Assembly: GCA_029978705.1 (NCBI GenBank)
Contig: JAPOIY010000007.1
Span: 1-64,000 of the forward strand
Length of the DNA stretch: 64,000 bases
Direction: 5' to 3'
From: Actinomycetota bacterium
GTDB taxonomy: Bacteria; Actinomycetota; Actinomycetes; S36-B12; GCA-2699445
The notes beneath the pieces were generated by a model. That model saw only the letters and a list, made by a program, of their open reading frames with translations, did not search any database and was not told where the DNA came from. This document shows positions 1 through 64,000 of this stretch, one piece after another. Numbering within the stretch: position 1 is the stretch's first letter; every line of letters starts with the position of its first letter. Both the position numbers and the translations under genes were made by a program.

Positions 1-835
1 CCCACGCGAGGGTGCGCGGCCCGAGGCGGGCGGTGTTCCACGGCACCCAGTCGCCGTGGGCTCTGCCCACTGCGACGCCGTGCCGCCATGCCCGGGTGAG
101 GCGCGCCCGGCTGGCGGCCAGCAGGTCCGCCCGCGCGCCGCTGGCGCTGTCCCAGTGACCGGTCGGGACGTGGGGGTCGGCTACCGACACCGGGCCGCAC
201 AGGTCCGCCAGGAGGGCGAGGTCGGGGAGGGCCTCGCCGTGCCGCCGCGCCTCGTCCGGTAGGGGTGCGGTCACGAACCACGGGCGACCGGCGTGGTCCC
301 CGGCCGCCAGCAGGGTGGGGACCGTCAGCCGCGGTGACACCGGGGGATCCGCCAGGAGCTGTGCCTCGCGGTGGACCCCAGCCGCCGTTCCGGCGGTCCA
401 CCCCAACTTGGCGTAGCCGGTGGCGTGCCCCGTCCGGTCCAGCAGGGTCAGAGTGGGTTTGTAGTGGTCGTCGCCGGGGCGCACCGTCACGAGAAACCGT
501 TCCGCGGGCAGGTTTGCCGCGGTCATGATGTCGCGGGTGACCCGCGGGGCGTGGGGGTCGCGCTGGACCACGGTGAGGGTCCGGGTCTCCCGGGTGACCG
601 TCGCGGCCATCCCCACCCCGAGCCTCCGGAGGCGGTCGCGGCGCGCCCGCAGGCCGTTGCCGGCGCGCAGCGCGCGTACGGCTCCCGGTCCCGGGGACAG
701 GATCAGCCGCGGCCGGCCCCGGGGCGCCAGCACCCGCAGCCGCAGGCCGGTGGCGGGCCCCGCGACGACGGTCAGGCCCGACCCCGGGGGAGCCCAGATG
801 CCCTCGGCCAGTACCCGGGCGGCGTCATGCGGCAT
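1..835 (-). CDS. Phosphotransferase/kinase-like protein (APH-like fold), truncated at window edge
   Basis: Open minus-strand frame from ATG at 835 (MPHDAARVLAEGIWAPPGS...) running off the left edge, with GRAHGDWVPWN resembling the HGDxxxxN catalytic loop of APH-type kinases; overlaps the 3' end of the upstream glycosyltransferase gene by about 11 bp. Confidence 0.55.
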   Translation of the reverse strand, partial: MPHDAARVLAEGIWAPPGSGLTVVAGPATGLRLRVLAPRGRPRLILSPGPGAVRALRAGNGLRARRDRLRRLGVGMAATVTRETRTLTVVQRDPHAPRVTRDIMTAANLPAERFLVTVRPGDDHYKPTLTLLDRTGHATGYAKLGWTAGTAAGVHREAQLLADPPVSPRLTVPTLLAAGDHAGRPWFVTAPLPDEARRHGEALPDLALLADLCGPVSVADPHVPTGHWDSASGARADLLAASRARLTRAWRHGVAVGRAHGDWVPWNTARLGPRTLAW

Positions 836-1388
836 GGTGCCGCCACATGGTGCGGGCCCGGCGCCACGAAGGGACCGGGTGACGGGCGGGCGGTGCGGCC
901 AGAATCGCGGTGATGGCCCGGACCGCCGGGGGGGCCTGGGTCACCGGGTCGCGGCGCCAGTACGCCCGGCCCGCCACCGTCTCGTCCAGCAGACCCTCCA
1001 GATCCGCCCGGTCCTCGATCACCCGGGCCAGGTCACGGCTGCGGAGATGGGCGGCAAACCGCAGTTGGTGGCCGTCGACGTGCTCGGAGTGGGCGGGGTC
1101 GCGGGGCACCACCAGAGGCAGCAGGCCCTGGGCCCGCGCGTCCATCACGCCACCGGGGCCGCCCTGCAGCACGGCGGCATCGGCACGGCGGAACAGATCC
1201 AGCAACTGACCGTGCGGCAGGAGCGCGTGGTTGTCGGCGCCCGGCACGCCGGCGCTCGTCCCGTGCTGCACCACCAGGTGCACCCGGCCCGACTCCGTCC
1301 GGGCGAGCCACGCGCCCAGCCAGCCGGTCAACCGGTCGAACCGATGATGGTCGGTTCCCACCGACACGACGATCAAGGTCACCCACAT
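825..1388 (-). CDS. PssE/Alg13-like glycosyltransferase catalytic half (GT28 C-terminal type)
   Basis: MWVTLIVVSVGTDHHRFDRL...VHLVVQHGTS...LFRRADAAVLQGGPGGVMDA...GLLPLVVPRDPAHSEHVDGHQ: typical VGT.. N-terminus and HGGxGS-like/vPR motif region. Confidence 0.75.
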   Translation of the reverse strand: MWVTLIVVSVGTDHHRFDRLTGWLGAWLARTESGRVHLVVQHGTSAGVPGADNHALLPHGQLLDLFRRADAAVLQGGPGGVMDARAQGLLPLVVPRDPAHSEHVDGHQLRFAAHLRSRDLARVIEDRADLEGLLDETVAGRAYWRRDPVTQAPPAVRAITAILAAPPARHPVPSWRRARTMWRHHAA

Positions 1389-1525
1389 CACTCCCCGCTT
1401 CACAGTACGAACGCAGAGCCACCGGGTGAACATCACCCAGAGTGACATCCGTCATGCCGACGGCATCTTCCGAGCGCTCGGGTGCGCTGCCATCGTGAAG
1501 ACGCGACCACGAGGGGTGGGGAGGG

Positions 1526-2446
1526 ATGGTCATGGGTGTGCCCGGCGTCACAGTGGTGGTCCCCACTCACGACCGTCCGGAGCTCATGCGCCGGGCGGTG
1601 TCCAGTGTGCTGGCCCAGGACTACGCGGGGCCGGTCGAGGTCGTGGTCGTCTTCGACGGCACCGACCCCGTCGCCGTCCCCGCGCCCGCGGCCCGCGGCC
1701 GGGCGGTCCGGACGCTGCGCAACACCCGCACCCGTGGGCTGGCCGGAGCCCGCAACAGCGGGATCCTGGCCGCCACCCACGAGTACGTGGCGTTCCTCGA
1801 CGACGACGACGAGTGGCTGACCGGCAAACTCACCCACCAGGTGCCCCTGCTGGAGGAGCACCCGGACGCTGCGGTGGCAGGTGCCGGGATGCGGGTGGTC
1901 ACGCCCTCCGGCGCGGTGGACCGGCCGATCCCGCTGGACCCCGTCACCCATGCGGATCTGCTCCGGGACCGCCTCACGCAGTTGAACGCCTGCGGCATCC
2001 TCGCCCGCCGCGATGCGCTCCTCGGGGACCTGGGCCTGGTGGACGAGGCCATCCCCGGGTCATACGGCGAGGACTACGACCTTCTGCTGCGGGCCGCCCG
2101 CATCGCGCCGATCCCGGTCCTCGCCGAGCCGGCCGTGGTGGTGCACTGGCACGGCCACTCGCTCTTCGCCAGCCGGTGGCGGATGATCGCCGACGCGTTG
2201 CAGTACCTGCTCGCCAAACACCCCGGCTTCCGACAGCACCCCCGCGGCTACGGCCGCGTCGCCGGCCAGATCGCCTTCGCCGAGGCCTCGCAGGGCCACC
2301 GGCGCGCCGCGGCCGGGTGGGCCGGAAGGGCCCTGCGCCACGACCCCACGCAGCCACGGGCGCTGCTGGCGCTGGCGGTGGCGGCTCGCCTGATCAGCCC
2401 GCAACGGGTGCTGGCCACCCTCACGGCCCGCGGCCGGGGGGTGTGA
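1526..2446 (+). CDS. Family 2 glycosyltransferase
   Basis: VTVVVPTHDRPELMRRAVSSVLAQDY..., LAGARNSGI, VAFLDDDDEW motifs. Confidence 0.9.
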   Translation: MVMGVPGVTVVVPTHDRPELMRRAVSSVLAQDYAGPVEVVVVFDGTDPVAVPAPAARGRAVRTLRNTRTRGLAGARNSGILAATHEYVAFLDDDDEWLTGKLTHQVPLLEEHPDAAVAGAGMRVVTPSGAVDRPIPLDPVTHADLLRDRLTQLNACGILARRDALLGDLGLVDEAIPGSYGEDYDLLLRAARIAPIPVLAEPAVVVHWHGHSLFASRWRMIADALQYLLAKHPGFRQHPRGYGRVAGQIAFAEASQGHRRAAAGWAGRALRHDPTQPRALLALAVAARLISPQRVLATLTARGRGV

Positions 2447-3699
2447 TGCCGCAGGATCTCCCGCGCTGGCCCATCGTCTTCTTCGGGCTGTCCTTCCCGG
2501 TGCTGTGGCTCGCCGGGCTCGGCTTCGCCTACCTGCCCCTGTCCGGCGCCCTCGCCGTCGTCGTCCTGGTCCGGAGGCACCACGCGGTGCTGCCACCGGC
2601 CTGGTACCTCTGGTTCGGGTATCTGGTGCTGGTGCTCGCCTCCGTCGTGCAGATCGACACCATCGGACGGCTGAGCGGGTACCTGCTGCGGGTGGGCATG
2701 CTCCTGGGTGCCTCGGCGCTGGCGCTCTACGTCTACAGCGCGACACCGCGCAGCGTGGGAGTGCCCGTCGTCTACCGGAGCCTGGCCTGGCTGTGGGCGT
2801 TCCTCGTGGTGGGCGGCTGGCTGGGGCTGGTGTTCCCCGAGGTCGTCCTGCACACGCCGTTCGCCAGCGTCGTGCCCGGACCCCTGATGAGCAACGAACT
2901 GGTGAACTCCCTCGTGCAGCCCCCGCTGGCCCAGATCGAGTACCCCTACGGAGAGGACCCGGTGATCCGGCCGGCGGCGCCACTGCCGGCCGCCAACGGC
3001 TGGGGCTGCAACGTCGCGCTCCTCGCCCCCGTCATGGTGCGGTACTTCACGATGGTGTCGGGCTGGCGCCGCATCGGCGTGGCCGGGATCGGCCTGCTCG
3101 CCGTGATCCCGGCGGCGGCCACGCTCAACCGCGGGCTGTTCGTCGGCCTCGGCGTCGCCCTCGGCTACGTGGGTCTACGGGCCGTGTTCGCCGGGCGACT
3201 GGTCACCGCCGCGGCCGTGATCGGTGTGCTGCTGGGCGCCTTCGCGCTGGCGTCGCTCGCAGGCGTCACGGCATCGGTGTCCGACCGCCTGGACAGTTCC
3301 GGCACCAACGACACCCGCACCTCGCTGTACGACGAGGCGGTGGCGCGCACCGCCGAGTCGCCCCTCCTGGGGTACGGGGCGCCGCGGCCGTCCCTGCGGC
3401 AGGAGATCTCGGTGGGGACGCAGGGGCACGTGTGGAACGTGATGATCTCCCACGGATTCGTCGCCCTCGCGCTCTTCATCGCCTACTTTCTCGTGTCGAC
3501 CTGGCAGGGACGGCAGGCGCGGGCACCCGCGGACGCGGCCCACGTCACCACGGTGGTGGGTTGTGTGCTGCTGTGGTTCTACGGCTTCGACGGGCCGCAG
3601 CTCGCGGTCCTCCTCCTGGCCGGGGTGGTTGCCGTACGCGACGTCCGCACCCGCCCGTGGCCCGCTCTGTCCCAGCCCCGGTGCGAGGTGGCGGCATGA
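2446..3699 (+). CDS. O-antigen ligase/polymerase (Wzy)-like polytopic membrane protein
   Basis: ATG overlaps stop of GT2; many TM helices; LNRGLFVGLGVALGY...SPLLGYGAPRPS...GTQGHVWNVMISHGFVALALF is ligase/polymerase-like. Confidence 0.75.
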   Translation: MPQDLPRWPIVFFGLSFPVLWLAGLGFAYLPLSGALAVVVLVRRHHAVLPPAWYLWFGYLVLVLASVVQIDTIGRLSGYLLRVGMLLGASALALYVYSATPRSVGVPVVYRSLAWLWAFLVVGGWLGLVFPEVVLHTPFASVVPGPLMSNELVNSLVQPPLAQIEYPYGEDPVIRPAAPLPAANGWGCNVALLAPVMVRYFTMVSGWRRIGVAGIGLLAVIPAAATLNRGLFVGLGVALGYVGLRAVFAGRLVTAAAVIGVLLGAFALASLAGVTASVSDRLDSSGTNDTRTSLYDEAVARTAESPLLGYGAPRPSLRQEISVGTQGHVWNVMISHGFVALALFIAYFLVSTWQGRQARAPADAAHVTTVVGCVLLWFYGFDGPQLAVLLLAGVVAVRDVRTRPWPALSQPRCEVAA

Positions 3700-4700
3700 C
3701 GGCGCGGTGGGCCGCCCTGTTGCTGACCGTCGCCGCGGCGACGTCCGCCGGTACGGCCCGCGCCGCGGACGAGGTGTTGACCCCGGCCGATGCCAGTCTC
3801 GGGGAACTGTCCGGCCTCGCCACCGACCCGGCGGGCGCGGGGTACTGGGTCCACCAGGACGCCGGCGCCCCCTCCGACCTCACGCTCATCGCCGGCGACG
3901 GGACGACGGCCGGGCGGGTGCTGCCCCTCGACGCCGGGTGGCAGGACCCGGAGGATCTGGGAGTGGGTCCGTTCGGGCCCCGGCCCCGCGGTGGCCTGTA
4001 CGTGGCCGACACCGGGGACGCGGCCGCCGTGCGCTCCACCATGCGGACCCGGTTCCGCGTGGCGCGGGGGGAGTTGCCCGTCCTCGCGCCCGGGGAGGCG
4101 CGGGTGGAGCCCTTCGAGAGTCTGCGGTTCCGCTACCCCGATGGCGGCAACCGCAACGTCGAGGCGCTCCTCGTGGACCCCGACACCGGGGACTGCTGGC
4201 TGGTGACCAAGACGGTCGACCGGCGCGCCGAGCTCTGGTTCCTGCCGGAGTCCGCATTCGGGGCGGCTCCGGTCACCGCGGCGGCGCGCGGCCGCGTGGC
4301 CCGCACCGGGGTCTCGGGGGGCGCAGTCGACCCCGCCGGCCGCTTCGTCGTCCTGCGCGACGGCCAGAGCGCCTACCTCTACCGCGTCGCACGCGGCGGG
4401 ATCGCCGCGGCGCTGCGCCGCCGCCCCACCCGGGTGCCGCTGCCCGCGCAGCCCCAGGGGGAGGGCATCACCGTCAGCCGGGACGGGGCAGCCCTGGTGA
4501 GCAACAGCGAAGGCGCCCACCAGCCCTTCTGGCGCATCCCCCTGCCGCGACAGTTCGTCCGCTCGCTACCGGCTGCCGCCGCGCAGGAGGTGACTCCTGC
4601 GCCGGCGACACCGACCCGCTGGCCCCTCGCGGCGGGCGCCCTCATCGGAGCGCTCGGCGTGGCAGTCCTCACATTCGGCCGACGCCGGACGTCACTGTGA
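3696..4700 (+). CDS. Secreted beta-propeller-like protein with C-terminal TM anchor
   Basis: Signal peptide MTARWAALLLTVAAATSAGTARAA; repeated propeller-like strands; C-terminal TM LAAGALIGALGVAVLTF-GRRR; ATGA overlap with upstream gene. Confidence 0.6.
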   Translation: MTARWAALLLTVAAATSAGTARAADEVLTPADASLGELSGLATDPAGAGYWVHQDAGAPSDLTLIAGDGTTAGRVLPLDAGWQDPEDLGVGPFGPRPRGGLYVADTGDAAAVRSTMRTRFRVARGELPVLAPGEARVEPFESLRFRYPDGGNRNVEALLVDPDTGDCWLVTKTVDRRAELWFLPESAFGAAPVTAAARGRVARTGVSGGAVDPAGRFVVLRDGQSAYLYRVARGGIAAALRRRPTRVPLPAQPQGEGITVSRDGAALVSNSEGAHQPFWRIPLPRQFVRSLPAAAAQEVTPAPATPTRWPLAAGALIGALGVAVLTFGRRRTSL

Positions 4701-4794
4701 GTTCGTTCACGTGAATGACCTGTGGGGTCAGGGGGGCGGGAATACCTACGCTGAGTGATCTAGCCGGCCGGGGAGCCGGGATGGGTGGGATCTG

Positions 4795-7700
4795 GTGATG
4801 ATCGTACGAACACTGCTCGGAGGCGCGCTCCTCCTCGCCTCTCTGACCGTCGCCGGCAGTCCGGCGGCGACGGCGGCGGAACCGGTGCGCGACGGGGGCT
4901 CGGCGCCGACGGCCGCGGCTTCCTGCTGGGAGATCAAGCAGTTGCAGCCGACGGCGAGCGACGGCGTGTACTGGCTGCAGACCCCGCGCCTGGGGGCGCC
5001 CGAACAGTTCTACTGCGACATGACCACCGACGGCGGGGGCTGGGTCCTCCTGGGTCGCGGGCGGGAGTCGTGGCTGTGGCGCAGTGCCGGGCAGGGCACA
5101 CCCGGCGAGGTGCGCAACACCCCCACCGGCCCGGCGGCCTTCAAAGCGGCCGCGCTGTCGTCGGCCACCGTCGACGGCCTCCTCGACGGCGGCCGGGTCG
5201 ACGCCCTGACCGAGGGCGTCCGGCTGCGCCGCGCCGCGGACTCCGCCGGGACCCGGTGGCAGGAGGTGCGGTTGGACTACGCGAACCGTGGCCGGTGGTC
5301 GTGGCAGTTCGAGGCACTGCACGACCTGGATGCGTGCGTCTTCGACGGGGTCCGGCTGACCCCCGGAACCCGCACGACGCGGGACTGCAACGGGGGCACC
5401 GCGCGCACCCGTGTCTTCACGTTCGGCTGGGCCAGTCACAACTACCGGTTCGGGTTCTCCTACGGCAGCGGTCTGACGGGCTCCAACTCCCCGAGCAACT
5501 ACCTGTGGCAGTACTCCACGGAGGGCAACCCGATCCCGTTCACCCAGGTCTGGATCCGGCCCCGGCTGACCCAGGCCGACCTGCACTTCACCACCGTGCC
5601 CGACAGTGGCCTGCCGGAGGCTCCGGTGGTGGCGCGGGTCGCGACCCAGACGTCGCCCGACACCCCGTGGGGGGTGACCGGGGTGGTCGGCGATCCCAAC
5701 AACGAGCTCGACACCGAGGTGCAGGCGCTGCGCCAGATCGGCGACACCATGTATGTCGGCGGCCACTTCCGCTATGTGCAGCACGGCGCCTCTCCCGGCC
5801 CCGGCGAGAAGGTCGAGCAGTCGTTCCTCGCGGCCTTCGACGTGAACACCGGGGAATGGCGATCGTCCTTCCGTCCCGTCCTGAACAACAACGTGTGGGA
5901 CATCGCCGAGCTCCCCGGTGGGCAGGTCGGCGTCGCGGGCAGCTTCACCTCCGTCAACGGCGACCCCGCGTACTCCGGGCTCGTCTCGCTCGATCCCGCC
6001 ACCGGGCAGGTCAGCCCGGGGTGGCGCCTGCGGGTGGAGAACCGTTCGACGGTCACCAGCCGACAGCTCGAGGTGCGCGCCCTGGACACCCAGGGCGGCT
6101 ATCTGTACTTCGGCGGCGACTTCACCCACACGGTCGACTGGGGGCGCACGACGTCGGCCGGCACCCCTGTCACCCAGACCGTGAACCGGCTCGGGCGCAT
6201 GTGGCTGGGCCGCAACGAGGTCGACTGGAACTGGCGCCCCAACATGGGCGGCTCCGTGATCGACCTTGACGCCAGTGATCGCGGCGACAACGTGTACATC
6301 GCCGGCTACTTCACGACAGTCAACGGCGCCACCCTGCGCAACGCCGGGATCCTGTCCACCGCGGCGGGCGCGCCCCTGCAGCCGGGCCAGGTCCCGTTCG
6401 TGCCCAGCCGGGCGGCCAGCAAGACCTATCAGCAGGCAATCCTCGAGGTGGGGGACCACGTCTGGGTCGGGGGGTCGGAGCACAACACATGGATGAACGA
6501 CCGGGACACGTTCGCCCTACAGCGGGGCAACATCACCACCGCGGGAGGCGACACCCAGGCGATGGCGGCCTCCGATGGGGTCGTGTACGTGGGGGGCCAC
6601 TTCCAGAACAACCTGTACCAGGGCAGCTCCACCTGGAGTGAACCCCGCCCGTTCGCGGAAGCGGACGGCGTGAACTGGCTGGCCGCCTACGACGCCAAGA
6701 CCGGCGCGTTCCTGCCCGACTTCCTGCCCGCCATCGACTCGCCCCGCAGCCGTGGGCCGTGGGCCCTGACTGTGGACTCCGCGCACTGCCTGTGGTTCGG
6801 CGCCGACTTCACCGGCGGGGCGTGGCGCGACGGTGTGCAGCAGTGGCTGGGCGGGTTCGGCAAACTGTGTCCCCGCGACACGCAGCCGCCGGCTGCACCC
6901 TCGGGGCTGGCCGCCACCACCCCCGCGGGGGGGAGGACGACGCTGACCTGGGACGCGGTTCCCGACGCGGCCCACTACGAGGTCGTCGAGAACAACCGGA
7001 TCGTGGCCACCCCGGATGCGGCCCGCGTGGACCTCGCGGTGCCCAGTGGCCGGGAGGGGCGCTACTTCGTGCGCGCCGTGGACGACGAGGGCAACCGGTC
7101 GGCCACGACCGCCGTGGTGCGCACGCCGGTGACCACCGATCTGATCGGGGCCGCTCAGTCCTGGCGCTGGCACTACGGGGTGCCCGACGGGCCGGCCCCG
7201 CTGGTGCCCGCGACCGCGACCTGGCACTGGCGATACGAGGCGACGGCACCGCCGGACGGGTGGAACGCTGCGGGCTTCGACGACACGTCGTGGGGCACCG
7301 GGAGTGGTGAGATCGGGTACGGCGACGGCGACGAGAACACGCTGATCCCCGCCGGGACCGCGCCGCGCCCGCTCGTGGCCCAGCTGCGCACGGACTTCGA
7401 CGTGCCCGACCCCGCGACGATCGGGGGTCTGACGGTCAACCTCGTGCGCGACGACGGGGCGGTGGTGTACCTGAACGGCCACGAGGTCGCCCGGACCAAC
7501 ATGCCCGACGGTGCCGTGGGGTGGGAGACGCCCGCCGCCTCGGGCATCTCGACGCGAGCCGACGAGACCAAGGTGCACCAGCTGTCGATCCCGGCGACCG
7601 ACCTGGTGGCCGGCCACAACACGCTGGCCGTGAGTGTGCACCAGTCCGACCGGTGGAGTGGTGACCTGAGTTTCCGGGCCTCGTTGGACGCGACCCCGGC

Positions 7701-8148
7701 GGTCACGACGACGTGGTCGGACAGCGGCTACGACGACTCGGCGTGGCCCGCGGGCAGCGGCCACTTCGGCTTCGGCGACGGGGACGAGAACGTGGTGATC
7801 GGGACGCCGGGGCAGGTCTCGGGCCAGTTCCGCACGACGTTCGACATCGCAGACCCGGCGACGGTGCGGGACCTGACGCTGCACCTCGTGCGCGACGACG
7901 GCGCCGTGGTGTATCTGAACGGCCGGGAGGTGGCGCGATCCAACATGCCCGCCGGCGCGGTGGGCCTGACGACGCCTGCGTCCGCGGGGATCTTCGGCGC
8001 CGACGAGGCGACGCCGGTGGAGGTCTCCGTCCCCCCCGACGCACTCGTGCCGGGGCGCAACACCGTTGCCGTCTCGGTGCACAACGACTGGGCCGGCGGC
8101 GCCGACCTGTCCTTCGCCGTCCCGGCGCTCACGGCGACCCTGCGCTGA
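4795..8148 (+). CDS. Large secreted multidomain protein: fibrinogen-like (GGGWT) domain, beta-propeller-like repeats, FnIII-like domain, two tandem C-terminal jelly-roll-like repeats
   Basis: Signal peptide; SCWEIKQLQPTASDGVYWLQ...QFYCDMTTDGGGWVLLGRG; repeated VGGHF/AGSFTSVNG propeller strands; duplicated DDGAVVYLNGxEVARxNMPxGAVG units. Start could be GTG 4795 or ATG 4798. Confidence 0.8.
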   Translation: MMIVRTLLGGALLLASLTVAGSPAATAAEPVRDGGSAPTAAASCWEIKQLQPTASDGVYWLQTPRLGAPEQFYCDMTTDGGGWVLLGRGRESWLWRSAGQGTPGEVRNTPTGPAAFKAAALSSATVDGLLDGGRVDALTEGVRLRRAADSAGTRWQEVRLDYANRGRWSWQFEALHDLDACVFDGVRLTPGTRTTRDCNGGTARTRVFTFGWASHNYRFGFSYGSGLTGSNSPSNYLWQYSTEGNPIPFTQVWIRPRLTQADLHFTTVPDSGLPEAPVVARVATQTSPDTPWGVTGVVGDPNNELDTEVQALRQIGDTMYVGGHFRYVQHGASPGPGEKVEQSFLAAFDVNTGEWRSSFRPVLNNNVWDIAELPGGQVGVAGSFTSVNGDPAYSGLVSLDPATGQVSPGWRLRVENRSTVTSRQLEVRALDTQGGYLYFGGDFTHTVDWGRTTSAGTPVTQTVNRLGRMWLGRNEVDWNWRPNMGGSVIDLDASDRGDNVYIAGYFTTVNGATLRNAGILSTAAGAPLQPGQVPFVPSRAASKTYQQAILEVGDHVWVGGSEHNTWMNDRDTFALQRGNITTAGGDTQAMAASDGVVYVGGHFQNNLYQGSSTWSEPRPFAEADGVNWLAAYDAKTGAFLPDFLPAIDSPRSRGPWALTVDSAHCLWFGADFTGGAWRDGVQQWLGGFGKLCPRDTQPPAAPSGLAATTPAGGRTTLTWDAVPDAAHYEVVENNRIVATPDAARVDLAVPSGREGRYFVRAVDDEGNRSATTAVVRTPVTTDLIGAAQSWRWHYGVPDGPAPLVPATATWHWRYEATAPPDGWNAAGFDDTSWGTGSGEIGYGDGDENTLIPAGTAPRPLVAQLRTDFDVPDPATIGGLTVNLVRDDGAVVYLNGHEVARTNMPDGAVGWETPAASGISTRADETKVHQLSIPATDLVAGHNTLAVSVHQSDRWSGDLSFRASLDATPAVTTTWSDSGYDDSAWPAGSGHFGFGDGDENVVIGTPGQVSGQFRTTFDIADPATVRDLTLHLVRDDGAVVYLNGREVARSNMPAGAVGLTTPASAGIFGADEATPVEVSVPPDALVPGRNTVAVSVHNDWAGGADLSFAVPALTATLR
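7411..7980 (+). repeat. Two diverged intragenic repeat units (about 444 bp apart)
   Basis: ctcgtgcgcgacgacggggcggtggtgtacctgaacggccacgaggt (about 7440) versus ctcgtgcgcgacgacggcgccgtggtgtatctgaacggccgggaggt (about 7885). Confidence 0.8.
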
Positions 8149-8345
8149 CCCGGCCCCGGGCGCCGCGGGGCTGGCAGTTCGCTGTGCGTGACCGGCGTCC
8201 GCATTCCGAGACGCAGGATCACAGGGTGTGACTGGTAGTTCGCACTTCTGTCCTAATCGCGGGGACAGCCTCAATGAATCGGCGGCTTCCTCCGACGCAC
8301 TCCTTGACCGCCGCTGTAGGGCGACGGCAGCACCAAGGAGTCAGC

Positions 8346-10013
8346 ATGAGGCAGCGCGGAACAGCGATCGTTTCCCTCCTGACTGCGGTAACCCTGGCCG
8401 GGTGGGGGGCTGCCGCCGCCCCTGCTTCCGCGGCCACGGTAGATCTCGCGGTCAACGGGACCTTCGACAGCACGACCGACGGGTGGTACCTGTCGAGCTC
8501 CGGGACGTTGTCCTGGATGAGTCCGGGGTTCGCCCGGATTACCAACAGCACCGGCAAGACGACGACGATGACCCTCAACGACAAGGTCAACACCGTCGGG
8601 CAGCCGGTCGCCGGCCAGACCTACTCGGGCGCCGTCCGGGTCCGGACCTCCAACCAGAAGTCGCAGAAGGTCACCTTGCGCATGCAGGAGTGGGTCTTCG
8701 TCAACAGCACCTGGACGATGCTGGGCCAGTCCGCGCGCACGGTGACCCTGTCGGGCACCGCGTGGCAGAACATCGCGACCGGCTACGTCGCCCAGCAGCC
8801 GGGTTCCACCATCGACGTCAACGTGGTCGCCACATCGACGCCGGCGCGCGCCACGATCGACGTCGACGACATCGCGGTGACCACCGTGGTCCCCGACCCG
8901 AACGTTCCTCCCGTGGCGGCGTTCGCGGCGCAGGTGTCGGACCTGTCGGTGGCGGTGGATGCGTCGGGGTCGTCTGATCCGGATGGGTCGGTGGTGTCGT
9001 ATGCGTGGGACTTCGGGGACGGGTCCAGGGGTGCGGGTCGTACGGCGCAGCATGTGTATGCCGCGGCGGGGCAGTTCCCGGTGACGTTGACGGTGACCGA
9101 TGACAAGGGCGCGACGACGTCGGTGACCCAGCAGGTCACGGCCACGGCTCCCGCGATCGTGCCCCCGGCCGGCTGGCACCTCTACTGGTCCGACGAGTTC
9201 GACGGGAGCGCCCTCGACACCAGCCGCTGGACGGCTTACCACAACACCTACGGCGACGGGAACGCCGAACTGGCGTGCCTGACCCCGGGCAACGTGGCAC
9301 AGACCGGCGGTGCGATGACGATCACATCCCGCAAGGAGACCGTGACCTGCCCCAGCGGCAGCGTGCGCCAGTACACCTCCGGGTTCATCGGCTCGCGCGA
9401 GTCCGGTCGCTACTACCCGCTGTACGGCCGCTACGAGATCCGCGCGCGGGTCCCGCACGGCCAGGGCTTGTGGCCGGCCTTCTGGCTGCGGCACCGCAGT
9501 GGGTCCGGCGTGGCCGAGGTCGACGTCATGGAGTACTTCTTCTCCCAGGTCCCCGGGCGGACCACCCAGACGCTGCACTTCCCCAGCACCGTAGGACGCA
9601 ACGTCGCGAAGAAGTCCACCTTCTTCGAGACCCCGGTCCGCGGTACCGGCGGGTGGCACACCTGGGCGGTCGAGATCGAGCCGGTGACCGGCTCGGACGG
9701 GACCAGGGACGTCCGCTTCCGCTTCCTGCTCGACGGCACCCAGACCCTCGAGTACACCAACACCCAGCCGGAGGCCTGGAACGGTGGCGACCCGAACGCG
9801 ACCTGGGACATCGCGGTCAACACGGCGGTGGGCGGCAACTACACCGGGTACCCGGAACAGCAGCTCGGCTGGCTGCCCGGACCCAAGGTGTGCAGCCTCA
9901 CCTACAAGGCGCCGACGAACGGCGACCCGGCGCTGTGTCCGACCGACGGGATCTGGTTCGCCGACCTTCCCGGCCGGTACGACGTGGACTACGTCCGGGT
10001 GTTCACCCGCTGA
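8346..10013 (+). CDS. Secreted GH16 family glycoside hydrolase with CBM-like and PKD domains
   Basis: Signal peptide MRQRGTAIVSLLTAVTLAGWGAAAAPASA; PKD VDASGSSDPDGSVVSYAWDFGDG; GH16 WHLYWSDEFDGSALD...GLWPAFWLR...VAEVDVMEYF (ExDxxE catalytic motif). Confidence 0.9.
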   Translation: MRQRGTAIVSLLTAVTLAGWGAAAAPASAATVDLAVNGTFDSTTDGWYLSSSGTLSWMSPGFARITNSTGKTTTMTLNDKVNTVGQPVAGQTYSGAVRVRTSNQKSQKVTLRMQEWVFVNSTWTMLGQSARTVTLSGTAWQNIATGYVAQQPGSTIDVNVVATSTPARATIDVDDIAVTTVVPDPNVPPVAAFAAQVSDLSVAVDASGSSDPDGSVVSYAWDFGDGSRGAGRTAQHVYAAAGQFPVTLTVTDDKGATTSVTQQVTATAPAIVPPAGWHLYWSDEFDGSALDTSRWTAYHNTYGDGNAELACLTPGNVAQTGGAMTITSRKETVTCPSGSVRQYTSGFIGSRESGRYYPLYGRYEIRARVPHGQGLWPAFWLRHRSGSGVAEVDVMEYFFSQVPGRTTQTLHFPSTVGRNVAKKSTFFETPVRGTGGWHTWAVEIEPVTGSDGTRDVRFRFLLDGTQTLEYTNTQPEAWNGGDPNATWDIAVNTAVGGNYTGYPEQQLGWLPGPKVCSLTYKAPTNGDPALCPTDGIWFADLPGRYDVDYVRVFTR

Positions 10014-10025
10014 CCCCGTCCACCT

Positions 10026-10059
10026 GGTGTGGGGCCCCTCTCCCCGGGGGCCCCACACC
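10026..10059. terminator. Strong hairpin between convergent GH16 and pssD-like genes (likely bidirectional terminator)
   Basis: ggtgtggggcccc - tctccccg - ggggccccacacc: 13-bp perfect arms. Confidence 0.7.
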
Positions 10060-10064
10060 GCTGT

Positions 10065-10514
10065 TCAGATCACCGGACCCACCAACCGCGCGCCCGGGTA
10101 GGTGCGCTCCTGCTCCGGCCACTGCGCCAGGAACGTGTCCGTCGCCGGGTACACCAGACGTCCGGTCAACGTCGCCGTGTCGATGCGGTCCACGACCTCC
10201 AGGTACGCCGTCCGGGCCCCGTATCGGTGGGCCAGCCACAGGTACGGAACTGCGATCCCGGCGCCCGTGCTGAGCACCAGGTCCGGGCGGAAGCCGCGCA
10301 GTACGCGCCGCGCCATGACCGTGTTGCGCAGCAGGTTGGGGACATTCCGGGTCGTGGGCGAGTACCCGAAGAGCACATCTTCGTCCGCCAGGACCGACCG
10401 CGCGTCCACGGAGTCGAAAGTGACCCACCGGCGCACGTGCTGCTGCCACCACGGCCGCAGCGGCATGAGCTGGGCCAGGTGGCCGCCCGACGAGGCGACG
10501 AGCAGGATGCGCAC
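10065..10514 (-). CDS. PssD/Alg14-like membrane-anchoring glycosyltransferase half
   Basis: VRILLVASSGGHLAQLMPLRPWW...VLSTGAGIAVPYLWLAHRYGARTAYLEVVDRID...TDTFLAQWPEQERTYPGARLVGPVI; GTG start at 10514. Confidence 0.8.
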   Translation of the reverse strand: MRILLVASSGGHLAQLMPLRPWWQQHVRRWVTFDSVDARSVLADEDVLFGYSPTTRNVPNLLRNTVMARRVLRGFRPDLVLSTGAGIAVPYLWLAHRYGARTAYLEVVDRIDTATLTGRLVYPATDTFLAQWPEQERTYPGARLVGPVI

Positions 10515-10637
10515 GCGGTACCCCCCGGTGTCGCGCTGTGAGACCAGGCTAGGAGGCCGGCCCGGGCAGCGGGCCAGGTCACCGTGTGCGTCGGGCCACA
10601 CCCGGCCCGGCCGCCGACCCGGTGCGCCGGTGAGACA

Positions 10638-13600
10638 ATGACCGGGCGCCGCCAGGCGTCCCGTCCCCCGGAGGTCCTCTTGCCGATCGGCTCGTGGCAG
10701 CAGTCCCTCGCCGCGGAGATCGCCTCCGAGTCCCCGACTCCCATCGTGGTACCCCCGGGTGCCACCGCCCCCGCCGTCGCGGGGCTCGCCGCGGACGGTT
10801 CCGGCCCCCTGCTCGTCGTCGTTCCCGGCACCCGCGACGCCGACCAGATGGTCGCGGAACTGCGGTTCTGGGCGCCCGACCAGCCGGCGGTGTTGTTCCC
10901 CGCCTGGGAGACGCTGCCGCACGAGCGCCTGACGCCGTCCGCCGACGTCGTCGGCCGGCGGCTGGCCGTGATCCGCGCCCTGAGCTCCGGGGCTCCGCCC
11001 GCGATCATCGTCGCGCCCGTCCGGGCGCTCATGCAGCAGGTGCCGGAGGAGCTGGTCGCGGCCGAACCGGTCACGCTCGCCCCCGGCGGCGAAGTGGACC
11101 CCGCGGCGGTGGCCGCGCAACTGGTCGGGTTCGGCTACGAGCGCTGCGACCTCGTCGAACGGCGCGGCCAGTTCGCGGTGCGCGGCGGCATCATCGACGT
11201 ATTCCCTCCCACCGCCGAACATCCCGTGCGCGCGGAGCTGTGGGGCGACACGATCGAGGAACTGCGGTCGTTCGCCGTGACCGACCAGCGCATGGTCGAC
11301 GCGGTGACCGAGCCGTGGGAGCTGCTGCCCGTCCGCGAACTGCTGCTGACCGGCCCCGTCCGGGAACGCGCCCGCGCCCAGGCCGACCGCCATCCCGAGG
11401 TGCGCTCGGAACTGCACCAGATGGGCGAGGGCATCGCGATCCCCGGCATGGAGGCGCTGGCCCCCCTGGTCACCACCGGCATGGTGGCCCTGCCCCACCT
11501 GCTGCCGCCCGGGTCGCGCACGGCGGTCGTGGAGCCGGACCGGTGCGCGGTACGTGCCGACGAGACCCTACGCACCGCCACCGAGTTCGCGGCCGCGGCG
11601 TGGTCGGCGGCGAGCAGCGGAGCCGAGGTGCCGGTGACCGCGGGCGCGGGCGCTCTGGCCGCGTGGCACGACGTGGCGGGGCAGCTGCCCGCCCCGGTGG
11701 CGGTCACCGCGCTGCGGTCGGGCGCCGCGCCGGACCTCGGGCTCGCGCCCGTCGGCCCGTTCACCGGCTCCGCCGAGGCGATCGCCGACATCACCGAACG
11801 GGTCCGGTCCGGATGGCGGGTGGCCGTGGTCGCCCACGGCGCTGGGCCGGGTGACCGCCTCGCCGAGGTGCTGGGGGACCGGGATCTCCCCACGGGCCGC
11901 GACAGCGCCCCCGCACCGGGGGTGGTCACCATCGCCCGCGGCGCCCTCGACACGGGGTTCCAGTGGCCCGACCACCGGCTCGCGGTGTACTCCGACCGCG
12001 ACTTCGCCCGGCGCACCCGCTCGCGCCGGGACGCCGCGCAGCCCAAGATGCCGTCGCGCCGCCGCCGCCAGGTCGACCCGCTGTCCCTGCAGCCCGGCGA
12101 CTTCATCGTCCACGACAAACACGGTGTCGGGAAGTTCGTGGAACTGATCCACCGCGACGTCCGGGGAGCCGACCGCGAGTACCTGGTCGTGGAGTACGCG
12201 CCGAGCCGACGCGGACAGCCCGCCGACCGGCTGTTCATCCCCACCGACCAGCTCGGGGCCGTCAGCCGCTACGTGGGCGGCGAGGAGCCCAAGGTCCACA
12301 AACTCGGCGGGTCGGACTGGGCGCGGGCCAAGGGTCGGGCCCGCAAGGCCGTCAAGGAGATCGCGGCGGAACTCATCCGCCTCTACGCCGCCCGGCAGGC
12401 GGCCCCCGGGCACGCGTTCGGCCCGGACACCCCGTGGCAGCGGGAACTCGAGGACGCCTTCGAGTACACCGAGACCGCCGACCAGATGGCCTGCATCGAC
12501 GAGGTGAAGTCCGACATGGAGAAGCCGGTCCCGATGGACCGGCTCATCTGCGGCGACGTCGGGTACGGCAAGACGGAGATCGCTGTGCGGGCGGCTTTCA
12601 AAGCCGTGCAGGACGGCAAGCAGGTGGCCGTCCTCGTGCCGACCACTCTGCTCGTGCAGCAGCACCTGGCCACATTCACCGAACGTTTCGCCGAGTTCCC
12701 GATCCGGATCGCCGCGCTGAGCCGGTTCCAGTCCGACAAGGAAGCCCGCACCGTCATCGCCGGCCTCGCGGAGGGGACGGTCGACATCGTCATCGGCACC
12801 CACCGCCTGCTCACGTCCCAGGTCCGCTTCAAGGACCTCGGCCTGGTCATCGTCGACGAGGAGCAGCGGTTCGGCGTCGAGCACAAGGAGCACCTGAAAG
12901 CGCTGCGGGCGGACGTCGACATGCTGGCGATGTCGGCGACCCCCATCCCGCGCACCCTCGAGATGGCCGTGACGGGTATCCGCGAGATGTCCACGATCGC
13001 CACCCCGCCCGAGGAGCGCCTCCCCGTGCTGACGTACGTCGGGCCGTACGACGAGAAGCAGATCGCCGCCGCCATCCACCGGGAACTGCTGCGCGACGGG
13101 CAGGTGTTCTTCGTGCACAATCGCGTCGACACGATCGCCCGCACCGCCGCGCGGATCGCCGAACTCGCGCCCGAGGCCCGCGTCGCCGTGGCCCACGGGC
13201 AGATGGCCGAGGCCGAACTCGAGCAGGTCGTCCTCGACTTCTGGGAGGGTCGGGTCGACGTCCTGGTCTGCACGACCATCGTGGAGTCCGGCATCGATAT
13301 CGCCAACGCGAACACCCTGATCGTGGACCGGGCGGACACGTTCGGACTGAGCCAGTTGCACCAGCTGCGCGGCCGGGTGGGCCGCAGTCGCAGCCGGGCC
13401 TACGCCTACTTCCTGCACTCCCCGGACCAGGCGCTGACCGAGACCGCCCACGAGCGTCTGTCCACCATCGCGCAGAACACCGACCTGGGATCCGGGATGC
13501 AGGTGGCCCTCAAGGACCTGGAGATCCGCGGTGCCGGCAACCTGCTCGGCGCCGAGCAGAGCGGGCACATCGCCGACGTCGGCTTCGACCTGTACATCCG

Positions 13601-14123
13601 GATGGTCGGAGAGGCCCTGGCGGCCTTCAAGGGGGAGAAGCCGCCCAGCGACGACGGCGAGATCCGCGTCGACCTTCCCGTGGACGCCCACCTCCCCGAC
13701 GACTACGTGCCCGAACAGCGGCTGCGCCTCGAGGCCTACCGGCGGTTGGCCGAGGCCCGCGACGACGCCGAGATCGACGACCTCACCGCCGAACTCGCCG
13801 ACCGCTACGGACCCCTGCCCGACGAGGCCCAGGCCCTCATCGCCGTGGCGCGTTTCCGGCTCCTGGCCGACCGGGCCGGCCTGGACGAGGTCATCGTGAT
13901 GGGCGACCGCATCCGCTTCCACCCTGTGGAACTGCCCGACTCGCGCCGGGTCCGCGTGACGCGGCTGTACCCCGGCAGTCTGGTCAAACCCGCGGTCCGG
14001 CAACTCCTCGTGCCCGCCCCGAAGGACGGCCGACGCCCGGTCACGGGACCCGATGCGCTGGACTGGGCCACCCGGTTGGTCAAGACTGTGCTCTTGGACG
14101 AGCCTGCGGACGGAGACCGATGA
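10638..14123 (+). CDS. mfd: Transcription-repair coupling factor
   Basis: GDFIVHDKHGVGKFVELI CarD-like/RID module; Walker A GDVGYGKTEIAVRAAF; DEEQRFG; SATPIPRTLEMAVTGIR; GRVGRSRSRAYAYFL. Confidence 0.97.
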   Translation: MTGRRQASRPPEVLLPIGSWQQSLAAEIASESPTPIVVPPGATAPAVAGLAADGSGPLLVVVPGTRDADQMVAELRFWAPDQPAVLFPAWETLPHERLTPSADVVGRRLAVIRALSSGAPPAIIVAPVRALMQQVPEELVAAEPVTLAPGGEVDPAAVAAQLVGFGYERCDLVERRGQFAVRGGIIDVFPPTAEHPVRAELWGDTIEELRSFAVTDQRMVDAVTEPWELLPVRELLLTGPVRERARAQADRHPEVRSELHQMGEGIAIPGMEALAPLVTTGMVALPHLLPPGSRTAVVEPDRCAVRADETLRTATEFAAAAWSAASSGAEVPVTAGAGALAAWHDVAGQLPAPVAVTALRSGAAPDLGLAPVGPFTGSAEAIADITERVRSGWRVAVVAHGAGPGDRLAEVLGDRDLPTGRDSAPAPGVVTIARGALDTGFQWPDHRLAVYSDRDFARRTRSRRDAAQPKMPSRRRRQVDPLSLQPGDFIVHDKHGVGKFVELIHRDVRGADREYLVVEYAPSRRGQPADRLFIPTDQLGAVSRYVGGEEPKVHKLGGSDWARAKGRARKAVKEIAAELIRLYAARQAAPGHAFGPDTPWQRELEDAFEYTETADQMACIDEVKSDMEKPVPMDRLICGDVGYGKTEIAVRAAFKAVQDGKQVAVLVPTTLLVQQHLATFTERFAEFPIRIAALSRFQSDKEARTVIAGLAEGTVDIVIGTHRLLTSQVRFKDLGLVIVDEEQRFGVEHKEHLKALRADVDMLAMSATPIPRTLEMAVTGIREMSTIATPPEERLPVLTYVGPYDEKQIAAAIHRELLRDGQVFFVHNRVDTIARTAARIAELAPEARVAVAHGQMAEAELEQVVLDFWEGRVDVLVCTTIVESGIDIANANTLIVDRADTFGLSQLHQLRGRVGRSRSRAYAYFLHSPDQALTETAHERLSTIAQNTDLGSGMQVALKDLEIRGAGNLLGAEQSGHIADVGFDLYIRMVGEALAAFKGEKPPSDDGEIRVDLPVDAHLPDDYVPEQRLRLEAYRRLAEARDDAEIDDLTAELADRYGPLPDEAQALIAVARFRLLADRAGLDEVIVMGDRIRFHPVELPDSRRVRVTRLYPGSLVKPAVRQLLVPAPKDGRRPVTGPDALDWATRLVKTVLLDEPADGDR

Positions 14124-14731
14124 AGGTACGAGCGACGGTGGCCAGCCTTGTGCTGCTGGGTGGACTGGCGGCGTGCAGTACGGCCAACCCCGGCGACGCG
14201 GCGGTCGTGGGCGACCAGCGCATCACCGAGAGCACCATCGCCGACCAGATGAGCGCGCTCAACGAGGCGATCGGCCAGCCGGCCGACACCCCGAGTCCCG
14301 AGATGGCCCGCACCCTGGTGTCCTACAACGTCGGCTACGCCCTGATCGGTGAGACCGCGCGGGAACTTGACGTCAAGGTCGCCCCCGCCCAGCTGGACCT
14401 CGTCTACCAGCAGCAACTGCAGCAGGTCGGCGGCGAGGACGCACTGCGACAGGCCGCGGCGCAGCAGGGTGTGCCCCCCGGCAATCTGCGCCGCGACCTC
14501 GAGACCCAGTTGCTGGCCACGGCGATCGTCCAGCGGGTCGCTCCCCAGGCCGACCAGGCCGCCGGCCAGCAGGTCCTGCTGGAGGCCGTGCGATCCGTCG
14601 CGCAGTCCGTGGACGTGTCCGTCGCCCCCAAGTACGGGGTCTGGGACAACGAACAACTGCAGTTGGTGCCCGACCCCGAGCCGGTGTCCCGGCCCGAGCA
14701 GACCGCCGCGCCCGCGCTGCCCATGCCGTGA
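14120..14731 (+). CDS. SurA N-terminal-like lipoprotein
   Basis: Lipobox LGGLAAC; SurA_N-like helical region; ATGA overlap with mfd. Confidence 0.7.
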   Translation: MKVRATVASLVLLGGLAACSTANPGDAAVVGDQRITESTIADQMSALNEAIGQPADTPSPEMARTLVSYNVGYALIGETARELDVKVAPAQLDLVYQQQLQQVGGEDALRQAAAQQGVPPGNLRRDLETQLLATAIVQRVAPQADQAAGQQVLLEAVRSVAQSVDVSVAPKYGVWDNEQLQLVPDPEPVSRPEQTAAPALPMP

Positions 14732-15399
14732 CGTCCGCCGGCACCCGGGGGGAGGCGGTCGCCGCGCTGGTCGCGGTCATGGACCGGTTGCGCACCGAGT
14801 GCGCGTGGGACGCCCGCCAGACCCACCGCTCCCTCGTGGAGTACCTGTTGGAGGAGACCCACGAGACCATCGAGGCGATCGAGACCGCGGACGCCGACTC
14901 GCTGCGCGAGGAACTGGGCGACCTGCTGCTGCAGGTGGTCTTCCACTCCCGGATCGCCAGCGAGGAGTCCGGGTGGGACCTGGCGGATGTCGCCGCCGAC
15001 ATCACCGAGAAACTGGTCCGCCGGCACCCCCACGTGTTCGGCGCCGACTCCGGCTACGACCACCTGGCCGAGGTGGGCACCACCGACGAGGAGACCCTGA
15101 CCCGCAACTGGGCGACGATCAAGGCCAGCGAGAAGCAGCGCACGTCCGCGGTGCAGGGCATCCCAGCGACGCTGCCCGCCCTCTCGCTGGCCCAGAAGTC
15201 GTGGCGTCGCGCCGCCGAGGCCGGGCTGGCGGTCCCGGCCCCGGCCGGCGCGGACGTTGCCGACGAGGCCGCGCTGGCCGACACCCTGCTCGCCCTGGTC
15301 GTGGCCGCCGAGGCGGCCGGTTGGGATGCCGAAGCGGCGCTGCGCGCCCGGGTGCGGGAACTCCACGACGACATCCGCAGCGCCGAGCAGCCGAAGTAG
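14728..15399 (+). CDS. mazG: MazG-type nucleoside triphosphate pyrophosphohydrolase
   Basis: MDRLRTECAWDARQTHRSLVEYLLEETHETIEAIE...LREELGDLLLQVVFHSRIA. Confidence 0.93.
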   Translation: MTSAGTRGEAVAALVAVMDRLRTECAWDARQTHRSLVEYLLEETHETIEAIETADADSLREELGDLLLQVVFHSRIASEESGWDLADVAADITEKLVRRHPHVFGADSGYDHLAEVGTTDEETLTRNWATIKASEKQRTSAVQGIPATLPALSLAQKSWRRAAEAGLAVPAPAGADVADEAALADTLLALVVAAEAAGWDAEAALRARVRELHDDIRSAEQPK

Positions 15400-15443
15400 A
15401 CCTCGCGCTGCCGGGCTGCGGAAACCGCAGGTACTGTCAGTAG

Positions 15444-17111
15444 GTGCTGGGAACGGGAATCCACAGCCCCGAGGACCGTCGGTTCGTGGGGCTGGCCAGC
15501 GGCGTCCTGGACGACATCCTGGTTCGCGACCCCTGCCACGCCACCACGATCGGGGATCACCGGTTCGACGACAGGTTGCCGGATCTCACCCAGGACGGCG
15601 TGGCCGAGTTCGCCCGTGTCCTCCTGCGTCACCAACAGTTCCTGGACCGCGTCGACGACCGTGCGCTGAGCCGGTTCGCCACCGCCGACCTGCGGATCCT
15701 GCGCCGCGGCGTCGCCCGCCGCCTGTTCGACCTCACGGTGCTGCGGCGCAACGAGTGGGACCCCATGGCCTGGAACCCCTCCGACGCGCTGTACGAGCTG
15801 GCCGCCCGTCCGTACGCTCCCGACGCCGTCCGGGCGCGGGCCCTGGCCCGGCGCCTCGCGGCGGTGCCCGAGTTCCTCGACAACGCCCGCCACACCCTCG
15901 GCGCCATGCCCGCGGTGCACATCCACACGGCCCGCGCCCAACTGGGCCAGGTGGGACGGATGCTGCGGCAGTCCGCGCCCGCGCTGCTCGACCAGCCGGG
16001 CGTCGCGTCGGCGGCCGAGGCGGCCCTCCTGGCGATCGACCGGCACCGCACGTGGCTGCAGTCCCAGTTGCCGCAGTCCATGTCGGTCCCGGCCGCCGTC
16101 GGCCCGGAGATCTACCAGGGGGTGCTGGCCCACCACCTCGGACAGTCCGCCGAGGTGGACGCCGACGTCCTCCTCGCGGCCGCCGAGGACGAGCTCGAGG
16201 ACGTCCTCGACAGTCTCGCCAGCACCGCCGCCAAGGTGGCGCGCGGCACCATGGCCGACCGCTCCGTCATCCCGGACACACTGGCGGCGGTGGGCCGGCG
16301 CGGGCTCCTCGACGACACCACCGTCCTGGCAGCCGCCACTGCCGGACTCCGGGCGGCGACGGACTTCCTGGCCGACCACGGCCTCGTCACGGTGCCCGAC
16401 CTGGACCTGCGGGTCGAGACGATGCCACCGGTGCGGCGGGGCATCAGCGTCGCCTACTGCGACGCGCCGGGCGGCCTGGAACGCGCCGCATTGCCCACCG
16501 TGATCGGCATCGCCCCACCGCCGGACAGTTGGGAGGCGGCCCGGCGGGAGTCCTACTACGGCGAGTACAACCGGCACCTGCTCGCCGATCTGATGGTGCA
16601 CGAAGCCATGCCCGGGCACGCCCTGCAACTGGCCTGCGCCCGCAGCGCTCCGGCGCCCACGGACACCCGCTCCGTCATGCCCAGCGGCCTGTTCATCGAA
16701 GGGTGGGCGGTGTACGCGGAGGAGATGATGGCCGACCGCGGTTTCGCCCCCGCCGCGGGGGGTGCGGGGGAACTGCGGCTGCAGCAGCTGAAGATGAGGC
16801 TGCGCGCGGTCATCAACACCATCCTCGACATCCGCATCCACACCCGGGGGATGACCGAGGCTGAGGCCCGTCGGCTGATGGCCACCAAGGGCTTCCAGGA
16901 AGACGGCGAGATCACCGTCAAGTGGGACCGCGCGCGCCTGACCTGCGGGGAACTGCCCACCTACTACATCGGCTACCGGCAGGTGGCGGCGTTGACGGCG
17001 GACCTCGCGGCCCGCAACCCGACCTGGACCGACCGGCAGGTGCACGACACGGTCCTGTCCCAGGGCTCGGTGCCCCCCGACATCGCCCGCAGCCTGGTCG
17101 GGCTGGAGTAA
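15444..17111 (+). CDS. DUF885 family protein
   Basis: YYGEYNRHLLADLMVHEAMPGHALQLA (HExxPGH), EGWAVYAEEMM. Confidence 0.85.
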   Translation: MLGTGIHSPEDRRFVGLASGVLDDILVRDPCHATTIGDHRFDDRLPDLTQDGVAEFARVLLRHQQFLDRVDDRALSRFATADLRILRRGVARRLFDLTVLRRNEWDPMAWNPSDALYELAARPYAPDAVRARALARRLAAVPEFLDNARHTLGAMPAVHIHTARAQLGQVGRMLRQSAPALLDQPGVASAAEAALLAIDRHRTWLQSQLPQSMSVPAAVGPEIYQGVLAHHLGQSAEVDADVLLAAAEDELEDVLDSLASTAAKVARGTMADRSVIPDTLAAVGRRGLLDDTTVLAAATAGLRAATDFLADHGLVTVPDLDLRVETMPPVRRGISVAYCDAPGGLERAALPTVIGIAPPPDSWEAARRESYYGEYNRHLLADLMVHEAMPGHALQLACARSAPAPTDTRSVMPSGLFIEGWAVYAEEMMADRGFAPAAGGAGELRLQQLKMRLRAVINTILDIRIHTRGMTEAEARRLMATKGFQEDGEITVKWDRARLTCGELPTYYIGYRQVAALTADLAARNPTWTDRQVHDTVLSQGSVPPDIARSLVGLE

Positions 17112-17146
17112 CAGCGGCCGCCGGACGGCTCCCAGAGCCCCGATAG

Positions 17147-18454
<1,308 letters not shown>

Positions 18455-18543
18455 CCCCGGCCCCCCACCGGGAACTGCCCCCCGGAAAGACCCGCCGCGA
18501 CGGCTGTCCGGCGGGGGCGGTGTCCTGTGCGACGATCTGAGGC

Positions 18544-18996
18544 GTGAGCACGACCGCCCCGCCTGACCAGCAGGCCCCGGTGCTGCCGGACGCCGCCCCG
18601 CGGCGTCCCGCGAGCCGGCCGACGTCGGGCCGGACCCTGGTCCTCTTCGGAGCGCTGCTCGCGGTCGCCCTCATGCTGGCGCTGCCGATCCGCACCTGGG
18701 TGGGGCAGCGTGCGGAGTTGGAGGCCATGCACGCCGACATCGTCGCGGCGCAGCAGCGGGTTGCCACTCTGCAGGAGGAGCAGCGGCTGTGGAACGACCC
18801 GGCCTTCGTGGAGGGTCAGGCGCGGCTGCGGCTCAACATGGTCAAACCCGGGGAGGCCGGGCTGATCACGCTGGATCACAGTGACCGGATCGGCGACGAG
18901 GCCCCCGAGCCGCCCCCGACCACCTGGTACGAGAAGGTCTGGCGGTCCACCGATACCGCCGCGGGGCGGCGCCCGGCGCCGGCCACCGGCGACTGA
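18544..18996 (+). CDS. Septum formation initiator family protein (DivIC/FtsB-like)
   Basis: Single TM followed by coiled coil; LQEEQRLWNDPAFVEGQARLRLNMVKPGE; conserved eno-divIC-DUF501-ppx order. Confidence 0.85.
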   Translation: MSTTAPPDQQAPVLPDAAPRRPASRPTSGRTLVLFGALLAVALMLALPIRTWVGQRAELEAMHADIVAAQQRVATLQEEQRLWNDPAFVEGQARLRLNMVKPGEAGLITLDHSDRIGDEAPEPPPTTWYEKVWRSTDTAAGRRPAPATGD

Positions 18997-19508
18997 TGGC
19001 CCGGGGTGCCGAGCCCGCAGACCTGGCGCTCATGGCGCGGCAGCTCGGTCGCCCGATGCGGGGAGTGGCCGGTATCGCCCACCGTTGCCCCTGCGGGGCG
19101 CCCGATGTCGTGGCCACGGAGCCGCGGCTGCCGGACGGGACCCCGTTCCCCACGCTGTACTACCTGACCTGCCCCCGGGCCAACTCGGCCATCGGCACAC
19201 TCGAAGCCGACGGCCTGATGTCCGAACTGGCGCAGCGGCTGCAGGACGACCCGGACCTCGCCGCGGCCTACCGGGCGGCCCACGACCGTTACCTCGCCGA
19301 ACGGGAGGGGATCGCGCACGTGCCCGAGATCGCGGGGGTGTCGGCCGGCGGTATGCCCGATCGGGTCAAGTGCCTGCATGTGCTCGCCGCCCAGGCCCTC
19401 GCCGCCGGCCCGGGGGTCAATCCCCTGGGGGATGTCGTCGTGGCGGCGATCACGCCGTGGTGGACGCCGACCGACTGCAAGCACCGGTTCGAGGAGGAGA
19501 GCTCGTGA
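18996..19508 (+). CDS. DUF501 domain-containing protein
   Basis: MARQLGRPMRGVAGIAHRCPCGAPDVVATEPRLPDGTPFPTLYYLTCPRANSAIGTLEADG; VKCLHVLAAQAL. Confidence 0.9.
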   Translation: MARGAEPADLALMARQLGRPMRGVAGIAHRCPCGAPDVVATEPRLPDGTPFPTLYYLTCPRANSAIGTLEADGLMSELAQRLQDDPDLAAAYRAAHDRYLAEREGIAHVPEIAGVSAGGMPDRVKCLHVLAAQALAAGPGVNPLGDVVVAAITPWWTPTDCKHRFEEESS

Positions 19509-20440
19509 CTCCCTTGTCCGCGATCGACTGCGGGACCAACTCCATCCGCCTGCTCGTCGCCGAGGTCGCCGACGGTCACCTGGTGGATCTGGACCGGCGG
19601 ATGACGGTCGTGCGCCTCGGTGAAGGGGTGGACCGCACCGGGGTGCTGTCCGACGCGGCGCTGGCGCGTACCTTCGCGGCCTGTCGGGAGTACGGCGAGG
19701 TCCTCGCCTCCCTGGCCGCCGCACCCCCGCGCTTCGCGGCGACCTCGGCCAGCCGCGACGCGGCCAATGCCGAGGTCTTCGTCGCCGGGGTCCGCGAGAT
19801 CCTCGGCGTCACCCCGGAGGTCATCTCCGGTGAGGCCGAGGCCTCCCTGTCCTTCACCGGGGCGACCCGGGGGCTGCCCCACGAGGAGCCGGTGCTCGTG
19901 TTCGACATCGGTGGCGGGTCCACCGAGTTCGTCCGGGGCGCGCACGCTCGGGTGCAGGCGTCGGTGAGTGTCGACATGGGCTGCGTGCGGTTCCACGAGC
20001 GCTACCTGACCTCCGACCCGGTCCCCGCCGCCGAACTCGCGGCGCTGCGGGACGCGGCCGACGCGATGACGACCCGGGCGCTGGCTGCCGTTGACGTGTC
20101 CGCCGTGCGCGATGTCATCGGGGTCGCCGGGACGGTGACGACGGTTGCCGCCCTCGCCCTGGGCCTACCCACCTACGATGCGGCCGCCATCCACGGCAGC
20201 CGGATCCCGGCCGCCCACGTCGCGCGGGTCGCCGCGGACCTGGCGGCGCTCACGCTCGCGGAACGCACGGCCCTGCCGGTCATGCACCCCGGGCGGGCCG
20301 ACGTCATCGTGTCCGGTGCGACCATCCTGGACACGATCATGCGCCGCAGCGGCGCGGAGTGGCTGTTGGTCAGCGAGCACGACATCCTGGACGGCCTGGT
20401 GTGGTCGCAGCTGCCGGATCAGCCGAACGCGAGCCAGTAG
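19505..20440 (+). CDS. Ppx/GppA family phosphatase (exopolyphosphatase)
   Basis: AIDCGTNSIRLLVAEV...LVFDIGGGSTEFV...GVAGTVTTVAALAL. Confidence 0.92.
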   Translation: MTPLSAIDCGTNSIRLLVAEVADGHLVDLDRRMTVVRLGEGVDRTGVLSDAALARTFAACREYGEVLASLAAAPPRFAATSASRDAANAEVFVAGVREILGVTPEVISGEAEASLSFTGATRGLPHEEPVLVFDIGGGSTEFVRGAHARVQASVSVDMGCVRFHERYLTSDPVPAAELAALRDAADAMTTRALAAVDVSAVRDVIGVAGTVTTVAALALGLPTYDAAAIHGSRIPAAHVARVAADLAALTLAERTALPVMHPGRADVIVSGATILDTIMRRSGAEWLLVSEHDILDGLVWSQLPDQPNASQ

Positions 20441-23010
20441 GCGACGAACACCAGGAACACGTACACCGGGTACCCGATCCGCATCACGCGGTCCAGGGTG
20501 CGGACCCGGGACAACTGCCGGTTGTCGGACAGATGTCTCCCGATGAGGGTGGCGACGATGCAGATGCCCGCGAGCAGGATGAACGCGTAGTAGGACCATT
20601 CGATGGCGACGGTGTAGTCCACCTGAGGCAGCGAGCCCGTCACGCTGTTGAGCATCACTGCTCCCGTGAGGATGCCGGTGACGCCGAAGGCGACGCGGGC
20701 CGGGGCGTCCTTGTAGGGGTACCACAGGGAGAAGTAGACGACGATGGTCAGCAGCAGCAGCGGCAGCAGGTTCTTCACCAGGAAGGACGGAACGTCGCGG
20801 GAGATCTCCGTGCTCGCCGACATCTGGGAGAAGGTGACCCCTCCCGAGGCGGCCACCCCCGGATCCCCCAGCGCCCAGGTGTTGCCGACGCTGCCCGGGT
20901 AGAAGGCCACGGCGTCGGCCTGCCAATTGGGGACCTCATCGATGGTGGCCGTGGCGTCGGTGCCGCTGCGCAGCCTCTCCTCCTGCGACTGCTGCAGGAC
21001 ATCGGGGTCGACGACGTAGGTGATCTGCGCCGCCGTGAGCTGGCGGTTCTGGATCGTCACCGGCAGGGTCTGGGTGTCGAAGGGGAAGTCGTTGAAGGCC
21101 ATTGAGGCGCGGAACGTGCCCTTGACGCGGAACAGCTGGTACTCCTCACCCTCGGTCTGCGAGACCCGCTCCGGCTCGGCCAGGGCCAGGGACGGGTCGA
21201 CGGCATTGACGAACTCCACGTCGGTGGGCGCGCCGGACCCGCCGTCGAACTTGAACCAGATGAAGAAGTCAGCCGAGAAGGACTGCGTGGCCGGGTCGAG
21301 TTCGGAGATCTGGTTGATGTTGAAGCCCGTCGAGACGACCCGCTGGATGGTGTAGAAGGTGCCATCGCTCCGGAAGGCCCACCCGCGGTCGATCTGTTCG
21401 TCCACCGAGACACCGGCCTCCTCGGTGTACGGCGAGATCTGGAACGGCGACGACTGGATGAGCACGTCGCCGGACCCCGAGACGTACCCGCGGTCGAACG
21501 CCGACGTCCGGACGGCGGCGTTGCCGGCGTCGAAGTACAGCGGGCCGGTGATCGTGGGCAGCGCCGTCTCGGGGCTGCGGGCCAGGTTCCACCGGTCGCG
21601 GATGGTCTCGCGGTCGCCCACGAGGTCCTTGGTGCCCCAGGTCGCGGCGCCGTCGATCAGAGCGTCGGTGATCGCGTTGACCGCGTCGTAGGTGGTTCCG
21701 GCCGTCCAGCCGGGGGAGTAGCCCAGAATGCCGAACAGCTGGTCGTACAGGTCCACCGCGGGACCGTTCAGAGTGCCCGCGTTGAGAGGTGTGGCCGCCT
21801 GTACGCGCCGCAGATGGTCGGGGTCGGCGGCGGCCAGGCCACGGAAGAAGTCGGAGTTCGCCAGGGAGTCCCCGACGACCACCGGTGCTGTCACCTGCAG
21901 CCGGTCGAGCTCGTCGAAGAACTCCTTGCAGTCGGGGTCGAGGGTGGCCAGCACAACCTGATCCGCGTCACTGCGCGCGACTGCCCGGGCCGCGGCGACG
22001 AGCTCCCGGTCGCGGACCGCCGGGACCGCGTCGGCCGTGAGCGTGACCGTGTCGAGCACCTTCGGCCGGAATCGGTCCCCGTACAGCCGCGTCGGCTTCG
22101 TGTAGGCGTCGCGGAAGCCCTCGCTGATCGTGGTGCCGTAGGAGTCGTCGGTCGCCACGATGACGGCGCGCCGGGTCTCCTCCGCGCCGAGCGCGTACAG
22201 CGCGATGTCCTTGCCCTGCTGGGTGTTGTCGAACACCGACCGGAAGTACCACGGCCGGTTCTCCGTCACGTTGTCTGCCGTGGCCGCGGGCGTGATGGCC
22301 GGCATCCCGGCCGCGTCGTAGATGGGGGCGGCGGCTTCGGACGTCCTGCTGTACGAGTGGCCGATCACGGCCACGTAGCGCCCGTCGTCGACGATCTCCT
22401 GCGCGACCGCGGCCGCCTTGGCCGGGTCGCCGTCGTCGTAGTAGGTGACGATCTCGATGTTCTGCCGGGAGGTCGCCTCGTACTGGTTCCAGGTGGCGGC
22501 AGCCAGTTCCGCGGCCGTCTCCTCCTCGGACTCCTGGCCGCCCGGAGTGGCCACCACCAGAGCGATGTAGGTCGTCTGGGCCCGGCTCAGTGACCACAGC
22601 GAGATGATCATGACGCCGATCACCGCCACGATCAGCACGACGCCGAGGTGCTGCAGCGTGCGCCTGCGCTTCTGCCGGCGCACCTCCTCCGCGTACCCGG
22701 TGATGAACTCGGGAGGGGGCGGGTCGATGATCGGCGACAGTTCGGGGGGCTGCTTGGCCTTCGCGCTTCCGAGCCGGCCCAGTGCCGGGATGGCCTTGTG
22801 CTGCGGATCCAGGTCCCGGACCTTCTGCAGGCAGAACTTCTCCTCGCCGGGGCTCTCCGTCACCGCCGCGAACCACAGCCAGGCCGGTTCGTAGTCGGGG
22901 TCCACGGCCAGCGCCTCGGCCAGGAGTGTGCGCGCGTCCTCGATGTCGCCCCGTTCCGCCGCGGCGATCGCCTGGCGCGTGCGCTCGGCTGCGAAGACCT
23001 TCTCAGCCAC
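20419..23010 (-). CDS. Fusion receptor: TPR-like N-terminus + TM + type 1 periplasmic binding protein domain + pentameric ligand-gated ion channel
   Basis: 863 aa in one uninterrupted frame: TPR-like ERGDIEDARTLLAEALAVDPDYEPAWLWFA; TM HLGVVLIVAVIGVMIISLWSL; ABC-receptor-like TTYIALVVATPGGQ...DDGRYVAVIGHSYSRTSEAAAPIYDAAGMPAITPAATADNVTE...; Pro-loop ASMAFNDFPFDTQTLPVTI; M1-M4 with M2 PARVAFGVTGILTGAVMLNSVTGSLPQVDYTVAIEWSYY. Confidence 0.9.
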   Translation of the reverse strand: MAEKVFAAERTRQAIAAAERGDIEDARTLLAEALAVDPDYEPAWLWFAAVTESPGEEKFCLQKVRDLDPQHKAIPALGRLGSAKAKQPPELSPIIDPPPPEFITGYAEEVRRQKRRRTLQHLGVVLIVAVIGVMIISLWSLSRAQTTYIALVVATPGGQESEEETAAELAAATWNQYEATSRQNIEIVTYYDDGDPAKAAAVAQEIVDDGRYVAVIGHSYSRTSEAAAPIYDAAGMPAITPAATADNVTENRPWYFRSVFDNTQQGKDIALYALGAEETRRAVIVATDDSYGTTISEGFRDAYTKPTRLYGDRFRPKVLDTVTLTADAVPAVRDRELVAAARAVARSDADQVVLATLDPDCKEFFDELDRLQVTAPVVVGDSLANSDFFRGLAAADPDHLRRVQAATPLNAGTLNGPAVDLYDQLFGILGYSPGWTAGTTYDAVNAITDALIDGAATWGTKDLVGDRETIRDRWNLARSPETALPTITGPLYFDAGNAAVRTSAFDRGYVSGSGDVLIQSSPFQISPYTEEAGVSVDEQIDRGWAFRSDGTFYTIQRVVSTGFNINQISELDPATQSFSADFFIWFKFDGGSGAPTDVEFVNAVDPSLALAEPERVSQTEGEEYQLFRVKGTFRASMAFNDFPFDTQTLPVTIQNRQLTAAQITYVVDPDVLQQSQEERLRSGTDATATIDEVPNWQADAVAFYPGSVGNTWALGDPGVAASGGVTFSQMSASTEISRDVPSFLVKNLLPLLLLTIVVYFSLWYPYKDAPARVAFGVTGILTGAVMLNSVTGSLPQVDYTVAIEWSYYAFILLAGICIVATLIGRHLSDNRQLSRVRTLDRVMRIGYPVYVFLVFVAYWLAFG
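20422..21408 (-). other. Approximate span of pLGIC extracellular domain and four-TM pore inside the fusion receptor
   Basis: Residues about 535-863: SADFFIWFKFDG beta strand, FPFD Pro-loop (21076-21087), M2 (20626-20703) PARVAFGVTGILTGAVMLNSVTGSLP, M3, basic loop, M4 IGYPVYVFLVFVAYWLAF at the C-terminus. Confidence 0.9.
21451..22575 (-). other. Approximate span of type 1 periplasmic-binding (Peripla_BP_6-like) domain inside the fusion receptor
   Basis: Residues about 146-520: two alternating alpha/beta lobes, AVIGHSYSRTSEAAAPIYDAAGMPAITPAAT, DSYGTTISEGF, DQVVLATLDPDCKEFFDELDRL, APVVVGDSLAN, GWTAGTTYDAVNAITDAL. Confidence 0.8.
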
Positions 23011-23131
23011 CCGTCACCTCGTTCACTGTTGCCGAACGCATCCTGGCACCGTCGTCCCGGACCCGCACCCGGTTCCGCCATTCCGGGAACCGGGGTGGGC
23101 GACCGTCCCGCGGCGTCGGTACGGTGGCGGT

Positions 23132-23650
23132 ATGCCCTCGATCGCGGTGACTGTCGTCGGCCAGGACCGTCCGGGAATCGTGCATCGCGTCACCTCCGAG
23201 ATCGCCGACCTGCACGGCAACCTCGAGGACTCGTCGATGAGTCTGCTGCGCGGTCACTTCGCGATGACGCTGATCGCCGACCTCCCCGACCTCGCATCCG
23301 TCGTGCTGCTGGAGGAGGCCCTGGCGGACCTGCGCCACACAGGCCTCGCGGTGGCGGTCTTCGAGGTTCCCGGGGACGAGAGCCACGAGAGCGGCCGGTC
23401 CGCGCGGATGTCCGTCCACGGGGCCGACCGGCCCGGCATCGTGCGCGCTGCCACCGATGTGGTCCAACGCTCCGGCGGCAACATCACCGACCTGAGCACC
23501 CGCCTCGGGTCCGAGCTCTACGTGCTCTCCGCCGACATCACGTTCCCGCCGGACACGGACCTGCCCGCGGTGGCGGAGCTTCTCCAGGGGCGGCTGGCGG
23601 AGCTGGGTGTCCACGCGACCCTGGTGACGGACGACGAGGAGATGCTCTGA
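23132..23650 (+). CDS. Two-ACT-domain protein (GcvR-like)
   Basis: IAVTVVGQDRPGIVHRVTSEIADLHGNLEDSSMS and SVHGADRPGIVRAATDVVQRSGGNITDLSTR. Confidence 0.88.
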   Translation: MPSIAVTVVGQDRPGIVHRVTSEIADLHGNLEDSSMSLLRGHFAMTLIADLPDLASVVLLEEALADLRHTGLAVAVFEVPGDESHESGRSARMSVHGADRPGIVRAATDVVQRSGGNITDLSTRLGSELYVLSADITFPPDTDLPAVAELLQGRLAELGVHATLVTDDEEML

Positions 23651-24183
23651 GCGGGATCCTGCTGCCGGGCCTGCCTCCCGGTCGGGTGCGCCCGGTCGTG
23701 TCCGCGCCGGCTGCGGTTCTGGCCCGGCGGTGCCGCGACGTGGCCGCCGACGACCCCGAAGTGGCGCAACTGGCCGCCGACCTGCTGGCGACCATGGACG
23801 AGTCGCCGGGGTGTGTGGGGCTGGCCGCCAACCAGATCGACGTGCCGTGGCGGGTCTTCTGCGTGGACGTCAGTCGCCACCCCAAGACAGTGACCAGCCA
23901 CGGCCGGTTCGTGCTGGTCAACCCCGTCCTGGTGAGGGCCACCCGCAAGGAGCGGGCGCGGGAGGGGTGTATGTCCGTACCCGACTTCACCGGCGATGTG
24001 CGCCGCGCCACGCGGGTGACCGTCGCGGGCCAACTGCCCGGCACCGGCCGGCAGGTCGAGGTGGTCACCGACGCCTTCGAAGCCCGCGCCCTGCAGCACG
24101 AACTGGATCATGTGGACGGACTGCTGTTCCTCGACCGGGCGGTCGGCCCCCACGCCATTCATCCCCGCCGCACCTACCAGTGA
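23647..24183 (+). CDS. def: Peptide deformylase; start codon uncertain (no ATG; CTG 23647 or GTG 23686 candidates)
   Basis: GCVGLAANQI, REGCMSVP, LQHELDHVDGLLFLDR. Confidence 0.88.
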   Translation: MSGILLPGLPPGRVRPVVSAPAAVLARRCRDVAADDPEVAQLAADLLATMDESPGCVGLAANQIDVPWRVFCVDVSRHPKTVTSHGRFVLVNPVLVRATRKERAREGCMSVPDFTGDVRRATRVTVAGQLPGTGRQVEVVTDAFEARALQHELDHVDGLLFLDRAVGPHAIHPRRTYQ

Positions 24184-24212
24184 GGCACCCCGGGGCATAG
24201 GCTGACGCCCGC

Positions 24213-24296
24213 GCCCGGATGGCGGAATCGGCAGACGCAGGAGGCTTAAACCCTCCGACCGGCAACGGTGTGTGGGTTCAAGTCCCACTCCGGGCA
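24213..24296 (+). tRNA. tRNA-Leu (anticodon UAA)
   Basis: gcccgga acceptor paired with tccgggc; anticodon arm ggagg-cttaaac-cctcc; T arm gtgggttcaagtcccac; long variable arm typical of Leu. Confidence 0.95.
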
Positions 24297-24431
24297 CTCG
24301 CGGGGCGGATTCCCCCGGAGGTGCAGCGACGGGTCCCGCCGTGGGAATGCCGCGGGTGCGGTTTCGCTTCATAATTCAGGGGTAGGTGACCCCATACTGG
24401 AAGCCACGCAGACAACGGGAGTGGATGCACG

Positions 24432-25271
24432 GTGCAGAGTCGCAACCCGGTCCTCAACAGGATCGACAGCCAGAGCACGTCCGACAGCGGGTTCGCCTAC
24501 GACGAGGGGCGCACCGCCTACCAGCAAGCAGGCGTCACCACCCTGCAGTCCACCGCGACCGAGCCCGGAGACGCGACAGCGGGCCCCGCGGTGACCCTCC
24601 ACGACGTCATCGTCAAGACCGGGATCAACTTCGTCGTCCTGGTGCTGGCGGCTGTCGTCGGCTGGCAGTTGGCCCCCACGATGCCGTGGATCACGTGGGT
24701 CGCCATGTTCGTCGGACTGGGGCTGGGCCTGGCCAACACCTTCATGCGCTCGATCAAGCCACCGCTCGTTCTCGCCTACTCCCTCGCCGAAGGGATCTTC
24801 CTCGGCGGGATCTCGTGGTGGTACGACTGGCTGGTTCGGCAGGACAACCCCGAGTACACCGGGCTCATCTCCCAGGCGATCATCGGGACCTTCGTCGCCT
24901 TCGGGGTCATGCTGGTGCTCTACACCACCCGGATCATCAAGGTGAACGGCACCTTCATGAAGGTCATGATGGTGGCCCTCATCAGTTACGCGCTGATCGC
25001 CTTGGCCTCGCTGATCGCGGCCCTGTTCGGGGTCGGCGGCGGCTGGGGGTTCTACGGGGTCGGCACCCTCGGGCTGCTGCTGTGCGCCTTCGGTGTGCTG
25101 CTCGCCGCGTTCACGCTGAACCTGGACTTCGCCGCCATCGAACAGGGCATCCGGATGGGGCTGCCCGAGCGGGAGTCCTGGCGGATGTCCTTCGGGTTGC
25201 TGGTCACCCTCGTGTGGCTCTACCTGGAGATCCTGCGCCTCCTGGCACTGGTGGCCCTCAGCCGGGATTGA
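24432..25271 (+). CDS. Bax inhibitor-1/YccA family membrane protein
   Basis: Seven TM-like segments; N-terminal MQSRNPVLNRI...; SLAEGIFLGGIS. Confidence 0.85.
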   Translation: MQSRNPVLNRIDSQSTSDSGFAYDEGRTAYQQAGVTTLQSTATEPGDATAGPAVTLHDVIVKTGINFVVLVLAAVVGWQLAPTMPWITWVAMFVGLGLGLANTFMRSIKPPLVLAYSLAEGIFLGGISWWYDWLVRQDNPEYTGLISQAIIGTFVAFGVMLVLYTTRIIKVNGTFMKVMMVALISYALIALASLIAALFGVGGGWGFYGVGTLGLLLCAFGVLLAAFTLNLDFAAIEQGIRMGLPERESWRMSFGLLVTLVWLYLEILRLLALVALSRD

Positions 25272-25284
25272 GGGGCCCCGCTCC

Positions 25285-25515
25285 TCAGGTGAGTTTGCGG
25301 GCCGCGCGGACCTTGTCGTACTCGTGGACGATGGCGGTCGCCTGTCCGTGGGACAGGTCGTACTCGGATCGCAGCCAGTTGACGCGTTCGTCGAACCGGG
25401 ACAGCGCCGGTCCGTTCTCGAGGATGACGTACCACTCGGTCAGTTCCTTGCCGGTGGCGCTCGGGATGCGCTCCACCAACTGACGGTGGGTCTCCTCGGA
25501 ATGGTGCAGCGTCAT
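25285..25515 (-). CDS. Small DUF4287-like protein
   Basis: MTLHHSEETHRQLVERIPSATGKELTEWYVILENG...WLRSEYDLSHGQATAIVHEYDK. Confidence 0.65.
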   Translation of the reverse strand: MTLHHSEETHRQLVERIPSATGKELTEWYVILENGPALSRFDERVNWLRSEYDLSHGQATAIVHEYDKVRAARKLT

Positions 25516-25597
25516 GGGGCCTCCCGGGTGCGATGTGTCCGTGGCCACCGTACTCCCGGACCGGCACGCACGATGCCGGACCCTCCCCGGCGCCCGA

Positions 25598-26620
25598 TCA
25601 TCCCGCCGGAACGTCGCCGCCCGGCGCGGCCGGGGCGACGCCAGTGGTCCCTGGCTCGTCGGCGGGCCGTTCCGGGACGCTCCGGTCCAGGCGGCGCCGG
25701 CGCCCGAGGGCCCAGCGGCCGCGCTCGGTGGGCATCAGTTCCGTGCCGGGATTCGCGACCGCGTCGGCGGCCAGTTCCGCCAGCGGTCCCGTGACCGTGG
25801 CGCTGTACAACTCGGGCAGGATCTCGCCGGACTCCCCGCGGCTGAGGGCGGCCAGCACCGCGGGCGCGAGCGCCTGAGCCACGGCCTCGTAGCCCTCCGT
25901 CGAAGGGTGGAAGCGGTCCGCCGAGAACAGCTGCCAGGGGCGGGAGGTGAACTCGGGGCCGAGCAGGTCGCCCAGCGACACCGCGCGCCCCCCTTCCTTG
26001 ACCACCTCGACGGCCTGGGCCGCTGCGACCTGGCGCGACCAGCGGGAGGCGACCCACCGCATCGGGGGCTGGAACGGCTGGATGGTGCCGAGGTCGGGCG
26101 TGGTGCCCATCACCACCTGCACACCCTGTTTGCGCAGCCGCCGGACGGCGCGGCGCAGGTAGTGCACGGACGTCGCGGGCCGGACGAGGTGGGTGACGTC
26201 GTTGCCCCCGATGATGATCACCGCGACGTGGGGTCGGTAATGCAGTGCGCGGGTGACCTGCACGTCCAGGTCGCGGGACCGGGCTCCCACGACGGCGGTG
26301 TTCGACAGCACGACCCCCTGTCCCGTGTAGTCGGCCACCAGCCGTGCGAGTTGTGCGCCGACGGTGTCCGCGGCCCGTTCGGCCCCCAGCCCGGCGGCCA
26401 ACGAGTCGCCGATGATCACCAGCCGCCGGGACGGTCCCTTGGAGCGCCCGTACCGACCGTCGTCGTAGGGGGCCGCGTCCCGCCGGGGACCGATGGCACG
26501 TTTGGCCTGCTGGCCCTGCGCGGCGATCACACCGACCGCGGCTGCCCCCAAACCCAGCGCCGCGCCACTGCCGATGGCGGCGGAGCGGGCCAGGAGGCGC
26601 GCGTCGGGGGCGTGGACCAC
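25598..26620 (-). CDS. SGNH/GDSL hydrolase family protein
   Basis: RRLVIIGDSLAAGLGAE...VAVIIIGGNDVTHL...ADRFHPSTEGYEAVA. Confidence 0.88.
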   Translation of the reverse strand: MVHAPDARLLARSAAIGSGAALGLGAAAVGVIAAQGQQAKRAIGPRRDAAPYDDGRYGRSKGPSRRLVIIGDSLAAGLGAERAADTVGAQLARLVADYTGQGVVLSNTAVVGARSRDLDVQVTRALHYRPHVAVIIIGGNDVTHLVRPATSVHYLRRAVRRLRKQGVQVVMGTTPDLGTIQPFQPPMRWVASRWSRQVAAAQAVEVVKEGGRAVSLGDLLGPEFTSRPWQLFSADRFHPSTEGYEAVAQALAPAVLAALSRGESGEILPELYSATVTGPLAELAADAVANPGTELMPTERGRWALGRRRRLDRSVPERPADEPGTTGVAPAAPGGDVPAG

Positions 26621-26657
26621 CCCCCGATAGTGACACCCGCTGGCGCGGGACCGGGCG

Positions 26658-27470
26658 TCAGTCGCCGAAGAAGGGAGTCCGACGCTCCAGGAACGCGGCC
26701 GTTCCTTCGACGTGGTCCGGATGTTGCAGCGCCTCGGTGAGCAGGGCGCGGGTGCGGTCGTCCTCCTGGCGCAGACCCTCCGTCGCCAGGGCGACCGTCC
26801 GTTTCATGGCGCGTACCGAGACCGGCGCGCCCCCGCTGATCTGCAGGACGAGCTGTTCCAGCGCGGCATCCAGATCCTCCAGGTGCACCATGTCGTCGAC
26901 CAGTCCCACGCGGAGGGCCCAGGCGGCGTCCATCCGGGCGGCCGTGAGCAGGAGCCGTTTGGTCGCGCTCGGACCGATCAGGTCCACCAGACGCGCCGTG
27001 TCGGGCTGCGGGTACACCAGACCCAGCCGGGTGGGCGGGATGGCGAACAGGGCGTCCGCCGACGCGAACCGCAGGTCGCACGCGGTGACCAGGGCGACCG
27101 CGCCACCCGCACAGGGGCCGGCGATCCGCGCGACCGTAGCCAGGCGGCAGTCGGCCAGCGCCTGGGTCGCCGCGGTGACGCGGGTGTGGTTGGACAGCCC
27201 CCAGGCCGTGCTGCCCGCGTTCTCCCGGTACTCCGCCACGTCGGCGCCCGCGCTGAACACCTTGTCGGTCACCGACCGCAGGATCAGCACCCGTGCCCCG
27301 GTGACCTCCTGCGCCTGCGCCACGAGGGCGGGCAGGTCGTCCCACATCGCCTGGGTCAGCGCATTGGCCTTGTCGGGCCGGTTGAGCACGAGGTGGACCG
27401 CAGGTCCGTGGGTTTCGAGCTGGAGATCGTCGGTAGCCACGCCGTGAGCGTAGCCCCGATGCTTGCCCAC
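26658..27470 (-). CDS. Enoyl-CoA hydratase/isomerase family protein
   Basis: VHLVLNRPDKANALTQ...FSAGADVAEYRE...IAGPCAGGAVALVTACDLRFAS. Confidence 0.92.
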   Translation of the reverse strand: MGKHRGYAHGVATDDLQLETHGPAVHLVLNRPDKANALTQAMWDDLPALVAQAQEVTGARVLILRSVTDKVFSAGADVAEYRENAGSTAWGLSNHTRVTAATQALADCRLATVARIAGPCAGGAVALVTACDLRFASADALFAIPPTRLGLVYPQPDTARLVDLIGPSATKRLLLTAARMDAAWALRVGLVDDMVHLEDLDAALEQLVLQISGGAPVSVRAMKRTVALATEGLRQEDDRTRALLTEALQHPDHVEGTAAFLERRTPFFGD

Positions 27471-27483
27471 ACCGCAGCCGGAC

Positions 27484-29361
27484 CTACTCGGACGGCGGCG
27501 CGGCGCCCAGGAGTCGGTCGGGGTAACACCAGCGCCACGACTCCCCGGGCTCGATGCTGCGGATGACGGGATGGCCGGTCTCGGTGAAGTGCCGGGTGGC
27601 GTGGGCCGCCGGCGAGGAGTCGCAGCAGCCGACCGTCCCGCAGGTCAGGCACTGCCGCAGATGAACCCAGCTGGTGTGCTCGGTCACGCAGTCCGCGCAC
27701 GCGAACGTCTCCGGCGCCGGCGCCGCGGTGGCCGCGCGCAGATGGCGGCAGGTCCCGGCGTCCGCCGGCGTGACCAGGTCACCGCCGCGGCCCCACCCGT
27801 CCGGAGTCGGCGAATCGAGCATGCCCTGCTCCACGTCCATGAGCCGGATCACCCGGCGCACGACCTCGTCGGGGTAGTCGCCCCCGTCCCGCGCGCTCAC
27901 GACCTCGTCCCGCTCGGCGGCCAGCATCGCCAGTCTCAGCCGGGTGTAGGCCTCCGTGGGGGTCTCCCGGCCCCCCGGGCTGGCGACCCGTTCCCAGGCT
28001 GCGTTGAGCCGGTCGTCGGCACGTGTCCGCAGACGGGTGACGACCTCTGCGGGGGCGTCGCCGGTCAGGTCCCCCAGGCGCTCCTCGCCGGCGGCGGTGG
28101 CCCGATCCAGGAGGCTGGCCTCCTGCAGGGCGAGTTGTCCCGGGTCGGGCCCGGCCAGGTGCAGCCGCCGCACCAGCCACGGCAGGCTGGCACCCTGGAC
28201 CAGGAGGGAGGCCACCACGACACAGAGCGCGATGAAGATCAGCACCGACCGGTGGGGCCAGTCCATCGGCAGCGTCAGGGCTGCTGCCAGGGTGACGACG
28301 CCGCGCATCCCCGCCCACGAGATCACCGTCAGGTCCTTTCGCTCCGTTCCCGCGCTCTGGGCGCCGAACCACGACGAGCGCTGCAGCCACCCGCTGGCGA
28401 ACACCCAGACGAACCGGGTCACGACGGTGGCCAGGTAGACCCCCACTGCTGCGGCACCGATCACCGCCAGGGAGATGCCGTCCTCCGCCATCGCAGCCAC
28501 CAGCCCGGGCAGTTGCAGACCGATCAGCAGGAAGACCACGTTCTCCAGCAGGAACGACACCGTGCGCCAGTTGGCCTCGGCGGTCAAACGCGCGGTACCG
28601 GAACTGATCGTCGGCGAACGGTGCCCGATGAGCAGTCCCGCCACCACCACGGCGATCACCCCCGACGCGTGCACGGACTCGGCGGGGATGAAGGCGACGT
28701 ACGGGATGGTGAAGGACAGGGCCGTGTCCAGCGTGGGGTTCGTGATCCGGCGCCGCAGCGGGATGTAGGCGGCGGCCACGACCACCCCGACCACGACTCC
28801 GCCCCCCGCGGCGAGCAGGAAACCGAAACCCACCTGCAGCACGGTCACGGTGCCGGCCACGGCGGCGATCGCGGTGCGCAGGGCGGTCAGGGCCGTGGCG
28901 TCGTTGACCAGGCTCTCGCCCTCGAGCACCTGTACCACCGACATCGGCATGCCGACCCGGCGCGCGATAGCGGTCGCGGCCACCGCATCCGGCGGCGCCA
29001 CCACCGCACCGAGCGCGAACCCCGCGGCCAGCGGGATTCCGGGGATCAGCCACCACGCCACCAGGCCGACCGCCACGGTCGTGAAGATCACCAGTCCGAT
29101 GGACAGGGACGCGATGGTGCCCTTCTTGGCGCGGAAGTCGATGAAGGACGTGTTGTACGCGGCGCTGTACAGCAGCGGCGGGAGGATGCCCACCAGGACC
29201 AGTTCGGGTTCCAGTTCGAAGTGTGGGACCACCGGGAGGTAGGCCACCGCGACGCCGATGACGACCAGCAGCAGAGGGGCGGGCACCCGCCACCGGTCGG
29301 CGAGTGCCGCGGTCACCACCACGCCGACGACGATGGCGACGAGCCACAGGGCGATCTCCAC
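27484..29361 (-). CDS. CPA1-type Na+/H+ antiporter with C-terminal UBP-type zinc finger
   Basis: N-terminal antiporter with GAVVAPPDAVAATAIARRVGMP...LEGESLVNDATALTA; C-terminal CRHL...CADCVTEHTSWVHLRQCLTCGTVGCCDSSPAAHATRHFTETGHPVIRSIEPGESWRWCYPD. Confidence 0.92.
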   Translation of the reverse strand: MEIALWLVAIVVGVVVTAALADRWRVPAPLLLVVIGVAVAYLPVVPHFELEPELVLVGILPPLLYSAAYNTSFIDFRAKKGTIASLSIGLVIFTTVAVGLVAWWLIPGIPLAAGFALGAVVAPPDAVAATAIARRVGMPMSVVQVLEGESLVNDATALTALRTAIAAVAGTVTVLQVGFGFLLAAGGGVVVGVVVAAAYIPLRRRITNPTLDTALSFTIPYVAFIPAESVHASGVIAVVVAGLLIGHRSPTISSGTARLTAEANWRTVSFLLENVVFLLIGLQLPGLVAAMAEDGISLAVIGAAAVGVYLATVVTRFVWVFASGWLQRSSWFGAQSAGTERKDLTVISWAGMRGVVTLAAALTLPMDWPHRSVLIFIALCVVVASLLVQGASLPWLVRRLHLAGPDPGQLALQEASLLDRATAAGEERLGDLTGDAPAEVVTRLRTRADDRLNAAWERVASPGGRETPTEAYTRLRLAMLAAERDEVVSARDGGDYPDEVVRRVIRLMDVEQGMLDSPTPDGWGRGGDLVTPADAGTCRHLRAATAAPAPETFACADCVTEHTSWVHLRQCLTCGTVGCCDSSPAAHATRHFTETGHPVIRSIEPGESWRWCYPDRLLGAAPPSE

Positions 29362-29370
29362 GCGACTGCC

Positions 29371-30129
29371 TCAGGCGCGGTATTCCGGGTTGGGATGCTC
29401 GCGGTCGGCCAGGTCCCAGTTCCTCGTCAGATTCCCGTGGGCGGGCACCCCGCCGGAGTCCTTCAGCAGCCGCGCGAAGTGCAGCATGTTCCAGGTCAGG
29501 AACACCGTGTTCCGGGTGGTCCAGTGGTTGCGCGTGCCCTGCTCGGACTCGTCGAGGTAGGAGGGTCCGGGGCCGGCCTCTCCCGTCCAGTACGCGTCGG
29601 ACTGCGGGGGGACCGTGCAGCCGATGTGTTGCAGCGCGTACAGCATCTGGGCGGCGCAGTGTTTGCCGCCGTCCTCGTTGCCCGTGATGAGGACCCCCCC
29701 CACCTTCCCGTAGTACGCCCACTGGGTGGCCGCATTGGTCTCCCCGGAGTAGGCGTACAGGCGTTCGATGATCGTGCGGGTGGGCGACGACTGGTCCCCC
29801 AGCCAGATCGGTGTCGCGAGGATCATGAGGTCGGCCGGCTCGACCAGCGAGCGGTAGATCTCGGGGAAGTCGTCCCGGTCGTACCCGTGCTCCGTCATGT
29901 CGGGGTAGACGCCCGGCGGGATGACGTGGTCGACGGTGCGCACCGTGTCGACGCGCACCCCCAGGGACGTCATGATGTGGCGGCTGATGTCGACCAGGGC
30001 GTCGGTGTGCGAGGTCTCGGGGGAGCGTTTGAGCGTCCCGTTGAACACCACACACCGCAGGTCGTCGTAGGACCCGGGAGCGGCGGCGATGTCGGCGTCG
30101 ATGAACCGTTGTACGGAGTCGGGGAGCAT
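29371..30129 (-). CDS. Flavodoxin-like/NAD(P)H-dependent FMN reductase family protein
   Basis: LRCVVFNGTLKRSPETSHTDALVDI...ADLMILATPIWLGDQSSPTRTIIERLY. Confidence 0.85.
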   Translation of the reverse strand: MLPDSVQRFIDADIAAAPGSYDDLRCVVFNGTLKRSPETSHTDALVDISRHIMTSLGVRVDTVRTVDHVIPPGVYPDMTEHGYDRDDFPEIYRSLVEPADLMILATPIWLGDQSSPTRTIIERLYAYSGETNAATQWAYYGKVGGVLITGNEDGGKHCAAQMLYALQHIGCTVPPQSDAYWTGEAGPGPSYLDESEQGTRNHWTTRNTVFLTWNMLHFARLLKDSGGVPAHGNLTRNWDLADREHPNPEYRA

Positions 30130-30183
30130 GGGGCGACCCTAGCCGGTGCCGGTAGCCGCTCGTACGCCCCCTAGTCTCGGGGC

Positions 30184-30924
30184 GTGGCCGGCGTGGGAAC
30201 CCTGATCAACGTGGTCGCGATTCTCGTCGGGACGACGCTGGGGGTGCTGGCGGGGCACCGGCTGCCGCAGCGCACCCGGGACACCGTGACCGACGCGCTG
30301 GGCCTGGTGGTGCTGGTGGTCGGCGCGCTCAACATCGCGGCTATCCGGGACGACGACTTCGTGGCCGCCGTCGGGGGGGCCTGGACCCTTCTGGTCGTGC
30401 TGGGGGCCCTGGTGATCGGGGGCGTCGCCGGGTCGCTGCTGCGCATCGAGGACCGGATGGAGGACCTCGGCGGCTGGCTGCAGACCCGACTGTCCCGCGG
30501 AGGCGGGACCGCGGACCGCGAGCGCTTCGTCGAGGGTTTCGTCACCGCATCCCTGCTCTTCTGCATCGGCCCGCTGGCGATCCTGGGAGCGCTGAGCGAC
30601 GGTCTGGGCAACGGCATCGACCAACTGCTGCTGAAGTCCGCGCTGGACATGTTCGCCGCCCTCGCCTTCGCCACGACCCTGGGGTGGGGGGTCGCGCTGT
30701 CCGCGTTGTCGGTGGCCGTCTATCAGGGGGTCGTGACGGTCCTCGGGATCTCGCTGGGTGCCGTTCTTCCCGACGCCATGATCGCGGCCATGACCGCCAC
30801 CGGGGGCATCCTGCTGCTCGGGGTCGGATTGCGACTGCTGAACGTACGGGCCACACCGGTGGGCGACCTGCTACCCGCCCTGATCGTGGCGCCTCTCCTC
30901 ACCGCCGCCGTCCAGGCGCTGTGA
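30184..30924 (+). CDS. DUF554 family membrane protein
   Basis: GTLINVVAILVGTTLGVLAGHRLPQRTRDTVTDALGLVVLVVGALNI; SLLFCIGPLAILGALSDGL. Confidence 0.88.
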   Translation: MAGVGTLINVVAILVGTTLGVLAGHRLPQRTRDTVTDALGLVVLVVGALNIAAIRDDDFVAAVGGAWTLLVVLGALVIGGVAGSLLRIEDRMEDLGGWLQTRLSRGGGTADRERFVEGFVTASLLFCIGPLAILGALSDGLGNGIDQLLLKSALDMFAALAFATTLGWGVALSALSVAVYQGVVTVLGISLGAVLPDAMIAAMTATGGILLLGVGLRLLNVRATPVGDLLPALIVAPLLTAAVQAL

Positions 30925-30959
30925 GGGCCGAGGGACGTCCGGGTGGAGGTGACCCGACG

Positions 30960-30984
30960 GACTTCCTGGGGAGTTCCGGAAGTC
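30960..30984. terminator. Possible hairpin between convergent genes
   Basis: gacttcc-N11-ggaagtc inverted repeat between DUF554 gene and converging secreted-protein gene. Confidence 0.35.
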
Positions 30985-31013
30985 GTGGTTCCCAGCGACC
31001 TTCGTCGCGGCGC

Positions 31014-33044
31014 CTACCCGGTGCCCGGGGCGGTGCAGGCCGTGTGCGGCGTACGGTCCACCCGCCAGGTGCGCTGCCACTGTGTGTTCTCCTTGCCGCG
31101 GACCTTGGCGTCGATGCGCACGGTGACGCTCACGTCCTCGTTGCACAGCGGGGTCACGTAGACCTTGTGGGAGCGCGTGACGCGGACATCGCAGTGGCGG
31201 TTGGCCACGGCGCCGTGGACGCGGCAGGTCGTGCGGACCCGCACCGTGCCCGGCGACGTGACCTTCTGGATCAGCTTCATCGTCTTGCCCACCGTCAGCC
31301 GCGCCGACAGCCGGCGTGCGTCCACCGTCAGGGGGGTGGCAGGCCGGGTGACGAGGATCCGGGCAGGGGCGGCGGCTGAGCCGTTCGTTCCGGTGGCCGT
31401 GACCTTCACCGTGCGGTCGATCCTCCGGTGGGCGGTGCCGGAGACGACGCCCGTGGCGGAGTCGAAGGAGAGCCCCCGGGGGAGGGTGCCGCGCGTGATC
31501 GCGTAGCTGACGACGCCGGTGAGGCCGCTGGTCTGCGGCGGGCGAGGCGCCACGGGCTTCCCGACGTCCCCCGTCACCGTGCCGTAGTGCAGGTAGGGGG
31601 TGGCGGATGGGCGCACCTGAATGGTGACCGTGGCGGCAGCCGACCCGTTGGCTCCGGTCACCCGCACGGTGGCCGTGAAGGTCCCCTGCGCCCGCGGTGT
31701 ACCCGAGATGACCCCGGTGCGGCGGTCGAGCACCAGTCCGGGGGGCAGTTCCCCCTTGCTGATCTCGTAGACGAGGGTCCCGGACAGACCGTCGGTCTGC
31801 GGCGTCAGGGGGTCGATCGGGTGGCCCTGCTCGCCCTTGCCCGTGGGGTAGGACAGGTGCGGCGTCAGGGACCGGGCAGACACGTCGATCGTCACGTCGG
31901 CTGCGGCTGTTCCGTTGCCCCCGATCACCGTGATCTGCAGGTTCGTCTTGCCCGACTGCTGCGGGGTCCCGGAGATCTCCCCGCTCGTCGGGTCCAGCGC
32001 GAGTCCCTTGGGCAGCGCGCCCGAGCTGACCGCGTAGGTGCGCGGCGCGCTCACGTCCTGGACCTGCGGCTTCAGCGGGGCGAACTTGACCCCGACTTGG
32101 CCCTTGCCCGCCGGGTAGGACAGGTGGGGTTCCGGCGCCGTCTTGTCGGTGACGACGTTGCTCGGGGGGCCGTCCCCGAGAGCGTTGACGGCCACCACGT
32201 AGGACTCGTAGGAGGTGTCGGGGGTCAGTCCCGTGAGGGTACGGCTGGTCGTGTCCGCGCCCGCGATGTCGATGCGGGTGTACCCGCCTCCGCCCACGGC
32301 CCGGTAGTACAGCCCGTAACCCGTGATGGGCCCCGACGCCGGATCGGCGGGCCTGGTCCACGTCGTGTCCAGGGATGTCTGCTGGGGGCGGGTCACCTCG
32401 ATGCGGGGGGCCAGGGTCATCTGGACCGCACCGACGTTGCGCCGTCCGTTGTTGTCCACTCGCGGGGAGCCGAAGACGTCGGTGGTGATGGGTTGTCCGG
32501 TCTCGGGGTCGAGCAACTGATTGACCTGCCCGGGCGACGCGTCGGGGACGACGTCCAGCAGTACGCCGGGCTGGGGCGCGGCAGGCGGGGACAGGCGGTA
32601 GAGCACCGGCGTGACCTTCTGCGTGAAGCTGGCGAACGGGTTGGTGGGCAGGCCGGGCAGGGCCGTCAGCAGCGCCGGCTGACCCGTGACGGATCGGAGA
32701 GTGGCGGCGCTCTGCTCGGATACCGGGGAGATCCAGGTGTAGGGGTCGGCGGTCACCGCACCCCGGTACTGCCCGGGGTCGGTGGCCGCGGAGTTCACCA
32801 CATACGACCCGGGGTCCTGCGGCGCCTGGACGCCGACCGCCGTCTGCTGCAGCGCGATGTTCTGGTTCTGGGCGACCAGGGGGCTGCCCTGCTTGCCCTC
32901 CCCACGGCATGCGGTGGTGTTGCAGAACGCTTGCGGCGCCGCGACGGTTGCGGCCTGCAGGGTCAGGCTCCCCCCGAGGGCGTTGAGCCGGTCGGGAGCG
33001 GTCACCCGGGCCGGGAATCCGAAGGCCGAGTTCACGACGTTCAC
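31014..33044 (-). CDS. FnIII + putative-Ig (He_PIG-like) repeat protein; probable C-terminal part of a frameshifted secreted protein
   Basis: FnIII-like TSLDTTWTRPADPASGPITGYGLYYR...; repeated LPxGLxxDxxTGxISGTPxxxG units; no signal peptide; GTG start overlaps upstream stop. Confidence 0.75.
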   Translation of the reverse strand: MNVVNSAFGFPARVTAPDRLNALGGSLTLQAATVAAPQAFCNTTACRGEGKQGSPLVAQNQNIALQQTAVGVQAPQDPGSYVVNSAATDPGQYRGAVTADPYTWISPVSEQSAATLRSVTGQPALLTALPGLPTNPFASFTQKVTPVLYRLSPPAAPQPGVLLDVVPDASPGQVNQLLDPETGQPITTDVFGSPRVDNNGRRNVGAVQMTLAPRIEVTRPQQTSLDTTWTRPADPASGPITGYGLYYRAVGGGGYTRIDIAGADTTSRTLTGLTPDTSYESYVVAVNALGDGPPSNVVTDKTAPEPHLSYPAGKGQVGVKFAPLKPQVQDVSAPRTYAVSSGALPKGLALDPTSGEISGTPQQSGKTNLQITVIGGNGTAAADVTIDVSARSLTPHLSYPTGKGEQGHPIDPLTPQTDGLSGTLVYEISKGELPPGLVLDRRTGVISGTPRAQGTFTATVRVTGANGSAAATVTIQVRPSATPYLHYGTVTGDVGKPVAPRPPQTSGLTGVVSYAITRGTLPRGLSFDSATGVVSGTAHRRIDRTVKVTATGTNGSAAAPARILVTRPATPLTVDARRLSARLTVGKTMKLIQKVTSPGTVRVRTTCRVHGAVANRHCDVRVTRSHKVYVTPLCNEDVSVTVRIDAKVRGKENTQWQRTWRVDRTPHTACTAPGTG

Positions 33045-33940
33045 GTGCCCCCGTAGGCGAGAATGCCCTCGGCGTCGTTGAACTGGCTGGACACCACGTT
33101 GGCCGTGGCGCCCGCGTCATTGCCCCACCAGACCAGCCCGTAGCCACCGCGTGACTGCACGAACTGGGAGTTGAGCACGTACAGGTGGCGCGCGTGGTAG
33201 CCCGCCACGATGCCCGTTCCCATAATCGTGTCGGCCTCCGCGTTGTTGATCACTGAGGCGAAGGTGCTGTTCAGGATCCGACCGCTGGAGTTCTCGTCGA
33301 GCAGGACCGCCGGCTCGCCGCAGTCCTTGTCGTTGCTGTAGATCTTCGTCGCCGTGACGCCGTCGAGCTCGAGACTGCCGCCGGCACGCACGCGAGCCAC
33401 GGAACTGACCTGGTCCATGCTCAGGTTGTGGACCGCGACGTCGATCCCGCTGTTGTCGGCGCCGCGGCGTCCGACCTCGAGAAAGCCGGGGGTGGTGGCG
33501 AGGCGCAAGACCCCCGTCTTGCTGTCGGGGCAGTAGCCGGGGTTGAAGTTGCCGCTCTCGTTGAGCCAGTAGATGGCGCCGGCCAGTTTGGCGCCGTTGC
33601 CCTCGAAGGTCACGGACTCGGTGACCTTCGCGAGGAAGTAGTGACCGGGTTGATAGCCGGCACCGCCGTAGACGGGCGGGCACCCCGACGCCTGCACGGC
33701 GAGCCCGGACCGGAAACGGATGGTGTCCCGCCCGGGATTGTTGTTGGCAGCGGTGACGGCCGCCACCAGGGAGCCGGGGCCGGTGCACTGACTGGTGGTG
33801 ACGTCGAAGGTCTTGGCGGCCGCCGGGGCGGCCAGCGCTCCACCTGAAGAGGGTGCCCACAGCGCGGCGGCCACGGTTGCCGCTGCGGCGGCTCCCACGA
33901 GCGGGCGCCAGGATCGGGGGCCCGTCACGAACCGCCTCAT
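33041..33940 (-). CDS. Secreted right-handed beta-helix-like protein; probable N-terminal part of the same frameshifted gene
   Basis: Signal peptide MRRFVTGPRSWRPLVGAAAAATVAAALWAPSSGGALAAPA; CSLREA-like TTSQCTGPGSLVAAVTAANNNPGRDTIRF; beta-helix strands; ends abruptly ...QFNDAEGILAYGGT*. Confidence 0.75.
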   Translation of the reverse strand: MRRFVTGPRSWRPLVGAAAAATVAAALWAPSSGGALAAPAAAKTFDVTTSQCTGPGSLVAAVTAANNNPGRDTIRFRSGLAVQASGCPPVYGGAGYQPGHYFLAKVTESVTFEGNGAKLAGAIYWLNESGNFNPGYCPDSKTGVLRLATTPGFLEVGRRGADNSGIDVAVHNLSMDQVSSVARVRAGGSLELDGVTATKIYSNDKDCGEPAVLLDENSSGRILNSTFASVINNAEADTIMGTGIVAGYHARHLYVLNSQFVQSRGGYGLVWWGNDAGATANVVSSQFNDAEGILAYGGT

Positions 33941-34055
33941 GTCCCGCTCTCCTGCCAGTCTGTACTTGGACCCAGTCTCTCATGTCCTTCACCGGCGAAA
34001 CCCGCTGAAGGAGTCGCAGCGGATCGGCGGCACGCCGATGACGCGGGGGTCGAGC

Positions 34056-34742
34056 TCAGAGGGCGGGTAGCGCGTAACCCGTGTTCGCGTGACAGTCGTA
34101 GCCCCGTGGGTTCTTGGCCAGGTACTGCTGGTGCTCGGGCTCGGCGTAATAGAACGGCAGGCCCTCGGCAGCCGCGATCTGCGTGGTGATGGGGTCCAGT
34201 CCGTTGTCCGTGAGCACCGTCTGGTACTTCTCCCGGCTGAGTTCCGCCAGGGCCTCCTGCCCGGGGTTGGTGAGGAACAACGTCGACCGGTACTGCGTGC
34301 CGACGTCGTTGCCCTGCCGGTAGCCCTGGGTCGGGTCGTGGTTCTCCCAGAAGACCCTGAGCAGGTCGGCGAAGTCCAGGGTGTCGGGGTCGTAGACCAC
34401 CTGCACGGCCTCCGTGTGGCCGGTGCGTCCCGTGCACACCTCGGCGTAGGTGGGATTCGGGGTGAAGCCACCCTGGTAGCCCACAGCTGTCGAGTAGACG
34501 CCGGGCAGCTGCCACATGCGCCGTTCGGCCCCCCAGAAGCAGCCCATCCCGACGTAGCCCACGGCCAGGCCGTCAGGGATGCCGGCGGGGAACTCCAGCG
34601 GTGTCCCCAGCACCTCGTGCCGGGCGGGGACGGGGAACGTCCGTTCGGGGCGCCCGGGCAGCGCGTCCTGCGGGGTCACCATCGTCGACTTGCGAAGACC
34701 GAAAATGCTCACGTTCCATGCTCCCGTCATCTGGGCCGCCAC
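34056..34742 (-). CDS. msrA: Peptide methionine sulfoxide reductase MsrA
   Basis: [56 protein letters not shown]; true start may be internal. Confidence 0.95.
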
Positions 34743-34799
34743 GCATCTGCGGCGGTGATCCCGCCATCGGCCTTCCGGTGAAGGCGATGGCCCGTTGGC

Positions 34800-36134
34800 T
34801 TACCTGTTGACGTAGGTGACCGTCATCGGGTTGCGGAGTGCGTTGGTGATCTTCTGCACATAGCGCGGCCCCGGCCCGGTGTAGTAGACGCCGGCAACCG
34901 GGGTGGTTCCCGGGCCACCCGGGTTGTAGAAGGGCTGGTAGCCCTTTCCGGAGGCGGGGATGATCACCTGGCGGACGCGTTTGGCGGCCTTGATCGAGCC
35001 GCCCAGCACGATGTCGAACTGGTTGTCATGATCATCGCCGTAGCAGTAGTCGTAGGAGTCCTGCTGGTGTCCGACATCCGCCAGGCCGAGGACGCGCAAC
35101 GGGTGCCCGTCGATCCGGTAGGTACGCCCGGAGGAGACAAGGCGAACGAGCTTCCCGCTGCGCGAGCGGGCCACGACCCGGAAGAAGTTCCGGTAGTCGG
35201 TGGGGTAGATCCCGCGGATGCCGTCCGGCGAGAAGCCGCCGGTGGTCAGCACGCGAATCCGGAACTTGGCGGCCTTTCCGTAGAGGTCGACACCGTCATT
35301 CTCGAGGTTGCCGCCGAACAGGACGGGAGCCCGCTCACCCGCCGTCGACATCTTCGAGATCTTGCCGCCGGTCAGTTTCGGGCCGGGCCACCCCGTCGGG
35401 TCACTGGACGGAAGGTCGTAGGGGGAGGTCGTCTTCGTAGCGCTCATCCCGACAGCGCTGACTTGCTTCGAGCGGGGACCGATGAGCGTCATCGGCGTCG
35501 CGTCGCTCACGACCTCGACCTTGGTCGCGTAGATGCCACCCTGATCGGACGGGAACGGCGTGCCGAAAGCGCCGACGAGAACCACCGTCGAACGCTCGTT
35601 GTACTCGAGGTTCGGAGCGATCGATACGCCTTCGGGGGTGACCACCGAGCCGTCGCTCAGCGTCACCCGGAAGTCGGTCGCGGTCACGGTGCTCGGCAGG
35701 ACCGGCCACGAGAACTCGACCGGCAGCCCGGACCCGTCGTTCACGGATACGCCGTAGCCGGAGAGGATCTGGTTGGGGCTCATCGCCGACGTGTAGGCGC
35801 GCTGCGGCGGGGTGGCGGTGGAGGCGCAGGTCATTCCCACATTCCACGCTCCGGACACCGCCTGGACCGCCGCCTGGGCAACCGCGAGGTCGGTGGAGTC
35901 GGCGTTGGTCACGCCGAGGATGTTCGTGAAGCCCAGCCCGGCGGCGAGCATCTTCGGTTCCTTGTCCCAGTAGTCGGCGTTGATCAGGACGTCCTGCATC
36001 AACGAGGTGTAGGCCGGGTTGGGGGCGGTCTGCTGGGCCTTCCCCGCCGAAGCCGGAACGGCGAGGAGGGCGGGGGCGAGGGACGCCAGGAGTGCTGCTG
36101 GCAGGAGGCGACGGGCGCGAACAGGCAGCGTCAT
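34800..36134 (-). CDS. Secreted protein of unknown function
   Basis: Signal peptide MTLPVRARRLLPAALLASLAPALLAVPASA; no family recognised. ORF track start is 36158; ATG 36134 fits the signal peptide better. Confidence 0.7.
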   Translation of the reverse strand: MTLPVRARRLLPAALLASLAPALLAVPASAGKAQQTAPNPAYTSLMQDVLINADYWDKEPKMLAAGLGFTNILGVTNADSTDLAVAQAAVQAVSGAWNVGMTCASTATPPQRAYTSAMSPNQILSGYGVSVNDGSGLPVEFSWPVLPSTVTATDFRVTLSDGSVVTPEGVSIAPNLEYNERSTVVLVGAFGTPFPSDQGGIYATKVEVVSDATPMTLIGPRSKQVSAVGMSATKTTSPYDLPSSDPTGWPGPKLTGGKISKMSTAGERAPVLFGGNLENDGVDLYGKAAKFRIRVLTTGGFSPDGIRGIYPTDYRNFFRVVARSRSGKLVRLVSSGRTYRIDGHPLRVLGLADVGHQQDSYDYCYGDDHDNQFDIVLGGSIKAAKRVRQVIIPASGKGYQPFYNPGGPGTTPVAGVYYTGPGPRYVQKITNALRNPMTVTYVNR

Positions 36135-36231
36135 CGCTGCTCCCTTCCGTTGGGGCACCGGCCCGGACGCAGGCCGCGAATGCGGGAGGACGAGGGCCGG
36201 GGTGCGTGGCCGAGCCTACCCCGCGCTGCGG

Positions 36232-37560
36232 TCAGGCGTCCGCGCTGCGGGGCTGCAGCGTCTCGGGCATCCGGACGGCCGCGAGGAGGGCCACCGCCGC
36301 CACCACGACGCCGACGGCGAACGCCGGGCCGAACCCCAGGCGGTCGGCCAGGAACCCTGCGAGGAGGGGGCCGAGGATGGCGCCGAAGTCCGCGGTCATC
36401 TGGAACACCGCGATCACGATGCCCTTGCCGCCGGGCCCCGCGACATCCCCCGCGACCGCCGCCGGTGCCGATGCCATGAAGGCCGTGGCCAGACCGGAGA
36501 CCGCCATGGCCACCAGGAACATCCATGTCGCTCCCGCCACCACCAGGGCCGCCATGCCGATCAGCGTCAGGGTCGCGCCGAGCAGCAGGGCCGGACGGCG
36601 TCCCCGCTGATCAGCCAGGCGGCCGGCGGGAAGCAGCATGAGCGCCTGGGTCGCCGCAGCGACCAGGAACCCGATGCCGGACATCGTCGCGTCGGCGGAC
36701 AGCCCCTCCACCACGAACAGCGGGACCAGCGAGCTGCGCAGCCCGAACGTCACGAAGCCGTTGGTGAGGTTCGCGGCCAGCGCCGCCCGGTAGGCGCGGT
36801 TGTGCAGTACTTCTCCGAGCGTGGGGGCCGCGGTGTCCGGCTCGGACGGACTCCCGCCGACGTCGGCACCCGATGTCGCGACGATTGGATCCGCGCCGGG
36901 GAGGTCCTCGGCCATCTCGTCGAGCGGTGCGACCGCCGGCGGCTGTTCCGGCACCACGGGCTGCCCGGGTGGTTCCTGGGGCAGGTACCGCCAGGCGACG
37001 AACGCGGCGAGTCCCAACGTCACGGCATAGACGAAGAACGGCGCCCGGATCGACACCCCGACGACGGCACCGCCCACGGCGGGTCCCGCCACTCCGCCCA
37101 GCAGGAACCCCGCCTGGAACGCTCCGGCGGCCCGGCCGCGCTGCCGAGGCGCCACGACCTTCAGCAGCAACGCCATCGCCGACACCGTGAACATGCTGCT
37201 GCCGATACCGCCCACGCCCCGCAGCACGAGCAGCTGTCCGTAGGTCTGCGCCAAGCCGGCGAAGGCGCTGGACACGGCCACGATCAGCAGGCCGGTGGTG
37301 AGCACGCGCCGCTCCCCGACGCGGTCGACCAGCGAGCCGGCGGGTGCGCTGAACAGCAGCCGCATCAGGGCGAAGGCACTGACCACCGCACCGGCGAGGA
37401 ACGCCGACACCCCGAAGGTGCTGGCGTAGATGGGGATGGCGGGGGCCACGATCCCGAAGCCGAGGGCCACGCAGAACGCGATCGCGGCGATGACGCCCAC
37501 CTCGTGGGGAAGCCCCTCGAGCAACGGCGTGCGGCGCACCCGGTCGGTGAGGCGCCTCAC
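36232..37560 (-). CDS. MFS transporter
   Basis: About 12 TM; PAGSLVDRVGERRVLTTGLL and PAGRLADQRGRRPALLLGA MFS loop motifs; GTG start overlaps upstream stop. Confidence 0.88.
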   Translation of the reverse strand: MRRLTDRVRRTPLLEGLPHEVGVIAAIAFCVALGFGIVAPAIPIYASTFGVSAFLAGAVVSAFALMRLLFSAPAGSLVDRVGERRVLTTGLLIVAVSSAFAGLAQTYGQLLVLRGVGGIGSSMFTVSAMALLLKVVAPRQRGRAAGAFQAGFLLGGVAGPAVGGAVVGVSIRAPFFVYAVTLGLAAFVAWRYLPQEPPGQPVVPEQPPAVAPLDEMAEDLPGADPIVATSGADVGGSPSEPDTAAPTLGEVLHNRAYRAALAANLTNGFVTFGLRSSLVPLFVVEGLSADATMSGIGFLVAAATQALMLLPAGRLADQRGRRPALLLGATLTLIGMAALVVAGATWMFLVAMAVSGLATAFMASAPAAVAGDVAGPGGKGIVIAVFQMTADFGAILGPLLAGFLADRLGFGPAFAVGVVVAAVALLAAVRMPETLQPRSADA

Positions 37561-38276
37561 CCGCCGAGCACCGTGCGGAACCGCTCGGCGCGCAGGTCGG
37601 CGACCGCCGCCTCGGTGACCGGTGTCAGGGGGGAGCCGGTGGCCCACTCCAGCAGCTGGTCGGCGATGTCGGGGTTGCGGACCAGGCAGGGCCCGTGCAG
37701 GTAGGTGCCCACGATGTGGCCGCTGACCGCGCCCTCCGTACCGTCGCCGTTGCCGACGCCTGCCACGACACGCCCCAGCGGCGCCACGCCGGGGCCCAGC
37801 GTCGTGCCGCCCGCGTGGTTCTCGTATCCCGTGAACCGGTCGGCGCCCAGGAGTCCGGGCCGGTCCGTCGGGTCCGCGACGAGTTCGCCCACCGCACGGG
37901 CGGGCAGCCGTGAGGTGCTGAGATCGATCAGTTCCAGACCGGGGGCGGGGGAACCGGTGGCGTCGGGGAAGAACGTGCCGAGCAACTGGTAGCCCGCGCA
38001 GATGGCCAGGATGGGAGCGCCCCGCTGGGCCGCCCGGGCCAGCGCCCCGTCCTTCTGGAGGGCTTCGCAGGCGGCGACCTGCGCGGTGTCCTCCCCACCC
38101 CCCAGCACGTACAGGTCCGCGCCGTCGGGCAGCGCGTCGCCGGGCTGCACGGCGATCACCTCCGTGGGCAGACCCCGCAGCGCGGCCCGGTGGCGGAGAG
38201 TGATGACGTTGCCGCCGTCCCCGTAGGTGCCCAGCAGGTCGGGGTAGATGGAGGCGATGACGACGGGGTCGCTCAC
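37557..38276 (-). CDS. gatD: Lipid II isoglutaminyl synthase glutaminase subunit
   Basis: IASIYPDLLGTYGDGGNVITLRHRAALRG...LGGGEDTAQ...PILAICAGYQLLG...GYENHAGGT...GTYLHGPCLVRNP. Confidence 0.95.
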   Translation of the reverse strand: MSDPVVIASIYPDLLGTYGDGGNVITLRHRAALRGLPTEVIAVQPGDALPDGADLYVLGGGEDTAQVAACEALQKDGALARAAQRGAPILAICAGYQLLGTFFPDATGSPAPGLELIDLSTSRLPARAVGELVADPTDRPGLLGADRFTGYENHAGGTTLGPGVAPLGRVVAGVGNGDGTEGAVSGHIVGTYLHGPCLVRNPDIADQLLEWATGSPLTPVTEAAVADLRAERFRTVLGG

Positions 38277-39529
38277 AGTGCTTCTCCGGTCGTGCGCAGG
38301 TGGTGGAACGCGGTGTAGGTGGCACAGCAGTTGACCGCGGGCAGATCGCGCATCCCCGGCGGCAGCGGGGCGTCCGGAGCGTAGGGGTCCTCGATGACCA
38401 CGTGGTCCACGCCCGCCTGCGTGAGGCGGACGGCCAGGTCCCGGCGTCGGAAGCCGGTGGCCACCACCGTCCGGCCCGCGAGCTTCTCGAACGGCACATC
38501 CCACAGCCACGACGGGTCGCGCCCGTCGGCGTAGTCGGAGTTGATGGTGACGATCACGGGTTCCGGTGCCGGCGGCATCACATCCAGCAGCTCCGACCAG
38601 CCGGCGGGGTTCTTGGCCAGGAAGAGGCGGATGCGCAGGTCGCCCACCCGAAACGTGCCGTACCGGCCGGAGACCGAGTCGACCCGGGCCATCCGCTCCA
38701 GCCCGGCGCGGGGGTCCAGACCCAGGGCGTCCGTGGCCGCCAGCACCAGGGTGGCGTTGGCGCGGTTGAAACGGCCCGGCAGTTGGAGGGAGCTGAGGTC
38801 GTACCGGGAGCCGTCGGGACCCACCGCTTCTTCTCCCGCGAGCGTCCAGGCGGGGTCGGGGCGCCGCCGCCCGCACCCGGGACACCACCAGGTGCCGTCG
38901 CCGCGGCCCAACAGCGTTCCGCACGCCGCGCAGACGGCGGAGTCGCTGGTCCACGCCTGCCCGGCGGCCACCCAGACGACCTGGCCCGCCGCCGTGGCGG
39001 CGAACTCGACCATCGGGTCGTCAGCGTTGGCCACGACGGTGACGTCGGGGTGTTCCTGGAGCATGCGCCGCCAGGAACGGGCGGTCATCGCGACCTCGTT
39101 CATGCGGTCGAGCTGGTCGCGGCTGAGGTTGCCCAGCAGCAGGACCCGCGGCCGGGTCTGCCCGACGGTACGGGGCAGGTAGGCCTCGTCGACCTCCAGG
39201 ACCACCGTCGCGTCGGGGGCCGACTCGGACAACGTCATGACGATGCCGGTCGACATGTTCGCCCCGGTCGGCTGCGCCACGACGGGGCCCGCCTGGGACA
39301 GCGACTCCGCCAGCAGGCGGGTCGTGGACGTCTTGCCGTTCGTCGCGGACACGAGGGCGGCGACGCGGTCGCCGGCCAGTTCGTCGATGGCGCCGGGAGC
39401 CAGCCGCAGGATGACCTGGCCGCCGATCACCATGCCCTCACCGCGCCCGGCGGCCCGCGAGAGACGGGACGCCGCCCGGCCCGCCCCGATGGCGGCCCGA
39501 GTGCGCAGCGGAAGGTCGCGACGGCTCAC
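38273..39529 (-). CDS. murT: Lipid II isoglutaminyl synthase Mur-ligase-like subunit
   Basis: ALVSATNGKTSTTRLLAESL...EVDEAYLP...CAACGTLLGRGDGTWWCPGCGRRRPDPAW zinc-ribbon insertion; next to gatD. Confidence 0.95.
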   Translation of the reverse strand: MSRRDLPLRTRAAIGAGRAASRLSRAAGRGEGMVIGGQVILRLAPGAIDELAGDRVAALVSATNGKTSTTRLLAESLSQAGPVVAQPTGANMSTGIVMTLSESAPDATVVLEVDEAYLPRTVGQTRPRVLLLGNLSRDQLDRMNEVAMTARSWRRMLQEHPDVTVVANADDPMVEFAATAAGQVVWVAAGQAWTSDSAVCAACGTLLGRGDGTWWCPGCGRRRPDPAWTLAGEEAVGPDGSRYDLSSLQLPGRFNRANATLVLAATDALGLDPRAGLERMARVDSVSGRYGTFRVGDLRIRLFLAKNPAGWSELLDVMPPAPEPVIVTINSDYADGRDPSWLWDVPFEKLAGRTVVATGFRRRDLAVRLTQAGVDHVVIEDPYAPDAPLPPGMRDLPAVNCCATYTAFHHLRTTGEAL

Positions 39530-39622
39530 GGTGGCAGGGTACGCGGGTGCGGGTCCGGCCGTCGGTGGGCGACCTTGCCGAACCCCTCCCTTCGCCAGGC
39601 TCGGCTGACTACGCTGCGGGCT

Positions 39623-40318
39623 ATGAGCGATCAGTCACTGCCACCTGCCGCGTGGTACGCCGACCCCCAGGATCCCCAGTCCCTGCGCTATTGGGACGGA
39701 GGAGCCTGGACCGACCAGACCCGGCCCCTCGTGCCGGAGCCGGAGGTCGTCGCGGTCCAACCGGCCGTCCAGGAGACCGTGACCGTGGCCGAGGCGGGCC
39801 CGGTCTTTGCTGAGACGGTGGTCGACCAGCCGGTCGCGGTGCAGCCCGCCGCCCCCGCCGTGGTCGACCCGCTGTCGGGCTTCGCTGCGGAGGTCTCAGC
39901 GCTCTCCGAGCCGGCAGTGGCCCCCGTCCCCACCCCGGCAGTGGCCCCCGTCGCCACGCCGGCGGTGACCCCGGTCGTTCCGGCAGCGCCGGCGGGCGCC
40001 GGAGCCGATGTGGTCGTCGTGACCACCGAGACGCTCCCGGGACATCGCGTGGTGTCGGTCATCGGGCCCGTCATGGGAGTGGCGGTCCGCAGCCACGCCG
40101 AACTCTCCGAGGTCGCATCCTTCGGCGGCTTCGGGCCGTCCGACCACGCCGGACTGATGCAGCGCACGCGCGCCGACGCCCTGGACCGGCTGTCCGCCGC
40201 GGCGGCTGAGGCGGGTGCGACTGCCGTCATCGGCGTGCGGATCGACGCCGGTGACGTCGCCGGCACGTTCACGGAGGTCTCGGCCTACGGCACCGCGGTG
40301 GTGACCACCCCGGGGTGA
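39623..40318 (+). CDS. DUF2510 domain protein with Pro/Ala linker and YbjQ (UPF0145)-like C-terminal domain
   Basis: PPAAWYADPQDPQSLRYWDGGAWTDQTRP; C-terminal TTETLPGHRVVSVIGPVMGVAVRS...LDRLSAAAAEAGATAVIGVRID. Confidence 0.82.
   Translation: MSDQSLPPAAWYADPQDPQSLRYWDGGAWTDQTRPLVPEPEVVAVQPAVQETVTVAEAGPVFAETVVDQPVAVQPAAPAVVDPLSGFAAEVSALSEPAVAPVPTPAVAPVATPAVTPVVPAAPAGAGADVVVVTTETLPGHRVVSVIGPVMGVAVRSHAELSEVASFGGFGPSDHAGLMQRTRADALDRLSAAAAEAGATAVIGVRIDAGDVAGTFTEVSAYGTAVVTTPG
39911..39982 (+). repeat. Three 24-bp tandem repeat units in the linker coding region
   Basis: ccggcagtggcccccgtccccacc / ccggcagtggcccccgtcgccacg / ccggcggtgaccccggtcgttccg. Confidence 0.85.
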
Positions 40319-41292
40319 CCGCCCGTCTGGCTCTCGACGTCGGCGGAACCAAGATGGCCGCCGCGATCGTCGGTGACGACGACCGCATCCTCGAACGTGC
40401 GGTGGCTCCGACGCCCCCCGACGCCGGCGCCGAGGAACTGTTCGACACCGTCGTCCTGGTCGTCAACGCGGTCCTGCCCGCCGCGCCGGGTCCCCTCGCC
40501 GGACTGGGAGTGGGGTGTGGCGGCCCGATGCGCTGGCCCAGCGGCGACGTGTCGCCCCTCAACATCCCGGGTTGGCGCGGGTTCCCGCTGCGTGACCGCC
40601 TGGCCGAGGAATTCGCGCTGCCCACCCGTGTGCACAACGACGCCGTCTGCCTGACGGTCGGCGAGAGCCTCATCGGGGCGGGCCAGCCCGCGGCCAACTG
40701 CCTGGGCATGGTGGTCTCCACCGGGGTCGGCGCCGGACTGATCCTCGACGGCCGGCTGGTGTCGGGCGCGAGCGGCAACGCGGGCCACCTCGGCCACGTG
40801 GTGGTGCACCCCGACGGCCCCCCGTGCCGGTGCGGCGGCCAGGGGTGCCTGGAGGCCGTCGCCCGGGGTCCGGCACTGGTGGCCTGGGCCCGGGAACAGG
40901 GCTGGCGGCCCACGGGCTCCGGTGACGCCGGGGCCCTGGCGGCGGCGGCGCGCGCCGGGGACGAGGTGGCCGTGGCCGCCTTCCGGAGGTGCGGGAACGC
41001 CGTGGGCGTCGCCCTGGCCGGGGCGGTCGCCCTGCTCGACCTGCAGACGGTCGCGCTCGGCGGGGGCGTGTCCCGCGCGGCCGATCTGCTGCTGCCGGCG
41101 CTGTTCGATGCCTTCGACCGGCATGCCCGGGTGGACTTCGCGAGACGCTGTCGCATCGTGCTCGCCGCGCCCGATGCGGGGCTGGTCGGGGCGGCCGCCC
41201 TACTCGACGACCGGTGGTGGCCCGTCGCCGGACAGGTCGCCGCACCCCGTTCCGCGGAGTGGTCACCAGCCCCCGAATCGCGTCTCCCATAG
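40315..41292 (+). CDS. ROK family sugar kinase
   Basis: LALDVGGTKMAAAIV...VSTGVGAGLILDG...GHLGHVVVHPDGPPCRCGGQGCLEA. Confidence 0.92.
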   Translation: MTARLALDVGGTKMAAAIVGDDDRILERAVAPTPPDAGAEELFDTVVLVVNAVLPAAPGPLAGLGVGCGGPMRWPSGDVSPLNIPGWRGFPLRDRLAEEFALPTRVHNDAVCLTVGESLIGAGQPAANCLGMVVSTGVGAGLILDGRLVSGASGNAGHLGHVVVHPDGPPCRCGGQGCLEAVARGPALVAWAREQGWRPTGSGDAGALAAAARAGDEVAVAAFRRCGNAVGVALAGAVALLDLQTVALGGGVSRAADLLLPALFDAFDRHARVDFARRCRIVLAAPDAGLVGAAALLDDRWWPVAGQVAAPRSAEWSPAPESRLP

Positions 41293-41430
41293 CACGGAAT
41301 CGACGTCCGATAACCGGCCGGGGGCTTTCTCGTGCTTTTGTGATGCCTCCGGCGCGCTCGTAATCTGAGCGCGCCGCCGACTCCGTGCGGCACCGGACCG
41401 CAACCTGTCGGTCCGCGGGTATGGGGAGGG

Positions 41431-42201
41431 TTGTTGACGCCTCAGTCGCCGTCGTCCGGGCCCGTCGCCACCCGCGACATCCCGGCCGCCACTGTCGCGC
41501 GGCTCCCCATCTACCACCGCGTCCTGGGTCAGCTCCTCGACACCGAGGTGGCGACCGTCAGCTCCAAGGAACTTGCCGACCTGACCGGGGTCAACAGTGC
41601 CAAGGTCCGCAAGGACCTCTCGCACCTGGGTTCATACGGCGTGCGCGGCGTCGGGTACGACGTGGCTTACCTGAACTATCAGATCTCCCGCGATCTGGGC
41701 CTGACCAACGACGCGGCCGTGTTCATCGTGGGCGCCGGCAACCTCGGCCGGGCGCTGGCGTCCTACGCCGGCTTCGCCAGCCGCGGGTTCCAGGTCGTCG
41801 GTCTGCTCGACGTCGACTCCGAGCAGGTCGGACGGCAGGTGGGTCCGGCCCGGATCTCGTCGGTCGCCGAGTTGGAGGAACTGGCGGCGGTCACCCAACC
41901 CGACATCGGGGTCGTGGCCACGCCGGCGGAGGGGGCCCAGGAGGTGTGCGACCGGCTGGTCGCCGCCGGGATCACGAGCATCCTCAACTTCGCCCCCACC
42001 GTCCTGACCGTGCCCGCCCACGTGGAGGTCCGCAAGGTCGACCTCGGTCTGGAACTGCAGATCCTGGCCTTCCACGCCCAGCAGCGACGACGCGGCGACG
42101 CGTCCACCAACGGCGCCGGGGTGCCGCGGGCCATCGACGTCACCGGCCTGGACCTGCGGGACTCCGCCACCGGCGACTCCCGTCCGGGGGTGCCCGCATG
42201 A
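41431..42201 (+). CDS. rex: Redox-sensing transcriptional repressor Rex
   Basis: LPIYHRVLGQLLDTEVATVSSKELADLTGVNSAKVRKDLSHLGSYGVRGVGYDV...IVGAGNLGRALASY. Confidence 0.97.
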   Translation: MLTPQSPSSGPVATRDIPAATVARLPIYHRVLGQLLDTEVATVSSKELADLTGVNSAKVRKDLSHLGSYGVRGVGYDVAYLNYQISRDLGLTNDAAVFIVGAGNLGRALASYAGFASRGFQVVGLLDVDSEQVGRQVGPARISSVAELEELAAVTQPDIGVVATPAEGAQEVCDRLVAAGITSILNFAPTVLTVPAHVEVRKVDLGLELQILAFHAQQRRRGDASTNGAGVPRAIDVTGLDLRDSATGDSRPGVPA

Positions 42202-43517
42202 CGCTTCTGGTGGTGGGGGCCAACCACACGTCGGCGCCCATGGACCTGCTCGAGGCCCTCGCGGCGGCCGACAGCGCCGCGCTGGCGACCGGTGCGCTCA
42301 CCAGTCCCCACGTGGCGGAGGCCGTGGTGGTGTCCACCTGCAACCGCGTCGAGATCTATGCCGAGGTGGACCGGTTCCACGCCGCGGTCGACGACCTGAC
42401 CGCGGTACTGGCCAAGGCAACGGGACAGTCCGTCGTGGACGTGACCCCGCAGTGTTACGTGCACTACGACGAGCGAGCCGCGCAACATCTGTTCGAGGTC
42501 GGTGCCGGACTCAACTCCATGGTCGTGGGTGAGCAGCAGATCCTGGGACAGATCCGCTCCGCCCTCGCGGATGCCCAGGAGGCGGGCACGGCGGGGCGGG
42601 AACTGAACGAGGTCACGCAGGCCGCGCTGCGCGTCGGCAAGCGGGTGCGCACCGAGACGGGGCTGGACCGTGCCGGCGCCAACGTCGTGACGGTGGCCTA
42701 CGCCGATGCGTTCGAGCAGTTGTCCGCCCGCGGCGGGCCGCAGGCGGAGCAGGCGCGCCTCCTGGTCGTCGGGGCGGGGGCGCTCTCGAGTCTCGCCGTG
42801 GCGCACGCGGCCCGCCTGGGAGTCGGGGAGGTCACGGTCGCCAGCCGCACCGTCGCCACGGCCCAGCGGCTCGCGGCCTCCTACGACGCCCGGGGAGCGG
42901 CCCTGGATGACCTCCCCGCGCTGCTGGCGGACGCCGACGTCGCGGTCTTCTGCACGGGCGCCGTCGGCACGATCGTGGACCGGACGGCTGTGGCAGGTGT
43001 CGTCGCGGCGCGCCCCGACCGGACCCTCGTCCTCGTCGACCTCGCCCTGCCCCACGACACCGACCCCGCGACCGCCGCGCTCCCGGGTGTCGTGCGCATC
43101 GACCTGGCCGCCCTGGCCGAGCGCCCGGAGGCCCACGCCGACCACAGCGATTCCCAGGCCGCAGCCCAGATCGTCAGCGACGAGCTGCGCGACTATTTCG
43201 CCGTGCGCGCCGCCCGCGCGGTCGAACCCGTGCTCGTCAGCCTGCGCAGCCGCGGCACGGCTGTGGTGGACGCCGAACTCGTACGGCTGCGGGAACGTCT
43301 CCCGGGTCTGACCGAGGACGAGTGGGCCACCATCGAGCAGTCCCTGCGCCGGACGGTGAACACGCTCATGCACACCCCCACCGTCCGGATCAAGGAGTTG
43401 GCGGCCGACCCGGACGGCCAGCGGTACGCGGATGCGCTGAACTCGCTGTTCGACCTGTCGGTGGACCTCGTCGACTCCATGCTGTTGCCCCGCGAGAAGC
43501 TGGGGGAGACGCCATGA
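42198..43517 (+). CDS. hemA: Glutamyl-tRNA reductase
   Basis: LLVVGANHTSAPMDLLE...VVVSTCNRVEIYAEV...VGEQQILGQIRSAL. Confidence 0.97.
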   Translation: MTLLVVGANHTSAPMDLLEALAAADSAALATGALTSPHVAEAVVVSTCNRVEIYAEVDRFHAAVDDLTAVLAKATGQSVVDVTPQCYVHYDERAAQHLFEVGAGLNSMVVGEQQILGQIRSALADAQEAGTAGRELNEVTQAALRVGKRVRTETGLDRAGANVVTVAYADAFEQLSARGGPQAEQARLLVVGAGALSSLAVAHAARLGVGEVTVASRTVATAQRLAASYDARGAALDDLPALLADADVAVFCTGAVGTIVDRTAVAGVVAARPDRTLVLVDLALPHDTDPATAALPGVVRIDLAALAERPEAHADHSDSQAAAQIVSDELRDYFAVRAARAVEPVLVSLRSRGTAVVDAELVRLRERLPGLTEDEWATIEQSLRRTVNTLMHTPTVRIKELAADPDGQRYADALNSLFDLSVDLVDSMLLPREKLGETP

Positions 43518-44419
43518 CCCCTTTGCGCCTGGCCACCAGGAAGTCGCCGCTGGCTCTCGCCCAGTCCCAGTGGGTGGCCCACCGGATCGAGGATGCCGTG
43601 GGCGTGCCCGTGGAACTCGTTCCCGTGGTCTCGCAGGGTGACCGGTCGTCCCGGCCGCTGACCGCGATGGGCGGTGTCGGTGTCTTCGTGGCAGCCGTGC
43701 GCGATGCCGTCCTCGCCGGGGAGGCCGATGTCGCGGTGCACTCCCTCAAGGACCTTCCCACGGCCCTCCATCCGGGGCTGGCGCTGGCGGCGGTGCCCGA
43801 GCGCGGGGACGTCCGCGACGCCCTGGTCTCGCGCGCCGCGTCCCTGGACGAACTGGCTCCCGGCTCGCGGGTCGGCACGGGATCCCCGCGCCGCAGCGCC
43901 CAGTTGCGCGACCTGCGCCCCGACCTCGAGGTCGTTCCTATCCGCGGTAATGTCGAGACGCGGCTGGGCTTCGTCGACAGTGGCGAGCTCGATGCGGTCC
44001 TGCTCGCGCTCGCGGGGCTGCAACGGCTGGGCCTCGCCGACCGCGCCACCGACGTCCTGCCCGCCGACCGGATGATGCCCGCCCCCGGCCAGGGGGCGCT
44101 CGCGGTGGAGACACGCACCGGCGACACCGCCGCCCGGGCCGCGGTCGCCGTCCTCGACGACCTGCCCACCCGCGCCGCCGTCAGCGCGGAGCGGGCCCTG
44201 CTCGCCCGCCTCGAAGCGGGCTGCACGGCGCCGGTGGGCGCCCTGGCCACGGTGGTGGCCGACCAGATCTTCCTCACCGGTGTCGTCCATGCCGCCGAGG
44301 ACTCCCGGGCCATCCGGGTGTCCGTCTCGGGGCCGGCAGGGGCGCCAACCGACCTGGGTCGGGCCGCCGCGGAGCGGTTGCTCGCCGATGAGGGACTTGT
44401 GGGGGGAGTTGTCCGATGA
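43514..44419 (+). CDS. hemC: Porphobilinogen deaminase
   Basis: LRLATRKSPLALAQSQWVA...VHSLKDLPTALHPGLALAAVPERGDVRDALV...GTGSPRRSAQL. Confidence 0.97.
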   Translation: MTPLRLATRKSPLALAQSQWVAHRIEDAVGVPVELVPVVSQGDRSSRPLTAMGGVGVFVAAVRDAVLAGEADVAVHSLKDLPTALHPGLALAAVPERGDVRDALVSRAASLDELAPGSRVGTGSPRRSAQLRDLRPDLEVVPIRGNVETRLGFVDSGELDAVLLALAGLQRLGLADRATDVLPADRMMPAPGQGALAVETRTGDTAARAAVAVLDDLPTRAAVSAERALLARLEAGCTAPVGALATVVADQIFLTGVVHAAEDSRAIRVSVSGPAGAPTDLGRAAAERLLADEGLVGGVVR

Positions 44420-46017
44420 ACGCTAAGGAGCGGAACGCCATGTCGAGGGTTGTTGCACTGATCGCCACGGGACCGGGGGACCCCGACCTGTTGACGCTGC
44501 GCGCGATGCAGTTGTTGCGGGGGGCCGACGTGATCGTCTGTGATGCCGACGCGCTGGACCTGGCCCGGGAGGTCTTCGGGGAGGACGAGCGGCTGCTGGC
44601 CGCCACCGACGAGGACGGCCTGCCGCTGGACCACCGGTCCCGCGCCAAGCTGGTCTCCGAGCACCTGAAGAAGGGCGCCGGGGTGGTCCGGCTGATCAGC
44701 GGTGACCCGCTGCTGGACGGCTCCCTGCTGATCGAGGTGCAGGCGCTGCGCCGCGTCAAGGTCGAGGTCGAGGTGGTCCCCGGCGTCAGCCCCGTCACCG
44801 GCGTTCCCGCGTACGCGGGCTTCGGGCTGACCGGCGGGAAGACCCGTGAAGTTGCCGTCGTGGACGCCCACGACACCGACCTCGACTGGTCGGCACACGT
44901 ACGGCCCCGCCAGACCCTGGTGGTCCTCGGCGGAGCGGACCGGGCCGCTGAGATCGCCGCCGGACTGGTGGCGGCGGGCCGACCGGAGAACACGCCGGTC
45001 GCGATCACCCGCAACGGAACCACCATCGACCAGCGCACCATCGTGGCCACGCTCGGTACTGTCGCAGCGGCGGTCAAAGCCGCCAAGCAGACCGGCAGCG
45101 GGATCATGGTGGTGGGAGACGTGGTCGACCAGCGCGCCACGATGTCGTGGTTCGAGACCAAACCCCTGTTCGGGTGGCGGGTGCTCGTGCCGCGCACCAA
45201 GGAGCAGGCGGGCCAACTGTCCGAGCAGTTGCGCCGCTACGGCGCCGTGCCGGTGGAGGTGCCCACGATCTCGGTCGAGCCGCCGCGGACCCCGCACCAG
45301 ATGGAGCGCGCGATCCAGGGCCTCGTCACCGGCCGCTACGAGTGGGTGGTGTTCACCTCCACGAATGCCGTGCGCGCCGTGTGTGAACGTTTCGCCGACT
45401 ACGGTCTGGACGCCCGCAGCTTCGCGGGTCTGAAGGTCGCCGCCATCGGCGACGCGACCGCCGAGGCGCTGCGCACCTTCGGGGTCGTCCCGGATCTGGT
45501 GCCCTCCGGCGAGCAGTCCAGCCGCGGGCTGCTGGAGGACTGGCCCGAGTACGACACGGTCATGGACCCGATCAACCGGGTGTTCCTGCCCCGCGCCGAC
45601 ATTGCCACCGAGACCCTGGTGGCCGGCATGAACGAACTCGGGTGGGAGGTCGACGACGTCACGGCCTACCGGACCGTGCGCGCGGCGCCCCCGGCCGCCC
45701 ACATTCGCGAGGCCATCAAGTCCGGCGGCTTCGACGCGGTCCTGTTCACGTCGTCGTCCACCGTGCGCAACCTGATCGGCATCGCGGGCAAGCCGCACGC
45801 CACCACGGTGATCGCGTGCATCGGGCCGCAGACGGCGAGCACCGCCGAGGAGCACGGCCTGACGGTGGACGTCCTGGCCGACGAGCCCAAGGTGGCGGTC
45901 CTGGCCCGCAACCTCGCCGAGCACGGCGACGCCCTGCGTTCCGCGGCCGAGGAGGCCGGTGAGGTCACGTGGCGCCCCAGCCGGCGCCGCACGTCGGCCC
46001 GACGCAAGGCCACCTGA
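44416..46017 (+). CDS. hemD: Bifunctional uroporphyrinogen-III methyltransferase/synthase-type protein (CobA-HemD fusion)
   Basis: SAM-MT-like N-terminal half ([28 protein letters not shown]...[16 protein letters not shown]) and HemD half ([30 protein letters not shown]...[12 protein letters not shown]). Confidence 0.93.
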
Positions 46018-46019
46018 TC

Positions 46020-46979
46020 GTGGAGCGACCCCGGCGGCTGCGCCGCAACGCCGCCCTGCGGCGTCTCGTGGCCGAGTACCGGCTGTCCGGCGAGTCGCTG
46101 ATCCAGCCGCTGTTCGTCCGCGAGGACCTGACCGAGCCGCGGCCGATCGCCAGCATGCCCGGCCAGGTGCAGCACTGCCTGGCCTCGCTGCCGGACGCGG
46201 TCGCACGGGCCGCGGCGGCAGGCGTCGGGGGCGTCATGCTGTTCGGGATCCCGGCGCAGCGCGACGCCGTGGGGTCGGCGGGGCAGCACCCCGACGGCAT
46301 CCTCAACCGCGCGGTCCGGGCCGCCCTGACGGCAGCTGCCGGGCGCACGGTCGTCATGGCCGACCTGTGCCTGGACGAGTTCACCGACCACGGCCACTGC
46401 GGCGTGCTCACCGACACCGGGCACGTCGACAACGACGCGACCCTGCACCACTACCAACGGATGGCCGTGTCCCAAGCCGACGCAGGCGCCGAGGTGCTGG
46501 GCCTGTCGGGGATGATGGACGGTCAGGTGGCGGCCGTCCGCGGCGCCCTCGACGCCGCCGGGTACGACGACGTCGTGCTGCTGGCCTACGCCGCCAAGTA
46601 CGCGTCCGCCTGGTACGGCCCGTTCCGGGAGGCGGTGCAGTCCGCACTGGAGGGCGACCGCCGCACCTATCAGCAGGACCCCGCCAACCGACGCGAGGCC
46701 CTGCGCGAGACCGCCCTGGACCTGGCGGAGGGCGCGGACGTGGTCATGGTCAAACCCGCGATGGGGTACCTCGACGTCCTCGCCGACGTCGCGGCCCTGT
46801 CCGACCGGCCGGTCTGGGCCTACCAGGTGTCGGGCGAGTATGCGGCCATCGAGGCGGCCGCCGCCAACGGGTGGGTGGATCGCGACGCGCTGATCCGCGA
46901 GACCGTGCTCGGCATCCACCGGGCGGGGGCCGATGCCGTGCTCACCTACTGGGCCACGGAACTCGCCGAATCCCTCTAG
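46020..46979 (+). CDS. hemB: Porphobilinogen synthase
   Basis: [31 protein letters not shown]...[16 protein letters not shown]...[16 protein letters not shown]...[11 protein letters not shown]. Confidence 0.97.
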
Positions 46980-47210
46980 TCGATCGTCCTCTCCGGGTCC
47001 AGAAGACCCCAGATCACGGATCGGCGACGACTGTTCCCCGAAACGGACATAACGGGCGTTGTGCCCTGCCGGAAGGCTGTTCTTTCCGACTGTTGGCGCA
47101 TTTGCAGCAAATCGGACCCGCAATTTATTGCGTTTCGGCAACGAGCCGGTTGCGGGATTGGTAGGACAAGGCCTGATGCCATCAGTGGCACCGCTGACTG
47201 AGGAGTAGGT

Positions 47211-47816
47211 ATGGGCAAAACGTTCATCCAGGGCTTGGTGCTCCTGGCTGCCGGAATCGTGGCCCTGATACTGAACAACCTGCTGAACCTGGGCCTGGGG
47301 TCGATCACCCTGGGGCTGGCGGTCGGCGGCATCCTCGGGCTGGTGTCCGACGGCGGCCCGGTCGGCCGGGTCGGCTCGTTCGTCGTCGGGTTGGTCATCG
47401 CGATGGTCGTCTACGTGGTGTCCATCCTGCTGCTGAACACGTCCTTCGGTGGCCAGGTCGTCGGCATCCTGATCGCGCTGGGTCTGGTCACCCTGATCTG
47501 CGGCCTCACGTCGGGTCGGCTGCCCCTGTGGGCGGCGTTGGCGGGAATCGTGCTGGTCGCCGGGGCCTACGGCCAGGCCTTCGCCGACAACCCCGCCGGC
47601 ATCCTCACCGAACTCCCGCAGTACGTCACCCAGGCGCTCGTCCCGGCCGCTCTCGGCTTCCTGGCCACGATCTTCGTGGCGGACCGGGCCCCCCAGGACG
47701 CCAGCGCCGCGGGCGCGACCGGCCTGGACCAACCTCCATCGACTCCTCCGGTGCAGACCGGCGAGCCCCAGTCCGCCGGTGCCTCCAGCGCCCCGAACCT
47801 GAACAAAGAGGTGTGA
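47211..47816 (+). CDS. Polytopic membrane protein of unknown function
   Basis: ATG with upstream gaggag; multiple TM segments; ends just before the next ATG at 47820. Confidence 0.75.
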   Translation: MGKTFIQGLVLLAAGIVALILNNLLNLGLGSITLGLAVGGILGLVSDGGPVGRVGSFVVGLVIAMVVYVVSILLLNTSFGGQVVGILIALGLVTLICGLTSGRLPLWAALAGIVLVAGAYGQAFADNPAGILTELPQYVTQALVPAALGFLATIFVADRAPQDASAAGATGLDQPPSTPPVQTGEPQSAGASSAPNLNKEV

Positions 47817-47819
47817 CCC

Positions 47820-50462
47820 ATGTCGAAGCGCATGAACACAGCCCGCGTGGGTGCAGCCGTGGTGGGGGTGTCCGCCGTGATGGCAGCGTGTGTGCTGCCC
47901 GGCAGCCTGGCCACCGCGGAGGAGACCGGCGACGTGCAGAGCACGGTCACCCGGGCGGTGCTGGCGACCGGTAACGCCAACGGCGAGATCAACCGGGCGA
48001 CGCTGGTCACCCAGATCAGCGTCGACGGCAACGGCACCACCCAGTTCACGGTGCCGGTGGCCGAGGGCAGCTCGCCCAAGAACATGGACTCCTTCGGTGG
48101 TCCGTCGGTGGTGGACGGCAACGCCCAGTACGACCTGAACGTCAACGGCCCGCAGACCTTCCGCACCTCCCAGGACTACGACCCCGAGTCGATCCCGGTG
48201 ACGGTCAAGGTCGAGGCCACCCTCGACGGTCAGCCGATCGCGCCCGCCGATCTGGCCGGCCAGACCGGTCTGGCGAAGCTGAAGTACACCTTCACCAACA
48301 CGACCGGCGAGCCCACCCAGCTCACCTACAAGGACGCCAAGGGCCAGACGATCACCAAGGAGGCGGAGATCCCCGTCGCCATGGGTGCCTCGCTGGTGTT
48401 CGGCTTCGACGAGTCCTGGCAGGAACTGTCGGCCCCCGCGGCCGACGCGGTCCTGGGCAACGGCACGGGCGCCACCCAGGTGCAGGGCTCGGTGGCCCTG
48501 CTGCCGTCGGCGCTGCCCGGCCAGTCGCCGACCGGGTCCTTCGAGATCGAGGGACGCGTCACCAACGCCGTCGTGCCGCCCGCCGACATCAAGGTCGCGC
48601 TGCTCAGCCCCGCGGACTTCCCGCAACTGAACAGCAAGGTCAAGGACGTCGAGCAGTTGTCCGAGACCGCGGCCACCATCACCGACGCGGGCATGCAGCT
48701 CGAGGCCGGTGCCGGTCAGTTGGAGGACGGCCTCAAGACCGCGTCCGACGGCGCCAACAAGATCAACGACGGGGTGCAGGGCCAGCTCGCCCCCGGCGTC
48801 AAGCAGCTGTCCGACGGCCTGACGATGTTCAACGACGTCGCCATCTCGAAGCTGCAGTCGTCCGCCGCGGGTCTGCCGGAGCAGGTGACCAGCAGCCCGG
48901 ACTTCTCCCAGATCACCGACGGCTTCGCCGCCCTGCGGAAGGCCACCGACGGCCTGCGCGAGAAGCTCGGTGAGTGGACCCCGGCGGTCAAGACGAGCAA
49001 CTCGCAGAAGCCGGGTCCGTACCTGAACCCCAACGGCAGCGTGAACAAGGGCTCCAAGGCCACCGTGGCCCGCGTCCTGTGGGCGCTCGCCTACGGCGGC
49101 CGCAGCCAGGACGTGCCCAACGACTCGCCGACGAAGAACTTCGCCGAGTCCAACGGTGGTCTCACCAACCCGGAGTGCGACACCAGCGATCCGGAGAACG
49201 TGAACAACCCCTGTGGTGCCTTCCAGGTCCTGGACCTGGTGGTCTCGGGCTTCAACGAGCAGTTGCTGCCCGGCCTCGAGGGGCTCCTGGTGACGCTGCC
49301 GACCACCATCTCGGACAATCTGGCAGGCACCGGCGCGACCGGGGTGAACTTGCTCGCCTCCAGCCTCGGCTGCACCGTGGTGGGTAAGAATGATCCGGGC
49401 GCCAAAGCTGGGCAGACGGGTCCGATCGTGACCGCCTGCGACACACCCGTCATGGTGAACGGTCAGGATCAGAAGGCCACTCTCAATCTGGTTCTCCCGG
49501 CTCTGTCGGCGGCGTTCTACAACCCGCTCAGCCTGGAGGTTGTCGACGGCACTCCGCAGCCCACGACGGACTCGGGCATCGTCGCCATCCTCGGCCAGTT
49601 CATGCCGGGTGCCTACAACACGGTGGTGAAGCCCGGTATCGAGACGGCCCTCGACGGCATCGTCAAACTCAACGGCGTCATCACGACCCGCAAGGACGGG
49701 TTCCCGGACAAGGACACCAGCAAGAAGAACACCGCGACCGGCATCATCATGCAGGTCCGGGCGCAGCTGGCCCAGGGCGGCATCGGCTCCGACGGCTACC
49801 CGGCCGGGCGATGTGCCGGGTACAACACGCCGGGCGACCCGAGTTCGGGGCTGAACAAGAACGCCAACTCCAACAAGGTCGAGGCCACGTGTGCGGCCGG
49901 CGACGTCATGCAGATCGCGGTCTACGGCGTGGATGCGCTGGAAGAGGGCGTGAGTGTGACCCTGCTGGACAGCATCAGCGCCCAGCTGCTGGCCGGGGTC
50001 GGGACCTACAGCGCAGGCTGTGACCCGACCGCGACGCTGGCATGTGCCGCGGGCACCCTGGCCGCCGGTGGCGTCCAGCTCAACGAGGGCGTCAACGGGC
50101 CGGGCGAGAGCCTCAGCTACGGCGTGAACGCCCTGGCCGAGGGCCTGCCCGCCGCGGTGGAAGGTGCCGGCAAGATCGTCGACGCCGGTATCCAGCTCGG
50201 CGACTCCGGCAACGACGGCAGCAAGCAGGCCAACGAGGCCCTCGCGGTCTTCGAGGCCCTGCAGACCCGGGCCGACTCCGGGTCGGCGATCCCGGGTGGT
50301 GTGCCGGAGGGAGTGGACACCGCCAACGGCGTCTACGCCTTCGCCTTCGACGGAGCCGGTGGCACGGCGACGGAGAACGCGGCCCGTGCCGGTCTCGCGT
50401 TCCTGGGCCTGATCGCCGCCGGCGGCATCGGCGCCCTGCTCGCCAACCGCGCCAAGGGCTGA
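47820..50462 (+). CDS. Large secreted/surface protein with YhgE/Pip-EsaA-like coiled-coil (xxxLxDG) repeats and C-terminal TM
   Basis: Signal peptide; AGMQLEAGAGQLEDGLKTASDGANKINDGVQGQLAPGVKQLSDGL; C-terminal AGLAFLGLIAAGGIGALLANRAKG. Confidence 0.75.
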   Translation: MSKRMNTARVGAAVVGVSAVMAACVLPGSLATAEETGDVQSTVTRAVLATGNANGEINRATLVTQISVDGNGTTQFTVPVAEGSSPKNMDSFGGPSVVDGNAQYDLNVNGPQTFRTSQDYDPESIPVTVKVEATLDGQPIAPADLAGQTGLAKLKYTFTNTTGEPTQLTYKDAKGQTITKEAEIPVAMGASLVFGFDESWQELSAPAADAVLGNGTGATQVQGSVALLPSALPGQSPTGSFEIEGRVTNAVVPPADIKVALLSPADFPQLNSKVKDVEQLSETAATITDAGMQLEAGAGQLEDGLKTASDGANKINDGVQGQLAPGVKQLSDGLTMFNDVAISKLQSSAAGLPEQVTSSPDFSQITDGFAALRKATDGLREKLGEWTPAVKTSNSQKPGPYLNPNGSVNKGSKATVARVLWALAYGGRSQDVPNDSPTKNFAESNGGLTNPECDTSDPENVNNPCGAFQVLDLVVSGFNEQLLPGLEGLLVTLPTTISDNLAGTGATGVNLLASSLGCTVVGKNDPGAKAGQTGPIVTACDTPVMVNGQDQKATLNLVLPALSAAFYNPLSLEVVDGTPQPTTDSGIVAILGQFMPGAYNTVVKPGIETALDGIVKLNGVITTRKDGFPDKDTSKKNTATGIIMQVRAQLAQGGIGSDGYPAGRCAGYNTPGDPSSGLNKNANSNKVEATCAAGDVMQIAVYGVDALEEGVSVTLLDSISAQLLAGVGTYSAGCDPTATLACAAGTLAAGGVQLNEGVNGPGESLSYGVNALAEGLPAAVEGAGKIVDAGIQLGDSGNDGSKQANEALAVFEALQTRADSGSAIPGGVPEGVDTANGVYAFAFDGAGGTATENAARAGLAFLGLIAAGGIGALLANRAKG

Positions 50463-50476
50463 CGCCCGCGACAGCG

Positions 50477-50520
50477 ACAGCGAAGGACCCCGGCGGATCC
50501 CCGCCGGGGTCCTTCGCTGT
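50477..50520 (+). terminator. Perfect 20-bp-stem hairpin, likely intrinsic terminator
   Basis: acagcgaaggaccccggcgg - atcc - ccgccggggtccttcgctgt immediately after the stop at 50462. Confidence 0.85.
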
Positions 50521-50619
50521 GCGGCTTCCGCGGCGCGGGGGCACCCGAAAAGTCCGAATCGCCCGACAGGACCCGATCCGGGTGAGAGGATGGCGCCCAG
50601 CCTGGCGACTGGAGGTGGC

Positions 50620-51120
50620 ATGAACCGCGCGGTGACGATCGGTGGGGCAGTGCTCGGCGCAGCGGTGCTGATGGGCGCCGGTGTGGCCGTGGGCACGAAG
50701 GTCGGGCAGGAGCAGGCCGCCGCCACGGTGGCGGCCGACGCCGCTGCGCAGGTGCCGACCGGCTTCAATGCGCCCGAGGAGCAGATGCGCCTGACGGCCT
50801 TCGCCCAGTCCGCCAACGAGTTCCAGGGCCTCATCAAGGCGGCGACCAAGGGGGGCCCCAGCACCGAGATCGCCAAGCAGATGACGACCTACGCCGTGGG
50901 GGTGCGGGCCATCAAGCGCACTGCCGTGACCCCGGAACTGCGCGAGGCCGCGGACACCCTGAGCGAGGCGATGCTGCTCATCAGCGCCGGGGTGCTCACT
51001 GACGAGGGCGGGATCACCCAGGAGGGCATCGACGCCTACAAGGCAGCGGATGCCCAGGTCTCCGAACTCGCCGACACGGTCGCCCGCGACCAGTCCCTCG
51101 CCCCCACGCCGTCCCCCTGA
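50620..51120 (+). CDS. Small exported/membrane-anchored protein of unknown function
   Basis: [46 protein letters not shown] signal/TM; helical remainder. Confidence 0.7.
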
Positions 51121-51212
51121 CCCAGGCGTCCGCCCAGGTCCCGGGACAGCCCCGGCCACCCCGACCCGGATCCCCCGAGGCAGTTGAGCCGGCGCGGTGG
51201 GAAACTGACCGG

Positions 51213-52505
51213 GTGGATCAATCGGCTGAACTCTTCGCCCGTGCCCGCACCGTCACCCCAGGTGGCGTCAACTCGCCCGTGCGGGCCTTCGGAGCCGTCG
51301 GCGGCACCCCCCGTTTCATGGTCCGCGGCCAGGGACCGTACCTGTGGGACGCCGACGGGAAGCAGTACGTCGACCTCGTCGGCGGCTGGGGCCCCGCGAT
51401 CCTCGGCCACGCCGACCCGGAGGTGATCGCCGCGGTCCAGGAGACTGCAGCGCACGGCCTGTCGTTCGGCACCCCCACCCCGGGGGAGGTCGACCTCGCC
51501 GAGGAGATCGTGCGCCGGGTCGCCCCCGTGGAACAGGTGCGGTTCGTCTCCTCCGGCACCGAGGCCACGATGTCGGCGATCCGCCTCGCGCGCGGGGTCA
51601 CGGGCCGCGGCACGGTCGTCAAGTTCGCCGGCTGTTACCACGGCCACGTCGACGCGCTGCTCGCGTCCGCGGGCTCCGGCGTCGCCACCTTCGCGCTGCC
51701 CGACAGCCCCGGTGTCACCGGACACCAGGCCCAGGACACCCTCGTACTGCCCTACAACGACCTCGCCGCCGTCGCGGAGGCCTTCGCGCACACCGACGAC
51801 ATCGCATGCGTGATCACCGAGGCCGCCGCCGCGAACATGGGCGTCGTGCCGCCCGACGACGGCTTCAACGACGGGCTCGCCCAGCTCTGCCGCCAGCACG
51901 GGGCACTGTTCATCAGTGACGAGGTCATGACCGGCTTCCGGGTGACCGCCTCCGGCTGGTTCGGCAAGGACGACGTCGCCGCCGACCTCTTCACCTTCGG
52001 CAAGGTGATGGGCGGCGGCCTGCCCGCGGCGGCGTTCGGCGGACGCGCCGAGTTCATGCAGCACCTGGCCCCCGTCGGCCCCGTCTACCAGGCCGGCACG
52101 CTCAGCGGGAATCCCGTGGCCATGGCGGCCGGGATCACCACGCTGCGGGCCACCGTCGAGCGCGACGTGTACCCCCACCTCGACCGCACAGCCCAGGTCG
52201 TCGGGGACGCGGCCTCCGAGGCGCTCACCGCCGTGGGCGTGCCGCACCGCCTGCAGCGCGCGGGCAACCTCTTCAGCATCTTCTTCACCGACTCCCGCGT
52301 GACGGACTACGCCCAGGCGAAGACACAGGACACGTGGCGCTACCCCGCGTTCTTCCACGCCATGCTCGCCCAGGGCGTCTACCTGCCGCCGTCGGCGTTC
52401 GAGGCCTGGTTCGTGTCGTCGGCCCACGACGACGCCGCCGTGGAGCGCATCCTCGAGGCGCTGCCCGCAGCCGCGGCGGCAGCGGCTGCGGCACAGCCCT
52501 CCTGA
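51213..52505 (+). CDS. hemL: Glutamate-1-semialdehyde 2,1-aminomutase
   Basis: [26 protein letters not shown]...[19 protein letters not shown]...[11 protein letters not shown]...[17 protein letters not shown]. Confidence 0.97.
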
Positions 52506-52539
52506 CGTACCCTGGGAAGTCGACGCGACGGGAGTAACG

Positions 52540-53181
52540 GTGACGGAACGCACGATCGTCCATCTGCTGCGCCACGGTGAGGTGGACAACCCCGAGGGCG
52601 TCCTCTACGGCCGGCTGCCCGACTTCCACCTGTCCCCGCTGGGCCGCGAGATGGCCGAGCGGGCGGCGATGGCGACCGACGGTCGGGACATCGCCGTCGT
52701 GACCGCTTCCCCCCTGGATCGCGCCCGCGAGACCGCCGCCCCCGCGGCCGATCTGCACGGGGTGCCCGTCGGCATCGACCCCGACCTCATCGAGGCCGGC
52801 AACGTCTTCGAGGGCCAGCGGGTCGGCGTGGGCGACGGCATCCTCAAACACCCCGCGATGTGGCGCCACCTGTACAACCCGTTCCGTCCGTCGTGGGGCG
52901 AGCCCTACACCGAGATCGCCGAGCGGATGCAGCGCGCCGTGGACCAGGCGCGCGAACAGGCCCGCGGCCGCGAGGCCCTGCTGGTCAGCCACCAGTCCCC
53001 GATCTGGACGGTGCGGCAGTCCCTCGAAGGCCGTCGGTTCGTGCACGACCCCCGCCACCGCCAGTGCTCCCTGGCCTCCCTGACGTCGTTGTTGTACGAC
53101 GACGACGATCTGACCGCGATCGTGTACACGGAACCCTGCGCCGACCTCGTGGCCCGCTCGACAAAGGGTGTCGGAGCCTGA
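52540..53181 (+). CDS. Histidine phosphatase (phosphoglycerate mutase-like) family protein
   Basis: TIVHLLRHGEVDNPEGVLYGRLPDFHLSPLGREMAERAA; ALLVSHQSPIW. Confidence 0.9.
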   Translation: MTERTIVHLLRHGEVDNPEGVLYGRLPDFHLSPLGREMAERAAMATDGRDIAVVTASPLDRARETAAPAADLHGVPVGIDPDLIEAGNVFEGQRVGVGDGILKHPAMWRHLYNPFRPSWGEPYTEIAERMQRAVDQAREQARGREALLVSHQSPIWTVRQSLEGRRFVHDPRHRQCSLASLTSLLYDDDDLTAIVYTEPCADLVARSTKGVGA

Positions 53182-53761
53182 GGTGGCACGGCGCCGCACT
53201 GCCGTGATCGCCGGGATGCTGCTCTTCGCCGTCCCGGTCCTCGGGGCGTGCGGCAACTCCTCCGCCGAGCAGGTGGGCAGCGGTCAGGCCTTCGTGGCCG
53301 GCGACGGCAGCATCGTCGAGTTGGCCGAAGGTGAGCGCCGTCCGGCGCCGGACCTGCGGGGCCCGACCCTCGCCGGCGGGGAGTACGCGCTGGCCGATGA
53401 CCGCGGTCACGTCGTCGTCCTCAACGTCTGGGCGTCCTGGTGTGCGCCCTGCCGCAGCGAGGCGCCCGCGCTGGCCGAGGTGTCCGAACAGGACAAGAGC
53501 ACCCGCTTCGTCGGACTGGTGACCCGTGACTCCGAGGCCTCTGCTCGCGCGTTCGTCGACCGATTCGGCCTCACCTACCCCCAGGTCATCGACGCGGACG
53601 GCGCCCTGCAGTTGGAGTTCCGGGACAACCTGCCCCCCCAGGCGATCCCGTCCACCCTCGTGATCGACAAGCAGGGACGCGTCGCGGCCCGCGTGCTCGG
53701 CGAAGTGTCCGCCCCCACCCTGCGGGGCCTGATCGAGCCCCTGCAGAAGGAGCCCGGATGA
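53168..53761 (+). CDS. TlpA/ResA-like thiol-disulfide oxidoreductase lipoprotein (true start possibly internal)
   Basis: Lipobox VPVLGAC; VVVLNVWASWCAPCRSEAPALAEV; IPSTLVIDKQGRVAARVLG. Confidence 0.9.
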   Translation: MSEPEVARRRTAVIAGMLLFAVPVLGACGNSSAEQVGSGQAFVAGDGSIVELAEGERRPAPDLRGPTLAGGEYALADDRGHVVVLNVWASWCAPCRSEAPALAEVSEQDKSTRFVGLVTRDSEASARAFVDRFGLTYPQVIDADGALQLEFRDNLPPQAIPSTLVIDKQGRVAARVLGEVSAPTLRGLIEPLQKEPG

Positions 53762-54573
53762 TCGACGTCGTCGTCGACGGCTCCCTGCTGCTGGCTCTGC
53801 CCATCGCGTTCCTCGCCGGCCTGGTGTCGTTCCTCAGCCCGTGTGTCCTGCCGCTGGCTCCCGGGTACCTGGCCTACGTCGCCGGCATGACCGGCGTCGA
53901 CCTCCGCCAGACCGCCCCCGTGCCCGTGCCCGCCAGTGGCCCCCCGGACACCGGACCGGAGCCGGAACCCCGCCCTCCGGCGCGCAGCCGCGTGGTGTGG
54001 GGGGCGGTGCTGTTCGTCCTCGGGTTCACGTTCGTCTTCGTGTCCTACGGCCTGCTGTTCGGCGGCATGGGTGGATGGCTCCTGCAGCACCAGCGCGGTA
54101 TCTCCGTGGTGCTCGGTGTCGTGGTGGTCCTCCTCGGACTGGGGTTCCTCGGCACGCCCCTCATCGGTGACTCCATGTGGTGGAACCGGCAGCGCCGGCT
54201 GCCGCTGCGACCGCCGACCGGGTTGTGGGGCGCCCCGCTGCTGGGTCTGGTCTTCGGGCTCGGCTGGACCCCCTGTATCGGCCCGACCCTCGCCGCCGTG
54301 CAGACCCTCGCCTTCACCGAGGCCTCCGCGCTGCGGGGCGCGCTGCTGTCGGTGGCCTACTGCTTCGGGCTGGGCCTGCCGTTCGTCGTGATCGCGTGGG
54401 GGCTGCGGTGGTCAGCCGGCGCGCTGGCGTGGACCCGGCGGCACAGCCAGGGCATCGCGGTGGCCGGCGGGGTCATGCTGATCGCGGTCGGCGTCCTGTT
54501 GATCACCGGATGGTGGAACGACGTCGTCGCCTGGCTGCAGACGCTCCTGCCCGGATACACGGCGGTCCTGTGA
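53758..54573 (+). CDS. ccdA: Cytochrome c biogenesis protein CcdA
   Basis: AFLAGLVSFLSPCVLPLAPGYLAYVAGMTG...GLVFGLGWTPCIGPTLAAV. Confidence 0.95.
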   Translation: MIDVVVDGSLLLALPIAFLAGLVSFLSPCVLPLAPGYLAYVAGMTGVDLRQTAPVPVPASGPPDTGPEPEPRPPARSRVVWGAVLFVLGFTFVFVSYGLLFGGMGGWLLQHQRGISVVLGVVVVLLGLGFLGTPLIGDSMWWNRQRRLPLRPPTGLWGAPLLGLVFGLGWTPCIGPTLAAVQTLAFTEASALRGALLSVAYCFGLGLPFVVIAWGLRWSAGALAWTRRHSQGIAVAGGVMLIAVGVLLITGWWNDVVAWLQTLLPGYTAVL

Positions 54574-56155
54574 TGACGAACGAGCTCGACACCGCCGCCA
54601 CGACGTTCACCACCCACGCCGACCCGATGGACAAGCGGGTCGGGTCGCCCTCGGGGCTGGGGCCCGTCGGCTGGCTGCGGTGGCTGTGGGCCCGACTGAC
54701 CTCGATGCGTACGGCCCTGCTCCTGCTGCTCCTCCTCGGCCTGGCCGCGATCCCCGGGTCGCTGGTCCCGCAGCGCACGTCGGACGCGTCAGCCGTCGCG
54801 CAGTTCATCGCCGCCAACCCGGAGCGCGCCGCGTGGTACGAACGCCTGGGGCTGTTCGACGTCTACGGCAGCGCATGGTTCTCCGCCATCTACCTGCTGC
54901 TGTTCCTCTCCCTCGTCGGCTGTCTGCTGCCGCGCGCGCGGCAGCACTGGCGGCAGTGGCGCGCCAGCCCCACCCCGCCGCCGCGCAACCTGACGGACCT
55001 CCCGGCCGTGGCCACGGTCAGCGCGGGCGCCAAGGCGCTGGACGTGGCCGAGGCGCGCCTGCGCGAGGACCGCTGGCGGGTCCGGCGCGGCGCCACCTGG
55101 GTGGCGGGCGAGAAGGGGTTCGTGCGCGAGACCGGGAACCAGATCTTCCACTTCGCGCTGCTCGGCGTCCTCGTCGCCGTCGGCTGGGGAGCCCTCACCG
55201 GATGGCGGGGCACGGTCCTGGTCCGGGAGGGCACGGGCTTCGCGGACACCATCACGCAGTACGACACGTTCACGGCCGGCCGATTCGCGGGAGGCGACTC
55301 GCTGCCCCCCTTCGCCGTGCGGCTGGAGTCCTTCGACGTGGCCTTCGAACGCGGGGACGCGCAGCGCGGAGCGCCCCGGGACTTCGTCACGGAGGCGGTC
55401 GTGACCGACGGCTCCGGCGTCACCTCCCCGGCGACGTTCGGGGTCAACGACCCCCTGACGGTCGACGGCGCCAAGGTCTACCTGATCGGGCACGGCTACG
55501 CCCCGCGCCTGCGGATCCGGGACGGCGCCGGCACCGTGGTCTTCGACGACTCCGTGGTGTTCCTGCCCCACGACGGCAACTTCACCTCCGAAGGGGTGAT
55601 CAAAGTGCCGGACGCCCAGCCCGAGCAGTTGGGTTTCCGCGGGATCTTCCTGCCCACCGCCGCCATCGACCCCCACCTGGGGCCCATCTCGACGTTCCCC
55701 GCCCCCGACGACCCGGCGGTGTTCCTGTCCGCCTTCGCCGGGAACCTCGGCCTCGACGCCGGCACCCCGCAGAACGTCTACGAACTCGACGACAGCCGGA
55801 TGACCCAACTGGGGCGCCGGGCGCTGCGCCTCGGCGAGACCTGGCGGCTGCCCGGCGACGCCGGCACCGTCGAGTTCACGGGCATCGACCGGTACGTGTC
55901 GCTGAAGGTGGGCAACGACCCCGGTGGGAAATGGGCGCTCGGGTTCGTCGGACTGGCCATCATCGGGGTGTCCATGTCCCTGTTCATCCGCCGACGCAGG
56001 GTGTGGGTGGCGCTCGGCGAGCAGCCCGATACCGTGGTGGTGGCCGGCGTCGCGCGGGGCGAAGGATCCGACCTGCAGTCCGATGTGACCCGGCTGGCCG
56101 ACACGCTCGCTCCCGGCGACCGTGCCCCAACCGGAGAGGGTGAGGAGACACGATG
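54573..56155 (+). CDS. resB: Cytochrome c biogenesis protein ResB
   Basis: LRWLWARLTSMRTALLLLLLLGLAAIPGSLVPQR...YGSAWFSAIYLLLFLSLVGCLLPR; large periplasmic loop. Confidence 0.94.
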
Positions 56156-57127
56156 ACCCAGGCGAGCACACTGGCCGGCCTGTCCAACCTCCTCACCTAC
56201 TCGGCCATGCTGGTCCTGACGCTGGCGATGATCGCCTTCTTCGTGTCGTTCGCTCAGCGCCGCACGGCCCCCCGGGCCGTCGCAGCGGCGCCCACTGCTC
56301 CCGCCCTCGTGGGCGCCCCCCCGGGGCCGGCTCCCACCCCACCCGAGCAGCCCCCCACCGGCGCCGAGCCGGGCCGGCGCGCGGGCAACATCGCCATGGC
56401 GCTGTCGTGGCTGGCGTTCGCCCTGCTGGCCGGCGCCGTCATCACCCGCGGCCTGTGGGCCGGCCGGGTGCCGTGGGGGAACATGTACGAGTTCTCCCTG
56501 GTCTCCGCGTTCGCGGTGCTCGGGGTCTTCCTGGCGATCTCCCTGTCCCGCGACATCCGCTGGATGGGCGCCTTCCTCATCCCCGTGGTGCTGCTCACCC
56601 TCGGGCTGGCGGTGACGGTCCTGTACACCGAGGCCGCCCAACTGGTTCCGGCGCTGCGGTCCTACTGGCTGCTCATCCACGTGTCCGCGGCGGTCATCTG
56701 CGGTGGCGGTTTCACCTTCGCCGCGGTGACGGCCCTGCTCTACCTGACCCGCGACTCCTACGACCGCGACACCCGCGCGGGCCGCGCCCTGGCCCCCGTG
56801 GCGCGCCGCCTGCCCGCGGCCGACCGGCTCGACACGATGACCTACCGCACCATCATGTTCACGTTCCCCCTGTGGACCTTCGCGATCGTCGCGGGCGCGA
56901 TCTGGGCCGAGGCGGCGTGGGGACGCTACTGGGGCTGGGACCCCAAGGAGACCTGGTCGTTCATCGCCTGGATCGTCTATGCGGGTTACCTGCACGCCCG
57001 GTCCACCGTCGGCTGGCGCGGGCGCCGCGCGGCGTGGCTGGCGGTAGCGGGAGTCGCGGTCTTCTGGTTCAACTACTTCGGCGTGAACCTGCTGTTCAGC
57101 GGACTGCACTCCTACTCGGGCATGTGA
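56153..57127 (+). CDS. ccsB: Cytochrome c biogenesis protein CcsB (CcsA-like)
   Basis: WAGRVPWGNMYEFSLVSAF...WAEAAWGRYWGWDPKETWSFIAWIVYAGYLHAR (WWD motif). Confidence 0.95.
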   Translation: MTQASTLAGLSNLLTYSAMLVLTLAMIAFFVSFAQRRTAPRAVAAAPTAPALVGAPPGPAPTPPEQPPTGAEPGRRAGNIAMALSWLAFALLAGAVITRGLWAGRVPWGNMYEFSLVSAFAVLGVFLAISLSRDIRWMGAFLIPVVLLTLGLAVTVLYTEAAQLVPALRSYWLLIHVSAAVICGGGFTFAAVTALLYLTRDSYDRDTRAGRALAPVARRLPAADRLDTMTYRTIMFTFPLWTFAIVAGAIWAEAAWGRYWGWDPKETWSFIAWIVYAGYLHARSTVGWRGRRAAWLAVAGVAVFWFNYFGVNLLFSGLHSYSGM

Positions 57128-57149
57128 CCGCTACTCGGGGAGGTGACCG
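57112..57149. repeat. 19-bp tandem near-duplication spanning the 3' ends of two convergent genes
   Basis: ctactcgggcatgtgaccg (57112-57130) and ctactcggggaggtgaccg (57131-57149), 17/19 matching. Confidence 0.85.
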
Positions 57150-57454
57150 CCGCCACCGGGGGTGGCCGCCGGACCGCGAGTGTCGGCGGCCGGGTCGGCG
57201 GCCGCGCCGGGCAGGTCCACGTCCTCCTTGCGGGAGGCCTCGTCGATCCGGTCGTTGATCCGGCGGAAGAACCCCCCGACGTCGGTGCCGAACTTGGCCC
57301 GTGACCCACGCAGCACGAACAGGCTGAGCAGCCCACTGCCCAGGAATGCCACGAGGAGCAGCAGCAGCCCCCTCATGCCGACCGCGAACGCCAGGCCGCC
57401 GACCACCACGAGGAGGCCGAGGCGGGCCCCGGTGTAGACCAGGAAGTGCTTCAC
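57131..57454 (-). CDS. DUF4229-like small membrane protein
   Basis: MKHFLVYTGARLGLLVVVGGLAFAVGMRGLLLLLVAFLGSGLLSLFVLRGSRAKF. Confidence 0.8.
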   Translation of the reverse strand: MKHFLVYTGARLGLLVVVGGLAFAVGMRGLLLLLVAFLGSGLLSLFVLRGSRAKFGTDVGGFFRRINDRIDEASRKEDVDLPGAAADPAADTRGPAATPGGGGHLPE

Positions 57455-57568
57455 CCCGTCAGGATACGGGCGCCGCGGCCAGACTCCGCTGCGGAGTGTT
57501 GTGGGGGGCGACTCGCGGCTACCCTGAGAGCAGACCCGCGCGCAGCGGGGGCCAGTCCGACAGGGGAG

Positions 57569-57970
57569 ATGACGATGCCTCGCGCTATTCCCATCCTGAT
57601 CATCATCGGCCTGGCGGTCTACTCGTTCTTCGACGTCCTGCAGACCTCCGACGACCGCATCCGCCGCTTCCCCAAGCGGGCCTGGCTGGTCCTCGTCCTC
57701 GTCCCCGTGCTCGGCGCGGCCCTGTGGTTCGGACTGGGGCGCCCCCGGCGCAGCTCCTACGGCCCGCCCCGCGTCATCACGTTGAAGAACGGGAACCCCC
57801 GCAACGTCGCACCCGACGACGACCCGACCTTCCTGCGGCGCCTCGACGAGGAGGCCTGGCGCCGCAAACGCGAGGAACAGCGCCGCCGCGCCGCCGAGTC
57901 GTCCGACGACAACCCGCGCCGCCGCAACGACGGGCCCACGCCCGGACCCGGGATCGCCCCCGCGGGCTGA
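57569..57970 (+). CDS. PLDc_N domain-containing membrane protein
   Basis: MTMPRAIPILIIIGLAVYSFFDVLQTSDDRIRRFPKRAWLVLVLVPVLGAALWFGLGRPRR. Confidence 0.85.
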   Translation: MTMPRAIPILIIIGLAVYSFFDVLQTSDDRIRRFPKRAWLVLVLVPVLGAALWFGLGRPRRSSYGPPRVITLKNGNPRNVAPDDDPTFLRRLDEEAWRRKREEQRRRAAESSDDNPRRRNDGPTPGPGIAPAG

Positions 57971-58065
57971 GCGGCGTCACCCGGGCGCCGCAGCCGCCCC
58001 GCGCATCACCGGTGCCCACCGGACTACGGTGAACGCTGCGCGGTCCAAGCGCGCGGGAGGTGGCC

Positions 58066-59022
58066 ATGCTGCTGGTCGGAGTGGACCTGGGCGGAACGAA
58101 GATCCAGTCGGTGATCTGCGACGCCGAACGCAACGTGCTCGGAGAGGACCGGCGCCCCACGCCCACCGCCGGGGGACCGCCGGATGTCGCCGACGCGATC
58201 GCGGAGTCCATCGCCACCGCCGCCGGGCTGGCGGGCGTGGCGATGACCGACCTCACATCGGCGGGGGTCGGGGCGCCCGGTCAGATCGACATCGCCGCGG
58301 GCACCGTCAGCCAGGCGCGCAACCTGCCCGACTGGGTGGGCAGTTACGCCCTCGGCCCGGAACTGGGACAGCGCCTCGGCGGCATCCCCGTCGCCCTCGG
58401 CAACGACGTTCAGGTCGCGGTGCGCGCGGAGCAGAAACTGGGAGCCGGGCGGGACGTCTCGTCCTTCATCGGGGTGTTCTGCGGCACCGGGGTCGGCGGG
58501 GGTGTCGTCCTGGGCGACGAACTGTGGCTGGGTCGGGGGGCGGCCGGCGAGATCGGCCACACCGTCGTCGTGGCCGACGGGCTGCCCTGGGCCGGACGGC
58601 GTGGTGTGGTCGAGGCCTACGCGGGCCGGGCCGCGATGGAGGCGCAGGCCCGGGAGCGGATGGCAGCCGGCGAGGAGTCGCGGCTGCTGGAGATCATGGA
58701 AGCCAAGGGCAAACCGCGGATGGCGTCGGGGGTCTGGGCCAAGGCGCTGAAGGTGAACGACCGGCTGGCGATGGACCTCGTCGACCGGGCCGAGTGGGCG
58801 CTGGGCAACGGGATCGCGAGCGTCGTCAACCTGCTGGACGTCCCGCTCATCGTGATCGGCGGTGGATTGGGGCTGCGCCTGGGCCAGCCGTTCGTCGACC
58901 ACATCGTGTCGTACATGACGCCGCAGCTGGTGAAGCGGGACGACCCGCCCGCCGTGGTGCTCGCCGAACTCGGCGACCTCGGCGGTGCGGTCGGGGCCAC
59001 GCTCCTGCCCCCGCCGAACTAG
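58066..59022 (+). CDS. ROK family protein lacking the canonical CxCGxxGC motif
   Basis: MLLVGVDLGGTKIQSVICDAERNVLGE...GVFCGTGVGGGVVLGDELWLGRGAAGEIGHTVV; region after GEIGH has no Cys motif. Confidence 0.88.
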   Translation: MLLVGVDLGGTKIQSVICDAERNVLGEDRRPTPTAGGPPDVADAIAESIATAAGLAGVAMTDLTSAGVGAPGQIDIAAGTVSQARNLPDWVGSYALGPELGQRLGGIPVALGNDVQVAVRAEQKLGAGRDVSSFIGVFCGTGVGGGVVLGDELWLGRGAAGEIGHTVVVADGLPWAGRRGVVEAYAGRAAMEAQARERMAAGEESRLLEIMEAKGKPRMASGVWAKALKVNDRLAMDLVDRAEWALGNGIASVVNLLDVPLIVIGGGLGLRLGQPFVDHIVSYMTPQLVKRDDPPAVVLAELGDLGGAVGATLLPPPN

Positions 59023-59033
59023 CTCCGGCCCGC

Positions 59034-59906
59034 TCAGCCCAGAGCCAGTCCGACCCCGAGCCCGAGCCCGCCGACGAGCAGCACGATGCCGGTGCCGGCG
59101 AGCACCGGGACCAGGTCGGGTCCCGTGGCCCCGCCCGCTACGGCGCGCACGGGAGCGGCCGCCGGCACGACCGCCACCAGCGCCAACAACACCCACGGCG
59201 TGTAGCCCATCATGGCCACGACCACCGCGAACGCGGTCACCAGGACCGCGACGAACAGGACGCGGGTGCGGCGGTCCCCGAGACGTACCGCCAGGGTGTA
59301 CTTTCCCGAGACCGTGTCGGTCGGGATGTCCCGGAGGTTGTTGGCGATCAGGATGGCGCACGCCCACAGCCCCACGGGCAGGGATGCCACGAGGGCGAGC
59401 AGCGGGATCCACCCGATCTGGGTGACCGCGGTGCCCATCACCGCCACGAGGCCGAAGAAGACGAACACGAACACCTCGCCCCACCCGGCATAGCCGTAGG
59501 GCCGCGGTCCCCCGGTGTACAGCCAGCCCGCGGCCACGCTGGCCATGCCCACCGGGATGAGCCACCACACGCCGGACACCGCCGTGAGGGCGAGCCCGGC
59601 GACGGCCCCGGCGGCGAAGGCGGCGATCGCTGCGGTGCGCACGGCCGAGGCGGGAGCCAGGCGTTGCCCCACCAGGCGGACCGGGCCGACCCGCTGGGTG
59701 TCGGTGCCCTTCACCCCGTCACTGAAGTCGTTGTGGTAGTTGACGCCGACCTGGAAGGACACCGCCACGAGCAGCGCCAGGATCGCGGGGAGGAGTTGGA
59801 AGGACTGCAGGTACGCGGCGACCCCGGAGCCGACGACCACCGGGGCGACGGCGGCGGGCAGCGTGCGGGGTCGGGCCCCCGCGACCCACTCGGCGGCCGT
59901 GGCCAT
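59034..59906 (-). CDS. menA: 1,4-dihydroxy-2-naphthoate polyprenyltransferase
   Basis: WVAGARPRTLPAAVAPVVVGSGVAAY...VGVNYHNDFSDGVKGTDTQRVGPVRLVGQ. Confidence 0.95.
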   Translation of the reverse strand: MATAAEWVAGARPRTLPAAVAPVVVGSGVAAYLQSFQLLPAILALLVAVSFQVGVNYHNDFSDGVKGTDTQRVGPVRLVGQRLAPASAVRTAAIAAFAAGAVAGLALTAVSGVWWLIPVGMASVAAGWLYTGGPRPYGYAGWGEVFVFVFFGLVAVMGTAVTQIGWIPLLALVASLPVGLWACAILIANNLRDIPTDTVSGKYTLAVRLGDRRTRVLFVAVLVTAFAVVVAMMGYTPWVLLALVAVVPAAAPVRAVAGGATGPDLVPVLAGTGIVLLVGGLGLGVGLALG

Positions 59907-59966
59907 CAGGACCGGATCCGCAGCCCCGCGCGCGGCTGGCGGTGGGGGACGGGCACGACCGACATC

Positions 59967-61109
59967 CTAGGACGCGCCCGGGTCGCCGCCGGCGGGGGAC
60001 TGCCGCAGCGCCGGCTTGCCGGTGGTCCCGGTCGGCAGTTCGGCGACGACCGACACCCGTGGCCGGTGGTTGCGGTCCACCTGCGCCACGACGGCTGCAG
60101 CCAGGTGTTCGGCCAGGTCGGCCGGCTCGGCGGGGGGCGGGGGGGCGGCCACCACGAAGGCGTGGGCCACCTGCCCCCATTCGGCCGACTCCTCGCCCAC
60201 GACGGCGACATCCAGTACGCGCGGGTCGTCCATGAGCACCCGCTGGATCGCGGCCAGCGAGACTTTGCGCCCCCCCGTCTGGATCACCTGGTCGTCGCGT
60301 CCCAGGACCACGAGCCGGCCGTCACGCCACTCGGCCCGGTCATGGCTGGGGAAGACCCCTGCGAACGCCGGTCCCCCGAGGTACCCCGCGGCGATGGTGG
60401 GCCCGCTGATCCGGGCCAGGCCGTCCTCGATGGCGACGCCGACCCCCGGCAGCGGGACGCCGTCGTAGACCACCCCGCCGCCGGTCTCGCTCGACCCATA
60501 GGTCGTGGTCACGCGCAGTCCCGCCGCCGCCGCCCGTTCCGCCAACGCCGGGGACAGGCTGGAACCGCCCACCAGGATGCGGTGGAAGCGGGAGGCGATC
60601 TCGGTCGCCGCCTCGTCCTGCAGGATGCGGTGCACCTGAGTCGTCACCAGGGAGATGTACACGGGGCCGTCGGTGGCCCGGAGGAGGGGTGCCGCCGCCT
60701 GCCGGAATGTCGCAGCGGTGAACGGTAGCGCCCCGCCGATCCCGGGCCACGCCGTCGGCGACCCGCCGGCGCGCAGGGTGCGCAGGACCGTCAACAGCCC
60801 CCCGATGCTCGTGACCGGGAGGGCGGTGAGCCAGGGGCCCGGTTCCCCCACGGCCGCGACGCCGGCATCGGCGGACGCCGTGAGCGCGGCCACGGGCAGC
60901 ACCACCCCGCGCGGCAGCCCCGTCGAGCCGGACGTGTCGATCACCACCGCCGCCGGCGCCGCGGCGGGTCCGGTCTCCGGACCGGTGCCGGGGCGCAGGT
61001 GGAAACCTCCGCGCCGACCCGCCAGGAGATCCCGCAGCGCCGCCGTCACGACCGACAGGCCGGCGGCTCCCGCGGGGACGGGCAGGCTGGGGAAGGCGGG
61101 CTCATGCAT
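59967..61109 (-). CDS. menE: o-succinylbenzoate-CoA ligase
   Basis: AAVVIDTSGSTGLPRGVVLPVAAL...VTTTYGSSETGGGVVYDGVPLPGVGVAI; between menA and menB. Confidence 0.92.
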   Translation of the reverse strand: MHEPAFPSLPVPAGAAGLSVVTAALRDLLAGRRGGFHLRPGTGPETGPAAAPAAVVIDTSGSTGLPRGVVLPVAALTASADAGVAAVGEPGPWLTALPVTSIGGLLTVLRTLRAGGSPTAWPGIGGALPFTAATFRQAAAPLLRATDGPVYISLVTTQVHRILQDEAATEIASRFHRILVGGSSLSPALAERAAAAGLRVTTTYGSSETGGGVVYDGVPLPGVGVAIEDGLARISGPTIAAGYLGGPAFAGVFPSHDRAEWRDGRLVVLGRDDQVIQTGGRKVSLAAIQRVLMDDPRVLDVAVVGEESAEWGQVAHAFVVAAPPPPAEPADLAEHLAAAVVAQVDRNHRPRVSVVAELPTGTTGKPALRQSPAGGDPGAS

Positions 61110-61150
61110 CGCCGTCTAGCCTATGGACAGCCGCCGACAAGGAGTAATCG

Positions 61151-62071
61151 ATGGACTCGCGCGCCAAGTACGACCTGCCCCCCGTGGTGGCGGAGGACAG
61201 CCCGGCGATGACCGATCCCGCGCACTCCAGCATCGTCCCCGCCGCCGACTGGCAGGCTGCCGGTGACTACCAGGACATCGCGTACGAGACCGCTGAGGGC
61301 ATCGCCAAGATCACCATCAACCGCCCCCACAAACGCAACGCCTTCCGCCCCCAGACGCTCTTCGAACTGGAGGACGCCTTCCGCCGCGCCCGGGACGACG
61401 ACAGCGTCGGGGTCATCATCCTGACCGGCCAGGGGGACTGGGCCTTCTGCTCGGGCGGGGACCAGGTCATCCGCGGCGACGACGGTTACATCGGCGACGA
61501 CGCCGTCGCCCAGAAGGGCATCGGCCGTCTCAACGTCCTCGATCTGCAGATCCAGATCCGGCGCACCCCGAAGCCGGTCGTGGCCATGGTCGCCGGCTAC
61601 GCCATCGGCGGGGGTCACGTGCTGCACATCGTGTGCGACCTCAGCATCGCCGCCGACAACGCCCGCTTCGGCCAGACCGGTCCCAAGGTCGGGTCCTTCG
61701 ACGGCGGTTACGGCTCCGGGCTGCTCGCCCGGCAGATCGGGCAGAAGCGGTCCCGCGAGGTCTGGTACCTGTGCCGCCAGTACGGGGCCGAGCAGGCGTA
61801 CGACTGGGGTCTCGTCAACGCCGTCGTGCCCCTGGCCGATCTGGAGCGGGAGACGGTGCAGTGGTGCCGCGAGATGCTGACGATGTCCCCGCTCGCCCTG
61901 CGGATGCTCAAGGCCTCGCACAACGCCGCAGACGACGGGCTCGCGGGCATCCAGCAACTGGCCGGTGACGCGACGCTGCTGTTCTACATGAGCGAGGAGG
62001 CCCAGGAGGGCCGCGACGCCTACAAGGAGAAGCGGCGCCCGGAGTTCGAGCGGTTCCCGAAACGGCCATGA
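61151..62071 (+). CDS. menB: 1,4-dihydroxy-2-naphthoyl-CoA synthase
   Basis: [27 protein letters not shown]...[15 protein letters not shown]...[50 protein letters not shown]. Confidence 0.97.
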
Positions 62072-63078
62072 CCCCGTTTCCGCTGCCGGCCACCGCGTTC
62101 ACGCTGCCCTTCGTGGCACCTTTTCGCGGTCAGGAACAGCGGCAGGGAATGATCGTGCAAGGACCCGCGGCCGGGGAGTTCGCGCCCTTCCCCGACTACA
62201 CCCCGGAGCAGGACGCGCGCTGGCTCGTCGCAGCGGTGGAGGCCGCCGTGGACCCGGCCACGGGGCCCGGCACGGCGCTGCCGGTCAACGCGGTCCTGCC
62301 CGACGTCCCCGACGCCGACCTGGCCGAGGAGGCGCTCGCCCTGCTGCGGCGCACCGGCTGCACCACGGTGAAGATGAAGGTCGGGGGCCGCTCGACCGGC
62401 GCCGAACTGGCCCGCGTCACGACGGTCCAGCGGGCCGCGGGCGGAGACCTGCGCCTGCGCCTCGACGGCAACGGGCGGTACGACGTGGCCGCGGCGCGGG
62501 AGCTCCTGGTCGCCCTCTCCTGGGCGGAAGCGCCGGTCGAGTACGTCGAACAGCCGTGCCCCACGTTCGCGCAGATGGTGCAACTGAAGGCCGACAGTGC
62601 GATCCCCCTGGCTGTCGACGAGACACTGCGGCGCGACCGGCGGTTCGGGGACCTGGCGGACGCCGCGGACGTGGCGATCGTGAAGGTGGCGCCGCTCGGG
62701 GGAGCCGTCGCGGTGGCGGAACTGGTGGGGAGCCTCGGGTTGCCCGTGGTCGTCAGCGGCGCCGCGGAGTCCAGTATCGGCGCCAGCCGGGACGCCGTGG
62801 TCGCCGCGGCCCTGGCGTCGGGGGACCGAGCCCACGGGCTGGGCACGGGGACCCTGCTCGCCGCCGACCTCACCGCCGACCCGATGCTGCCCACCGCGGG
62901 CGCGGTCGTCGCCGCGCGCCGGCCGGTGGACCCCGGTCTGCTGGCCGCGGCGGAGTCCGCCACCCCGCCGACCGAGCGGCGGGAGTGGCAGGAACGCCTG
63001 GAGTCGGCGTGGGCCACCGCGCTCGCCGGGGAGCTGGTGCCGGCGACCACGCTGGCGGCCCTGGACGCGGTCGCATGA
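62068..63078 (+). CDS. menC: o-succinylbenzoate synthase
   Basis: Enolase-superfamily TVKMKVGG...[14 protein letters not shown]...[11 protein letters not shown]...LAVDETLRR. Confidence 0.93.
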
Positions 63079-64000
63079 GCCCCCGCAAGAGCGACTCCCT
63101 GCGCGCCGGGGCAGCCGTCGTGGCGGCCCTGCGGGCGGCGGGGGTGCGCCACCTCGTCGTCGCCCCCGGCTCCCGCTCCGCTCCCGTGGCGCGTGCGGCC
63201 GCCGCCGCCGAACTGGCGGGCGACCTGGACCTGCACGTCCGCCTGGACGAACGCAGTGCCGGGTTCCTCGCCCTCGGGCTGGCCAAGGCGTCCGGGCAGC
63301 CGGCCGCCGTCGTTTGCACGTCGGGCACCGCCGTGGCCAACCTGTTCCCCGCCGTCGTCGAGGCGCGGTACGCCGGGGTCCCCCTCGTCGTGGTCTCCGC
63401 CGACCGCCCCCCCGAGAACCGGGGCCGGGGGGCCAGCCAGACCATCGACCAGGTCGACATCTTCGGCCGGTTCCCGCTGGCGTCGCTGGACCTGCCCGTC
63501 CCGGAGGACGACTCGTGGCCGGTCGCCCCGGTGTCCCGCCTCGTCGCCACCGCCCGCCGGGCCCGCGGCCCCGTGCACCTGAACCTCCCGCTGCGGCCGC
63601 CCCTGATCGGTCCGGTCCCGGACCTGCCGGCCGTCCTCCCGGACGTGGCCTCCGACCCCCCGCCCGCCGCCCCGCCGCCGACTCTGGCGGGGACGGCGCG
63701 CGGCGCGCTCCTCTTGGGCGACCTCGACCTGTCCGCCGACGATCTGCGCCGCCGCATCCTCGCCCTGGCCGCGGCGACGGGGTGGCCGGTGGTCGCCGAG
63801 GCCTCGTCCGGCCTGCTCGGTCAGCCCGGCGTCGTCCCGGGAGGCACCGCCCTCCTGGAGGACCCGGACGCCCGGCAGGCGCTCGCCCCGGACCTGCTCG
63901 TCACGATCGGTCCCTTCGGGCTCGAGCGCGGGGTCATCGCGTGGGTGCGGTCCGCCGGCCGCCACGTCTCGGTCCGGCAGCGGCCCCGCACCGACCCCCC
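63075..64000 (+). CDS. menD: 2-succinyl-5-enolpyruvyl-6-hydroxy-3-cyclohexene-1-carboxylate synthase, truncated by window end
   Basis: VVAALRAAGVRHLVVAPGSRSAPVARAAA...LDERSAGFLALGLAKASGQPAAVVCTSGTAVANLFPAVVEA...DRPPENRGRGASQTIDQVDIFG. Confidence 0.95.
   Translation, partial: MSPRKSDSLRAGAAVVAALRAAGVRHLVVAPGSRSAPVARAAAAAELAGDLDLHVRLDERSAGFLALGLAKASGQPAAVVCTSGTAVANLFPAVVEARYAGVPLVVVSADRPPENRGRGASQTIDQVDIFGRFPLASLDLPVPEDDSWPVAPVSRLVATARRARGPVHLNLPLRPPLIGPVPDLPAVLPDVASDPPPAAPPPTLAGTARGALLLGDLDLSADDLRRRILALAAATGWPVVAEASSGLLGQPGVVPGGTALLEDPDARQALAPDLLVTIGPFGLERGVIAWVRSAGRHVSVRQRPRTDP

Follow-up and report, generated by a model that had tools for sequence, protein, structure and literature searches.

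The analyzed window, a stretch of 64,000 nucleotides at the start of contig JAPOIY010000007.1 from an Actinomycetota genome, carries on its minus strand an open reading frame (ORF) of 863 amino acids (20419..23010; length and frame exact), which begins with a GTG codon closely preceded by a ribosome-binding site, GAGGTGA. All features described below lie on this strand. From the N to the C terminus, the protein comprises cytosolic TPR-like helices, one transmembrane (TM) helix, a type I periplasmic binding protein (PBP), a Pro-loop extracellular domain (ECD), and a four-TM pore, with hydrophobic peaks at residues 122-140, 740-766, 806-824, and 842-863. A first-pass annotation had described the gene as a single-ORF fusion of TPR-like, PBP, and pentameric ligand-gated ion channel (pLGIC) parts, and this was confirmed by the exact ORF, Pfam, profile, and fold searches; full-length relatives of the whole gene occur in seven other genomes. 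TM1, the RRQKRRR stretch ahead of it, and the Pro-loop core FPFD starting at residue 642 were found where they had been placed. Among the Pfam families proposed for checking, Peripla_BP_6 and Neur_chan_memb scored above cut-off, whereas Neur_chan_LBD reached only 0.1, and the ECD was identified instead by profile matches to GLIC and by Foldseek. The subunit appears to span the membrane with five helices, four of the pore domain and an uncleaved N-terminal anchor.

The TPR-like region (residues 1 to 80; 22771..23010) gave a TPR_14 match over residues 12-49 (E value of 1.9e-4, 22.2 bits) just below the Pfam cut-off of 23.5, and AF2 modeled four helices at residues 2-67, corresponding to about two helical repeats, with pLDDT of ~65-74 up to residue 50 and ~50 beyond. 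This region is 70-71% identical to the f5 and g18 relatives and 38-39% identical to g11, and the module is present in one copy per genome and in this protein only (8 of 60 genomes). It is followed by a conserved cytosolic linker (PPEL..IIDPPPPEFITGYA) and the basic stop RRQKRRR (residues 81 to 118; 22657..22770), recognized from the alignment of eight members and from a positive-inside charge bias, and then by TM1 (residues 119 to 143; 22582..22656; KD peak of 2.67). Among the eight relatives, TM1 keeps its hydrophobic character and not its sequence, and no conserved signal-peptide cleavage site follows it. As far as topology can be read from sequence, 118 conserved cytosolic residues thus precede an apparently uncleaved helix, and a signal peptide was ruled out because of both the missing conserved cleavage site and the strong constraint on these residues.

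Outside the membrane, residues 144 to 520 (21451..22581) form a type I PBP of the LIV type. Pfam Peripla_BP_6 covers both lobes above cut-off (8.5e-16, residues 164-451; 9e-32 in the relative L005), ANF_receptor matches at 3.5e-12, and a profile of the domain matches LivJ at 3e-27 and LIVBP at 2.6e-25. The top Foldseek match was 4q6b, a Leu-bound SBP, which represents fold-level support, the query being a low-confidence AF2 model. A Venus-flytrap motif for alpha-amino-acid recognition has been described (PMC2680970). Alignments place S221 (22348..22350) at LIVBP Ser79 and mGlu1 Ser165, T244 (22279..22281) at LIVBP Thr102 and mGlu1 Thr188, Y291 (22138..22140) at mGlu1 Tyr236 and LIVBP Tyr150, and D381 (21868..21870) at mGlu1 Asp318 and the Asp of LivJ 'GGDGF'; N262 (22225..22227) is a conservative Asn for mGlu1 Asp208. 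All five residues are invariant in the eight copies. Judged by these alignments, the domain keeps the LIVBP/mGlu1 motif with N262 in place of Asp, and alpha-amino acids are its predicted ligand class. A poorly conserved linker (residues 521 to 548; 21367..21450) leads to the ECD.

The pLGIC extracellular beta-sandwich occupies residues 549 to 738 (20797..21366). A profile of the ECD family alone matches GLIC at about 1e-5, and one of ECD plus TM domain that includes stand-alone actinobacterial pLGICs matches full-length GLIC at 1e-27. A fold search with residues 545-863 gave matches of 325-370 columns to GABA-A, glycine, and GluCl receptors and to a GLIC-GABAAR chimera, from a template-free AF2 model with a mean pLDDT of only 54; the full-length model, built from a six-sequence alignment, reached a mean pLDDT of 48 and a pTM of 0.28. 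Because of this low confidence, both models are unusable for geometry and the fold searches count as fold-level support only. The Pro-loop core FPFD (residues 642 to 645; 21076..21087), including P643, is invariant in all eight members. No Cys-loop disulfide cysteines flank FPFD in this protein or in the aligned relatives, which excludes an animal-type Cys-loop receptor. Loop F (residues 672 to 696; 20923..20997) exceeds that of stand-alone actinobacterial pLGICs by ~13 residues and is a candidate interface with the PBP or a neighboring subunit.

The pore domain M1-M4 (residues 739 to 863; 20422..20796; C terminus outside) is supported by Neur_chan_memb (7e-8, residues 749-820), by alignment with glycine (GlyR) and GABA-A receptors, and by AF2 helices, and its M1 proline, P750, is invariant in 8/8 members. 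M2 (-2' to 21', PAR VAFGVTGILTGAVMLNSVTGS; 20632..20703) aligns over residues 773-793 with GlyR and GABA-A M2 and has Ala at -1', Arg at 0', and Leu at 9', with no Glu at -1' or -2'. Across the eight members, -1' is A or T, -2' varies among P, T, N, A, and G, and neither position is ever acidic. From the aligned residues, M2 has no selectivity Glu and resembles that of glycine and GABA-A receptors, and the pore is probably of the anion type; since the Pro at -2' varies among members, the sequence no more than suggests anion selectivity. By its ECD, Pro loop, M1 proline, and M2 helix, the protein is a member of the Pro-loop pLGIC superfamily.

The survey of actinobacterial homologs proposed in the first-pass annotation recovered the same architecture, full length and in one frame, in seven other genomes of the same taxonomic order (families f1, f5, and f7) at 37-75% identity. 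Ratios of computed dN and dS from one congener pair were 0.14 for the TPR region, 0.29 for the PBP, 0.19 for the ECD, 0.10 for the TM domain, and 0.52 for TM1; purifying selection acts on every folded domain, the pore domain being the most conserved (45% invariant columns) and the TPR region, among the soluble parts, the most constrained. An assembly chimera or a misannotated start, which would make the TPR or PBP part foreign to the channel, could be argued from the fragmented and probably metagenome-assembled state of the host genomes and from the broken relative G014/L021 and another broken one, G106. However, given the uninterrupted frame in seven other assemblies, where a chimera had been expected to show homologs split at one junction, and the selection on all folded domains, this explanation is scarcely conceivable. 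A search of the phylum with the complete protein as query yielded mainly stand-alone PBPs, and of 397 genomes sampled from the phylum, 6 contained pLGICs. Synteny around the gene is kept in the congener only. A TetR-like neighbor is common to two genera, one of which also has an aquaporin gene downstream, and a GGDEF-EAL gene lies upstream in another genus; no operon partner is universal among the neighborhoods compared.

We consider it reasonably probable that the protein is an alpha-amino-acid-sensing pentameric ligand-gated channel, probably of the anion type, with a cytosolic docking module. Five subunits would assemble via the ECD and pore, and the external LIV/mGluR-type Venus flytrap of each, whose motif is retained, would close on an alpha-amino acid. 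Closure would displace the short linker and, by way of the extended loop F and the Pro loop, the ECD as well; this movement would open or bias the M2-lined pore. The extra N-terminal helix would keep the TPR-like domain on the cytoplasmic side. The likeliest role of this domain there is to bind a protein partner, or else to aid channel assembly or localization, so that the receptor may combine two signaling routes, ion flow and protein contact. The earlier proposal that ligand capture by the PBP gates the channel is supported by this anatomy, although such a fusion had been published in 2005 (PMC549065). Its suggestion that the TPR region couples the channel to internal partners agrees with the strong constraint on this region and its exclusivity to this protein.

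There is some chance, if not a large one, that the PBP would act instead as an allosteric modulator or scaffold and that the channel would open in response to a different ligand bound at the ECD interface, to pH, or to Ca2+. The N-terminal domain (NTD) of DeCLIC alters gating kinetics and is not known as an agonist site (PMC12664993, PMC9897478), the amino-terminal domains of ionotropic glutamate receptors offer a modulatory parallel, and the ECD, which could have an orthosteric ligand of its own, is more conserved than the PBP (57-61% versus 45-48% identity to the f5 and g18 relatives), the fold being kept. Against modulation stand the invariance of the amino-acid motif in all eight copies and the fact that PBP and ECD are also found together as a unit on MscS, a pore of unrelated type, a sign that the PBP is the driving part. 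Signaling mainly through cytosolic TPR docking, with the pLGIC part serving as an oligomerization and membrane scaffold that conducts few ions or none, would fit the constraint on the TPR module and its restriction to this protein, but the still stronger conservation of the pore would be needless for a mere scaffold, and we regard this reading as improbable. The first-pass annotation had also spoken of an ionotropic chemoreceptor, and a chemotactic role was proposed in 2005 for bacterial ART-LGICs as a family (PMC549065). Yet neither CheW nor flagellin was found in this 100%-complete genome, while both searches were positive in control genomes. A flagellar-chemotaxis receptor was therefore ruled out, a conclusion that concerns flagellar motility only, and the chemotactic sense is unsupported and very unlikely.

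Azospirillum proteins combine the same PBP-ECD arrangement with MscS pores, which would fit PBP-ECD being a gating cassette that can be moved between channels; the literature searched contained nothing relevant on MscS combined with a PBP domain and a Cys-loop. A bolder version of the amino-acid-gated channel, which we hold to be rather unlikely, is a dual ionotropic and protein-coupled receptor in which five flytraps would open an anion-selective pentamer and, via five extra helices, rearrange five cytosolic TPR domains so that they bind or let go of a partner, with PBP-ECD as a portable cassette on pLGIC and MscS pores. DeCLIC was described in 2025 as the sole even partly characterized case of extra-domain gating in prokaryotic pLGICs (PMC12664993), and Jaiteh et al. 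urged the study of such architectures in 2016 (PMC4795631). With a predictable ligand class and defined pocket residues, ligand-to-gate coupling across the PBP-pLGIC junction becomes directly testable, the MscS fusions provide a natural swap experiment, and the protein offers an example of a pLGIC whose N-terminal domain is cytosolic. In a freshwater actinobacterium, one gene joins a relative of nerve-receptor channels, a predicted external amino-acid clamshell, and a putative internal docking domain.

The fusion of PBP-I and pLGIC is itself not new, because Tasneem et al. reported PBP-I + ART-LGIC fusions in alphaproteobacteria (Magnetospirillum, Bradyrhizobium) in 2005 and noted their likeness to glutamate receptors (PMC549065). 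The parallel with these receptors drawn in the first-pass annotation, as a convergent solution, was thus already in print and holds as an analogy. The alphaproteobacterial proteins share the N-terminal type I PBP, ECD, and four TM helices in one gene but were described with an N-terminal signal peptide, in place of the 118 cytosolic residues and anchor found here, and neither a cytosolic TPR domain nor an additional anchor helix is brought up in that text, where the term 'TPR' is absent (PMC549065). The literature searched likewise contained nothing relevant on TPR combined with pLGIC. Of the architecture whose novelty had been left undecided, the PBP-I and pLGIC part was therefore known, and the strongly conserved cytosolic TPR module with its uncleaved anchor helix appears to be the new addition to a known sensor-channel fusion. 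DeCLIC is likewise a prokaryotic pLGIC whose gating is affected by a large additional extracellular domain at the N terminus, but this domain consists of two calcium-binding jelly-roll lobes and not a PBP, and no cytosolic N-terminal domain has been described for it (PMC12664993, PMC9897478). LIVBP/LivJ and the mGlu1 Venus flytrap share the fold and the alpha-amino-acid recognition residues; however, the former is a soluble transport component and the latter a GPCR domain, whereas the domain here is channel-fused and has Asn replacing Asp208. Animal ionotropic glutamate receptors, which are tetrameric and have an unrelated pore inserted in a PBP-II domain, also couple PBP-like domains to a channel, but that channel is not homologous; a receptor of this type, PBP-II with an inserted P-loop pore, was ruled out by the pLGIC four-TM pore. 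GLIC, which is cation selective, has the same ECD and four-TM Pro-loop channel, as the full-length profile match indicates, but consists of this core only, whereas the present protein adds further domains and a GlyR/GABA-A-type selectivity region and would represent a natural bacterial channel that unites ligand recognition of the mGluR type with a pore of the GlyR/GABA-A type.

The 863-aa open reading frame described in the first-pass annotation was found exactly as given, on the minus strand of the window (20419-23010). It begins with a GTG codon immediately preceded by GAGGTGA and lies between two plus-strand genes, ppx/gppA and one for an ACT-domain protein. The convergent ppx gene shares 22 bases with the 3′ end of the fusion gene, which therefore appears to be monocistronic. 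Of the domains proposed for its product, Pfam recognized Peripla_BP_6 (E value of 8.5e-16), ANF_receptor (3.5e-12) and Neur_chan_memb (7e-8) above the cut-off and TPR_14 just under it, but the single-sequence search missed the extracellular domain (ECD) of the pentameric ligand-gated ion channel (pLGIC) type. The ECD was recovered by an ECD-only family profile, which matched GLIC at about 1e-5, and also by fold search. A profile of the ECD and transmembrane domain (TMD), which also includes stand-alone pLGICs, matched GLIC over its full length (1e-27). In the PDB, phmmer matched LIV-binding protein and the transmembrane domains of GlyR/GABA-A, each at ~1e-14. The AF2 models, being of low confidence, support the fold class only.

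A search for relatives, as proposed earlier, revealed uninterrupted copies of the same architecture in seven other genomes of the same order (families f1, f5 and f7; 37-75% identity), and the fusion protein belongs to one real gene family. Copies in three further genomes (G014, G106 and G017) are broken or cut. The G014 copy (L021:6001-8566), otherwise 43-56% identical, carries a TGA within the coding sequence as well as two changes of frame and represents either a pseudogene or assembly indels. Titled records with the gene are Actinomycetota MAGs from freshwater lakes and other environments. When 84,980 species genomes were scanned with patterns able to pick up only close relatives, this clade was returned, with one plain spirochaete periplasmic binding protein (PBP) and nothing else. 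Beyond this order, the phylum has few pLGICs of whatever type (6/397 sampled genomes, the window's own counted), and the matching frames elsewhere in the phylum (160-408 aa) are too short for a PBP. Stand-alone actinobacterial pLGICs (ECD and four TM helices, no PBP) occur at L014, L009, L026-L032 and L049 and share 21-26% identity with the fusion protein over ECD+TMD; one genome, G055, carries one fused and one stand-alone copy.

Because RRQKRRR immediately precedes TM1, the family alignment shows no conserved cleavage site after TM1 and residues 1-118 are constrained, the TPR domain is placed, by prediction, in the cytosol. Identities to the f5 and g18 (f7 genus) relatives were 70-71% for the TPR region, 45-48% for the PBP, 57-61% for the ECD, 60-77% for the TMD and 20-28% for TM1. 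The dN/dS ratios, computed from dN and dS values of one congener pair, revealed purifying selection (0.14, 0.29, 0.19, 0.10 and 0.52, respectively). Together, these values suggest that the constraint on TM1 is that of a generic helix and the constraint on the TPR domain that of a binding surface, presumably for a partner. Searched alone in 60 related genomes, the TPR module was found once per genome in 8, including one copy cut by a contig end and the broken G014 copy, and only at the start of the fusion protein; the module is dedicated to this receptor. A literature search that covered only a minority of subscription papers gave no description of a pLGIC with a cytosolic TPR domain.

The PBP family profile matched LivJ (3e-27), LIVBP (2.6e-25) and, weakly, many mGluRs. 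In an alignment to LIVBP and to mGlu1, S221, T244, N262, Y291 and D381 are equivalent to mGlu1 Ser165, Thr188, Asp208, Tyr236 and Asp318, and all are invariant in 8/8 copies. Because these recognition residues are matched and invariant, the fusion protein presumably binds amino acids, the ligand most likely being an α-amino acid, and the side-chain pocket gives no pointer to which one. M2 reads PAR-VAFGVTGILTGAVMLNSVTGS-LP and was aligned to GlyR M2. Across the fused family, and likewise at locus L013, position −1′ is Ala or Thr, 0′ is Arg and 9′ is Leu; neither −1′ nor −2′ is acidic. These residues argue against a cation filter of the classical kind and favour a pore that is either anion-type or weakly selective; this stays a prediction because the −2′ Pro is not conserved across the family. 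Loop F of the fused family is ~13 residues longer than in stand-alone actinobacterial pLGICs and is a candidate site where PBP motion may reach the ECD. We infer that the protein forms a gated pentamer with an anion preference.

PBP-I fusions to ART-LGICs were reported in Magnetospirillum and Bradyrhizobium, and a chemotaxis role was proposed for them (Tasneem et al. 2005, PMC549065). Such a role does not fit the fusion protein, because neither CheW nor flagellin was found when both were searched for in the host genome. In two families, a TetR-type regulator on the minus strand adjoins the fusion gene (f7 g18, L018:4669-5877, with two TetR_N stretches; f5 g20, L023/L024:4094-5311), and in g18 an aquaporin (MIP) gene lies directly downstream. 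In the two g11 genomes, a GAF-PAS-GGDEF-EAL gene (L019:3067-5829, plus strand) lies directly upstream on the same strand; a cyclic-di-GMP link is possible there.

Extra domains of pLGICs were set aside, and their study urged, by Jaiteh et al. 2016 (PMC4795631), and according to a 2025 DeCLIC paper just one pLGIC NTD is even partly characterised (PMC12664993). On Azospirillum plasmids, a PBP-I and an ECD homologous to that of the fusion protein are joined to an MscS channel. The ECD alone, searched against the whole plasmid collection, gave an Azospirillum match at 2e-9; profile matches to Azospirillum ECDs reached 5.8e-15 and 1.6e-9, and MS_channel_2nd scored 1e-15 to 4e-18. Domain and profile matches identified such fusions at L037:2422-5742, L038:2788-6159 (WP_042444963.1) and L085:2148-5216 (WP_012976639.1), and similarity to L037 a further one at L039:2422-5739; one fusion also has a C-terminal cNMP-binding domain. 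Where annotated, they are called 'ABC transporter substrate-binding protein'. No report of a PBP, Cys-loop-type ECD and MscS fusion was found in the literature searched. Against the fusion-family PBP profile, one Azospirillum PBP scored 168 bits, compared with ≤120 bits for the stand-alone PBPs retrieved, and the remaining two Azospirillum PBPs were unremarkable; this lends modest support to a common ancestry. Because PBP-ECD is also joined to MscS and one PBP scores above stand-alone PBPs, the comparison suggests that PBP-ECD is a portable gating cassette. The PBP-I and ART-LGIC fusions were likened to NMDA and metabotropic glutamate receptors (Tasneem et al. 2005, PMC549065); in the Azospirillum MscS fusions, the pore beneath the Cys-loop-type sensor has been swapped.
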